Shown here piece by piece: positions 1 through 38,615 of a stretch of 38,615 nt of DNA; the stretch's first letter is position 1, and every line of letters begins with the position of its first letter. Origin of the DNA: a bacterium (GTDB lineage Bacteria; Patescibacteriota; Minisyncoccia; UBA6257; 02-FULL-45-10c); contig JAUYKI010000014.1 of assembly GCA_030700025.1 (NCBI GenBank), forward strand, positions 1 through 38,615. The letters are read 5' to 3'. The translations under genes and the position numbers were made by a program. The notes below the pieces were generated by a model. It had not been told where the DNA came from and ran no database searches. It saw nothing but the letters and a program-made list of their open reading frames with translations.

Positions 1-474
1 ACTTGGCCGTATTTTGTGCGGTCGCTTGGCGAGATTTTAGCTGACTTTGTCCTCTTTCTTTTTATGATATATCCGATTGCTCCGAATTGGATCCAGTTTG
101 GGGTAACTCGGACAGAAGTGTAATCTCCAATGGAAAATGAAAACTTTAATTTCGCGGCCAGGATGGGAATGATTGCCGATGTCCGCAATGACAGGGGCGC
201 GGTGGTTGCCGAAATTAACCGGATTGTCATCGGACCGATGGAAATCCTGACTGTTCCCGGAGAGCTTTTTCCAAAGAGCTGGTGGAATGTAAAGCCCTTA
301 ATGAAAGGAAAGTTGAAAGCTATTTTCGGGCTGACGAACGGCGAATACGGATATATTTTGCTTCCGGAAGATTATTATTCCGGAAAACATAATTATCACG
401 TGAGCGTTTCCGTCGGCCATAATTTCGGATTAGAAATTGAAAAAGCAATGAAAAAGTTAGTAACCGCCAAATAA
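1..474 (+). pseudogene. C-terminal part of a neutral/alkaline ceramidase-like protein, interrupted by an in-frame stop
   Basis: The gene enters from the left edge. From base 1 the frame reads through LGEILADFVL and GVTRTEV to a TAA at 121-123, then continues in the same frame as SPMENENF and, from the ATG at 130, for 114 residues to 474. The second part holds EILTVPGELFP and FGLTNGEYGYILLPEDYY, which resemble the C-terminal region of neutral/alkaline non-lysosomal ceramidase-like proteins (usually TVPGE.F followed by GLANDYIGYIPT). Because the family appears to continue across the TAA, I read this as one gene with a nonsense mutation, not as two genes. No Shine-Dalgarno site precedes the ATG at 130. 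A sequencing error at 121-123, or a separate short protein starting at 130, would give the same picture. The family call is from recalled motif similarity only. Confidence 0.5.
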
Positions 475-486
475 CTTGGCGGCTTG

Positions 487-520
487 CCCCTTACTCTTGT
501 AAAGAGTGAGGGGTTTTTTT
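487..520 (+). terminator. Rho-independent terminator after the ceramidase-like gene
   Basis: A 12-bp stem (CCCCTTACTCTT with AAGAGTGAGGGG, one G-T pair) closes a 3-nt loop and is followed by seven T residues. It lies 12 nt after the stop codon. Confidence 0.85.
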
Positions 521-853
521 ATTTAGCTCCGCCAGATTGCCTACGGGAAACAGAATAACTGCTCACCCGAATCTCTTTCCTCAACCCGTTCCGGTTTCTC
601 CAGCGGAAACCTCCACTTGTCGCTCACTACGATTGGGTTTTTTATTAAAGAATTTATATATATGAGAACCGCCCAGCCAATCGGTTCGCTTGGGTTTCGG
701 CAAAGAGATATCAGGTTCGCCTTTAAAAAAAGATTATGAGATGTTCCCTACGGCAACCATGGCGGAGCTCGGGTATTTAGCAAGGCAAGTTGAAGAAAGC
801 GGTATCAGTTTTATTAATAATTACGAACGAGGAAATTTTTATTATTAAAGCGA

Positions 854-997
854 AGCCGCTACTACTTCTCTGAAACCCCCGCAGCGAGCGAGGGCTTGGC
901 CCATCGTTAAGGCGGAGCCTCGATGGCCGAGCCGCGAGGACAAAGCGAAGTGAGCCGCCGGAGCGAACGTAGCGGGTTGAGGAGAGGTGGTACGGCT
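854..997. repeat. Long imperfect inverted repeat with an inner hairpin
   Basis: AGCCG, TACTACTTCTC and AACCC on the left pair with GGGTT, GAGAGGTGGTA and CGGCT on the right, giving about 21 bp including two G-T pairs. Inside, GGCCCATCG at about 899 pairs with CGATGGCC near 930. This could be a structured RNA or the body of a dispersed repeat. It is much richer in G and C than its flanks. Confidence 0.5.
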
Positions 998-1006
998 GAG
1001 CTAAAA

Positions 1007-1026
1007 GGAGAATAAAGATTTTCGAG
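1007..1026 (+). repeat. Dispersed repeat copy, GGAGAATAAAGATTTTCGAG
   Basis: This 20-mer is found again, inverted and with one mismatch, at 5004-5023. Both copies sit at the edge of a GC-rich hairpin region, suggesting that the two spacers carry members of the same repeat family. Confidence 0.5.
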
Positions 1027-1097
1027 CGAGAGAGTTGCCTTTTTTGCTTTAAAAGCATACCCTAAAAACAGTTACTTAAAATCAAGGAGGTTTTCCG

Positions 1098-2216
1098 ATG
1101 AAAAAAGCCATCTTTATTTGTTTTTTCGGCGTTGTCGCCTTATTGGTGGCGGGATTATTTCTTGTTGGTTTAGTAAAAGCTAACCAGCAGAATTTAAGGC
1201 AAGGAACGAAAATCAGGCCGTTAGTTATTCAAAACGGATTGGCGGACGTTCGCGGACAGATTCATGTCCATAGCTATCGCTCCCATGATTCCAACGGTTC
1301 TTTGGCGGACATTGTTAAGGCGGCGAAATCCAGCGGAGTCCATTGGGTTATTCTGACTGACCATGTTTCATCTTCAAAATTTGCTGATTTGCTTTATCCG
1401 GTCAATATGGACAATGTTTTGCTGGCGTTTGGAAAAGAAAACGGGCATGCCAGCGGGGGTTATCAATTGAGCGTCGGTCCGGGCGGTTCCGGAAAGAGAT
1501 TATCTATCTTGGGACATCTCAATAAAATCAAAAGCCGTGATTGGCTGGCGGAAAATTGGAATGGATTGGAAATCGTTAATTTTTTGGATAATGCCAAAGA
1601 ACAGAATTGGTGGAAACTGCTTTTGACCCTTAACCCTTACGAGAAATTGAGTTACGGGATTCGCTCTAATTTTCAGCTTTGGCAGGATTTAAGCGAAGCG
1701 CGGAATAAGCCGGTGCCGATTGTTGCCGGTCCGGACGCCCATGAAAACATTAATGTTCTGGGGCTTCAGCTTGATCCGTATGATGTTCTGTTCCGTTTGG
1801 TGTCCACCCATGTATTTCTGGAAGCCGATAAAAATTCCGGTTCCGTTGAATTAACCGAGGAAAAAATTTTAACCGCGATCAAAAGAGGCCGGACTTATAT
1901 CGCTTTTGATTACTTGGCTGATTCGGAAGGATTTTCTTTTGCCGCGGTGAATGGGGGTAATGGCAAGGAGTATGACTTTCTTGGTTTTACCGGCGATACG
2001 GTAGTTAATCCTGAAGCGCTTTATGTAAAAGTTCCTTACAAGGATGCTGTTAGAAAATTGGTAGAGTTAAGAATGTTTAAAGATAACCGTCTAATCTATG
2101 CGGACAAGGGATGTTGTTTGGAATCTCGGACTCCGGCTGAACCGGGATTTTGGCGGGTGGAAGTTTGGTACCGCGGCCATCCTTGGATCATCAGCGGACA
2201 GATTTTAGTTAAGTAA
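1098..2216 (+). CDS. Membrane-anchored PHP-domain metal-dependent phosphoesterase
   Basis: A 372-residue protein with one N-terminal hydrophobic segment (residues 4-27) that acts as a signal peptide or membrane anchor, so the domain is probably outside the membrane. A PHP (polymerase and histidinol phosphatase) domain follows: IHVHSYRSHDS supplies the HxH metal ligands, VILTDHVSSS the TDH motif, LSILGHL a further histidine and VAGPDAHEN the late DxH. These imply a two- or three-metal phosphoesterase; the substrate cannot be told. The C-terminal third looks like a beta-rich add-on. AAGGAGG at 1084-1090 is a good Shine-Dalgarno site for the ATG at 1098. It is transcribed alone: a terminator overlaps its stop codon. 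A PHP domain also occurs in the endonuclease Q-like protein and PolX in this window. Confidence 0.8.
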   Translation: MKKAIFICFFGVVALLVAGLFLVGLVKANQQNLRQGTKIRPLVIQNGLADVRGQIHVHSYRSHDSNGSLADIVKAAKSSGVHWVILTDHVSSSKFADLLYPVNMDNVLLAFGKENGHASGGYQLSVGPGGSGKRLSILGHLNKIKSRDWLAENWNGLEIVNFLDNAKEQNWWKLLLTLNPYEKLSYGIRSNFQLWQDLSEARNKPVPIVAGPDAHENINVLGLQLDPYDVLFRLVSTHVFLEADKNSGSVELTEEKILTAIKRGRTYIAFDYLADSEGFSFAAVNGGNGKEYDFLGFTGDTVVNPEALYVKVPYKDAVRKLVELRMFKDNRLIYADKGCCLESRTPAEPGFWRVEVWYRGHPWIISGQILVK

Positions 2217-2240
2217 CCTCGGCGCAAGTTGAGGTTTTTT
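2215..2240 (+). terminator. Rho-independent terminator after the PHP gene
   Basis: AACCTC (2215-2220, overlapping the stop codon) pairs with GAGGTT (2231-2236), followed by a T run to 2240. Confidence 0.75.
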
Positions 2241-2242
2241 AT

Positions 2243-2271
2243 TTGACAAATTATTTTTTAGTTGATAGTAT
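2243..2271 (+). promoter_or_regulatory. Sigma-70-type promoter for the 72-residue protein gene
   Basis: TTGACA at 2243-2248, a 17-bp spacer and TAGTAT at 2266-2271. It starts 3 nt after the upstream T run, so the next gene is a separate transcription unit with a leader of about 30 nt. Confidence 0.75.
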
Positions 2272-2308
2272 ATTGTTGCTATTAGAGTGTTGGTGCGGGA
2301 GGAAAAGC

Positions 2309-2527
2309 ATGAATATAGTTAAGGTAGGCGAAACGATTTCCTGGGAAGTACCTACGGGAACTGATAGTAGTCAGGAATATTCGGGAAAGGTAAAAGCAGT
2401 TCAAGGTTCGGTAGTTCGAGTTTGGAAAATAAAGTATCGCCTTAGAGGATACGACGATAGTATGGGGAGAACGGAGATGGTCATTAATCTTACAAAGACT
2501 AATATTGAGGTATTAAAATCTAAGTAA
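2309..2527 (+). CDS. Small hypothetical protein, 72 residues
   Basis: I do not recognise a family. The protein begins MNIVKVGETISWEV and looks like a small soluble, mostly beta protein: alternating hydrophobic residues, GKVKAVQGSVVRVWKIKYRL in the middle and NLTKTNIEVLKSK at the end. The start was set at 2309 because GGAGG (2299-2303) precedes it and because any earlier in-frame start would lie inside the promoter at 2243-2271. It has its own promoter and its own terminator, the same cassette arrangement as the genes at 2771, 13365, 13780, 18606, 19371 and 24080. Confidence 0.65.
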   Translation: MNIVKVGETISWEVPTGTDSSQEYSGKVKAVQGSVVRVWKIKYRLRGYDDSMGRTEMVINLTKTNIEVLKSK

Positions 2528-2552
2528 CCGAGCACTAAGCTCGGTTTTTTTT
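2528..2552 (+). terminator. Rho-independent terminator
   Basis: CCGAGC (2528-2533) and GCTCGG (2539-2544) around ACTAA, followed by eight T residues. Confidence 0.9.
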
Positions 2553-2563
2553 GTTGATATAAA

Positions 2564-2603
2564 AATATCTACTAACGTGACGACCGTCACGTTAGTAGAT
2601 ATT
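2564..2603. repeat. Perfect palindrome, copy 1 of 3
   Basis: Arms of 19 bp (core TATCTACTAACGTGACG and its reverse complement) surround a 2-nt AC centre. The 36-bp core is identical at 23189-23224 and 23833-23872, with the same centre orientation. This copy ends 25 bp before the -35 box of the gene at 2771. It has no T run and the upstream gene already has a terminator, so an operator or a mobile-element end is more likely than a terminator. Confidence 0.9.
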
Positions 2604-2628
2604 CATAGAGCAGCACACACATTTTTAT

Positions 2629-2657
2629 TTGACTTTTTATAAGAAGTATGATACATT
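2629..2657 (+). promoter_or_regulatory. Extended -10 promoter of the gene at 2771
   Basis: TTGACT (2629-2634), 17 bp, then TACATT (2652-2657) preceded by TGA. It is clearly related to the promoter at 23885-23913: both read TTGACTTTT, then GAAGTATG, at the same spacing. Confidence 0.7.
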
Positions 2658-2661
2658 CATG

Positions 2662-2740
2662 TTGCTCCAAAAGAGCAAGGTTCTTTGAACAAAAACAAAC
2701 TCAAGCGGCGGATCTGCCCTAAATTCGCCAGCTGGCGAAT
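2662..2740 (+). promoter_or_regulatory. Structured leader of the gene at 2771
   Basis: A small hairpin (TTGCTC 2662-2667 with GAGCAA 2673-2678) is followed by GTTCTTTGAAC (2680-2690), a motif shared with other accessory leaders here. Further on is an 18-bp perfect palindrome, ATTCGCCAGCTGGCGAAT, at 2723-2740. The leader is about 110 nt, long for such a small gene, so post-transcriptional control is possible. Confidence 0.45.
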
Positions 2741-2770
2741 CGGGTAAGATGGGCCGAAGGAGCGGAGAAA

Positions 2771-3373
2771 ATGGCGAAGAAAGTGTTTACGAGCGGTATG
2801 GTCATCGGCGCGAAGCTGATGGAATTGCTGACCAACGCGGTAATTGACGCGGGTGGCACCGAAGAGGATGTCCGTCGGCTGGAAACCAACGGCGGCCTTC
2901 GCAAGAAGGTCGGTGAGCTGATTGCGGGAGTGAAGCAGTCGGCAAACGGAGTCCTCCGCCTCGCGGTGGACTACTCCCAATCCCTCTCGGACACGATCAA
3001 GGCCTGCGAATTTGACCGGATCAACTCGGACATCACGGAAAAGCATTTCCCGATCAACAAGCGCCCCAATGGGGAAGTAGACACGAAAATGTTTCACTTC
3101 AACCGACCCATCACCTCCGGCCAAGCCATCCAGGAGATGGACAAAGAAGGATATCGCCCCGCAGAACTTCCGGAACTTCTGGCCTATGCCAAGAATAACC
3201 CGGACGAACAGCGGAAGTACCCTATCGTAGCTCTCGGTTCTGTCTGGCGGTTCTTCGATGGCGGCCGCGACGTCCCGTTTCTCTTTGGTGTCGGCGACAA
3301 GCGGGGCCTGTACCTCCTCTGGTGCGGCCGTGAGTGGGACGAGGACTCTCGGTTTCTCGCAGTTCGCAAGTAG
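2771..3373 (+). CDS. Uncharacterised CPR-type accessory protein, paralogue of the product at 24080
   Basis: This 200-residue protein has no known function. Its second half matches the gene at 24080: QSANGVLRLAVDY with QTVGVVRLLVDYA, GYRPAELPELLAYA with GYRPAEIAELLAFG, IVALGSVW with IIGLGSTG, and a shared RFLAVRK end. From memory, proteins with a GYRPA..ELLA block and an RFLAVRK tail are common in Patescibacteria. The tail (GS.W, R....L, W....RFLAVR) loosely recalls the end of the FGE/C-type-lectin fold, but that is speculation. There is no signal peptide or membrane segment. An AAGGAG site at 2757-2762 fits the ATG at 2771. Codons are richer in G and C at third positions than in neighbouring core genes, which may mean high expression or transfer. 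It is monocistronic, with palindrome, promoter, long leader and terminator. Confidence 0.7.
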   Translation: MAKKVFTSGMVIGAKLMELLTNAVIDAGGTEEDVRRLETNGGLRKKVGELIAGVKQSANGVLRLAVDYSQSLSDTIKACEFDRINSDITEKHFPINKRPNGEVDTKMFHFNRPITSGQAIQEMDKEGYRPAELPELLAYAKNNPDEQRKYPIVALGSVWRFFDGGRDVPFLFGVGDKRGLYLLWCGREWDEDSRFLAVRK

Positions 3374-3407
3374 CAAGACCTTGGGACCCTTGGTCTCTTG
3401 GCCAGTT

Positions 3408-3438
3408 GCCCCCGTCAACTTCGTTGACGGGGGCTTTT
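3408..3438 (+). terminator. Strong rho-independent terminator
   Basis: GCCCCCGTCAA (3408-3418) and TTGACGGGGGC (3424-3434), loop CTTCG, then TTTT. A weaker hairpin of AGACC and GGTCT at about 3376-3396 lies just before it. Confidence 0.9.
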
Positions 3439-3440
3439 AA

Positions 3441-3742
3441 TTTATATTTTTAAGCGATAACCTTATTTTGGAATGCGATGCGTATGTTTACGGTTACGGC
3501 TGTGAACAATCAATTTCTAAAAATAAAATAAAGCTACTTGGTATAAAATACTGGCGGATTTTAGATCTCAAATAAGATACAGCTTCTTATTTGGGGTTAA
3601 TGAGGCACGGGAATACGAGAAAATTAAGAATAAATGCGATACCAATATACTAATACATGCGAATGATACTAATAAAATACGAATTTAAAAAATTAGTACG
3701 CTATTCGTATTATTAGTATAATTCGTATATTAGTATCATATT
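3441..3742. repeat. AT-rich spacer with nested ATTCGTA / TAGTAT repeats
   Basis: No gene is visible. From about 3640 to 3740 the words ATACTAATA, AATACGAA, ATTCGTAT and TTAGTAT recur in both orientations. ATGATACTAATA with TACGAATT (from about 3664) is matched in inverted form by AATTCGTATATTAGTATCAT ending about 3741, and by a nearer copy around 3700-3718. A separate hairpin, CAAATAAG with CTTATTTG, lies near 3570-3595. The repeats run right up to the next start codon, so they must contain or replace its promoter. Confidence 0.6.
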
Positions 3743-5002
3743 ATGAAATTTGTCGCTGACTTACATATTCACTCCAAATATTCCCGGGCGGTGTCCAAAG
3801 CCATGAATTTAGATGAGCTAGACCGCTGGGCGGATGATAAGGGCATTAAGGTGATGGGAACCGGCGATTTTACCCATCCGGCGTGGTTTAAGGAGATTCA
3901 GACCAAGCTGGAACCGGCAGAACACGGACTTTTTAAATTAAAACCGCAGTTTAAGAAAGAGACTATTAAGGGGACTTTGGCGGACACCCGGTTTATGCTG
4001 ACCGTGGAAATTTCCGGAATTTATTCCCGCGGGGGAAAAACCCGGCGGGTGCACAATCTAATTTTTTCTCCGGACTTAGCTACCGCGGAAAAAATTAACA
4101 CCCAGTTGGCTTATGTCGGAAAACTGGCTTCGGATGGACGGCCGATTTTGGGGCTGGATTCGGAGGAGCTGGCGAAAATTGTTTTTAATATCAATCCCAA
4201 GGCGGTAATTATTCCGGCGCATGCTTGGACGCCGTGGTTTAGCGTTTTTGGATCAATGTCCGGCTTTGATTCTTTGGAAGAGTGTTTTGGAAAGTACAGC
4301 AAAGAAATATTCGCGATTGAAACCGGGCTGTCTTCCGATCCGGCAATGAATTGGCGGCTTTCCGCTTTGGATAAGATTTCTTTTATTTCTAATTCGGATT
4401 CGCATAGTTTGCACCGGATTGGCCGGGAAGCCAATGTTTTTGACTGCGAACTTTCTTATGCCGGAATTATTGACGCCATCCGTTCGCGGGATTTAAAGAA
4501 ATTTTTATATACGATTGAATTTTTTCCGGAGGAAGGAAAATATCATTATGACGGCCATCGGGATTGCAAGGTAGTCTGGTCGCCGGAAGAAACCGCAAAG
4601 CATAAGGGGCTGTGTTCCAAATGCGGAAAGCCGGTGGTGGTTGGAGTGGTAAACCGGGTGGCGAAATTAGCCGACCGGCCGGACGGATTTAAAGACCCGA
4701 AACGGGTGCCGTATAAGAATTTAGTAACCTTGGATTCCATTATCGGTGAGGCGCTGGATGTTGGAAAAGTCGCGAAATCGGTTTATAAGCAATATGATAA
4801 ATTAATCCGGGCCTTTAATTCCGAATTCAATATTTTATTGAATGTTTCAGTCAAAGAAATTGCCTTGGTCTCTATGCCGGAAATCGGCGAAGGCGTCAGC
4901 CGTATGCGGCAAGGGAAATTAACTATTCAGCCGGGCTATGACGGAGAATTTGGGGTAATTAAAATTTTTGATAAAAAAGACCGGAAGAATATGAGGAATT
5001 AA
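3743..5002 (+). CDS. Endonuclease Q-like PHP-family DNA repair nuclease
   Basis: This 419-residue protein has an N-terminal PHP domain (ADLHIHSKYSRAVS with HxH, GTGDFTHP, IIPAHAWTPW, FISNSDSHS) and a short zinc-finger-like region (C at about 275, then CSKCG near 291-294). Order and length fit endonuclease Q, described in Thermococcales and some bacteria, which nicks DNA 5' of deaminated bases (uracil, hypoxanthine, xanthine) and abasic sites. Such proteins are often mislabelled as UvrD helicases; no Walker motifs are visible. The residues after the zinc region (VNRVAKLADRP, then DSIIGEAL) belong to the family-specific C-terminal domain. No Shine-Dalgarno site precedes the ATG at 3743. If correct, it gives this small genome a repair route for deaminated bases, alongside PolX and UvrC. 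Confidence 0.75.
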   Translation: MKFVADLHIHSKYSRAVSKAMNLDELDRWADDKGIKVMGTGDFTHPAWFKEIQTKLEPAEHGLFKLKPQFKKETIKGTLADTRFMLTVEISGIYSRGGKTRRVHNLIFSPDLATAEKINTQLAYVGKLASDGRPILGLDSEELAKIVFNINPKAVIIPAHAWTPWFSVFGSMSGFDSLEECFGKYSKEIFAIETGLSSDPAMNWRLSALDKISFISNSDSHSLHRIGREANVFDCELSYAGIIDAIRSRDLKKFLYTIEFFPEEGKYHYDGHRDCKVVWSPEETAKHKGLCSKCGKPVVVGVVNRVAKLADRPDGFKDPKRVPYKNLVTLDSIIGEALDVGKVAKSVYKQYDKLIRAFNSEFNILLNVSVKEIALVSMPEIGEGVSRMRQGKLTIQPGYDGEFGVIKIFDKKDRKNMRN

Positions 5003-5003
5003 A

Positions 5004-5137
5004 CTCGAAAACCTTTATTCTCCCGCTACCGTTCAAACTCCCTGCGAGAGTTTTCACTGGGTCTCGGGCTTCGCTCGTCCCGCTTCGCGGGACACCCTGC
5101 CCGCTCAGCCCTCAGCCCGCGCTACGGAGAATAAAGG
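5004..5137. repeat. Inverted-repeat-bounded GC-rich element
   Basis: CCTTTATTCTCC (5012-5023) is repeated inverted as GGAGAATAAAGG (5126-5137). The left edge, 5004-5023, is the inverted copy of 1007-1026. The interior is rich in short stems such as GTCCCGCTTCGCGGGAC near 5088-5104. This looks like a dispersed non-autonomous repeat and not a gene. Confidence 0.5.
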
Positions 5138-5394
5138 CTTCCTCGTTAAATATTAAATACCCGGAGAAAAGTGGTATCGGCCTCGTTAAAGCCGTTTTCT
5201 CTTTTGGTCGAAGCCAGATTCCTGAAAAGAACATCCCGGAGGCGGTCTAGATAGGTATTTTTATTATAATCACCCGTTAATAAAAATTAGACCGCCGAGG
5301 GCGAAGAAAGTTTTATCGCTGGAATAAAACTATTCTGTTTCTTTGAAGGAGTTGGCTGAGGGCACCAAAAGTAAAATAGTCAGAAATAATAGGT

Positions 5395-5400
5395 TATAAT
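5395..5400 (+). promoter_or_regulatory. -10 box, TATAAT, for a leaderless start at 5407
   Basis: TATAAT ends exactly 6 nt before the ATG and there is no Shine-Dalgarno site, so transcription should begin at or next to the start codon. The same spacing is seen at 15113, 15094, 23812 and 25728. Confidence 0.7.
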
Positions 5401-5406
5401 TAATCC

Positions 5407-5751
5407 ATGGGAGAGATTTCGCCTATTTATCTTTTACGGCATGCCAGTTATCGGATAGTGGAGTTTTTCCGGCATTGGTATATTCATGGTTTTTTGCGCG
5501 CCGGGGATTGGACCATTGGCTTTTTGGAATGGCTGGACAAGTGGTTTGCCCTAAGGATTACTTTTAAGAATATTTTTAAACCGCTTTATCAGGATTATTC
5601 TTTTATCGGCTATGTTTGGGGATTTATTTTTCGTTCGGCCCGGCTATTAGCCGGAGGAATAATTTATCTGATTTTTATATTAGCCGCCATCGCTTTATTT
5701 GCCGCCTGGGCATTTTTCCCGTTTTTTATAATTTATAAAATATTTTCATAA
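5407..5751 (+). CDS. Small membrane protein upstream of the ClpC-like ATPase
   Basis: This 114-residue protein is not a family I can name. The middle is rich in aromatic residues (YIHGFLRAGDWTIGFLEWLDKW), suggesting amphipathic helices lying on the membrane, and the C-terminal 40 residues (ARLLAGGIIYLIFILAAIALFAAWAFF in two pieces) form one or two transmembrane helices. The next gene starts 5 nt after its stop and also encodes N-terminal membrane helices, so the two are probably co-transcribed and may form a membrane complex (inference). The start follows TATAAT by 6 nt. Confidence 0.6.
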   Translation: MGEISPIYLLRHASYRIVEFFRHWYIHGFLRAGDWTIGFLEWLDKWFALRITFKNIFKPLYQDYSFIGYVWGFIFRSARLLAGGIIYLIFILAAIALFAAWAFFPFFIIYKIFS

Positions 5752-5756
5752 ACAGC

Positions 5757-8291
5757 ATGAGAAGATTTAAAGACCTAGATTTGTATTTTCATGAACCGCG
5801 GCTGGAAATGACGCAGGCGGGCAGACTGCTGGTGCGCCTTATTTTTTACTCTTCCTACGTTATTTTAATTACTGCCACCCTCACTTTTTTGCTTTCTGAC
5901 ATTCCCGCGCTTTTTTGGATCGGCGTACTGGCGCTTTTATTTTTATTGGATCGGTTAAAGCATTATGGGCAAGCAGAACGGTCTATCAGGAAAATAGCGG
6001 TTAAGTCCGGAAAGAAGGTTAATTTATCCTGGTATTTAATGCCGGGCAGTTTTCTAGTTTTAGAATACGCTTTTGAAAGAGCTTTGTGGACTAACGGCAA
6101 TTTTTACCTATTTTTAATTAAACGATTGGTTCAGAAAAAGCAGATTCAAGAAGGTTTGCGGCGCATGGATATTAATCCGGAGGAAATGGAGAATAAAATT
6201 GATGAATATCTGGAAGCAAGCCTGGCAGAGAAAAAAAGCCTGGGCAGCCGGGCAGAACAAAAAAAATTATTATTCGCGGAAGCGGAAAAATTGATTAAAT
6301 TATCTTTTAATGAGGCGGCGGCTTTAAATGACCGGTTCATCGGACCGGAAGATGTATTTTCGGCGCTAAGTTTCGTGGAAGACCCGGCCGTTTCTAAATT
6401 ATTCGATTTTTTTGATATTGATCCGGGCGACCTTCAGAACGCGCTGATTTTCAGCCGTTTTCGCTGGGCTTTTTTGGGATTGCGCAAATTGCCGGCTACT
6501 TTGGGCGGGTTTGTCCAAAAGCCGTATTTTGTCCGTCACCGGATAATGAATCGGGCTTGGAGCGCCCGGCCGACGCCGACTTTGGATAAATTCAGCGAAG
6601 ATTTAACGGATTATGCCCGTTTAGAAAAAATCGGTTTTTTGATCGGGCACGAATCGGAGTATGACCGATTGGTGGATATTTTATCCCGGCCGGCGAAACC
6701 AAATGCTTTATTGGTCGGCGAGCCGGGGGTAGGCAAGGATACTTTGGTAGCGCATTTGGCTTTTCAAATAGCCAAAGATGACGTGCCGTCGGAACTTTTT
6801 GATAAGAGATTGGTTATGCTGAATATCGGCAGTTTAGTTGCCGGAGCGGAAGGAGGCGAATTACAAAACCGGATGAGGGCTATCGTGGAAGAAATAGTGC
6901 GCGCCGGAAATATTATTCTTTATATTCCGGATATTCATAATTTAGCGAAAACGTCCGGCAAAGTTAATTTAAGCGCCGCGGATATTCTAATGCCCGCGAT
7001 TAAGGGAACGGACTTCTCCATTATTGGCGCCACTTATCCGCGGGAGTATAAGCAAATTATTGAACCGCAAACGGATTTTTCCAAGGCTTTTGACTCAATC
7101 CGGGTAGAAGAAGTAACGGAAGACGAGGCTACAAAAATTCTGACTTATCAGGGAATATTCTTAGAAAGGCAATATCGGGTTCGAGTCAGCTTTGGAGCCA
7201 TTAAGCAGGCGGTAATGATCGCGCATAAATATTTCCGGGATAGATTGTTGCCGGCCAGCGCGGAAGAATTATTAAAAGAGACTATTGTAGACGCGAAAGA
7301 CCGGGGCGATAAATTAGTAACTGCCGATGATATTTTTGATATTGCCCAAAGGAAAATTAATGTTCCTTTGCGCCAGGCCAAAGAGGGCGAAGCGGAACAA
7401 TTGTTGAATTTGGAAGTTTTAATCCATAAGCGCTTGGTGGACCAGGAAGAGGCAGTTAAGGCAGTTTCCCGGGCTTTGCGGGAGTATCGGAGCGGACTTT
7501 CGCGCAAGGGCGGACCGATTGCCAGTTTTTTGTTCGTTGGGCCGACTGGCGTAGGAAAAACCGAACTGTCCAAGATTTTAGCAACGATTCAATTTGGTTC
7601 TAAAGAGGCCATGATTCGTTTTGATATGTCTGAATATCAGGACAAGCAAAGTATTTTCCAGTTTATCGGTTCGCCGGACCAATCAGTCGGCGGCGCTTTA
7701 ACTGATGCCATTTTGCAAAAGCCTTATAGCTTAGTTTTATTGGATGAACTTGAAAAAGCCCATCCGGATATTTTAAATTTGTTCTTGCAAGTTTTTGACG
7801 ATGGACGATTGACGGATAATTTGGGCCGGCTGGCGGATTTCCAAAACACGATTATTATCGCTACTTCTAACGCCCACTCTAATTTTATTAAAGAAGAAAT
7901 AGAAAAGGGGCGGGATATGAAAGAAATATCCGAGGAATTAAAAAACAAACTAACCTCCTATTTCCGGCCGGAATTAATCAACCGTTTTTCTAATGTCATT
8001 GTTTTTAAGGATCTTTCACCAGCCGATATCCGAGCCATTGCCAAAATTCACCTGGAAGATTTAACCAAGGACTTGAAAGAAAGCCGGGCTATCCATTTGG
8101 AATTTGACGAGGAAGCCATTAATAAAATCGCTGAATGGGGTTATGATAAAGTCTTTGGAGCCAGGCCATTGCGGGGAGTGATTTCCGAAAAAATCCGCAG
8201 TGTTTTAGCCGAGAAGATACTGAAGGGCGAAATTGCCAGAGGAGCGGTTGTAAAAGTGCGTTCGGAAAACAGCCAATTAATTTTTGAATAA
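5757..8291 (+). CDS. Membrane-anchored ClpC/ClpA-like double AAA+ ATPase
   Basis: This 844-residue protein has two hydrophobic helices near the N terminus (about residues 25-65), a helical region resembling Clp N repeats (about 150-230), then two AAA+ modules. D1 has Walker A GEPGVGKDTL (near 320) but an unusual Walker B, ILYIPDIHNL, where ClpC has FIDE. D2 has intact Walker A GPTGVGKTEL (near 595), Walker B LVLLDELEKAHP and the FDDGRLTD block, and ends in sensor 2 (GARPLRGVI). ClpC-type enzymes unfold proteins for ClpP or disaggregate them. Here the anchor puts the machine at the membrane, D2 looks like the active motor and D1 may bind ATP without hydrolysing it. I see no clear LGF/IGF ClpP-docking loop and no clpP nearby. 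No Shine-Dalgarno site; it follows the 114-residue gene by 5 nt. Confidence 0.8.
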   Translation: MRRFKDLDLYFHEPRLEMTQAGRLLVRLIFYSSYVILITATLTFLLSDIPALFWIGVLALLFLLDRLKHYGQAERSIRKIAVKSGKKVNLSWYLMPGSFLVLEYAFERALWTNGNFYLFLIKRLVQKKQIQEGLRRMDINPEEMENKIDEYLEASLAEKKSLGSRAEQKKLLFAEAEKLIKLSFNEAAALNDRFIGPEDVFSALSFVEDPAVSKLFDFFDIDPGDLQNALIFSRFRWAFLGLRKLPATLGGFVQKPYFVRHRIMNRAWSARPTPTLDKFSEDLTDYARLEKIGFLIGHESEYDRLVDILSRPAKPNALLVGEPGVGKDTLVAHLAFQIAKDDVPSELFDKRLVMLNIGSLVAGAEGGELQNRMRAIVEEIVRAGNIILYIPDIHNLAKTSGKVNLSAADILMPAIKGTDFSIIGATYPREYKQIIEPQTDFSKAFDSIRVEEVTEDEATKILTYQGIFLERQYRVRVSFGAIKQAVMIAHKYFRDRLLPASAEELLKETIVDAKDRGDKLVTADDIFDIAQRKINVPLRQAKEGEAEQLLNLEVLIHKRLVDQEEAVKAVSRALREYRSGLSRKGGPIASFLFVGPTGVGKTELSKILATIQFGSKEAMIRFDMSEYQDKQSIFQFIGSPDQSVGGALTDAILQKPYSLVLLDELEKAHPDILNLFLQVFDDGRLTDNLGRLADFQNTIIIATSNAHSNFIKEEIEKGRDMKEISEELKNKLTSYFRPELINRFSNVIVFKDLSPADIRAIAKIHLEDLTKDLKESRAIHLEFDEEAINKIAEWGYDKVFGARPLRGVISEKIRSVLAEKILKGEIARGAVVKVRSENSQLIFE

Positions 8292-8293
8292 TC

Positions 8294-8962
8294 ATGCGAA
8301 TCAATATTGACCAATTCCATTTTGAATTAAGCATTAACCGGATTGTCCGTTATTTTATCGCGGCTGATTTGACGGTTCTGGCCGGTTGGGGATTGGCCGA
8401 TCCGATCCTGGCAATCTTTGTAGTGGATAAAATTCCCGGCGCAACTTTGCTGACTATCGGCGTTATGGCGGCCATTTATTGGATAGTGAAATCCATTATT
8501 CAAATTCCAATCAGTTTGTTTTTAGACCGCACTGACGGAGAAAAAGATGATTTTTACGCGGTAGTCGTCGGATTATTGGTAGCTTCGGTGACTATGTTTA
8601 GTTTTATGGCGGCTACCAGCGTAACACATCTGTATATTATTCAATTCATTAAAGCTCTGGCTTTCGGTCTTTATGTTCCGGCTTGGGCGGCGATTGTTTC
8701 CCGGCACTTGGATAAAGATAAGGTGGCGTTTGAATGGGCATTGAGCAGTACCTCGGTGGGTTTGTCTATTGGCGTGGCGGGCTTAGCGGGCAGTTGGGTG
8801 GCCAAATATAGCTTTGATTTGGTGTTTTTGTTAGGCGGATTTTTGTGCTTGATTAGCGCGCTGATTTTGCTCTTAGTCCCTGATTTAATTTTACCGCAAA
8901 AAAAAGGGGAAATTAGCGAGAGCGTAATGAAAGATCATCGTCCGGTCAGCATTCAAAAGTAA
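8294..8962 (+). CDS. Half-size MFS-like transporter
   Basis: This 222-residue protein starts 2 nt after the ClpC-like stop. It has about six hydrophobic helices and MFS-like features: an early helix pair (LADPILAIFVVDKIPGA), then SLFLDRTDGEKDD after helix 2, which resembles the loop 2-3 motif (G.l.DR.GRr), and GLYVPAWAAIVSRHLDKDK in the helix 4-5 region. Canonical MFS proteins have 12 helices in about 400 residues, so this is one half. There is no second half in the next frame: the downstream gene is polX. It could work as a homodimer or be a degenerate remnant; the clean reading frame and tail argue for a real short protein. The substrate is unknown. Confidence 0.65.
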   Translation: MRINIDQFHFELSINRIVRYFIAADLTVLAGWGLADPILAIFVVDKIPGATLLTIGVMAAIYWIVKSIIQIPISLFLDRTDGEKDDFYAVVVGLLVASVTMFSFMAATSVTHLYIIQFIKALAFGLYVPAWAAIVSRHLDKDKVAFEWALSSTSVGLSIGVAGLAGSWVAKYSFDLVFLLGGFLCLISALILLLVPDLILPQKKGEISESVMKDHRPVSIQK

Positions 8963-8979
8963 AATTAGATTCATTTTTT

Positions 8980-10704
8980 ATGAATAACCGGCAAATCGCC
9001 GAAATTCTGGAAGAAATCGGCGTTTATTTGGAAATGGACAATGTGGCTTTTAAACCGCGAGCCTACGAAAAGGCCGCGGAAGCGATTTTTGGATTATCGG
9101 AAGAAATTTCAGAAATTTATAAAAAAGGCGGCCGGAAAGCGTTGGAAGCTATTCCGGGCGTCGGCGTTTCTATCGCGGAAACCATTGAAGAGCTTTTGAA
9201 AACAAAAAAATCCAAATTTTATGAACAGCTTAAAAAGAAAATCCCGGTAGATTTAAAAGAGCTTTCCCGGATTGAAGGATTGGGGCCGAAAACTATAAAA
9301 ACTCTATACAAAAAACTAAAAATTAAAGACTTAAAAGACCTTAAAAAAGCCGCGCAGGCCGGAAAGATTAGCAAACTGGAAGGATTCGGAGAAAAAAGCG
9401 AACAAAATATTTTAAAAGGGCTGGAATTTATTGAAAAATCCGGCCAGCGGTTTGTAATGGGTTTTATTATGCCGGAAATCCGGATAATCGAAGATAGGCT
9501 GAAAAATATTAAAGGCGTGGAGAAAGTAATAGTGGCGGGCTCGGTCCGCCGGCGCAAAGAAACTATCGGCGATGCCGATATTTTGGTAATTGCTAAAAAT
9601 TCCCGGCCGATTATGGATTATTTTGTTTCTATGCCGGAAGTGGCTAGAGTATTCGCGCGTGGCGAGACTAAATCCGCGGTTAAATTAAAAAGCGGATTAG
9701 ATATGGATTTGCGGGTAGTGCCGGAAAAATCTTATGGAACAGCTTTAAATTATTTTACCGGTTCCAAAGACCATAATATCGCGCTTCGGGAATTGGCGAT
9801 TAAAAAAGGGTGGAAATTAAATGAATATGGACTGTTCAGCGGGCAGAAGCAGATTGCCGGCCAAAACGAAGAGGAGATTTATAAAAAGCTGGGGCTGGAC
9901 TACATTGAGCCCGAACTGCGGGAAATGGCCGGCGAATTGGAGGCTGCTAAGGCGCATCAACTGCCCAAATTAATCGGTTATGGCGATTTACGGGGGGATT
10001 TGCAGATACAAACTAATTGGACCGATGGCTCGCATTCTATTGAGGAGATGGCCAAGAAAGCTATTGAATTGGGACACGAATATATTGTTATTACCGATCA
10101 TACGAAACGGCTGGCGATGACGCATGGTTTAGATGAAAAACGGATTCAAAAGCAATGGCTGGAAATTGACCGGGTTAATCAAAAGTTAAAAGTTAAAGGT
10201 TTAAAGTTTAAAGTTCTTAAGGGAAGCGAATGCGATATTTTAAAAGACGGCTCTATGGATTTGCCGGACCATATTTTAGCGAAATTGGATGTGGTTGGCG
10301 GTTCGGTTCATTCGCTTTTTAATTTGCCGTTGGCGGAACAAACCGAACGGATTAAACGGGCCATGAGCAATCCGCACGTGGATATTATTTTTCATCCCAC
10401 TGGCCGGATTATAAATAAGCGCGCTCCGTACCAAGTAGACATGGAAGAATTGATTAAGCAGGCGAAAAAAACCGGTACGATTATGGAAATTGACGCTGAA
10501 CCGCATCGTTTGGATTTAAAAGACGATTATATCCGGAAATGTGTTACTGCCGGCGTTAAAATGTCTATTGATTCGGATGCCCATGCTATTGATCAGATGG
10601 AATTATTGGAATATGGCATTGCGCAGGCTCGCCGCGGGTGGGCTAAACGCAGTGATATTATTAATGCTTGGCCGCTGGAAAAGATGTTGTCTATGTTAAA
10701 ATAA
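8980..10704 (+). CDS. polX: DNA polymerase X with C-terminal PHP domain
   Basis: This 574-residue protein has the bacterial PolX layout: N-terminal helix-hairpin-helix domain (IPGVGVSIAETI, IEGLGPKTIKTL, LEGFGEKSEQNI), a nucleotidyltransferase core (GSVRRRKETIGDADILV; later LDMDLRVV with a catalytic Asp) and a C-terminal PHP domain (from about 335). PolX fills short gaps in base-excision repair; the PHP part gives 3'-5' exonuclease and AP-endonuclease activity in Bacillus and Thermus. Most PHP motifs are present (VITDHT, GSECDIL, VGGSVHS, IFHPTG, DSDAHA), but the first HxH is QIQ (Q342, Q344), removing two expected metal ligands. An in-frame repeat-like stretch (KLKVKGLKFKVLKG, 10181-10217) lies in the PHP domain. 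No Shine-Dalgarno site. Confidence 0.92.
   Translation: MNNRQIAEILEEIGVYLEMDNVAFKPRAYEKAAEAIFGLSEEISEIYKKGGRKALEAIPGVGVSIAETIEELLKTKKSKFYEQLKKKIPVDLKELSRIEGLGPKTIKTLYKKLKIKDLKDLKKAAQAGKISKLEGFGEKSEQNILKGLEFIEKSGQRFVMGFIMPEIRIIEDRLKNIKGVEKVIVAGSVRRRKETIGDADILVIAKNSRPIMDYFVSMPEVARVFARGETKSAVKLKSGLDMDLRVVPEKSYGTALNYFTGSKDHNIALRELAIKKGWKLNEYGLFSGQKQIAGQNEEEIYKKLGLDYIEPELREMAGELEAAKAHQLPKLIGYGDLRGDLQIQTNWTDGSHSIEEMAKKAIELGHEYIVITDHTKRLAMTHGLDEKRIQKQWLEIDRVNQKLKVKGLKFKVLKGSECDILKDGSMDLPDHILAKLDVVGGSVHSLFNLPLAEQTERIKRAMSNPHVDIIFHPTGRIINKRAPYQVDMEELIKQAKKTGTIMEIDAEPHRLDLKDDYIRKCVTAGVKMSIDSDAHAIDQMELLEYGIAQARRGWAKRSDIINAWPLEKMLSMLK
10181..10217 (+). repeat. In-frame AAAGTTAAAAGTTAAAG-type repeat inside polX
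   Basis: The word AAAGTT recurs in tandem and encodes KLKVKGLKFKV in the PHP domain. A similar stretch occurs inverted in trpS (24841-24863). Confidence 0.55.
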
Positions 10705-10712
10705 AAATATAT

Positions 10713-11183
10713 ATGCCACGAGAAATCTCAGCCGGAATCATAATTTATAAAAAGGAGAAGGACCGGGACGGGAAAATAGAGCCGAAGTATCTCATGCTTT
10801 ACCATGGCGGAGGTTATTGGAATTTCCCCAAAGGAAAGCTGGAGCAGGACGAAAGGAGCTTTAACGCGGCTTTGCGGGAGGTGGGGGAAGAAACCGGAAT
10901 TCCTGCCGGGTCTTTACGAATGGCGCCGAATTTCCGGGTCACGGATAAATACATTTATCAGCGCGAAGGCCAGAAGATTTTTAAAATAGTCATTTTCTTT
11001 TTAGCGCAAACTTCCCAGTCCGAAATAAAGGTATCGTTTGAGCACGAGGGCTATGCCTGGTTTCCTTACCGGGACGCCTTAAAGCATACGAGTCATAAGA
11101 ATATTAAAATAATTCTTAAACGCGCCAATGATTTTCTTCGCCGAAAAAACTTACCGCAGAATTCTCAAAATACCCAAAAATAA
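10713..11183 (+). CDS. Nudix hydrolase
   Basis: This 156-residue protein has a complete Nudix box GX5EX7REUXEEXGU: GKLEQDERSFNAALREVGEE followed by TGI. Nudix enzymes hydrolyse nucleoside diphosphates linked to another group; the N-terminal strand SAGIIIYKK and YWNFPKGK resemble the diadenosine-polyphosphate/MutT-like group often annotated in CPR genomes, but the substrate is not determined. The ATG at 10713 (MPREISAG) was chosen because an earlier in-frame ATG would overlap polX by 37 nt and add residues outside the domain. It begins 8 nt after polX, and the antiporter gene starts 3 nt after its stop, so all three share an operon. No Shine-Dalgarno site. Confidence 0.85.
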   Translation: MPREISAGIIIYKKEKDRDGKIEPKYLMLYHGGGYWNFPKGKLEQDERSFNAALREVGEETGIPAGSLRMAPNFRVTDKYIYQREGQKIFKIVIFFLAQTSQSEIKVSFEHEGYAWFPYRDALKHTSHKNIKIILKRANDFLRRKNLPQNSQNTQK

Positions 11184-11186
11184 TTT

Positions 11187-12143
11187 ATGGCCTTAGTAAT
11201 ATTTCTATTTTTAATCGGGTTTATTTTTTTACTGAAAGGCGCGGATGTGTTAACTGACCGGGCGGCTTCAGTTGCCAAAAGATTCGGCGTAAGCAATTTC
11301 ATTATTGGAATAGTTATTATCGGCATTGGCACGTCTATTCCCGAATTGATAGTTGCGGTTTTTTCTAATTTACAGGGAGCGGCTAATGTCGGCATCGGGA
11401 CGATTGTCGGGAGCAACACTTTAAACATTTTGCTGATTCTGGGCATTTCCGCGCTTATTTCGCCGCTGATTCTTACCCGGCGCCAGGTCTGGCGGCACAT
11501 GCCATTGAATATTTTAGCGGTGATTATTTCCGCTTTTTTTGTTTATTTCAGTTTTACGGGATTTTTCGGCATTAGCCGGCTGGAAGGACTGGCGCTTCTG
11601 GCCTTGTCGGTATTCTGGATGTTTTATTTGTATCGCTTAAGCAAAGACGGAGCTGAGGATGATCCTAAAATTTTATATAAAAATCATTCTCATTTTTCTA
11701 ATTTTATTTTTATTATTTTAAGCTTAGCCGGTATTATAATCGGCGGAGAGTGGGTTACGCAGGGAGCAGTGGCGCTGGCAAAATTTATCGGCCTAAAAGA
11801 TTCAATTATCGGATTGACGATTGTCGGGCTTGGCACTTCTTTGCCGGAATTAGCCGCGTCAGCAGTCGCCGCTTTTAAAAAGAATTACGGCATCGCGGTG
11901 GGAAATATTATCGGCTCCAATATATTTGATTTTTTGATGATTTTTGGAATAGCCGCGGCAATGAAGCCGATCCAGTTTACGGAACCGCTTTTTTTGGATA
12001 TGGCGGTAACGATTTTGTCGGCAGTATTACTGCTTGGGGCTATGTTTATAGGCAAAAAGTATGTTTTAAAGCGCTGGCAAGGAGCAATTTTTATTTTGCT
12101 TTATTGCGTTTACGTGGCTTATCTTTTTACGCTCCGGCCATAA
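11187..12143 (+). CDS. Calcium/sodium antiporter, YrbG family
   Basis: This 318-residue integral membrane protein has the two inverted alpha repeats of the Ca2+:cation antiporter superfamily: GIGTSIPELIVAV with GTIVGSNTLN in the first half and GLGTSLPELAASA with GNIIGSNIFD in the second. Acidic residues in the PEL motifs form the ion site. About ten hydrophobic helices are expected, and length and pattern match bacterial YrbG-like exchangers, which move Ca2+ against Na+. It starts 3 nt after the Nudix stop and ends 20 nt from the convergent rplT; I see no good terminator in that gap. Confidence 0.9.
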   Translation: MALVIFLFLIGFIFLLKGADVLTDRAASVAKRFGVSNFIIGIVIIGIGTSIPELIVAVFSNLQGAANVGIGTIVGSNTLNILLILGISALISPLILTRRQVWRHMPLNILAVIISAFFVYFSFTGFFGISRLEGLALLALSVFWMFYLYRLSKDGAEDDPKILYKNHSHFSNFIFIILSLAGIIIGGEWVTQGAVALAKFIGLKDSIIGLTIVGLGTSLPELAASAVAAFKKNYGIAVGNIIGSNIFDFLMIFGIAAAMKPIQFTEPLFLDMAVTILSAVLLLGAMFIGKKYVLKRWQGAIFILLYCVYVAYLFTLRP

Positions 12144-12163
12144 AAAACCGAGCACATAACTTA

Positions 12164-12508
12164 TTATTTAGTAGCTTCCAGAACTTTCGCAAAAACTTTC
12201 GGTTCTCTTTGGGCCAGATAAGCCAGTATTTTGCGGTCCAGCTTAATATTCGCCTTTTTAAGCTTATTGATCAGGACGCTGTAGGATAGGCCGTGATTGC
12301 GGGCGCCGGCATTGATTTGCACATTCCATAGCTTGCGGAAATTTCGCTTTTTTTCTTTGCGTCCGCGGAAAGCGTGGGTCCAGGCGTGCAAAAGAGCTTC
12401 GCGGGCGGCCCGTTCTTTGGATTTGCGGTCCCATCGGAATCCTTTGGTATACCGCAGTATTTTTTTTCTTTTTCTGACGGAAAGTGTTCCGCGTTTTACT
12501 CTAGACAT
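12164..12508 (-). CDS. rplT: Large ribosomal subunit protein bL20
   Basis: This 114-residue, very basic protein begins MSRVKRGTLSVRKRKKILRY, with the typical KGFRW, RKSKERAAREALLHAW, RKEKKRNFRKLW and INAGARNHGLSYS blocks. Length is normal. bL20 binds 23S rRNA early in 50S assembly and in other bacteria represses its own operon. It is the last gene of infC-rpmI-rplT, 23 nt after rpmI. Confidence 0.97.
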   Translation of the reverse strand: MSRVKRGTLSVRKRKKILRYTKGFRWDRKSKERAAREALLHAWTHAFRGRKEKKRNFRKLWNVQINAGARNHGLSYSVLINKLKKANIKLDRKILAYLAQREPKVFAKVLEATK

Positions 12509-12531
12509 ATATTTTTATTAAGAGATGTTTA

Positions 12532-12720
12532 TTATAGAACTTTTTGAAGCAATTTGGCAACTGATGGCGCGTAAGAGGATGTTCCCCGCTTGCCGCGGAT
12601 TTGTTTGCTGCTTTTTTTAGCCCGGAAATGGCCTTGCCCCATTTTCCGGTGCAAGATTTTGCCGGTTGGGGTAACTTTAAACCTTTTTAAGAAGGTATTT
12701 CTTTTATTCATCGCTGGCAT
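12532..12720 (-). CDS. rpmI: Large ribosomal subunit protein bL35
   Basis: A 62-residue basic protein with the bL35 signature: NTFLKRFKVTPTGKILHRKM, then GHFRAKKSSKQIRGKRG. It sits 20 nt after infC and 23 nt before rplT, the classical order. Confidence 0.93.
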   Translation of the reverse strand: MPAMNKRNTFLKRFKVTPTGKILHRKMGQGHFRAKKSSKQIRGKRGTSSYAPSVAKLLQKVL

Positions 12721-12740
12721 AGTTTTTTGATTGATTAATT

Positions 12741-13238
12741 CTAATTTTTGGCTACTTGAACGTTAAATCCTTTTCCCAGATACCGCGGAGTCATAATGAT
12801 TTTATGTTCTGGAGTAATAATTTTCAGGAAGTCGTCCAATTTCTTGCGCGCCCAGTCTTTATTCGCTTTTTCCCGTCCGCGCAATACTAATTGGATTTCT
12901 ACCAGATGCCCGGCCTCCAAAAATTCATTCACTTTTCTGGCTTTGATTTCCAGATCGTGGATTGCCGCTTTGGCGGTTATCCGGACATGTTTTAGTTCTA
13001 GGGACTTTTGCTGGGTTCGCTGTTTTTTCCACTTCTTCTCTTCTTGGTAGCGGAACTTATCATAACTCATGATTTTTGCTACCGGAGGCTTGGCGGTCGG
13101 GGCGATTTCAATCAGGTCCAAGTTCCTATCCTTGGCTGCTTGAAGCGCCTCTTCGCGCTTTAAAACGCCCAAATTAGCGCCTTCCTCGTCAATTACCCGC
13201 AATTCCAGGGCAGTTATTTTGTCGTTGATTCTAGTCAA
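12741..13238 (-). CDS. infC: Translation initiation factor IF-3
   Basis: About 165 residues with both IF-3 domains: N-terminal RINDKITALELRVIDEEGAN with LGVLKREEAL and PPVAKIMSYDKFRYQEEKK, and C-terminal KHVRITAKAAIHDLEIKAR, HLVEIQLVLRGRE and GFNVQVAKN. IF-3 binds 30S and checks start-codon choice. There is no ATG at the 5' end. The frame opens with ATA (13239-13241) then TTG (13236-13238), and an in-frame stop lies just upstream (13245-13247). Many bacteria use a discriminated start codon (AUU or similar) on infC so that IF-3 limits its own synthesis; ATA or TTG would fit. I give the TTG coordinates. No Shine-Dalgarno site; the -10 box ends 7 nt from ATA and 10 nt from TTG. Confidence 0.93.
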   Translation of the reverse strand: MTRINDKITALELRVIDEEGANLGVLKREEALQAAKDRNLDLIEIAPTAKPPVAKIMSYDKFRYQEEKKWKKQRTQQKSLELKHVRITAKAAIHDLEIKARKVNEFLEAGHLVEIQLVLRGREKANKDWARKKLDDFLKIITPEHKIIMTPRYLGKGFNVQVAKN

Positions 13239-13248
13239 TATGGTTTAA

Positions 13249-13277
13249 AATATAGCAGGTTTGGATATTTTTGTAAA
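13249..13277 (-). promoter_or_regulatory. Promoter of infC-rpmI-rplT
   Basis: On the minus strand TTTACA (13272-13277), 17 bp, TATATT (13249-13254). The leader is almost absent. Confidence 0.6.
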
Positions 13278-13296
13278 CAAAGGTATAAGTTCTTTA

Positions 13297-13305
13297 TGCT
13301 ATACT
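13297..13305 (+). promoter_or_regulatory. Extended -10 promoter of the gene at 13365
   Basis: TGCTATACT gives an extended -10 box (TATACT 13300-13305); no clear -35 box at 17 bp. The leader starts with GCTCTTTGGAA (13312-13322) and then has a hairpin around CGCC...GGCG at about 13335-13350. Confidence 0.55.
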
Positions 13306-13364
13306 AATAAAGCTCTTTGGAAAGCTCGCTTACGCCAAGGCTATGGCGGGCGAAAGAGGGAAAA

Positions 13365-13658
13365 ATGCCAAACCAAGAAGCGCCGATTTCAGTGACTCTT
13401 CTAGTATCAACTGCATTTGATCCTGAACAAAACAAGACCGTGGTAATCGTTTATTGTCCAGAATTAGATATGGAAGGCGCTGGCTTTTCCAGGGAAGAAG
13501 CTGAAGAGCGGTTTAGGGAAACGGTGAAAGCGAATGTAGCGATGGCCAAAGCCGCTAAAAGCCTTAAGCTGATTTTGACCGGCTATGGCTGGACGGAGAA
13601 GGACGGCCATTGGGTTCCTCCGGTAATTACGGTCGAAAAAACGACTGTCGCGTTTTAA
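13365..13658 (+). CDS. HicB-like / UPF0150-type small protein without a toxin partner
   Basis: This 97-residue protein has the start of a HicB-like fold: a strand with VVIVYCPELDMEGAG, then SREEAEERFRETVKANVAMA as the following helix (compare A.CPELPG....G.T..EAL.N...A in HicB antitoxins). The tail (ILTGYGWTEKDGHWVPPVIT) is not the DNA-binding domain of full HicB antitoxins, and no hicA-like gene is adjacent, so it is probably an orphan domain with another role. The start at 13365 follows GAGGG (13354-13358). An in-frame ATG 48 nt upstream would be in the leader hairpin. It is a single-gene cassette with its own terminator. Confidence 0.6.
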   Translation: MPNQEAPISVTLLVSTAFDPEQNKTVVIVYCPELDMEGAGFSREEAEERFRETVKANVAMAKAAKSLKLILTGYGWTEKDGHWVPPVITVEKTTVAF

Positions 13659-13686
13659 TCCCTGTCCCTTATCCTAATATAAATCT

Positions 13687-13714
13687 CTGTCTCGCTTCGC
13701 GAGACAGATTTTTT
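13687..13714 (+). terminator. Rho-independent terminator
   Basis: CTGTCTCGC (13687-13695) and GCGAGACAG (13699-13707), loop TTC, then ATTTTTT. Confidence 0.9.
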
Positions 13715-13716
13715 AT

Positions 13717-13745
13717 TTGACACCTATTTAATTTTAGATTAATAT
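13717..13745 (+). promoter_or_regulatory. Promoter of the gene at 13780
   Basis: TTGACA (13717-13722), 17 bp, TAATAT (13740-13745). GTTCTTTAAAA at 13752 is a variant of the GYTCTTTGAAC leader motif. Confidence 0.75.
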
Positions 13746-13779
13746 AGCTAGGTTCTTTAAAAGATGAGGAGGAAATCGT

Positions 13780-14094
13780 ATGGGATATTTGTTCCTTTTA
13801 TTTTTTGCGGGAATTTCTGCTTTTTTTATTGGAGCGCAAAATGGAATAGCTATTTTGGTTATTTTAGGAATATTTACTACGATCGTGTCAGTCGTTATTA
13901 TGACCGTTTGGAGAGAGTATTGTGAAAAATGCCAAAGCATTTTTACGCATAGCTGGTATTACCAGCATTTCCCCTGGACTGACTTTCATACAAAGTGTTT
14001 GTCTTGCGGCCACGAGCATGTTGTTATTGATCCTACTTACGCATTGATACTGAGAGCCGAAGAAGCCAGAAAAAATAGAGGTAAACCCGCCTAA
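13780..14094 (+). CDS. Small membrane protein with a zinc ribbon
   Basis: 104 residues. The first 43 form two hydrophobic helices with a short turn (LFLLFFAGISAFFIGAQ and IAILVILGIFTTIVSVVIM). A cytoplasmic part then has two CxxC pairs, EYCEKC and TKCLSCGHEHV, spaced like a zinc ribbon. I cannot name a family or role; similar TM-plus-zinc-ribbon proteins may interact with nucleic acid or protein partners at the membrane. GAGGAGG (13764-13770) is an excellent Shine-Dalgarno site. Single-gene cassette with its own promoter and terminator. Confidence 0.65.
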   Translation: MGYLFLLFFAGISAFFIGAQNGIAILVILGIFTTIVSVVIMTVWREYCEKCQSIFTHSWYYQHFPWTDFHTKCLSCGHEHVVIDPTYALILRAEEARKNRGKPA

Positions 14095-14110
14095 GTTAGG
14101 GCGGTTTTTT
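14087..14110 (+). terminator. Rho-independent terminator
   Basis: CCGCC (14087-14091) with GGCGG (14100-14104), then TTTTTT; the stem overlaps the end of the gene. Confidence 0.75.
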
Positions 14111-14121
14111 ATTTTGCTTGC

Positions 14122-14138
14122 GCTGAGCAAAGTCGAAG
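14122..14138 (-). repeat. CTTCGAC..GCTCAG repeat copy
   Basis: On the minus strand it reads CTTCGACTTTGCTCAGC. Related words occur at 24048-24063 and 27611-27626. It abuts the 3' end of tmRNA. Confidence 0.45.
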
Positions 14139-14140
14139 TG

Positions 14141-14484
14141 TGGAGGTGGGGAGAGTTGAACTCCCGTCCGAATTATAACCAACAAATTTTCTACAAGCTT
14201 ATTCGAATTGAATTTGGGAATTTAAGCTGAAAATCCGACCAAACGCTTAAACTCCTGTTCTAGTTTGTTTCGCTGTAATACCTAGACTTACTACGGCAAA
14301 GCCTGATGATTGACACCGTTTAGCAGCTTATCAGGCGTTAGCTGAACGATGGCCAACTATGCTAAAGCAAGAGCTGGCTGACGATTAAATAAGTTTGCAC
14401 TTATTAGTTTTGCAAAGATTTACGAGTTTTGCGGCTCGGCTTGCCGATTTGTTAATTGGTAACCCGTCGAAGCCCGTCACCCCC
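14141..14484 (-). ncRNA. ssrA: Transfer-messenger RNA (tmRNA)
   Basis: The minus strand starts GGGGGTGACGGGCTTCGACG, the standard tmRNA 5' end, and ends with a T arm (GAGTTCAACTC) and CACCTCC plus discriminator A. The 7-bp acceptor stem pairs GGGGGTG with CACCTCC (one G-U). CCA is not encoded. The tag frame runs from 14398 to 14357: GCA AAC TTA TTT ... GCT TTA GCA TAG, encoding ANLFNRQPALALA, so the tag would be AANLFNRQPALALA with the charged alanine. It ends in hydrophobic small residues as proteolysis tags do. One-piece tmRNA, 344 nt. It works with SmpB to rescue stalled ribosomes; smpB lies upstream on the same strand. Confidence 0.95.
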
Positions 14485-14487
14485 TAA

Positions 14488-14535
14488 AACATTCGCGGGG
14501 CGAATGTTCGGGCGATCAAGTCCTACGGACTTGAT
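14488..14535 (-). promoter_or_regulatory. Two tandem hairpins just before the tmRNA 5' end
   Basis: AACATTCGC with GCGAATGTT (14488-14508) and ATCAAGTCC with GGACTTGAT (14515-14535) lie 4 nt and 31 nt from the mature 5' end. They would be in the 5' leader of a precursor and may guide processing. The rest of the gap to smpB (14536-14643) shows no gene. Confidence 0.5.
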
Positions 14536-14643
14536 TTAGCCCTACTTAAGTATTCTTTCAGAACTTTCTTTTTAAATCTACTGCCCCCATAGGCTTTTAA
14601 AAAATCTTTCTTTGTTAGCTGTATAGGATATAGACGTACCACA

Positions 14644-15087
14644 TTATCTTTTCAAAGAGCGGCCGATCTCTCTTTCGGTTTGGCGTTTTTTCAGAGTTTC
14701 CCGCTTGTCCTGTTTTTTCTTGTAGCGCGCCAAAGCGATTTCTACTTTAATTCGGCGGCCTTTATTATACATAGAAATCGGCACAATAGTCAATCCGCCT
14801 TCTTTTGATTTTCCCAAAAGATACCTCAATTCTTTTTTGTTTAAAAGTAATTGGCGGGTTTTGGAAGAGTTGTAGTCCACCGGAGCATTTTTCGGCTGGA
14901 AGGGCGGAATTTCGGAATTCAAAAGTTGCGCGCCTTGCGGACGGACAATGACGTGGGCGCCCGCTAAATTGGCCTGGCCAGCGCGAATGGATTTTACTTC
15001 CTGGCCGGTCAAAACAATGCCCGCTTCAAAGGTTTCCAAAAGATTGTAATCAAAACGCGCTTTTCGATTTTCGGCTAACGGCTTCAT
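14644..15087 (-). CDS. smpB: SsrA-binding protein SmpB
   Basis: 147 residues, normal length. Signatures: NRKARFDYNLLETFEAGIVL with TGQEVKSIRAGQANL, then a strand-rich core, YNKGRRIKVEIALARYKKKQ and the basic C-terminal tail KRETLKKRQTEREIGRSLKR that enters the mRNA channel. It delivers tmRNA to stalled ribosomes; ssrA lies 160 nt downstream. TATAAT ends 6 nt before the ATG and there is no Shine-Dalgarno site. Confidence 0.96.
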   Translation of the reverse strand: MKPLAENRKARFDYNLLETFEAGIVLTGQEVKSIRAGQANLAGAHVIVRPQGAQLLNSEIPPFQPKNAPVDYNSSKTRQLLLNKKELRYLLGKSKEGGLTIVPISMYNKGRRIKVEIALARYKKKQDKRETLKKRQTEREIGRSLKR

Positions 15088-15093
15088 AGTTCT

Positions 15094-15118
15094 ATTATAA
15101 ATTAATGAGGGGTATAAT
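15094..15118. promoter_or_regulatory. Divergent leaderless promoter pair
   Basis: TATAAT on the minus strand (15094-15099) serves smpB and TATAAT on the plus strand (15113-15118) serves the nuclease gene. Each ends 6 nt before its ATG. The whole space between the two start codons is 37 bp, so the promoters overlap and could compete. Confidence 0.7.
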
Positions 15119-15124
15119 AAAGCG

Positions 15125-15820
15125 ATGACTAAACAAAAAGACGGGAAAATCCGCTTATCGCCTTCAACGCTTAATGTATTCTTAGAATGCCAAAAATGTT
15201 TTTGGCTGGATCAGGTAAAAGGAATTCACCGGCCGCGGGGGATTTTCCCGTCGCTTCCGGGCGGAATGGACGGCTTAATTAAAAAATATTTCGATAAATA
15301 TCGCGCTTTGGGGAAATTGCCGCCGGAACTGGAAGGCAAGCTGGATGGCGTGGAGCTTTTTCAAGACAATATACTTTTAAATAAATGGCGCAATTGGCGG
15401 AGCGCTTTGGTTTACGAAGATCCGGAAAGCGGAGCGGTTTTGAGCGGCATGCTGGACGATCTCGGCGTAAAAAACCGGCTATTCGTGCCATTAGATTATA
15501 AAACTCGCGGTTATGACGTAAAAGAGGGCGGGGAGAATTATTATAAAAATCAGCTGAATTGCTACGGGCTGATGCTTCGGGAAAACCAAATGCCGCCGGC
15601 CGGCTACGCCTTTTTGCTTTATTATATTCCTAAAGAAGTAGCAGAAGGCGGAATGACCCGCTTTGATGTGGTGCCAAAGAAAGTAGATATTGACCCGGAC
15701 GAAGCCTTAAAAGTTCTTCGGGACGCGGCGGCTTTACTCCAAGGCCCAATGCCGGAAACGCATAGCGAATGCATCTATTGCGCCTGGGGTAGAACCTATC
15801 CCAATAATATTTCCGATTAA
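15125..15820 (+). CDS. PD-(D/E)XK (RecB/Cas4-like) nuclease-family protein
   Basis: 231 residues. It starts with LSPSTLNVFLECQKCFWLDQ (the SxS...F..C...F/Y opening of RecB/Cas4-type nucleases) and has GMLDDLGVKNRLFVPLDYKT, in which the first D and the later DYK give the PD-(D/E)XK metal site. YYKNQLNCYGLML matches the downstream QxxxY motif. A late cysteine pair (ECIYC) might, with CQKC, hold an Fe-S or zinc site as in Cas4. There is no cas1 or CRISPR array, so a DNA-repair or general nuclease role is more likely. The last codons (GRTYPNNISD) are formed by a dispersed repeat end (15791-15814), so the C terminus may have been replaced. Leaderless-type start. Confidence 0.75.
   Translation: MTKQKDGKIRLSPSTLNVFLECQKCFWLDQVKGIHRPRGIFPSLPGGMDGLIKKYFDKYRALGKLPPELEGKLDGVELFQDNILLNKWRNWRSALVYEDPESGAVLSGMLDDLGVKNRLFVPLDYKTRGYDVKEGGENYYKNQLNCYGLMLRENQMPPAGYAFLLYYIPKEVAEGGMTRFDVVPKKVDIDPDEALKVLRDAAALLQGPMPETHSECIYCAWGRTYPNNISD
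15791..15814 (+). repeat. Solo copy of the 36443-36713 element end, inside a gene
   Basis: AGAACCTATCCCAATAATAT, then TTCC, is identical over 20 bp to the left end of the element at 36443. It supplies the last eight or so codons of the nuclease gene. No inverted partner is found in the following 100 bp. Confidence 0.7.
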
Positions 15821-15867
15821 ATTTACTTATCTTATATTTGCCATGGCTAGTATTAGTCAAGTAAGGA

Positions 15868-15896
15868 ATAAAAATAAAATCCGCCTTTGGGCGGAT
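15868..15896 (-). terminator. Terminator of the 116-residue lipoprotein gene
   Basis: ATCCGCC (15879-15885) and GGCGGAT (15890-15896) around TTTG; on the minus strand the stem is followed by TTTATTTTTA. Confidence 0.8.
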
Positions 15897-15903
15897 ATTA
15901 TAA

Positions 15904-16254
15904 TTATCGCATAATTATGTGTTCGGACCTCAATCTGATTGAAGCAATGTCGTTGTTTTCGGTAAGGGAAACATATAGTATTTCCCCGACTTTAAAATTT
16001 ATTTTAAATGGCAAATGCAGAATCTTAGTTCCAGAGACTTTAAATTCTATTGTTAATATAGTTCGATACTTAATTTCTACCGGAGAGAACGTGTCATAAA
16101 ATTCTATTTTTGTATTGAGGGTGGTAATATGGGCTATTTCTACAATTCGGCCAAGTTGAGTTGTAACGGGAACTTTACCAACTACCCTTATTGTTTGAGT
16201 GCTAGCACAACCGCTTATGATCATCGCAGTCAAAATCAGAACCAGCTTTTTCAT
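15904..16254 (-). CDS. Small lipoprotein A
   Basis: 116 residues with a lipoprotein signal: MKKLVLILTAMIISGCASTQ, lipobox ISGC, mature Cys about residue 16. The mature part is a short beta-rich domain (KIEFYDTFSPVEIKYRTILT, VGEILYVSLTENNDIASIRL). I cannot name a family. GGGGGG just upstream of the ATG acts as a strong Shine-Dalgarno-like site. The gene has its own promoter and terminator and lies next to a second lipoprotein of similar size whose C-terminal part also looks like a small SH3-like beta domain (IKYISGQRVVIVYLSEE). They may be distant duplicates. Confidence 0.7.
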   Translation of the reverse strand: MKKLVLILTAMIISGCASTQTIRVVGKVPVTTQLGRIVEIAHITTLNTKIEFYDTFSPVEIKYRTILTIEFKVSGTKILHLPFKINFKVGEILYVSLTENNDIASIRLRSEHIIMR

Positions 16255-16293
16255 TTAACTCCCCCCTATTTTTTAGGTTCAAAGAGCAAGATT

Positions 16294-16321
16294 ATTGTAG
16301 CCCCCCCCTATTTCCTGTCAA
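16294..16321 (-). promoter_or_regulatory. Promoter of lipoprotein A
   Basis: On the minus strand TTGACA (16316-16321), 16 bp including a run of eight G, TACAAT (16294-16299). The leader has GCTCTTTGAAC (16277-16287), 6 nt after the -10 box. Confidence 0.7.
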
Positions 16322-16327
16322 TAGTTA

Positions 16328-16357
16328 AGAAAAATCCCTCGATCAGGGTCGGGGATT
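16328..16357 (-). terminator. Terminator of lipoprotein B
   Basis: On the minus strand AATCCC pairs with GGGATT across a loop, overlapping the stop codon, followed by TTTTTCTT. Confidence 0.65.
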
Positions 16358-16727
16358 AATAAAATTTCTTCAGATACCACACTTTTCCGTTTTTCTGGGA
16401 TTCTTCAGATAAATATACAATTACCACTCTTTGGCCGGAAATATATTTAATTTCCAGATCGCGGTATTGGTATTTTAAAGTTCGGCCGGAATTGGTTAAC
16501 AGTTCAATCGTAAAGTTAGTAATTTTTCCTTTGGAGGTGGTAATTTTTCCCGGAGCGGCTTGATTCCTTTCTATTTTATAAACGGAAATATCGGTTGGCA
16601 GAGAATTAATTTTTGCGATAACGGCATTTTCTTGCCAAGGGGATTCCGGAGTTGTATTTTGGGAAACTGAAGCGCAGCCAGTTAAGAAAAACGGAACGAG
16701 AAAGGTGCCGAATCCCAGGTGTTTCAA
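16356..16727 (-). CDS. Small lipoprotein B
   Basis: 123 residues, starting at a TTG codon (16727) after AGGGGGCGCC. The signal is MKHLGFGTFLVPFFLTGCAS, lipobox LTGC, so the mature protein is a membrane-anchored lipoprotein. The remainder (ITNFTIELLTNSGRTLKYQY, then LEIKYISGQRVVIVYLSEES) is beta-rich; no family recognised. It has a consensus promoter 30 nt upstream. That two lipoproteins with separate promoters lie side by side suggests related surface roles. Confidence 0.7.
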   Translation of the reverse strand: MKHLGFGTFLVPFFLTGCASVSQNTTPESPWQENAVIAKINSLPTDISVYKIERNQAAPGKITTSKGKITNFTIELLTNSGRTLKYQYRDLEIKYISGQRVVIVYLSEESQKNGKVWYLKKFY

Positions 16728-16757
16728 GGCGCCCCCTATTTGTTAATGAGCTTCGTT

Positions 16758-16786
16758 ATTGTAATACAATTTAAATGTTTAGTCAA
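16758..16786 (-). promoter_or_regulatory. Promoter of lipoprotein B
   Basis: On the minus strand TTGACT (16781-16786), 17 bp, TACAAT (16758-16763). It lies just upstream of the divergent argS -10 box. Confidence 0.75.
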
Positions 16787-16793
16787 TTAGTGC

Positions 16794-16799
16794 TAAAAT
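16794..16799 (+). promoter_or_regulatory. -10 box of argS
   Basis: TAAAAT with TGC before it, ending 7 nt before the argS ATG; no Shine-Dalgarno site. Confidence 0.55.
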
Positions 16800-16806
16800 T
16801 CTAGTA

Positions 16807-18489
16807 ATGACGGAGGCAATTAAAAATCAGATCCAAGGCGCGATAAAAGAGAAAATTGGAATTGAAGTAGTGGCCTCGGAAAAAGAAGACTTTGGACATT
16901 ATTCTACTAATGTCGCTTTTAAGCTTGTCCCGATTTTTAAAAAGGCGCCATTGGAGATTGCTAAGGAGTTAACGCAAAAACTTTCCGGCAACAAAATGTT
17001 TGTGAAAATCGAAGCCGTGGCGCCAGGATTTGTTAACTTTTGGCTGGCGCCGGAATTTTTACAAAGCGAGCTCCAACAGATTTTAAAACAAGGAAAATCC
17101 TTCGGCGAGTTTAATGCCAAGCCATCTCAAAAAATAAATATTGAGTTTGTATCGGCTAATCCTACCGGCCCATTAACCATGGCCAACGGCCGGGGCGGAT
17201 TTTATGGAGACGCGCTTTGTAATGTTTTGAAAAAAGCCGGTCATGATGTGACTAGAGAGTATTATATTAATGATGCGGGTAATCAAACTAAGCTTTTGGG
17301 CGAATCTATTTTGGCGGAATTGGGTATTATTGCAAGACAGGAAAATCATTACAAGGGTGATTATATCAAAAAGTATGCTGAATCGATTTTAAAAAAGAGA
17401 GAAGCCGCAAAAAAGTATGGATTTAGAATAGCTGTAATCGGCGGAATAACAGTAGATCTCGATAAAAATAAAATCTTAGAAGTCGAAAATTTTGAGACGA
17501 TTGGCAAGATTGCACAAACAAATAAATTTGATCCAGTAAAAAAATTTACGGAAGACATAAAAGAATCACTCAAAACTGCTGGCATAAAATTTGATAAGTG
17601 GTTTTCCGAAGAACAGAAACTCCACAAAACCGGAGAAGTTAAAAAAGTTTTGGAGTTTTTGAAGAAAAAAGACCTAGTTAAAGAAAGAGAAGGCGCTTTA
17701 TGGCTTGTCCCGAGCAAAGCCGAAGGGCTTGAAGATGTCGTTTTAATTAAGTCGGACGGTAATCCCACTTATTTTATGGTGGACTTGGCCTATCACCTAA
17801 ATAAGCTTTCCAAACGGAAATTTGATTTAGCGATAGATATTTGGGGCGCGGATCACCACGGCGCGGTGGCGCGGCTGCAAAACGGGATTAAATTATTAGG
17901 AATGGAACCGCGCAAATTGAAGATTATCTTGATGCAATTGGTGCGGTTGATCAGCGGTGGCAAGGAGGTGAAAATGTCCAAGCGGGCGGGAGAGTTTGTG
18001 ACCATGGACGAGCTTTTGAAAGAAGTGGGCGCGGACGTGGCACGATTTTTCTTTTTGATGCATTCGCCGGACACGCATATGGATTTTGACTTGGATCTGG
18101 CAAAAGAGCGGTCGCAAAAAAATCCGGTTTATTATACTCAATACGCGTATGTTCGCGCCATAAATATATTGCGACGCGCAAATCCGAAATCCGAAATCCG
18201 AAATCCGAAACTTAATTTATTGGCTGCTGAATCGGAAATTAAATTAATGCTGGAATTATTAAAGTGGCCGGATGTTTTAGCGGAATGCGCCCAAGATTAT
18301 CAAGTTCAGCGTTTGACTAAATACGCTATGGAGTTGGCGCGAGCTTGGCATAATTTTTATGAAAAAGAGCGGGTGGTGGGAGTAGAGGATGATTTGATGC
18401 AAGCGCGCTTGGCTTTGGTAAAGGCAACAAAAATTATCTTTGAAGATTTATTCGGCGTTTTGGGCGTCAGCAAGCCGAAGAAGATGTGA
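16807..18489 (+). CDS. argS: Arginyl-tRNA synthetase
   Basis: 560 residues, normal length for class I ArgRS. An N-terminal additional domain (residues 1-90) is followed by SANPTGPLTMANGRGGFYGD (116-135), where the HIGH motif should be: canonical LHIGH reads LTMAN (124-127 TMAN), so both histidines are missing. REYYINDAGNQ, ALWL and GADHHGAVARLQ are typical, and KMSKR (389-393) is intact. It then has a C-terminal helical anticodon-binding domain (YAYVRA, LAECAQDYQVQRLTKYAMEL). It charges tRNA-Arg; tRNA-Arg(UCU) is encoded at 37550. A short tandem repeat (18181-18210) is read in frame as NPKSEIRNPK between the catalytic and C-terminal domains. The stop is TGA. Leaderless-type start. Confidence 0.95.
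   Translation: MTEAIKNQIQGAIKEKIGIEVVASEKEDFGHYSTNVAFKLVPIFKKAPLEIAKELTQKLSGNKMFVKIEAVAPGFVNFWLAPEFLQSELQQILKQGKSFGEFNAKPSQKINIEFVSANPTGPLTMANGRGGFYGDALCNVLKKAGHDVTREYYINDAGNQTKLLGESILAELGIIARQENHYKGDYIKKYAESILKKREAAKKYGFRIAVIGGITVDLDKNKILEVENFETIGKIAQTNKFDPVKKFTEDIKESLKTAGIKFDKWFSEEQKLHKTGEVKKVLEFLKKKDLVKEREGALWLVPSKAEGLEDVVLIKSDGNPTYFMVDLAYHLNKLSKRKFDLAIDIWGADHHGAVARLQNGIKLLGMEPRKLKIILMQLVRLISGGKEVKMSKRAGEFVTMDELLKEVGADVARFFFLMHSPDTHMDFDLDLAKERSQKNPVYYTQYAYVRAINILRRANPKSEIRNPKLNLLAAESEIKLMLELLKWPDVLAECAQDYQVQRLTKYAMELARAWHNFYEKERVVGVEDDLMQARLALVKATKIIFEDLFGVLGVSKPKKM
18181..18210 (+). repeat. In-frame ATCCGAA tandem repeat inside argS
   Basis: AATCCGAA is repeated four times and encodes NPKSEIRNPK. 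The same words occur in ileS (20299-20326) and, with extra sequence, twice in uvrC (31512 and 31920). Confidence 0.75.
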
Positions 18490-18513
18490 AATTTAGCGAT
18501 AGCTAAATCTTGT

Positions 18514-18542
18514 TTGCAATTTTAGATAATTCGTGCTATTCT
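18514..18542 (+). promoter_or_regulatory. Promoter of the zincin-like gene
   Basis: TTGCAA (18514-18519), 17 bp, TATTCT (18537-18542) with TGC before it. GTCCCTTGAGAA near 18556 resembles the leader motif. Confidence 0.55.
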
Positions 18543-18605
18543 ATTGGCAGAAAAAGTCCCTTGAGAAATACAATTACCAGAGAATGCCTAGGGGGGTGAT
18601 GTCCG

Positions 18606-19271
18606 GTGGCGAAAGCGGGATTTGACGGATCGTTTCCGATTTTAAAACGGGAGGGTTTGGGCAATTGGCTGGATAAGTCTTCTTATTTGGAATTAGTTCG
18701 CAGTTTAGAATCTTTGCCGGTTCCCATCAGAAAACTGTTCGGATTTAATCTTCGGGACATTACATATTCTTATTCGTGGCTATTTTCCGGGCCTCCCATG
18801 TCGGCTTTCGTGGACGATAATCTGATGCGAGACCGATCTTCTATGATTATTATTTACGACGGCGCGAAAAAATTCGGTTTTGTAAAATTGCTGGTTCACG
18901 AGTTAAGCCATACGCTGGATGTCCATTCCTATCCGGAAATGATTGGCGTAGTTCCCAAAGATCACTTTCCGGATTGGCTGATCCGGAGCGCTGATGACCG
19001 GCATTGGAAAGATATCTTGAAATCCGAATCGTTGCCGACTGAGTTGACGCGTTACAATCGCGCTTGGGCCTACCGGCCGTCGGAACAATGGGCTTGCCGA
19101 ATGGCTGCCACGATTGCGGTTGATTATTTGGTTTCCGCTGGATTGGTTCCAGGAAATAACATTGTAATGGACCGGAAATTAAGCGCGGATAAATTTAAAT
19201 CCCGCTGGCCGAAGAGCTATAGATTTTTTCGGAGTTATTTGAAAAGAATTTTGGCGCATGCGCCTAAGTAG
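18606..19271 (+). CDS. Putative zincin-type metallopeptidase
   Basis: 221 residues starting at GTG (18606) after GGGGGGTGA. The key motif is LLVHELSHTLDVHSYPEM (residues about 98-115): HELSH is the HExxH zinc-binding helix of zincins. A third ligand could be H112 or a later acidic residue; EQWACRMAATIAVDYL might supply E. There is no signal peptide, so it would act in the cytoplasm unless exported by another route. I cannot assign a peptidase family. It is a single-gene cassette: own promoter, leader of about 60 nt and terminator. A role in processing or as a toxin-like effector is speculation. Confidence 0.65.
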   Translation: MAKAGFDGSFPILKREGLGNWLDKSSYLELVRSLESLPVPIRKLFGFNLRDITYSYSWLFSGPPMSAFVDDNLMRDRSSMIIIYDGAKKFGFVKLLVHELSHTLDVHSYPEMIGVVPKDHFPDWLIRSADDRHWKDILKSESLPTELTRYNRAWAYRPSEQWACRMAATIAVDYLVSAGLVPGNNIVMDRKLSADKFKSRWPKSYRFFRSYLKRILAHAPK

Positions 19272-19300
19272 CCGCTTTGATATTTATCGGAGCGGTTTTT
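19272..19300 (+). terminator. Rho-independent terminator
   Basis: CCGCT (19272-19276) and AGCGG (19291-19295) with a 14-nt loop, then TTTTT. Confidence 0.75.
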
Positions 19301-19309
19301 GTTTTTGAT

Positions 19310-19338
19310 TTGACTTGGATATCAGATGGGTGTAAATT
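19310..19338 (+). promoter_or_regulatory. Promoter of the gene at 19371
   Basis: TTGACT (19310-19315), 17 bp, TAAATT (19333-19338). Confidence 0.65.
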
Positions 19339-19370
19339 ATTTACGCATATTGAAATTAGGAGGTGGCATT

Positions 19371-19625
19371 ATGGCAGAAATTTCCACATCTTCTTGGCTG
19401 GCTTTATTGCGGATAAGGGCATCTTTGCAGAACTGCAGGCTTGGAAATCATGATTTGGTAGATATCGCTTCTGATTCGCACGGTGGCGGGGAAAGCACGG
19501 AAGTAAGATGGTGCAAAAATTGTGGGTCGATTGTTGTAGATGGCGAGTGTGATGGCCGAGTCCAGCCGGGAGGAGTTCAACCCATGAAAGGCCCTGAAGT
19601 TAGCAAGCTAGCTCAAAACTTGTAA
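19371..19625 (+). CDS. Small zinc-knuckle protein
   Basis: 84 residues beginning MAEISTSSWLALLRIRASLQ. The core is SHGGGESTEVRWCKNCGSIV followed by VDGECDGRVQPGG. The CxxC (WCKNC) and the later C could bind zinc. From memory, proteins with a WCknCGsIVVD..DGR..PG core recur in CPR genomes; no function is known to me. The start at 19371 follows GGAGGTG (19360-19366); an earlier in-frame start would overlap the -10 region. Own promoter and terminator. Confidence 0.65.
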   Translation: MAEISTSSWLALLRIRASLQNCRLGNHDLVDIASDSHGGGESTEVRWCKNCGSIVVDGECDGRVQPGGVQPMKGPEVSKLAQNL

Positions 19626-19651
19626 ACCGCTTTAAAAAAAGCGGTTTTTTT
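19624..19651 (+). terminator. Rho-independent terminator
   Basis: AAACCGCTTT (19624-19633) and AAAGCGGTTT (19638-19647) followed by a T run; it overlaps the stop codon. Confidence 0.85.
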
Positions 19652-19667
19652 ATTAAACTGAAAGAAC

Positions 19668-22600
19668 ATGCTTCACAACCTTAAAGAGTTCAAGCCTCAG
19701 GAAATAGAGGAAAAAGTCCTTAAATTTTGGAAAGAAAACCAAATTTTTGAGAAATCTTTAAAGCTCCGGGAGAAATCCAAGAAATTCCGGTTTTTTGAAG
19801 GGCCGCCGACTGCCAATGGGCGGCCGGGAATCCACCATGTTTTAAGCCGGGCTTTTAAAGATGTTATTTTGCGCTATAAAACCATGCAGGGATTTTTTAT
19901 CCGCCGGAAGGCCGGGTGGGATACGCACGGCTTGCCGGTGGAAATTGAAGTAGAAAAAGAACTGGGTTTAAAAAATAAACAGGAAATTGAAAAATTCGGC
20001 ATTGCCGAGTTTAACGAGGGGGCCAAGGCCTCGGTTTGGAAATATAAAGATGAGTGGGAAAAATTAACCGACCGGATCGGATTTTGGCTGGATTTAAAAA
20101 ATCCTTATGTTACTTATTATCCCCAATACATTGAAAGCTTATGGTGGGTTTTTAAAGAAATTGCCAAGCGCGGTTTTTTGAAGCAATCGTTTAAAATCGT
20201 TCCGTGGTGTCCGCGCTGCCAAACTCCGCTTTCCAGCCATGAATTAGGCCAGCCGGGCGTTTACCAAAAAGCCAAAGACCCGTCTATCTTTGTTAAATTC
20301 GAAATCCGAAATCCGAAATCCGAAACAAAAAAACAAAAAAATAAGGAATATCTTTTGATTTGGACCACTACGCCGTGGACTTTGCCTTCAAATGTGGCGG
20401 TGGCGGTTAATCCGCGTTTAACTTATACCAAATATCAAATCGGAAAAGATTTTGTCTGGTCTTTTAATCCTCCGCCTTCGCCCGCCGGAGCTTCGGCAAA
20501 AGAGGGAAGCGACATTGAGGTGGTAGAAAAAATTTCGGGGCAAAAATTAGTCGGCCTGCGTTATGAGCCGTTATTTAAGGTTCCCGGCCCCTGGCTGAAA
20601 AATAAAAAGTTTTTCCGGGTTTATCCGGCGGACTTTGTTTCCACTGAAGAGGGGACGGGATTAGTCCATATCGCCCCGGCTTTTGGCGAAGACGATATGA
20701 ATCTGATTAAGCAATACGAAACCGACTTGGTCGGGAAAATTCCAGTTACCATTGATGAAAAAGGCTTGGTACAAAAGGGTTTGCCCGGAGCCGGAAAGTT
20801 TGTTAAAACCGCCGATAAAGAAATTATTAAAAAGCTGGAAGAACGGGGACTCTTATTAAAGAGCGAGATTATAGAACACGATTATCCGTTTTGCTGGCGC
20901 TGCGGCACCCCGCTTTTATATTTTTCCCGGTTCTCCTGGTTTATTGAAATGAGCCGTTTGCAAAAAGAGTTGCTGGCGAATAACGAAAAAATAAATTGGA
21001 TTCCGGAAAATATTAAAGAGGGGCGTTTTGGCGAATGGCTAAGGGAAATTAAAGATTGGGCAATTTCCCGGAATCGCTATTGGGGCACGCCTTTGCCGAT
21101 TTGGGAATGTTCGCGGTGCGATCACCGGGAAGTGGCGGGCAGTTTGGAAGATTTGGATAATTTGCGATTTTCTCAAAATAATTTTTTTGTCTTGCGCCAC
21201 GGAGAATCGGATCATAATGTCCGGAATGTGATTGCCGCCGGCCCGGAACGCGGGAAAAATATCTCCAAGTTAACAGCCACCGGCGTTAAACAGATTGAGG
21301 CCGCGGCTAAGGATTTTAAAAAACAGCTGGGCAAGAAAAAATTAGATGTAATTTTTGCTTCGCCGTTTTTCCGGACCCAGCAGACTGCTAAGATCGTAGC
21401 TAAAGAGCTGAAGGCGAAAATCATTACCGATAAGCGGTTGGAAGAAATAAACACCGGAGCTTTTAATTGGCGGCCTGTGCCGGATTACCAGAAATTTTTT
21501 GCTAATGATTTGGAAAGGTTTGTAAAAGCGCCGGCTGAAGGGGAAACTTTGGCGGATGTAAAAAAAAGAATGCTGGCGGCGATTTTGGACATTAATTCCC
21601 GATACCAAAATAAAAATATTTTAATTGTCAGCCACGGCGATCCGCTTTGGATGCTGGAGGCCGCGTTGCAAGGAGTGGCCAACGAAGCGACCTTTAAAAT
21701 GGAGTATATAGAAGTAGACGGCGACGTTAAAAAAGTTGAGCTTCATAATTGGCCTTATAACTTAATCACCGCTTCTTTAGATTTGCATCGGCCTTATATT
21801 GATCAGATTTTTTTGAAATGCTCGAAGTGTCAGTCTAAGATGGTTCGGGTAAAAGAAGTGGCGGATGTCTGGTTTGATTCCGGCGCTATGCCGTTTGCCC
21901 AGGACCACTATCCTTTTAGCGGAGCGAAAATAGAGCTTCCCGCCGATTACATTTCGGAAGGTATTGATCAGACTCGCGGGTGGTTTTATACGCTTTTGGC
22001 TATTGCGACCGCGCTGGGCATGAAAACCCCGCCTTATTTGAATGTGATTAGTTTGGGATTGGTTTTGGATAAAAACGGTCAGAAAATGTCCAAGTCTAAG
22101 GGCAACGTGGTCAGCCCCTGGGATGTAATGCAAAAATACGGCGCGGATGCCGTTCGCTGGTATTTTTATACGGTTAATCCTCCGGCGGAACCAAAAAGAT
22201 TTGATGAATTGGAGTTGAGCAAGGTTCTGAGAAAAGTTTTTCACATTATTTATAATTCTTTTGTATTTTTGGATACATATGGAGTTAAGTCGTCAGTTAA
22301 TAGTCACAAGTCATCAGTTAATATATTAGATAAATGGATTTTGGCGAGATTGAGCCAATTAATTTCCGAAGTGACCGCTGATTTTGAAAAATATGAAGTT
22401 GGAGAAGCGGGCCGGCTGATGGAAGGTTTCGTGGATGATTTGTCCCGCTGGTATATCCGCCGTTCGCGCCGGAGATTTCAAAAACCGGATGATCCGCAGG
22501 ATTTAAATTCGGCTTCAGCGGTTTTGCGCCATTGTTTGCTGGCCTTGAGCAAATTATTCGCTCCTTTTACTCCGTTTTTCAGCGAAGCGCTTTATCAGTC

Positions 22601-23177
22601 GTTAGTCGTTAGTCGTGAGTTATCAGTCCATTTAGAAGATTGGCCGAAAGCGGATGACAAAGCTTTGGATTCAGAATTATTGGTTAAGATGGAAGAAATC
22701 CGCCGGTTGGCAAGTTTGGCTTTGGCGTTGCGCGCGGAAAAAGGCTTGAAAGTCCGCCAACCGCTTGGTTCGCTGGAAATCCAGAGCAAGAAATTAACCG
22801 CCCGGGATGAAGAGTTGTTGGATATTTTGAAAGACGAAGTGAATGTTAAAGAAATAAAATTTAATTTCCAGATGAAGGAAGAAATCAATTTAGACCTGAA
22901 TATTACCCCGGAATTGCGGGAAGAGGGCATGGTGCGGGAGTTTGTCCGGTTGGTCCAGGGATTGCGCCAGGATGCCAATTTAGTGCCCAAAGACAGGATT
23001 GTAGTAATGGTGGCGGCTGAGGCCGGAAGAGGGGCTATTTTAGGCAAATACGAGGCCTTAATTAAGAAGGAGGTCGGCGCCCAGGCCCTGGAATTAAAGA
23101 AGTCCGATACGTTTGACGCGGAGCTTAATTCTAAAGTAGACGACCAGCCAATTTGGGTTGGAATTCGTAAAATTTAA
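19668..23177 (+). CDS. ileS: Isoleucyl-tRNA synthetase with an inserted histidine-phosphatase domain
   Basis: 1169 residues. IleRS parts: FEGPPTANGRPGIHHVLSRA (HIGH read as GIHH), WDTHGLPVE, editing domain WTTTPWTLPSN (near 230), GTGLVHIAPAFGEDD, FSRFSWFI, CSRCDHREVAGSLEDL, then after the insert DLHRPYID, KCSKCQSKM, DVWFDSGAMPFAQ, KMSKS (806-810) and a C-terminal anticodon-binding domain. Between about 503 and 690 lies a full histidine phosphatase / phosphoglycerate-mutase-like domain: LRHGESDHN (H511), FFRTQQTAK (R569), LEEINTGAF and IVSHGDPLWM (H656), so all catalytic residues are present. It replaces a normally short linker between the zinc-region strand and DLHRPYID. Three repeat-derived stretches are also read in frame (20299, 22283, 22597). 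It charges tRNA-Ile; the phosphatase substrate is unknown. No Shine-Dalgarno site. Confidence 0.95.
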   Translation: MLHNLKEFKPQEIEEKVLKFWKENQIFEKSLKLREKSKKFRFFEGPPTANGRPGIHHVLSRAFKDVILRYKTMQGFFIRRKAGWDTHGLPVEIEVEKELGLKNKQEIEKFGIAEFNEGAKASVWKYKDEWEKLTDRIGFWLDLKNPYVTYYPQYIESLWWVFKEIAKRGFLKQSFKIVPWCPRCQTPLSSHELGQPGVYQKAKDPSIFVKFEIRNPKSETKKQKNKEYLLIWTTTPWTLPSNVAVAVNPRLTYTKYQIGKDFVWSFNPPPSPAGASAKEGSDIEVVEKISGQKLVGLRYEPLFKVPGPWLKNKKFFRVYPADFVSTEEGTGLVHIAPAFGEDDMNLIKQYETDLVGKIPVTIDEKGLVQKGLPGAGKFVKTADKEIIKKLEERGLLLKSEIIEHDYPFCWRCGTPLLYFSRFSWFIEMSRLQKELLANNEKINWIPENIKEGRFGEWLREIKDWAISRNRYWGTPLPIWECSRCDHREVAGSLEDLDNLRFSQNNFFVLRHGESDHNVRNVIAAGPERGKNISKLTATGVKQIEAAAKDFKKQLGKKKLDVIFASPFFRTQQTAKIVAKELKAKIITDKRLEEINTGAFNWRPVPDYQKFFANDLERFVKAPAEGETLADVKKRMLAAILDINSRYQNKNILIVSHGDPLWMLEAALQGVANEATFKMEYIEVDGDVKKVELHNWPYNLITASLDLHRPYIDQIFLKCSKCQSKMVRVKEVADVWFDSGAMPFAQDHYPFSGAKIELPADYISEGIDQTRGWFYTLLAIATALGMKTPPYLNVISLGLVLDKNGQKMSKSKGNVVSPWDVMQKYGADAVRWYFYTVNPPAEPKRFDELELSKVLRKVFHIIYNSFVFLDTYGVKSSVNSHKSSVNILDKWILARLSQLISEVTADFEKYEVGEAGRLMEGFVDDLSRWYIRRSRRRFQKPDDPQDLNSASAVLRHCLLALSKLFAPFTPFFSEALYQSLVVSRELSVHLEDWPKADDKALDSELLVKMEEIRRLASLALALRAEKGLKVRQPLGSLEIQSKKLTARDEELLDILKDEVNVKEIKFNFQMKEEINLDLNITPELREEGMVREFVRLVQGLRQDANLVPKDRIVVMVAAEAGRGAILGKYEALIKKEVGAQALELKKSDTFDAELNSKVDDQPIWVGIRKI
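20299..20326 (+). repeat. In-frame ATCCGAA repeat inside ileS
   Basis: Tandem GAAATCC encodes FEIRNPKSET in the editing domain region, followed by a lysine-rich run. Same family as argS 18181-18210. Confidence 0.7.
22283..22320 (+). repeat. In-frame GTCAGTTAATAGTCAC-type repeat inside ileS
   Basis: GTTAAGTCGTCAGTTA and AAGTCATCAGTTA are two near copies encoding VKSSVNSHKSSVN, just before the anticodon-binding domain. Confidence 0.55.
22597..22629 (+). repeat. In-frame AGTCGTT repeat inside ileS
   Basis: CAGTCGTTAGTCGTTAGTCG encodes QSLVVSREL within the C-terminal domain; same GTCGTTAG words as other dispersed repeats. Confidence 0.5.
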
Positions 23178-23188
23178 TTTTTTACTAA

Positions 23189-23224
23189 TATCTACTAACG
23201 TGACGACCGTCACGTTAGTAGATA
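23189..23224. repeat. Perfect palindrome, copy 2 of 3
   Basis: 17-bp arms TATCTACTAACGTGACG with a 2-nt AC centre, 11 bp after the ileS stop and 2 bp before the PaaX-like stop. Identical to the cores of copies 1 and 3, and a direct repeat of copy 3 in its centre orientation. It could act as a two-way terminator for the convergent genes, although no long T run follows. Confidence 0.9.
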
Positions 23225-23226
23225 AT

Positions 23227-23805
23227 TTAAGTTAATTGCTTAATAGTGCCCGATTTTGTAATCGCAAGTATTTCTATATAAGATAATAAATTTTTATCAC
23301 GTAAATCATTGAAAAATTCTTCTGGTAGCATAGTTTTTCCCGCCCAGACACTTTTTTGGAGCATTTTAAATTTTAGGTTATTTAAAACATGGCGTAGCCA
23401 GTTTCTGTCTCTCCGCCTAATTTCCGGAATATCAAATATTATTAATTTTAATTCATTAGACAGAGCTATTTTATAAATAGGCTTTACATTTTTATTAAAG
23501 ACACGAATTTTATTTAAACCTTTTTCTGTGATTTTCCACAGAACATCTTTGGACTCCTTTCTTTTATAAATTAAACCCTCACGGCTTAATTTATATAATA
23601 ATTTACTTATTTTCTGCCTTTCTTTAAGATTTTTAATGGTTTTTTCTAAAATTGGTTTTCTTTCGGGAATTAAAGATTTTAAACCCTTCATTCGGCGATA
23701 AGTTTCTACATAGCCAAAATAGGTTAGGGTGTCCAAAACCTCCGTGGTTATTTTTCCAGCACCTTGTATTAGTTGAAGAATAGTTAGAGTTAGATCGCCG
23801 CGCAT
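23227..23805 (-). CDS. PaaX-like winged-helix protein with a Cas2-like domain
   Basis: 192 residues from the ATG at 23805 (MRGDLTLTIL); a longer frame would begin inside palindrome copy 3. Residues 1-100 form a winged helix (LQLIQGAGKITTEVLDTLTY, ISKLLYKLSREGLIYKRKE, LWKITEKGLNKI). The second part, LKLIIFDIPEIRRRDRNWLR then HVLNNLKFKMLQKSVWAG, is the Cas2-like ferredoxin fold found in PaaX-family regulators and in Cas2 (FDIPE with the Asp; RxxLRxxL; GF.mLQkSVW). Such proteins are often labelled Cas2 or PaaX in CPR genomes. No CRISPR array or cas1 is present, so a regulator is more likely than an adaptation nuclease. It is flanked by two identical palindromes 644 bp apart. Leaderless-type start. 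AT-rich compared with neighbours. Confidence 0.8.
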   Translation of the reverse strand: MRGDLTLTILQLIQGAGKITTEVLDTLTYFGYVETYRRMKGLKSLIPERKPILEKTIKNLKERQKISKLLYKLSREGLIYKRKESKDVLWKITEKGLNKIRVFNKNVKPIYKIALSNELKLIIFDIPEIRRRDRNWLRHVLNNLKFKMLQKSVWAGKTMLPEEFFNDLRDKNLLSYIEILAITKSGTIKQLT

Positions 23806-23811
23806 ATTTAT

Positions 23812-23817
23812 ATTATA
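23812..23817 (-). promoter_or_regulatory. -10 box of the PaaX-like gene
   Basis: TATAAT on the minus strand ends 6 nt before the ATG at 23805. The expected -35 region (about 23835-23840) falls inside palindrome copy 3, so a protein bound there should block this promoter. Confidence 0.65.
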
Positions 23818-23832
23818 GTTGGTATTTAGGAA

Positions 23833-23872
23833 ATTATCTACTAACGTGACGACCGTCACGTTAGTAGATAAT
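23833..23872. repeat. Perfect palindrome, copy 3 of 3
   Basis: 19-bp arms with an AC centre. It lies between the PaaX-like gene (minus) and the accessory gene at 24080 (plus), 12 bp before the -35 box of the latter and over the -35 region of the former. Confidence 0.9.
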
Positions 23873-23884
23873 GTACATAGATAA

Positions 23885-23913
23885 TTGACTTTTGAAAGGA
23901 AGTATGCTATTTT
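23885..23913 (+). promoter_or_regulatory. Extended -10 promoter of the gene at 24080
   Basis: TTGACT (23885-23890), 17 bp, TATTTT (23908-23913) preceded by TGC. Related in sequence to 2629-2657. Confidence 0.7.
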
Positions 23914-24079
23914 TTGTTTAATCCCGTAAGGGAGAGTTCTTTGACCAAAGAGGTTTGTCGCGGGTTCGTCCTAATCCCGCGAAGCGGGACGGATGAATTG
24001 ACGAACCAACACCAATCACAAAAGCCCGGGGTATGTTTGAAGCAACCCTTCGACAGGCTCAGGGTAAAGGAGGATTGTC
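23914..24079 (+). promoter_or_regulatory. Long structured leader of the gene at 24080
   Basis: GTTCTTTGACC (23936-23946) lies 23 nt after the -10 box, the same distance as in the leader at 2680. A GC-rich hairpin, TCCCGC (23975-23980) with GCGGGA (23984-23989), follows. CTTCGACAGGCTCAGG (24048-24063) is a dispersed repeat. AAAGGAGGA (24066-24074) is the Shine-Dalgarno site. Confidence 0.5.
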
Positions 24080-24691
24080 ATGACGCGAATGAGTGTCACC
24101 GACGATCAGTATGGAAGGCTGTGGAAACGGCTGGAAGAAGTCGCGCGTCGGGTGCGGGAGGGAACGCTGGGGTTTCCGGAAACCATGACTGTTTTGCAGG
24201 AAGTAGTGGAGGGAACAGTTCAGCAAACCGTCGGGGTTGTGCGTCTCCTTGTAGACTATGCAAGCGTCTACAATAAGCCGCTTTCCCAAGCGATTAAGAA
24301 ATGTGGTTTTGACTGGGTTGAAGCAAATATCGCGGACACCGATTTTCAAGTCAGCAATCGCGCCAATAGCACGGTAGAAATGAGAGTGTTTTCAACCGAA
24401 GATTTAGTTGGCAAGACGCGTTCTGTGACCTCGCATGAGGTGTTGCGAATTTTGGAGGGAATGGGTTACCGCCCAGCGGAAATTGCCGAACTTTTGGCTT
24501 TTGGAGCCGAGTATCAAGACGCGCAGAGACTGCATTTTATTATTGGTTTGGGTTCTACGGGAGGAGATTGGAATGGCGGTCGTAGAGTACTGTGTCTTGG
24601 CAGAAGAGATAAAACACGAGCTCTGTTATTGGCTGAGTTTGAAGATGAGTGGAGCTCCGATTGCAGATTTTTGGCAGTTCGTAAATCTTAA
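24080..24691 (+). CDS. Uncharacterised CPR-type accessory protein, paralogue of the product at 2771
   Basis: 203 residues, unknown function. N-terminal helical part (LWKRLEEVARRVREG), then VVRLLVDYA, QAIKKCGFDWVEANIADTDF, TSHEVLRILEGMGYRPAEIA, ELLAFG, FIIGLGS and a C-terminal CRFLAVRKS. The match to the 2771 product runs over the last two thirds; the N-termini differ. No membrane segment or signal peptide. A strong Shine-Dalgarno site precedes the ATG. Like its paralogue it has a palindrome, a related promoter, a long leader with the same motif at the same place, and a strong terminator, so the two seem to be expressed and perhaps regulated together, with the PaaX-like gene divergent from this one. 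Confidence 0.7.
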   Translation: MTRMSVTDDQYGRLWKRLEEVARRVREGTLGFPETMTVLQEVVEGTVQQTVGVVRLLVDYASVYNKPLSQAIKKCGFDWVEANIADTDFQVSNRANSTVEMRVFSTEDLVGKTRSVTSHEVLRILEGMGYRPAEIAELLAFGAEYQDAQRLHFIIGLGSTGGDWNGGRRVLCLGRRDKTRALLLAEFEDEWSSDCRFLAVRKS

Positions 24692-24697
24692 TAAAAA

Positions 24698-24736
24698 GCC
24701 CGTGCGGAAAATTCCGCACGGGCCCTTATTTTTTTA
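24698..24736 (+). terminator. Strong rho-independent terminator
   Basis: GCCCGTGCGGAA (24698-24709) and TTCCGCACGGGC (24712-24723), then CTTATTTTTTT. It also faces the convergent trpS. Confidence 0.9.
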
Positions 24737-24743
24737 TTATCAA

Positions 24744-25721
24744 TTATTGCAGTAATCCTATTTTTTGTTTTACCTCTCCCATTTTCTTTTCGGCAATTTT
24801 TTGGGCTTTTTTGGCGCCGGCGTCTAACATACTTTTAATATTTAACTTTTTACTTTTAACTTCTCGAAACGGTTTTAACGCGTCAGTTACCACTTTCGCT
24901 AAGTCAGTTTTGAACTGGCCATAGCCTTTTCCAGCACACATTTTTTCGATGGCTGGAATGGCTTTCCCGGAAAGTTCGGAATAAATCTCCAAAAGATTGG
25001 AAACCCCGGCTTTATTTTGCCGGTCGTATTTTATTTCCGAGCCGGAATCAGTGACCGCTCTTTTTATTTTAGATTCAATTTCCTCGGGGGAGTCGTCCAG
25101 GAATAAACAACTATTCGGGGAAGACTTAGACATTTTCTTTTCCGGATTATCCAAGCTCATCACGCGCGGAGTTTTGGTGAGGATGGATTGCGGTTCAATA
25201 AATGTCTGCCCGAAGCGTTTATTAAATTTCCGGGCAAGAGTTCGCGCTAATTCTAAATGCTGAAGTTGATCATCGCCAACCGGCACGAATTTCGCGTTGT
25301 AAAGAAAAATATCCGCCGCCATTAGAAGTGGATAGTTTAAAAGGCCCATATTAATATTTGCCGGCTGGGATTTGGCTTTGTCCTTATATTGAGTCATTCT
25401 CTCCATTTCTCCGACTGGGGCAATAACGTTTAAAATCCACATTAAGTCCCCACTTCCTTTGATGTCGGATTGAGAGAAGATTAAAGACTTTTTGGGATTG
25501 ATTCCCGCGGCTAAATACGCCTTGGCAACATCCAAGGTTTCTTGAGCCTTTGTTTCCGGATCAAAATCAACGGTTAAAGAATGGTAATCCGCGACAAAAA
25601 AGTAGCAATCATATTTGCTGGAGTTTTGGAGCTCAACGAAGTTTTTTAAAGCCCCCAGGTAGTTGCCGAGGTGTAATCTGCCAGTCGGTTGAATGCCGCT
25701 AATTAATACGGGCTTAGACAT
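24744..25721 (-). CDS. trpS: Tryptophanyl-tRNA synthetase
   Basis: 325 residues, normal length. SGIQPTGRLHLGNYLGALKN contains the HIGH-type motif (HLGN), DYHSL and LMAADIFLYNA with VPVGDDQLQHLELAR are class Ic signatures, and KKMSKSSPN is the KMSKS loop. It charges tRNA-Trp. A short repeat-like stretch (SKKLNIKSM, 24841-24863) lies near the C terminus. TATAAT ends 6 nt before the ATG (25728-25733) and there is no Shine-Dalgarno site. Confidence 0.96.
   Translation of the reverse strand: MSKPVLISGIQPTGRLHLGNYLGALKNFVELQNSSKYDCYFFVADYHSLTVDFDPETKAQETLDVAKAYLAAGINPKKSLIFSQSDIKGSGDLMWILNVIAPVGEMERMTQYKDKAKSQPANINMGLLNYPLLMAADIFLYNAKFVPVGDDQLQHLELARTLARKFNKRFGQTFIEPQSILTKTPRVMSLDNPEKKMSKSSPNSCLFLDDSPEEIESKIKRAVTDSGSEIKYDRQNKAGVSNLLEIYSELSGKAIPAIEKMCAGKGYGQFKTDLAKVVTDALKPFREVKSKKLNIKSMLDAGAKKAQKIAEKKMGEVKQKIGLLQ
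24841..24863 (-). repeat. In-frame AAAGT/AAAAGT repeat inside trpS
   Basis: The plus strand reads TTTAACTTTTTACTTTTAAC, the inverse of the repeat type seen in polX at 10181-10217. It encodes VKSKKLNIK. Confidence 0.5.
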
Positions 25722-25727
25722 AGAGTC

Positions 25728-25733
25728 ATTATA
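25728..25733 (-). promoter_or_regulatory. -10 box of trpS
   Basis: TATAAT on the minus strand, 6 nt before the ATG; leaderless arrangement. Confidence 0.7.
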
Positions 25734-25734
25734 A

Positions 25735-25832
25735 AATTACAAATCACAAATTACAAAACGTGTTTGGAATTTAGGATTTTGGTTATTAGGATTTGTTTGT
25801 GATTTGGTGCTTGGAATTTGGGATTTTTGAGT
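25735..25832. repeat. Intergenic CAAATTACAAATCAC / GGATTTGG repeat cluster
   Basis: CAAATCACAAATTACAAA (25740-25757) is repeated inverted inside uvrC (31216-31236). The rest is made of GGAATTT, GGATTT and TTAGGATTT words. It is the non-coding form of the repeats that are read in frame in uvrC, argS and ileS. Confidence 0.65.
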
Positions 25833-25834
25833 TC

Positions 25835-27565
25835 TTAGACCTCAATCAATACTGGAAGCACCATCGGGCGCCTCTTGGTCTTATTATACAGAAGTTGCCC
25901 GATTTGGTCTCGGAGCAATCCTTTTACATAATCCGGATCCCGGTGCTGGTGCGGAGGAATGCGGGTGAGAATATGTTTTATTTTATTGCGGATGTCATCC
26001 AATAATTGCTTATTTTCTTTGAGATAAATAAAACCACGGGAAATAATATCCGGATTTTTCAGCAACCGGCCGTTGTCCCGGCTGGCAGTAACAATAACTA
26101 CAATCATGCCTTCCTGGGAAAGCAAACGGCGGTCCCGTAAAACTACTTCACCTACATCGCCCACGCCCAGTCCGTCCACTAAAACATAAGAAGCGTCTAT
26201 TTGTTCATCAGTAACCCGGGCAGAATCCTTTTTCAATTCCACCACTATGCCGTTATCGGCGATTAGGGTGTCTTGGATTTTTAATCCCAATTCCTCCTGG
26301 GCTAATTTAGCGTTTCGTTGGCGCATGAAATAATAGCCGTGGATCGGCAAAAAGAATTTTGGTTTAACCGCGCGCATCACGGTTTTTAATTCTTCCTGCG
26401 GCGCATGTCCGGAAGAATGGATGTCCAACATCTTATAGTGGTAGATATTCGCTCCTTGGCGCGCTAAATTATCTTTTAGGTTCTGAACACTGCGTTCATT
26501 GCCCGGAACCACGGAAGAAGAGAGCACGATAGTATCCGTAGTTTTAACGGTAATTTGCTTGTGTTCGCCGTTGGCAATCCGCGCCAAAGAAGCGCGCTGT
26601 TCGCCTTGGGCGCCGGTGCAGAGCACCATTAGTTTGTTATCGCGGAAATTGGAAATTTCTTCCAAGGGAATAATCGTTCCCTTTTGAATTTTCAGATAAC
26701 CCAAACTTTGGGCAATTTGAATATTGGTTTTCATGGATAAGCCGCTGATGGCTATTTTCCGCCCTAATTTCTCGGCGATTTTAATAATCTCGCCCAGGCG
26801 GTCAATCAGGGAAGCAAAAGTGCCGACGAAAATCCGGCCTTCGGCTTTCTTAAAAATCTTTTCCAATTCTTGTTCCACGATTCTTTCGGAAAGGGAAAAT
26901 CCCGGAGTTTCCGCGCCGGTGCTGTCCAGCATCAGAGTGTGGATTTTTTGGTCGCCCACCCAATTCCAGACGTCCATGCCGCGCGGTTTTCCTTCGTCGT
27001 CATAATCGAATTTAAATTCGCCCGGATGGACTACATTACCAATCGGAGTTTTGAAAACAATTCCGAACCCTTCTGGAATGTTGTGCACCACCGCGAAGAA
27101 ATGAGCGGAGAAGTGTTCGGAAAGCTGGCGTTCTTCGCCGGCCGCGACAATTTCAAATATCGGTTTCGGCGCGTTCGGAAAATCTTCGTGCCGCTTTAAA
27201 ATAATTTCCTTGCTTAAGTTGGTAGTGTAGATTACCGGATTTCCCAGCTTGCCTAAGACATAAGGCAAAGCGCCAATGTGGTCATAGTGGGCGTGGGTGA
27301 TAATCAGCGCTTTAATATTTTTCTTTTTTTGTTCCAAATACGAGGTATTGGGAATGATGTAGTCAATTCCAGGAGTTTCTTCTTCCGGAAATTGTAAACC
27401 GGCGTCCGTGATGATGATTTCGTCTTTGTATTCCAAAAACATCATATTGCGCCCGATTTCTTCCAGTCCGCCAAGCGCTACCCAGCGAACGGTATCTTCC
27501 CGAGATGAAGGAACTAATGGTCTTGCGGGTTTAATAAGAGGCCGCGCTCCGTGTTTTCTAATCAT
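25835..27565 (-). CDS. rnj: Ribonuclease J
   Basis: 576 residues, normal length. Metallo-beta-lactamase core: ITDAGLQFPEEETPGIDYII and IITHAHYDHIGALPYV (HxHxDH, near residue 92), FFAVVHNIPEGFG, HPGEFKFDYD. Beta-CASP part: LMLDSTGAETPGF, GRIFVGTFASLIDRLGEIIK, LMVLCTGAQGEQRASLARI, DIHSSGHAPQEEL, FLPIHGYYFMRQRNA. A C-terminal domain follows. RNase J is a 5'-3' exo- and endoribonuclease for mRNA decay and rRNA maturation; with RNase Y (32498) it forms the RNA-decay set. The first 25 residues are a short basic extension. It probably starts at the ATG at 27565; no good Shine-Dalgarno site. Confidence 0.96.
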   Translation of the reverse strand: MIRKHGARPLIKPARPLVPSSREDTVRWVALGGLEEIGRNMMFLEYKDEIIITDAGLQFPEEETPGIDYIIPNTSYLEQKKKNIKALIITHAHYDHIGALPYVLGKLGNPVIYTTNLSKEIILKRHEDFPNAPKPIFEIVAAGEERQLSEHFSAHFFAVVHNIPEGFGIVFKTPIGNVVHPGEFKFDYDDEGKPRGMDVWNWVGDQKIHTLMLDSTGAETPGFSLSERIVEQELEKIFKKAEGRIFVGTFASLIDRLGEIIKIAEKLGRKIAISGLSMKTNIQIAQSLGYLKIQKGTIIPLEEISNFRDNKLMVLCTGAQGEQRASLARIANGEHKQITVKTTDTIVLSSSVVPGNERSVQNLKDNLARQGANIYHYKMLDIHSSGHAPQEELKTVMRAVKPKFFLPIHGYYFMRQRNAKLAQEELGLKIQDTLIADNGIVVELKKDSARVTDEQIDASYVLVDGLGVGDVGEVVLRDRRLLSQEGMIVVIVTASRDNGRLLKNPDIISRGFIYLKENKQLLDDIRNKIKHILTRIPPHQHRDPDYVKGLLRDQIGQLLYNKTKRRPMVLPVLIEV

Positions 27566-27610
27566 TTGTGTTTTTAATTGTTAATTTTAATTTTTTAATT
27601 GAATGTAGCT

Positions 27611-27679
27611 CTTCGACTGGCTCAGAGTACTTTGACTTATTATTTGGTTTACATTGAGCGAGCGAAGAGAGTCGAAATG
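27611..27679. repeat. CTTCGACTGGCTCAG-type repeat pair
   Basis: CTTCGACTGGCTCAGAGTA (27611-27629) is followed by an inverted relative, ACATTGAGCG to GTCGAAATGT (27650-27680). Related words at 14122-14138 and 24048-24063. Confidence 0.5.
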
Positions 27680-27763
27680 TGCCCCCGAGAGGATTTGAAC
27701 CTCTACGTCCTTGCGGACTTACGCACCTGAAGCGTACGTGTCTGCCAGTTCCACCACGGGGGC
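27680..27763 (-). tRNA. tRNA-Leu (CAG)
   Basis: 84 nt, class II. Acceptor GCCCCCG with CGGGGGC, D arm GGTGGAACTGGCAGAC, anticodon stem TACGC/GCGTA with loop TTCAGGT (anticodon CAG), long variable arm AGTCCGCAAGGACG, T arm AGAGGTTCAAATCCTCT, discriminator A. CCA is not encoded. Confidence 0.95.
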
Positions 27764-27783
27764 ATTATAGTAACCCCAACAAG

Positions 27784-28740
27784 TTATCGCATCAGCTCCT
27801 TTAATCGATCTATTAATTTAATTTCTAAAGGATTAACTTTGTTTAATTTTGCCAAGTGATAACTGACCCAGTCCGCCAGAATCAAGCTTTTCCAAGTTTT
27901 TTCCAGCCGGGTTTTTCCGAATAAAACTATTTTTAGGGATTGGATCCGCTGTTTTTTAAATAATTTTTCCAATAAACGGATTTTCTTTTGAACGCGAGGA
28001 TGGGCGTTGGGATCAGCCAGGAAGACGGCGATAGAATCGCGGCCTCCTTTGCCGAATGGCACAATCTCGTTGTGGCCCATTTCCGGAATAGTGTTGGCGA
28101 AAGCAAAGCGCTTGGCAGTTTCATTCAGCCGAGTTTTCCAGTTATAAGCTAAGAAATCGTTAGTATTGTCAGTATATAACAAAATTAGCTTTTTTGTCAA
28201 GTGGCGGGCGATTTTTTGGCCGGTATTTTCCAGCGCCGACGGCTTTAGTCCGGTGAATTCGGAAACAGGAATTTTCTTAAATACCGCTTTTAAAATTTTT
28301 ATTGCCCCATAAAACATATAGCCTCCGGCTTGGCGGGGGGCCAAATGGTCGCCGCAAAAAATTGCCAACGGAGTTTTAGTTTTTTCAGCCAGCCGTTCCA
28401 GCGCTCCGCCGGAACAAATCACCGCTTTATCTTTCGCCTGAGAAAAACCACTTAGAGTCTCTTCGGTATCTCCGGAAAAAGAAACAAATAAATACAGGGG
28501 ATTTTTAAAAGTTAATTTCGGCAATCCGTAACTCTTCCAAGTTATTATCGGAACGGGAATTTTCAATTCGGCAGCCAAACCGGCTAATAAATCTCCGATT
28601 TGCCCGGAACCGCCCATGCCCACCACGATGATGGCATCCGGTTTTAACCCGGATAACTTATTTAAGTGGGAATATTCCAAAGCCATCGGCGTAAGCTGTT
28701 CGTTGAATTTCAATATTGCGTTTCGAAAAAAATTATCCAT
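27784..28740 (-). CDS. SIS-domain phosphoglucose/phosphomannose isomerase
   Basis: 318 residues with a double SIS fold. IIVVGMGGSGQIGDLLAGLA is the first sugar-phosphate loop, YLFVSFSGDTEETLSGF is the typical S.SG.T.ET site, CSGG follows, PEMGHNEIVPF carries the conserved Glu-His region of bifunctional PGI/PMI enzymes, and YHLAKLNKVNPLEIKLIDRLK is the C-terminal block. Such enzymes interconvert fructose-6-P with glucose-6-P and mannose-6-P. It follows the solute-binding-protein gene by 7 nt. Confidence 0.87.
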   Translation of the reverse strand: MDNFFRNAILKFNEQLTPMALEYSHLNKLSGLKPDAIIVVGMGGSGQIGDLLAGLAAELKIPVPIITWKSYGLPKLTFKNPLYLFVSFSGDTEETLSGFSQAKDKAVICSGGALERLAEKTKTPLAIFCGDHLAPRQAGGYMFYGAIKILKAVFKKIPVSEFTGLKPSALENTGQKIARHLTKKLILLYTDNTNDFLAYNWKTRLNETAKRFAFANTIPEMGHNEIVPFGKGGRDSIAVFLADPNAHPRVQKKIRLLEKLFKKQRIQSLKIVLFGKTRLEKTWKSLILADWVSYHLAKLNKVNPLEIKLIDRLKELMR

Positions 28741-28747
28741 AGCGAAT

Positions 28748-30400
28748 TTATTTGAATACCCGCGCTGTTTTCAAATACCACTGATTAATGTTTTCAAACC
28801 GAGACGAGGGCGTGGTTAGAATTTTTTCTGGAAAACCGCCTAAGGTTTTCGGGCCGACGTATAGATAAATTGGCGAGAAAAGAAATATCGCCGGCTGATC
28901 TTCTATAATTAGAGACTCTAATTGCTGGATTTGCTCTTTCCGCGACGCTTCGTCAAAATTTTTCCGCACCGCTTCCAGCAGGCCATCCACTTTTTTATTA
29001 GAATAAAGCGACAGATTCAGGCCGGGATAAAATCTTTCCGAAGAATGCCAGAAAGAAAAAACGTCCGGATTCAATTTCAAAATATTTCCAAAAAGAATCA
29101 TTTGGTAATCTCGGGTTTTAATAACCTCATTGACTACGTCGGACGGGTTTAAAATAATTGGATTTAATTTAACGCCAATACTTTGCCAATCTTCTTTAAT
29201 TATATCGGCGGTTTCCATCAAGAAAGGAATTTGCGGAACTATCAGGTCGAATTCCAGCCGGAGAACGGCCTTACCGCTTTTCTTTTCTCTTATGCCCTCA
29301 GAATCTTTAATCCACTGATCTTTATCCAGCAGTTCGTTGGCCTTATCTAAATTAAATTCTTTTTGGCCGGCGGAGCTGGCTTGGAAGTCGGGGAGAAACG
29401 GCAAAAGCGGTTGATCAACGATTAGCGCTTTATTATCTAGGGCGGTTTCCGCAATCCTATTCTTATTGGTAGCTAAGGTTAGGGCTGATTTTACGGCTTG
29501 GCTCTTTAAGACTTCGTTGCTGTTCGGATTAAAAAATATGGCATAGTAGCGCGGTATATTTATTTCAATGATTTGGTGGTTTAATTTGATATCTTCTATA
29601 TTTTTTGGGCTTAAATCGCCGAAGCCGTCAATTCTTTTCGTATTAAATGCTTTTAGCAATTCTTCGGTATCGGAGAAAAATTTAATGTTCAATTTCTGGA
29701 TAAATGGTTTTGTGGATACGTAGTTTTTATTAGCTTCAAAATTATATTCGGTTATAAAGCCGTCCTTCTTTTTTTGAAAAGACACGAATTTATAAGGCCC
29801 GCTGCCTACCGGCTCCAAGTTATAATCGGAAAGCCGGAAATTGGCCGTTGGAATAATGCCAAAAATGTGTTTTGGAATTATTTTTAAACTTTTTAAATTA
29901 TCCAGAAAAAAAGCATAAGGGGTCCGCAGGGTAAATTCTATTTCCAATTCGCTGATGCGGTCGGCAATTACCCCCTGCCAGGTCAGAAAAAGCGGAGATC
30001 GGCTTTCCGGATTCTGGATGGAGTCAATGGTAAAGATTATGTCATCGCTGGTCAGCGGTTTGCCGTCATCCCAAAGCAAATCGGTTTTTAAGATTATATT
30101 CCAAGTTTTGCCGTCCGGACTGACGGTGTAGCGGTCAGTTAGCGCCAGCAAATTGCTGAAAAGGATTTCCGAGAGATCGCGGTCGGCGTCATTATTTCCG
30201 GCGAGTACGGGATTAATAAAAACCGGCTGTCCGACTATTCCCTCGGTATATTGATTGCTAGCTACCGGAATTGCCGTTGTATTGCGGTAAAAATAAGAGC
30301 TAGCCCAAAAGATGGAAGCCGCCGCGAATACGATAACCGAACCTAGAAATAGCTGGCGTTCAATCCGGGAAAAGTTGTAGTAAATCTGGAAGATTTTCAA
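28748..30400 (-). CDS. Family 5 ABC-transporter solute-binding protein
   Basis: 550 residues. A hydrophobic helix at 18-40 (FLGSVIVFAAASIFWASSYF) anchors it outside the membrane without a lipobox. Then come the SBP_bac_5 signatures: YTEGIVGQPVFINPVLAGN, LFSNLLALTDRYTVSPDGKT, FTLKTDLLWDDGKPLTSDDI-type block, NLEPVGSGPYKF, and FNPNSNEVLKSQAVKSALTL (typical R.Al..A.d). These proteins bind peptides or other solutes for Opp/Dpp importers. No permease or ATPase genes are adjacent, so it may serve a transporter elsewhere or have another binding role. It starts 25 nt after secG; 7 nt separate it from the isomerase gene. Confidence 0.87.
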   Translation of the reverse strand: MKIFQIYYNFSRIERQLFLGSVIVFAAASIFWASSYFYRNTTAIPVASNQYTEGIVGQPVFINPVLAGNNDADRDLSEILFSNLLALTDRYTVSPDGKTWNIILKTDLLWDDGKPLTSDDIIFTIDSIQNPESRSPLFLTWQGVIADRISELEIEFTLRTPYAFFLDNLKSLKIIPKHIFGIIPTANFRLSDYNLEPVGSGPYKFVSFQKKKDGFITEYNFEANKNYVSTKPFIQKLNIKFFSDTEELLKAFNTKRIDGFGDLSPKNIEDIKLNHQIIEINIPRYYAIFFNPNSNEVLKSQAVKSALTLATNKNRIAETALDNKALIVDQPLLPFLPDFQASSAGQKEFNLDKANELLDKDQWIKDSEGIREKKSGKAVLRLEFDLIVPQIPFLMETADIIKEDWQSIGVKLNPIILNPSDVVNEVIKTRDYQMILFGNILKLNPDVFSFWHSSERFYPGLNLSLYSNKKVDGLLEAVRKNFDEASRKEQIQQLESLIIEDQPAIFLFSPIYLYVGPKTLGGFPEKILTTPSSRFENINQWYLKTARVFK

Positions 30401-30425
30401 TTGGAAATATTATTGGGATAGGTTT

Positions 30426-30644
30426 TTAGGACAGCAATAAGCCGGCGATAGCCAGGCCAACAAAGACAATAGCGAGAGTGATAGTGCCGAAGAAGATTGT
30501 TTTTTCCAAGCCTCGGCGAGTTTGATAAAAACCGCCTTCACCGCCGCCAAGAATGCCGGAAAGTCCCGAGCTTCTTTCTTGAAGCAGGATTAAGATGATT
30601 AATAAAACAGAAACAACTAATTGGGCGATAGAAAGTAGGTCCAT
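30426..30644 (-). CDS. secG: Preprotein translocase subunit SecG
   Basis: 72 residues: two hydrophobic helices (LLSIAQLVVSVLLIILILL and ATLAIVFVGLAIAGLL-like) joined by QERSSGLSGILGGGEGGFYQ then TRRGLEK, the SecG pattern. SecG is a small part of the SecYEG channel. It lies 2 nt after the holin-family gene. Confidence 0.88.
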   Translation of the reverse strand: MDLLSIAQLVVSVLLIILILLQERSSGLSGILGGGEGGFYQTRRGLEKTIFFGTITLAIVFVGLAIAGLLLS

Positions 30645-30646
30645 AA

Positions 30647-31012
30647 TTAATTTTTATAAAGATATTTGGCCGAAAAATGAAATAATAAGTTAATTGCGCT
30701 GATAATTAAGGTTGCGTAAACAAGCGCTTGGATGGAGTTGATTGTAACATTTGGAGTGAGGACGTCAAGAAGATAAATCATGCCGGCATTGATAATCAGA
30801 GTGGAAAGGCCCAAAGACAGAAAGGCCAGGGGAGAAAGAACAGTGGTGAATACTGGTTTTATAAATATATTGATAAAGGCGAAAACGCCGGCGGCAATCA
30901 GAAGTCGGACTAGGTCAGCAGATACCTCAAATCCGGGAATAAAATTGGCCGCGATCCAAATCGCCACTAAGTTAGATAGAAGGGTGAATATCAGACGAGC
31001 TAAGAACCTCAT
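30647..31012 (-). CDS. Phage holin superfamily IV (PF04020-type) membrane protein
   Basis: 121 residues, four hydrophobic helices. ARLIFTLLSNLVAIWIAANF then IPGF, FINIFIKPVFTTVLSPLAFL and LGLSTLIINAGMIYLL match the YvlD/Phage_holin_4_2 family (usual N..ikPi...l.lPl...tlGl...viNa). These are ordinary bacterial membrane proteins of unknown role; the phage name is historical, and there are no phage genes here. 7 nt after uvrC and 2 nt before secG. Confidence 0.85.
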   Translation of the reverse strand: MRFLARLIFTLLSNLVAIWIAANFIPGFEVSADLVRLLIAAGVFAFINIFIKPVFTTVLSPLAFLSLGLSTLIINAGMIYLLDVLTPNVTINSIQALVYATLIISAINLLFHFSAKYLYKN

Positions 31013-31019
31013 AACTTAA

Positions 31020-32363
31020 TTATAGGTTCAGAAATGATTTTTGGCGAACTCGGCGATGATAGCGCCGGACGAAATTGTGGGTTTGCGCAATAGCTAGTTC
31101 CAGGATTTTTTGAAGTTCCGGCGGCAATTGGTTTAATGGCAGAGGATATTTTCCCCAGCCGTAAACTAGTTTTTTCGGTTTGGCAAAGGAAATAACTTTT
31201 AGTGTTTGTAATTTGTAATTTGTAATTTGTGATTTGCCTAAAGCGGTTTTCGCGGCATTGAATTGGGTTATTCCGCCATCAATAATGACTAAATCCGGAT
31301 AAAGCCACTCCGAGTGGTTAAATCGCCGGGTTAGCATTTCGGACATCATTCGCGGATCGTCTTCGGTATACTGGCCCTGAATTTTAAATTTCCGCCAGGA
31401 ATTTTTATCGGCGATCCAGCCCAATTCGGTTTTTTTCCAGGCCGTCATTGCTCCCACCGCTTCTTTTCCGGAAAGATGGGAATTGTCATAGCACTCAATT
31501 CTTGAGAAATCCGAAGCACGAAATCCGAAATCCGAAACGTTTTTGTCATTTTGATTTTGTAACTTGTTTGGATTTTGTAATTTGTAATTTGGAATTTTAT
31601 CAAGGTATGGTTCGTGTTGCCAGATTTTTTCTAAAACTAAAAGTTCATAGGGGTCTTTAAGCTTGGCAATAAATTTTTTATCTTTTCCGGCCAGGATATT
31701 TTTTATTTTGCGGACATTATTTTTATATTTGGAAATTTGAGCTTGGGTGGCTTTGAGATTTTGATTACAGCAATATCCTAAACAATTGCCGATTTGGGCA
31801 TTAAGGCACAGCCGGAGGTGCGGCTGAAAACAGGCGCAATAAGGAAAGGATTTACGAAGCAGGCGCAAGACGGCTTTAATAGATTGGCCGTCGGTAAAGG
31901 GACCAATACAATCTAAATTCGAAGCACGAAATTCGAAATCCGAAACGTTTTTGTCATTTGGATTTTGAATTTTTGATTTGTTTCGAGTTTCAATATTTGA
32001 ATTTCGAATTTTATATGGTTGGTGGGTTATAAAAATGCGGGGGAATTTTTCCCTGGTTATGGCAACGTAAAAATAATTTTTGTCGTCTTTCCATAAAGTA
32101 TTCAGCTTCGGCTTTAAAGTTTTAATTAATTGGGACTCGGTAATGAGAGCTTCAATATTAGAACGGAGCTTGACCAGCTTTAACCGGTCGGCTTCTTGAT
32201 GTAAAACCTCATTTTTCCAATCAGTGATTTTTAAGTAATTTTGAAGCCGATTTTTTAAATTGGAAGCCTTACCGATATAAAGTGGAGTCCGGCCTTGGTA
32301 GAAGATATAAACTCCGGGGTCCCTCGGTGCGGTTTTAATTTTTTGGATAACTTGGGGGTTCAT
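31020..32363 (-). CDS. uvrC: Shortened UvrC-like excinuclease with repeat-derived insertions
   Basis: 447 residues from the ATG at 32363. A GIY-YIG domain (PRDPGVYIFYQGRTPLYIGK, then ASNLKNRLQNYL) makes the 3' cut. A cysteine cluster (FPYCACFQPHLRLCLNAQIG, NCLGYCCNQ) fits the UvrC zinc/Fe-S region. The RNase H-like domain (RIECYDNSHLSGKEAVGAMT, DLVIIDGGITQFNAAKTAL) makes the 5' cut. The end, LELAIAQTHNFVRRYHRRVR, is where the family's helix-hairpin-helix pair would begin, so that part is missing (typical UvrC is about 600 residues). Three repeat-derived stretches (31204, 31512, 31920) are read in frame, two nearly identical: NDKNVSDFGFRAS and NDKNVSDFEFRAS. A GTG 21 nt upstream is less likely than the ATG. 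TATACT ends 8 nt before it. Confidence 0.88.
   Translation of the reverse strand: MNPQVIQKIKTAPRDPGVYIFYQGRTPLYIGKASNLKNRLQNYLKITDWKNEVLHQEADRLKLVKLRSNIEALITESQLIKTLKPKLNTLWKDDKNYFYVAITREKFPRIFITHQPYKIRNSNIETRNKSKIQNPNDKNVSDFEFRASNLDCIGPFTDGQSIKAVLRLLRKSFPYCACFQPHLRLCLNAQIGNCLGYCCNQNLKATQAQISKYKNNVRKIKNILAGKDKKFIAKLKDPYELLVLEKIWQHEPYLDKIPNYKLQNPNKLQNQNDKNVSDFGFRASDFSRIECYDNSHLSGKEAVGAMTAWKKTELGWIADKNSWRKFKIQGQYTEDDPRMMSEMLTRRFNHSEWLYPDLVIIDGGITQFNAAKTALGKSQITNYKLQTLKVISFAKPKKLVYGWGKYPLPLNQLPPELQKILELAIAQTHNFVRRYHRRVRQKSFLNL
31204..31236 (-). repeat. In-frame ATTTGTA repeat in uvrC
   Basis: GTAATTT is repeated three times, then GTGATTTG; on the coding strand it gives SQITNYKLQT. Its inverse is at 25740-25757. 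Confidence 0.65.
31512..31592 (-). repeat. In-frame long repeat in uvrC, copy A
   Basis: From 31512 to about 31558 it matches 31920-31966 (CGAAGCACGAAAT, CGAAATCCGAAACG, TTTTTGTCATTT in order), followed by GGATTTTGTAATTTG words. It encodes KLQNPNKLQNQNDKNVSDFG then FRAS. Confidence 0.8.
31920..31990 (-). repeat. In-frame long repeat in uvrC, copy B
   Basis: Near-identical to copy A over about 47 bp, then GGATTTTGAATTTTTGATTT. It encodes KSKIQNPNDKNVSDFEFRAS. Confidence 0.8.
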
Positions 32364-32371
32364 AATGCGGA

Positions 32372-32377
32372 AGTATA
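32372..32377 (-). promoter_or_regulatory. -10 box of uvrC
   Basis: TATACT on the minus strand, 8 nt before the ATG at 32363; no Shine-Dalgarno site. Confidence 0.5.
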
Positions 32378-32396
32378 TTAACACCCCAGGTTTTTA

Positions 32397-32425
32397 TTGA
32401 CAATTTTCAATTACCGAGATACAAT
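32397..32425 (+). promoter_or_regulatory. Promoter of rny
   Basis: TTGACA (32397-32402), 17 bp, TACAAT (32420-32425). The leader is about 65 nt and has no clear Shine-Dalgarno site. Confidence 0.75.
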
Positions 32426-32497
32426 AAAAACAGTCAATAAAAATTAATCAGTTCCTAACTAATTCTTAAATGAAGACCTTAGCGAACAATTTAAAAA

Positions 32498-34012
32498 ATG
32501 TTAACCAATCCATTGTTGTGGGCGGTTTTGGGCTTAGTCATCGGTTATTTAGTCCGGCAATTTTTTGTCGCCGGTAAGGCCGGCTCCGTAGAGCAGCGGC
32601 TTAAGAATTTAACAGAAGAAGCAGAGCGAAAATCTAAGGAAATCGTTTTAGACGCCAAGGGCGAAGCTTCGCGCTTGCTGGATGAAGTAAAAAACGAAGA
32701 AAGAGAGCGGAAAACGCAATTAGCCAAGCTGGAAGAAAGGAATTCCAAGCGGGAGGAATTTTTAGAAAAACAGCTGGGCGATATTAAAACTAAAGAAGTC
32801 GCTTTAGAAAAGGCGGAAGAAGTTTTTAGTTCGGAAAAAGTTCAATTGGGGGAAATGCGGCAGAGGATCCAGACCGACTTGGAGAAGGTGGCAAAATTGA
32901 GCATTGAAGAGGCAAAAACTGAACTTTTAAAACAAGTGCGGGAATCACACAGCAAGGATTTAGCTTTAACGCTTCAGAAAATGGAAACAGAACGGAAAGA
33001 AGAAATCGAGAAAAAGAGCATTGGCATTATTACTACGGCGATTCAGCGGTATGCCCGTTCGCAGATAGCGGATGTGACTACCAGCGTATTTCATTTGCCC
33101 AACGAAGAACTAAAAGGAAAAATTATCGGCCGGGAAGGCCGGAATATCCGGACCCTGGAACGGGCGACGGGCGTAGAGGTAATCGTGGATGAATCTCCGG
33201 ATACGGTTATTCTTTCTTCTTTTGATCCTTTGCGCCGGGAGATTGCCCGGTTGGCTTTGGAAAAATTAGTAAAAGACGGCCGGATTCAGCCGGCCAAAAT
33301 CGAGGAGAAGGTAGAAGAAGCGCGGCAAGAATTAAATAAGCGGATGATAGAAATCGGAGAGAACGCTTCTTTGGAAGTCGGCATTGTTGGTTTGCCTAAA
33401 GAATTGATCCAGCTTTTGGGCCGGCTTTATTTCCGAACTAGTTTCGGGCAAAACGTTTTAATCCACTCTATTGAAATGACCCATATTTCCGGCATGCTGG
33501 CTTCGGAACTGGGGGCGAATGTGGAGGTAGCGAAAAAGGGAGCGTTATTGCATGACATCGGCAAAGCGATTGACCACGAAGTAGAGGGAACTCACGTAGA
33601 AATCGGACGCAAGCTTTTGAAAAAATACGATATAGACGAAAGAGTAATTCAGGCAATGGAAGCCCACCACGAAGAATATCCTTATGCCACTCCGGAATCT
33701 TATATCGTAGCGGCGGCCGACATTTTGTCCGCAGCTCGGCCAGGCGCTCGCCGCGGAACCGTAGAAAATTACATCAAGCGTTTGCAAGATTTGGAAAAAA
33801 TCGCCACTTCTTTTGAGGGAGTTAAAAATGCTTACGCAATTTCCGCCGGAAGGGAAATCCGGGTTTTCGTGATCCCGGAAAAAATAGACGACTTCGGGGC
33901 ATTGCAGTTAGCGAAAGACATTGCTTCTAAAATCCAATCCGAATTAAAATTCCCGGGCGAAATCAAAGTGAATGTAATTCGGGAAACGCGCGCGGTAGAA
34001 ATTGCCCGGTAG
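32498..34012 (+). CDS. rny: Ribonuclease Y
   Basis: 504 residues, normal length. An N-terminal membrane helix (LLWAVLGLVIGYLVRQFFVA), a long charged coiled coil (about 28-190), a KH RNA-binding domain (GKIIGREGRNIRTLERATGV) and an HD domain (GALLHDIGKAIDHEVEGTHV, AMEAHHEEYPYATPESYIVA, AADILSAARPGARR) appear in order. RNase Y is a membrane-bound endoribonuclease that starts mRNA decay; RNase J is at 25835. No Shine-Dalgarno site at the ATG. Confidence 0.97.
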   Translation: MLTNPLLWAVLGLVIGYLVRQFFVAGKAGSVEQRLKNLTEEAERKSKEIVLDAKGEASRLLDEVKNEERERKTQLAKLEERNSKREEFLEKQLGDIKTKEVALEKAEEVFSSEKVQLGEMRQRIQTDLEKVAKLSIEEAKTELLKQVRESHSKDLALTLQKMETERKEEIEKKSIGIITTAIQRYARSQIADVTTSVFHLPNEELKGKIIGREGRNIRTLERATGVEVIVDESPDTVILSSFDPLRREIARLALEKLVKDGRIQPAKIEEKVEEARQELNKRMIEIGENASLEVGIVGLPKELIQLLGRLYFRTSFGQNVLIHSIEMTHISGMLASELGANVEVAKKGALLHDIGKAIDHEVEGTHVEIGRKLLKKYDIDERVIQAMEAHHEEYPYATPESYIVAAADILSAARPGARRGTVENYIKRLQDLEKIATSFEGVKNAYAISAGREIRVFVIPEKIDDFGALQLAKDIASKIQSELKFPGEIKVNVIRETRAVEIAR

Positions 34013-34018
34013 ATTTGA

Positions 34019-34024
34019 TATAAT
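34019..34024 (+). promoter_or_regulatory. -10 box of the HU gene
   Basis: TATAAT, 8 nt before the ATG at 34033 and 6 nt after the rny stop. It suggests that HU has its own leaderless transcript. Confidence 0.55.
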
Positions 34025-34032
34025 TCAGAAAT

Positions 34033-34308
34033 ATGACGAAAGAAAACTTAGTGGAAGCGGCGTTAAAAGCGGCCAAGTTAGCAACTAAAAAACAGGCGCA
34101 AGCGGCGGTGGACGCGGTGTTTGCCGGAATTACTAAGTCGCTTGCCCGCGGAGAGGAAGTGTCCATTGCCGGTTTTGGAATTTTCCGAACCGCAAAAGTC
34201 GCGGCGCGTTCCGGCCGGAATCCCAAAACCGGAGAGAAGATCCGAATTTCGGCATCCGTAAAGCCAAAGTTTAAAGCCGGTAAAGCGCTTAAAGAAGCAG
34301 TTAAGTAA
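34033..34308 (+). CDS. hup: HU-family nucleoid DNA-binding protein
   Basis: 91 residues, normal length. TKENLVEAALKAAKLATKKQ, then GEEVSIAGFGIFRTAKVAAR, SGRNPKTGEKIRIS with the RNP beta-arm tip and PKFKAGKALKEAVK at the end. It bends and packages DNA. Followed directly by a strong terminator. Confidence 0.96.
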   Translation: MTKENLVEAALKAAKLATKKQAQAAVDAVFAGITKSLARGEEVSIAGFGIFRTAKVAARSGRNPKTGEKIRISASVKPKFKAGKALKEAVK

Positions 34309-34320
34309 ATTTCGAGTAAT

Positions 34321-34350
34321 AAAAAATTCCCCGATGCGGGGAATTTTTTT
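34321..34350. terminator. Bidirectional terminator between HU and the exported coiled-coil gene
   Basis: ATTCCCC (34326-34332) and GGGGAAT (34338-34344), flanked by six A on the left and seven T on the right, so it works on both strands. Confidence 0.9.
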
Positions 34351-34362
34351 ATCGAGACAGGT

Positions 34363-35208
34363 TTAAAGGCTAAGCTGTTGTTTTACTTTTTTGCTTATTT
34401 CCAGAAAACTTTGGTAAGCGGATTTGATCTCGTAGAAAGATTCTTTGATTAATTGTTTGGCATCTTCAGTTTTTTTGCCGATTTCTGCCGGAGCGGTGGA
34501 AAAGGTTGCGGAAGCAGCGGAGAAAAGAAGATCGGACGCTTTTTTATTTAAAAGTTTAGCTCGGCTGAGCTGTTGGATAGAAGCATTTAAATAGCTTTGC
34601 AGCGTCTCTCTTTGAATCAGTTTAGCGCTTTCTAATTTTTTTAAATCAGACATTATTTTTTCTAACCGGGCATCGGCAGTTTCCAGAGCGTCTTTTTCTT
34701 TAAAAACCATAATGAAGTTGGCGATTAAGGAAACCTTTTGGCCGTAATTGCCCCGGCGCCACTCTTGAAGATTTTTGGTTAATTCTTTGATTTCCCATAG
34801 CGCCAGCCCTTCTTTTAATTTATTTTCCAGCACTTGGTAGTATTCTTCGTAGGTTTTCAGCAATTCCATAAACTGCTTTTTAATTTCTTGTTCGCGGATT
34901 TTATCTAAATTAAGCCCCTCCAATTTTACTTGAAGGTCTCTTACCTCTAGCTTGGAAAGATATAAAATTTTTGCCAGCGCCTCGGTGCGGATGGCAATTT
35001 CTTGCCGTTCTTTTTCTAAATCGGAAAGATCGCCATTGCTCTTAAGCGCGGTTAAATCATCAACCAGTTGGCTGACTTCTTTAATTGTTTCGGGTTTGGC
35101 AGCCGGATTAGTTTCCGCGGCTTGCAGATTAATGAATGGCAAAATTAACCCAGCGATAACTGCCGCTACGATTGCGATTTTGATTATTTTAGATACTAAT
35201 GGCTTCAT
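34363..35208 (-). CDS. Exported coiled-coil protein
   Basis: 281 residues. A basic start and a hydrophobic segment (IIKIAIVAAVIAGLILPF) followed by LQAAE make a signal peptide, probably cleaved after about residue 31. The mature protein is almost all charged helix (ELVDD-type heptads, KQFMELLKTYEEYYQVLENK, KIMSDLKKLESAKL), with an alanine/serine-rich stretch near 235. I recognise no family. It is the last gene of a three-gene operon with a sigma factor and a putative anti-sigma factor, overlapping the latter by 4 nt (ATGA), so it may be a target or a periplasmic sensor partner. Confidence 0.65.
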   Translation of the reverse strand: MKPLVSKIIKIAIVAAVIAGLILPFINLQAAETNPAAKPETIKEVSQLVDDLTALKSNGDLSDLEKERQEIAIRTEALAKILYLSKLEVRDLQVKLEGLNLDKIREQEIKKQFMELLKTYEEYYQVLENKLKEGLALWEIKELTKNLQEWRRGNYGQKVSLIANFIMVFKEKDALETADARLEKIMSDLKKLESAKLIQRETLQSYLNASIQQLSRAKLLNKKASDLLFSAASATFSTAPAEIGKKTEDAKQLIKESFYEIKSAYQSFLEISKKVKQQLSL

Positions 35209-35690
35209 AATACTAATTTATTAAGCAGATCCTCTACAGAATTATTTTTAGAGTCTAAGTTATCCAGGTTTTGCGCCTCTTGTTCAATGCCGAAAGAGTC
35301 TAAATGATCCGAAGATGCTGGAGCGGTTTTGAGGGCGACGCCGGTTTTGTGGGTGGAATCCTCATAATATTTAATTTCTGACAGCCGAATCTGCAAATCT
35401 ACATTGCTGATCTCCTCTTTAAGATTGGTAGTATTCAGACCGGCTAGGGTAGCGGGGGAAAATACTTTCAAATTTAGAACGGATAATCCGCCCAAAACGA
35501 TGAAAATCAGCACGCTGGCCATAATTAAGGCGCCGCTGAATTGAAAAGCTTTAAAAATGTCTTTTAGTAAAAGAGTGGCGGAAGATTTTTGAGACGCGTC
35601 TAAAATTAGCGACAGGGAGCGCTGTTTGAATTCTTCGCTTGGCTCAATCTCCTTAAGCCTCTGTAATGTTTTCGTTATTGGATCCGACAT
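35205..35690 (-). CDS. Putative anti-sigma factor, single-pass membrane protein
   Basis: 161 residues. An N-terminal cytoplasmic part (TKTLQRLKEIEPSEEFKQRS) of about 45 residues, one membrane helix (FSGALIMASVLIFIVLGGLS, residues 50-70) and an outside part of about 90 residues. I see no HxxxCxxC zinc anti-sigma motif, so the call rests on position: it overlaps the ECF sigma gene by 38 nt and has the usual anti-sigma membrane layout. The external part ends DSKNNSVEDLLNKLVL. Confidence 0.6.
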   Translation of the reverse strand: MSDPITKTLQRLKEIEPSEEFKQRSLSLILDASQKSSATLLLKDIFKAFQFSGALIMASVLIFIVLGGLSVLNLKVFSPATLAGLNTTNLKEEISNVDLQIRLSEIKYYEDSTHKTGVALKTAPASSDHLDSFGIEQEAQNLDNLDSKNNSVEDLLNKLVL

Positions 35691-36225
35691 TTTTATTAAT
35701 TAATTCTTTTAATGTATTAATAGCTCGGTGTTGGATTAATCGGACAGCGCCGGAACTTTTATTCAGGGCGGCCGCGACTTCATCGGGCGACAGATCTTCC
35801 AAGAATCGCATAATCAGCACATCCTGCTGTTCCGGCTTCAAGGATTTCATTAAGCTCATAACGCTCTCTACGCTCATGGCTTGATCCAGATTAAAACTTT
35901 CTTGTTCAGGAACTTTTAACGCGTCTTCTTCTAGCAGGTCTAATCGGATATTTTTTTTGGTTGTCCGGTAGAAATCTATTACTTCATTCCGGGCAATCCG
36001 ATATAGCCAGCTGGAAAAGGGGAATTCTTGCGGGGTATAGGATTTGATGCCCTGCCAGGTATTCATAAATACCTCGTGAGTCAGGTCTTCCGCCTCGGTT
36101 TTGCTACTCACCTTTACATAGATGAAGCGGTAGATTTTCGGCAAATAATGATGGTAAAGCTGGGCAAATGCCTCTTTATCCCCCTGTTGGGCTTTCCTTA
36201 TATATTTGATTTCTTCTTCTAACAT
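35653..36225 (-). CDS. ECF-type RNA polymerase sigma factor
   Basis: 190 residues with regions 2 and 4 only. Region 2: AFAQLYHHYLPKIYRFIYVK, EAEDLTHEVFMNTWQGIKSY and PFSSWLYRIARNEVIDFYR (the -10 recognition helix). Region 4: LKPEQQDVLIMRFLEDLSPD then EVAAALNKSSGAVRLIQHRA (helix-turn-helix for -35). ECF sigma factors respond to outside signals when their anti-sigma factor lets go; the next gene is a likely one. A long linker (about 100-120) joins the two regions. Confidence 0.92.
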   Translation of the reverse strand: MLEEEIKYIRKAQQGDKEAFAQLYHHYLPKIYRFIYVKVSSKTEAEDLTHEVFMNTWQGIKSYTPQEFPFSSWLYRIARNEVIDFYRTTKKNIRLDLLEEDALKVPEQESFNLDQAMSVESVMSLMKSLKPEQQDVLIMRFLEDLSPDEVAAALNKSSGAVRLIQHRAINTLKELINKNVGSNNENITEA

Positions 36226-36295
36226 ATTAGAACGAATAAGCCGTTAATTTGTTCCTATACCCCTATTATAAAGCCTTTGTCAGGTTCTGGGGGTA

Positions 36296-36322
36296 TAAAA
36301 AATCCGTACCAAGCGGTACGGG
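36296..36322 (-). terminator. Terminator after tRNA-Gly
   Basis: On the minus strand CCGTACC pairs with GGTACGG around GCTT (36304-36321), followed by ATTTTTTA. Confidence 0.85.
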
Positions 36323-36368
36323 ACTTATTACTTATAGGATAGCCTATTTATCTGGATTTGGCAAGCGG

Positions 36369-36439
36369 AGCGGGTAAGGGGAATCGAACCCCTGTCATCA
36401 GCTTGGAAAGCTGAGGTAATGCCATTATACGATACCCGC
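36369..36439 (-). tRNA. tRNA-Gly (UCC)
   Basis: 71 nt. Acceptor GCGGGTA with TACCCGC, anticodon stem CAGC/GCTG with loop TTTCCAA (anticodon TCC), T arm AGGGGTTCGATTCCCCT, discriminator T as usual for glycine. CCA is not encoded. Confidence 0.95.
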
Positions 36440-36442
36440 AGA

Positions 36443-36713
36443 AGAACCTATCCCAATAATATCTTCCAACCGCGATACTTGCCAATTTTCTTTAGAACCA
36501 GGCTTGAGGGTGAAAATGTATTGAATATACATTTGAGCCCGAAAACGAAGTTATAAAGAAAATTGGCTGTATCCCGTAGGGTTGCTGTCTAAATTGAAAA
36601 TTTCGTTGTTCTGCCTCGGAGCTATAGCTTAGGCTATAAACCTCCTCGGCACGCCTAGAAATTTTCAATTTATACTAGCAACGCGGTTAGGAAATATTGT
36701 CGGGATAGGTTCT
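36443..36713. repeat. MITE-like 271-bp inverted-repeat element
   Basis: The ends are 32-bp imperfect inverted repeats: left AGAACCTATCCCAATAATAT plus CTTCCAACCGCG (36443-36474), right CGCGGTTAGGAAATATTGTC plus GGGATAGGTTCT (36682-36713). Inside are two further stems: GCCAATTTTCTTT (about 36482) with AAAGAAAATTGGC, and AAATTGAAAATTT (about 36593) with AAATTTTCAATTT. The whole folds as a three-way junction. No ORF of note. No clear target-site duplication. A solo end lies at 15791-15814. Confidence 0.75.
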
Positions 36714-36759
36714 GTGTTTGTATCATATCTAAGTATTTAAAAATTTCCAAGGGTATTTG

Positions 36760-36793
36760 ACCCCCACGCCTAATAAGGTGCGGGGGTTGATTT
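36760..36793 (+). terminator. Terminator-like hairpin
   Basis: ACCCCC (36760-36765) pairs with GGGGGT (36782-36787), the inner CGCCT pairs with AGGTG, and GATTTTT follows. There is no plus-strand gene just upstream, so it may end transcription from the inverted-repeat element. Confidence 0.4.
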
Positions 36794-36822
36794 TTGTAAA
36801 GAAATCGCTTACTTTTTATAGT

Positions 36823-37431
36823 ATGAAATTGTTTCCGCTTCGGATCAAAAAAGACACCAAAATCGCCCTGATTATTTTATTGGCGGTGGTAGCGATTTAT
36901 TTTTGGGTCCAATATGTAGTGGCTTCGGTTTTTGTGCCGGATAATTTTACGGAAGCGCGCAAATCCAGCGCGGCGGTTTCCGCTGAAATTATTTCGGTCT
37001 TGGATGAATCCTTAAAAACCCTTCAAACTATTTCTGAACGCGACCAGAACTATGCTTTTTCTTCGGCGTTGAAATTAGTTTCCGCGGAAATTGATAGAAC
37101 TAAAGAAAGCAAAAAGAAAGCGACGGAATTGACTTTGGCTTTGGATAAAATGGCGAGAGCGGTTCCGGAGATTTCGCCAAGCAAGGCGAGAAATCTGGCG
37201 GTAGAAGCGGTTTCCAGCGCTATTGCCCTGATTAGCCACCTAGTTATTTACAACGATTCTTTGAACGGCCTTTTAGACACCTTGCGGTATAAGTTTTCCG
37301 GCGATATCCGTTATGACGCCAAAGACGTCCAAGTCATGGTTCAAAATATGAATCGGGAAGCCAAAGAAATAAACGCCTTGAATGATCTCTTCAATCAGAA
37401 GATGCGGGAATTTGATGAGGTGACTAAGTAG
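36823..37431 (+). CDS. Membrane-anchored coiled-coil protein
   Basis: 202 residues from the ATG at 36823. A basic start (MKLFPLRIKKDTK) and one membrane helix (IALIILLAVVAIYFWVQYVV), then a helical domain outside or inside the membrane with an alanine/serine-rich middle (FSSALKLVSAEIDRTKESKK, LAVEAVSSAIALISHLVIYN). No family recognised; such single-pass helical proteins can be hypothetical components of the cell envelope. TTGTAA and TATAGT with 17 bp between lie immediately before the ATG, which is too close for a leader; translation may start on a leaderless mRNA from a shifted start site. An earlier in-frame TTG at 36757 lies in the hairpin above and is less likely. Confidence 0.65.
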   Translation: MKLFPLRIKKDTKIALIILLAVVAIYFWVQYVVASVFVPDNFTEARKSSAAVSAEIISVLDESLKTLQTISERDQNYAFSSALKLVSAEIDRTKESKKKATELTLALDKMARAVPEISPSKARNLAVEAVSSAIALISHLVIYNDSLNGLLDTLRYKFSGDIRYDAKDVQVMVQNMNREAKEINALNDLFNQKMREFDEVTK

Positions 37432-37455
37432 TATATTTTTTGAGCGCAACTTATT

Positions 37456-37526
37456 CGGAGCGTCGTATAGTGGTAGTATGCATGCTTTGGGAGCATGTGG
37501 TCTGGGTTCGATTCCCAGCGCTCCGA
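37456..37526 (+). tRNA. tRNA-Pro (UGG)
   Basis: 71 nt. Acceptor CGGAGCG with CGCTCCG, anticodon stem CATGC/GCATG with loop TTTGGGA (anticodon TGG), T arm CTGGGTTCGATTCCCAG, discriminator A. CCA is not encoded. Confidence 0.94.
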
Positions 37527-37549
37527 CAAAATAAAATAGTAGTCCCTCT

Positions 37550-37621
37550 GCCCCTGTAGCTCAATGGATAGAGCTTACGGTTTCTACCCGTACGATGAGG
37601 GTTCGATTCCTTCCGGGGGCA
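37550..37621 (+). tRNA. tRNA-Arg (UCU)
   Basis: 72 nt. Acceptor GCCCCTG with CGGGGGC (one G-T pair), D arm GCTCAATGGATAGAGC, anticodon stem TACGG/CCGTA with loop TTTCTAC (anticodon TCT), T arm GAGGGTTCGATTCCTTC. CCA is not encoded. It follows tRNA-Pro by 23 nt. Confidence 0.94.
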
Positions 37622-37630
37622 CAAAAACAG

Positions 37631-37654
37631 AAAATCCCGAATCATCGGGATTTT
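37631..37654. terminator. Terminator after the tRNA pair
   Basis: AAAATCCCGA (37631-37640) and TCGGGATTTT (37645-37654), loop ATCA. The short A/T flanks let it work in both directions. Confidence 0.8.
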
Positions 37655-37805
37655 CCGTTTTCTTTACATAACTTTTACGGCTTTTTTTGAGCTGTATTTT
37701 AAGCTATTATATATAGATAAGATTTTACGGAGTTTTAAATCTAATGCTTCATCTCTTAAAGAAAAGTTCTTAAAATAAGTATTGATGATTTGATTAAGTA
37801 AATTT

Positions 37806-38588
37806 ATGCCTATTTTCAACGATTTAAATTTAGATAACTGGAAAGAATCAGAGATTTGGACTGATAGTCTTTGGATTATTTCCGAACGGGACAAATCTGG
37901 AAAACATGACGGTTTTTATCACGGCAATTTTGTTCCACAAATTCCTCATCAATTAATTTTACGATACACAAAGAAAAATGATGTCGTTTTTGATCCTTTT
38001 GTCGGAAGTGGAACGACCGCTTATGAAGCCGAAAGTTTGGGCAGGCACTTTGTTGGTATTGATATTCAACCAGAACTTATTGAGCATATTAAAAGCAAAG
38101 TGGATAACAAGGATTATTTTTCTGAACTTATCACTGGCGACAGCACTGATAAAAATACTTTTTCCGGTGTAGCCGAAGTCTTGAATAAGCGGAAAAAGGA
38201 AAATGTGCAGTTAGCGATTTTGCATCCGCCATATGCGGATATAGTTAAATTCAGTAATCACGAAAAAGATTTATCAAATACAAAATCTTTGAGCGATTTT
38301 CTCAATGGATTTTCTCTTGTTATTAGCAATACGCTTAGTCTGTTAGAAAAAAATAGATACTTGGCGATAGTAATAGGCGATAAATATACGCAAGGAAAAT
38401 GGGTCCCGTTGGGATTTTATTGCTTGAATGAAGCGCAAAAATTAGGGCTTACATTAAAAAGTATTATAATAAAGAATATGGAGGGTAATCGCGCCAAACA
38501 GCACAAAGAAGCAATTTGGAAATATAGAGCATTGTCGAGTGATTACTATATTTTTAAGCACGAATATATTTTACTTTTTAAATACTAA
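37806..38588 (+). CDS. DNA amino-methyltransferase (N6/N4 family)
   Basis: 260 residues. DVVFDPFVGSGTTAYEAESL then GRHFVGIDIQPE is motif I (S-adenosylmethionine binding, residues about 57-85). LAILHPPYADIVKF holds the catalytic PPY motif (HPPY, about residue 139; usual forms are DPPY, NPPY or SPPY). IPHQLILRYTKK and YLAIVIGDKYTQGKWVPLG fit N4/N6-methyltransferases of the modification type. The motif I then PPY order and small size leave little room for a separate target domain. The base modified (adenine or cytosine) is not clear. It is probably the modification part of a restriction system whose nuclease gene starts 5 nt later (inference). More AT-rich than its neighbours, which fits recent transfer. 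Confidence 0.85.
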   Translation: MPIFNDLNLDNWKESEIWTDSLWIISERDKSGKHDGFYHGNFVPQIPHQLILRYTKKNDVVFDPFVGSGTTAYEAESLGRHFVGIDIQPELIEHIKSKVDNKDYFSELITGDSTDKNTFSGVAEVLNKRKKENVQLAILHPPYADIVKFSNHEKDLSNTKSLSDFLNGFSLVISNTLSLLEKNRYLAIVIGDKYTQGKWVPLGFYCLNEAQKLGLTLKSIIIKNMEGNRAKQHKEAIWKYRALSSDYYIFKHEYILLFKY

Positions 38589-38592
38589 AATT

Positions 38593-38615
38593 ATGACAAC
38601 GCACGTATTTATAGT
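38593..38615 (+). CDS. Start of the next gene, cut by the window edge (possible restriction endonuclease)
   Basis: ATG at 38593, then MTTHVFI and the window ends. It follows the methyltransferase by 4 nt and is in a different frame, so it is probably in the same operon. A restriction enzyme is the obvious guess from position only; seven residues cannot prove it. Confidence 0.35.

Follow-up and report, generated by a model that had tools for sequence, protein, structure and literature searches.

A histidine-phosphatase domain with a complete catalytic set inside, or encoded beside, the isoleucyl-tRNA synthetase of Patescibacteria

Introduction

What would a phosphatase do inside an enzyme that charges tRNA? 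The question is raised by a gene of a genome from Patescibacteria, a large group of very small bacteria that have not been cultured, from which a window of 38,615 nucleotides (the whole stretch of DNA analysed here) was examined. A first-pass annotation, made from the letters of the window alone, had proposed that its isoleucyl-tRNA synthetase (IleRS) contains an intact histidine-phosphatase domain, and that this domain might act on a nucleotide alarmone, on pyrophosphate-like products or on a phosphorylated protein, thereby linking isoleucine charging to signalling. It had also stated that no function was known to have been described for such a fusion. A full-text literature search, which covered few subscription papers or preprints, agrees with this, in that it turned up no account of a phosphatase residing within an aminoacyl-tRNA synthetase or next to one.

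The host synthetase

The ileS gene (19668-23177; forward strand, as are all features below unless noted) is a single uninterrupted open reading frame encoding 1,169 amino acids, and its product is a type-2 IleRS with an internal histidine-phosphatase domain. The protein scores 903 bits against the NCBIfam ileS model TIGR00392 (cut-off 621), the match consisting of two stretches broken at residue 499. It also contains the Pfam domain tRNA-synt_1 (E 1.5e-113) and, at residues 888-1033 (22329-22766), an anticodon-binding domain (Anticodon_1, PF08264; E 3.1e-33). The KMSKS signature is present at residue 806 (22083-22097). In the CP1 editing domain, the threonines T233-T235 (TTTPWTLP; 20364-20372) and their partner D343 (20694-20696) are unchanged in all 55 insert-bearing IleRS compared; CP1 residues of this type have an established editing role in IleRS. 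The HIGH signature is found in a swapped GXHH form (GIHH, G54-I-H-H57; 19827-19838), the form that is associated with mupirocin hyper-resistance in IleRS2 (PMC10485003).

The AlphaFold2 model of the whole protein has a pLDDT of 90.3 and a pTM of 0.84, and the junctions at the insert are not disordered. In Foldseek searches with this model, the best match is the IleRS2 of Priestia megaterium (8c8v; E 2.1e-88, TM 0.72/0.82), ahead of the IleRS1 8c9e (E 1e-55); the Thermus thermophilus IleRS2 (1ile) is matched with E 2.0e-75. The likeness to IleRS2 extends to the whole fold, the CP1 editing domain, KMSKS and the GXHH form, which is known in IleRS2. Unlike these enzymes, the window protein has an additional phosphatase domain of about 190 residues that separates the two halves of its second zinc knuckle, and full-length identity to 8c8v is 31%. 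Since the ileS model, the class I signatures, the CP1 residues and the structure all agree, the window protein belongs to the type-2 IleRS. Charging of tRNA-Ile is to be expected of it, because the insert-bearing gene is the only ileS found in the window genome, which is 98.7% complete.

Upstream, argS (16807-18489; Pfam ArgRS domains) lies two small ORFs away from ileS. A 221-aa ORF between the two genes (18606-19271) carries a zinc-protease-like HELSH motif and is matched by no Pfam family. Elsewhere in the window, a tmRNA gene (14138-14484) and smpB (14644-15087) adjoin on the same, reverse, strand.

The inserted phosphatase domain

The first-pass annotation placed the phosphatase at 21174-21740, near the zinc region of the synthetase, and on both points it is borne out. 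This segment encodes residues 503-691 and is matched by PF00300 (His_Phos_1) at residues 507-679 (E 7.8e-32; 111 bits against a cut-off of 21.7; model positions 2-170 of 194). Modelled alone with AlphaFold2, it folds with a pLDDT of 95.1 and a pTM of 0.91. The insertion site lies exactly between the halves of the second CxxC/CxxC zinc knuckle, that is, between C481-x2-C484 (21108-21119; the cysteines are kept in 51 and 47 of 55 relatives) and C718-x2-C721 (21819-21830; kept in 54 of 55). A frameshift or artefact fusion is ruled out by the single open frame and by the recurrence of this architecture across dozens of genomes.

The catalytic residues had likewise been named correctly. They are R510-H511 of the RHGE motif, with H511 as the nucleophile (21195-21200); R569 of the phosphate pocket, in FRTQQT (21372-21374); the catalytic acid E593 in RLEEINTG, named earlier as the glutamate of LEEINTGAF (21444-21446); and H656 of the SHGD motif (21633-21635). 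By sequence, with the PF00300 cut-off passed and a complete R-H/R/E(D)/H set, the insert is a member of the histidine phosphatase superfamily, branch 1.

The closest solved fold is PhoE (1h2e; Foldseek E 9.5e-14), and the nearest folds (PhoE, phosphoserine phosphatase and alpha-ribazole phosphatase) are all small-molecule phosphatases with a helical cap. The insert shares with PhoE and with the phosphoserine phosphatase PspA (4ij5) the fold, the RHG/R/E/H catalytic set and the cap, but identity is 26-27% and the window domain lives inside or beside ileS. None of the named families of this branch that were tried could be assigned. Against the respective NCBIfam cut-offs, the scores were 71.5 bits versus 350 for PspA (phmmer E 1.8e-13), 75.7 versus 162.9 for the alpha-ribazole phosphatase CobC, and 36.9 versus 74.5 for the phosphohistidine phosphatase SixA; for 2,3-bisphosphoglycerate-dependent phosphoglycerate mutase they were 81 versus 225 (dPGM_arch) and 34 versus 81.7 (pgm_1). 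A phage or plasmid origin of the phosphatase was also rejected, as generic phosphatases alone were matched there, at 24-34% identity.

The architecture has its nearest precedents in fusions of RNase H with an acid phosphatase and in IleRS proteins that bear a GNAT domain. The bifunctional RNase H/acid phosphatase of mycobacteria (PRK07238; 82 bits) similarly joins a histidine phosphatase to an RNA-related enzyme, but the fusion is end-to-end with RNase H and not an insertion in a synthetase, and the score is under the cut-off of 326. The annotated model ileS_w_GNAT (NCBIfam NF040702) describes an IleRS to which another catalytic domain has been added; there, however, the added domain is an acetyltransferase, and the window protein scores 301 bits against a cut-off of 1999.

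Distribution and constraint on the active site

In 34 of 40 relatives, the domain is found inside an ileS-type frame. The other six comprise three genomes in which an ileS search found no recognisable full ileS (G003, G008 and G036), two with an insert-less ileS and a free phosphatase (G027 and G037), and one in which ileS is split over two contigs and is without the domain (G023). One genome, G020, has two ileS genes (G020:C8 and G020:C20; L031 and L033), both with the phosphatase insert. Among 113 genomes drawn evenly across the class, and counted by hand from tables, about 77 have the domain in ileS-type frames of at least 550 aa, eight encode a free phosphatase belonging to its subfamily, and at least 18 have an insert-less ileS and neither an inserted nor a free phosphatase of that subfamily. 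The domain is present in other classes of the phylum too.

A scan of 84,980 species with the motif V[SG]HGDPLW returned 124 relatives, of which 80 were kept. The motif came from a closer subset of eight alignment rows, the 31-row alignment having no stretch conserved enough, and the scan is thus limited to members with that motif and biased towards the second catalytic histidine. All 80 are labelled as Patescibacteria groups or plainly as 'bacterium', except for one WOR-3 bin. In that bin (L131; WFRC01000223.1), the genes with matches are nearest to Patescibacteria loci in hand, and it is probably mis-binned.

Of 146 aligned domains, 83 of which came from whole-domain searches without motif selection, all but one have the full catalytic set (145). 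R510-H511 is unchanged in all 146, R569 is invariant, and the catalytic acid is E in 121 and D in 25. H656 is invariant except in the sole incomplete domain, an insert in a valyl-tRNA synthetase (ValRS; L052) that has lost this last histidine. For close pairs (n=7), dN/dS is about 0.06-0.08 in the insert and 0.03-0.08 in the synthetase core, values that are rough, with synonymous sites near saturation. A decayed passenger domain is ruled out by the complete catalytic sets together with these low ratios. Neither of the two outcomes that the first-pass annotation had named as refuting it, an insert absent from all relatives or one whose catalytic residues are lost, is therefore observed.

Separate-gene forms and independent insertions

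The phosphatase also occurs as a gene of its own. Of the 80 scan loci, 69 are fused and 11 free, and ten of the 11 free copies are directly upstream of an insert-less ileS. When loci from other genomes are added, there are 14 such split pairs, with gaps between phosphatase and ileS of -11 to +17 nt; in seven pairs the gap is exactly -4 nt, a 4-nt overlap. In most split-form loci argS is upstream, the phosphatase gene usually being located between argS and ileS. In G103 (L165), sister to the split forms, argS is directly followed by ileS and the phosphatase gene is gone, a natural deletion that is useful as a control. Unlinked phosphatase copies were found at four loci (L035, L036, L067 and L156).

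In the domain tree, many inner branches of which are weak, the free copies are placed inside the clade of inserted domains and not outside it, with SH-aLRT values of 85-96 on the holding branches. In a FastTree phylogeny of the IleRS core, no fewer than 12 to 16 gain or loss events are required to account for the insert. Because the free copies nest in this way and so many changes are needed, the phosphatase has repeatedly become free, disappeared, returned or moved from one IleRS backbone to another, and even so it tends to remain with ileS. Six free phosphatases pair with a distinct IleRS lineage, which forms its own clade and has MGVHH for HIGH and MHKSK for KMSKS. In the loci examined for these synthetases (L129, L131, L135, L137, L143 and L145), all of them found via the phosphatase, its gene immediately precedes ileS.

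Insertions are not confined to one synthetase or to one site. A phosphatase sits at the equivalent position in three ValRS that score above the NCBIfam ValRS cut-offs, namely L049 (which has two of the domains), L052 and L053. Three further ValRS-like proteins, called as ValRS from their sequence, also have a phosphatase domain (L034, L055 and L056). Among IleRS, the family f140 (L042-L047) has one or two tandem phosphatase domains, and in four of its members (L042, L043, L045 and L046) two catalytically complete domains stand in tandem in the zinc-knuckle loop. In the IleRS L048, the phosphatase precedes the anticodon-binding domain, outside the zinc knuckle. This protein (L048:1638-5990, genome G191) has a GNAT acetyltransferase-like insert, with the histidine phosphatase at a second site, and the same genome encodes the ValRS L049 with its two phosphatase domains. 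The ValRS, f140 and L048 domains fall outside the main clade of the domain tree, in which several deep branches are weakly supported. The pattern suggests that the same two enzymes, IleRS and ValRS, have recruited phosphatases repeatedly. As the pairing of phosphatase and IleRS arose more than once and the catalytic residues were kept, it is probably real biology.

Discussion

Beyond the architecture itself, its breadth, the retention of the catalytic residues and the switch between an inserted and a separate gene, all of which are observed, we propose that the window protein is a bifunctional enzyme: an editing-competent type-2 IleRS with a phosphomonoesterase of the PhoE/phosphoserine-phosphatase type, for small molecules, in the loop of its second zinc knuckle. 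Taken as a whole, we regard this explanation as evenly poised between right and wrong, and its parts differ in strength. It is very probable that the phosphatase works by way of a phospho-His511 intermediate and that catalysis is what it is retained for, not service as a structural spacer; from established knowledge of the superfamily, the phosphoryl group would be transferred to His511 and then to water. A job tied to the charging of isoleucine (and valine) is likely, though less firmly so. Judged by the split forms and the independent insertions, selection appears to act on the phosphatase activity as such, in connection with Ile/Val charging, and if so, synthetase and phosphatase would be needed side by side and in matching quantity. 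IleRS and ValRS are both editing synthetases, and the coupling to them hints at a substrate connected with the synthetase reaction or with inhibition of that reaction. More tentatively, the phosphatase may clear phosphate from a small compound that is made by, or blocks, the synthetase. Candidates would be a by-product of nucleotide type that arises in charging and editing, or an inhibitor of the synthetase that bears a phosphate group, and the role would be local housekeeping and not signalling. Against this explanation, the activity is dispensable for some lineages, namely the insert-less class members counted above and G103. In addition, the restriction to isoleucine and valine enzymes could partly reflect a tolerant insertion site, not function.

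Of the alternatives, resistance survives best, although we consider it unlikely. The phosphatase would destroy a phosphorylated (or phosphoramidate) toxin directed against the Ile/Val synthetases and would belong to a protection set that includes the GXHH site. Most fused IleRS have the GXHH/AXHH mupirocin hyper-resistance motif, the L048 IleRS has the GNAT-like insert as well, and the patchy presence and repeated loss of the phosphatase would suit a resistance function. However, the ordinary HXGH also occurs in many phosphatase-bearing IleRS, so that GXHH and the phosphatase are not tied to each other and a general connection to the mupirocin hyper-resistance motif was rejected. Near-universal presence in the order resembles housekeeping more, and no phosphate-bearing IleRS toxin is known to us.

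Somewhat less probable is that an unrelated metabolic phosphatase, for instance a general or phosphoserine-type enzyme, rides with ileS in phosphatase-poor genomes. The four unlinked copies would fit, as would the window genome, which has only one other His_Phos_1 protein. Chance association accords poorly, however, with repeated independent coupling to IleRS and ValRS specifically, or with the tight linkage to ileS in the 14 split forms.

The signalling proposals of the first-pass annotation fare worse. A regulatory protein phosphatase, which might for instance reverse a kinase shut-off of the synthetase itself and so link charging to stress signalling, is improbable. Kinases that inactivate synthetases are known elsewhere, as HipA acts on GluRS, and some branch-1 histidine phosphatases act on proteins. 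Nevertheless, HipA_C was found in none of 41 genomes, which makes a HipA-type reversal unlikely, and Hanks-type kinases (Pkinase) were above the cut-off in two of 41; moreover, the nearest folds of the insert are capped small-molecule phosphatases, and its SixA score is far under the cut-off. Still less credible is an alarmone phosphatase that has (p)ppGpp or a messenger nucleotide akin to it as its substrate and tunes the stringent response to isoleucine supply. RelA_SpoT is present in 26 of the 41 genomes, including the window genome, but it is absent from 15, among them the near-complete, insert-bearing G018, G019, G024, G031 and G032. It is also absent from G035, a near-complete genome whose IleRS and ValRS each bear an inserted phosphatase. 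A RelA/SpoT-made alarmone therefore cannot be a general substrate. As for the pyrophosphate-like products that had also been suggested, enzymes with this phosphomonoesterase fold do not usually act on pyrophosphate. From the proposed link between isoleucine charging and signalling, the coupling to charging stands as plausible, and the split forms, the ValRS insertions and the tandem copies make the case stronger than the first-pass annotation could know; nothing observed here favours signalling. Small-molecule clearance is preferred because the partner enzymes of the signalling readings are often missing.

Finally, that the domain is structural filler, a captured stable surface domain whose chemistry is irrelevant, like the leucine-specific domain of LeuRS, is very improbable: the zinc-knuckle loop is indeed a recurrent insertion site in IleRS and ValRS, but the catalytic residues are kept almost throughout, and the existence of split-gene forms largely refutes it, since an internal structural role is impossible where the phosphatase persists as a separate gene beside an insert-less IleRS.

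Domain additions to synthetases are common; here, the active site is intact, the addition recurs in IleRS and ValRS, and the phosphatase, if unfused, is an overlapping neighbour gene. Tiny genomes that shed most functions have kept it. A phosphatase with an intact site in a core translation enzyme points to an unrecognised phosphorylated compound in branched-chain amino-acid charging, which might arise as a by-product, act as an inhibitor or serve as a control signal, and with which ordinary bacteria would deal in another way. It is conceivable, if somewhat short of probable, that the Ile/Val synthetases of Patescibacteria have several times evolved a third catalytic activity beside charging and editing: a dedicated phosphatase for such an unrecognised phosphorylated by-product or inhibitor, carried as an internal domain or as an adjacently translated partner.
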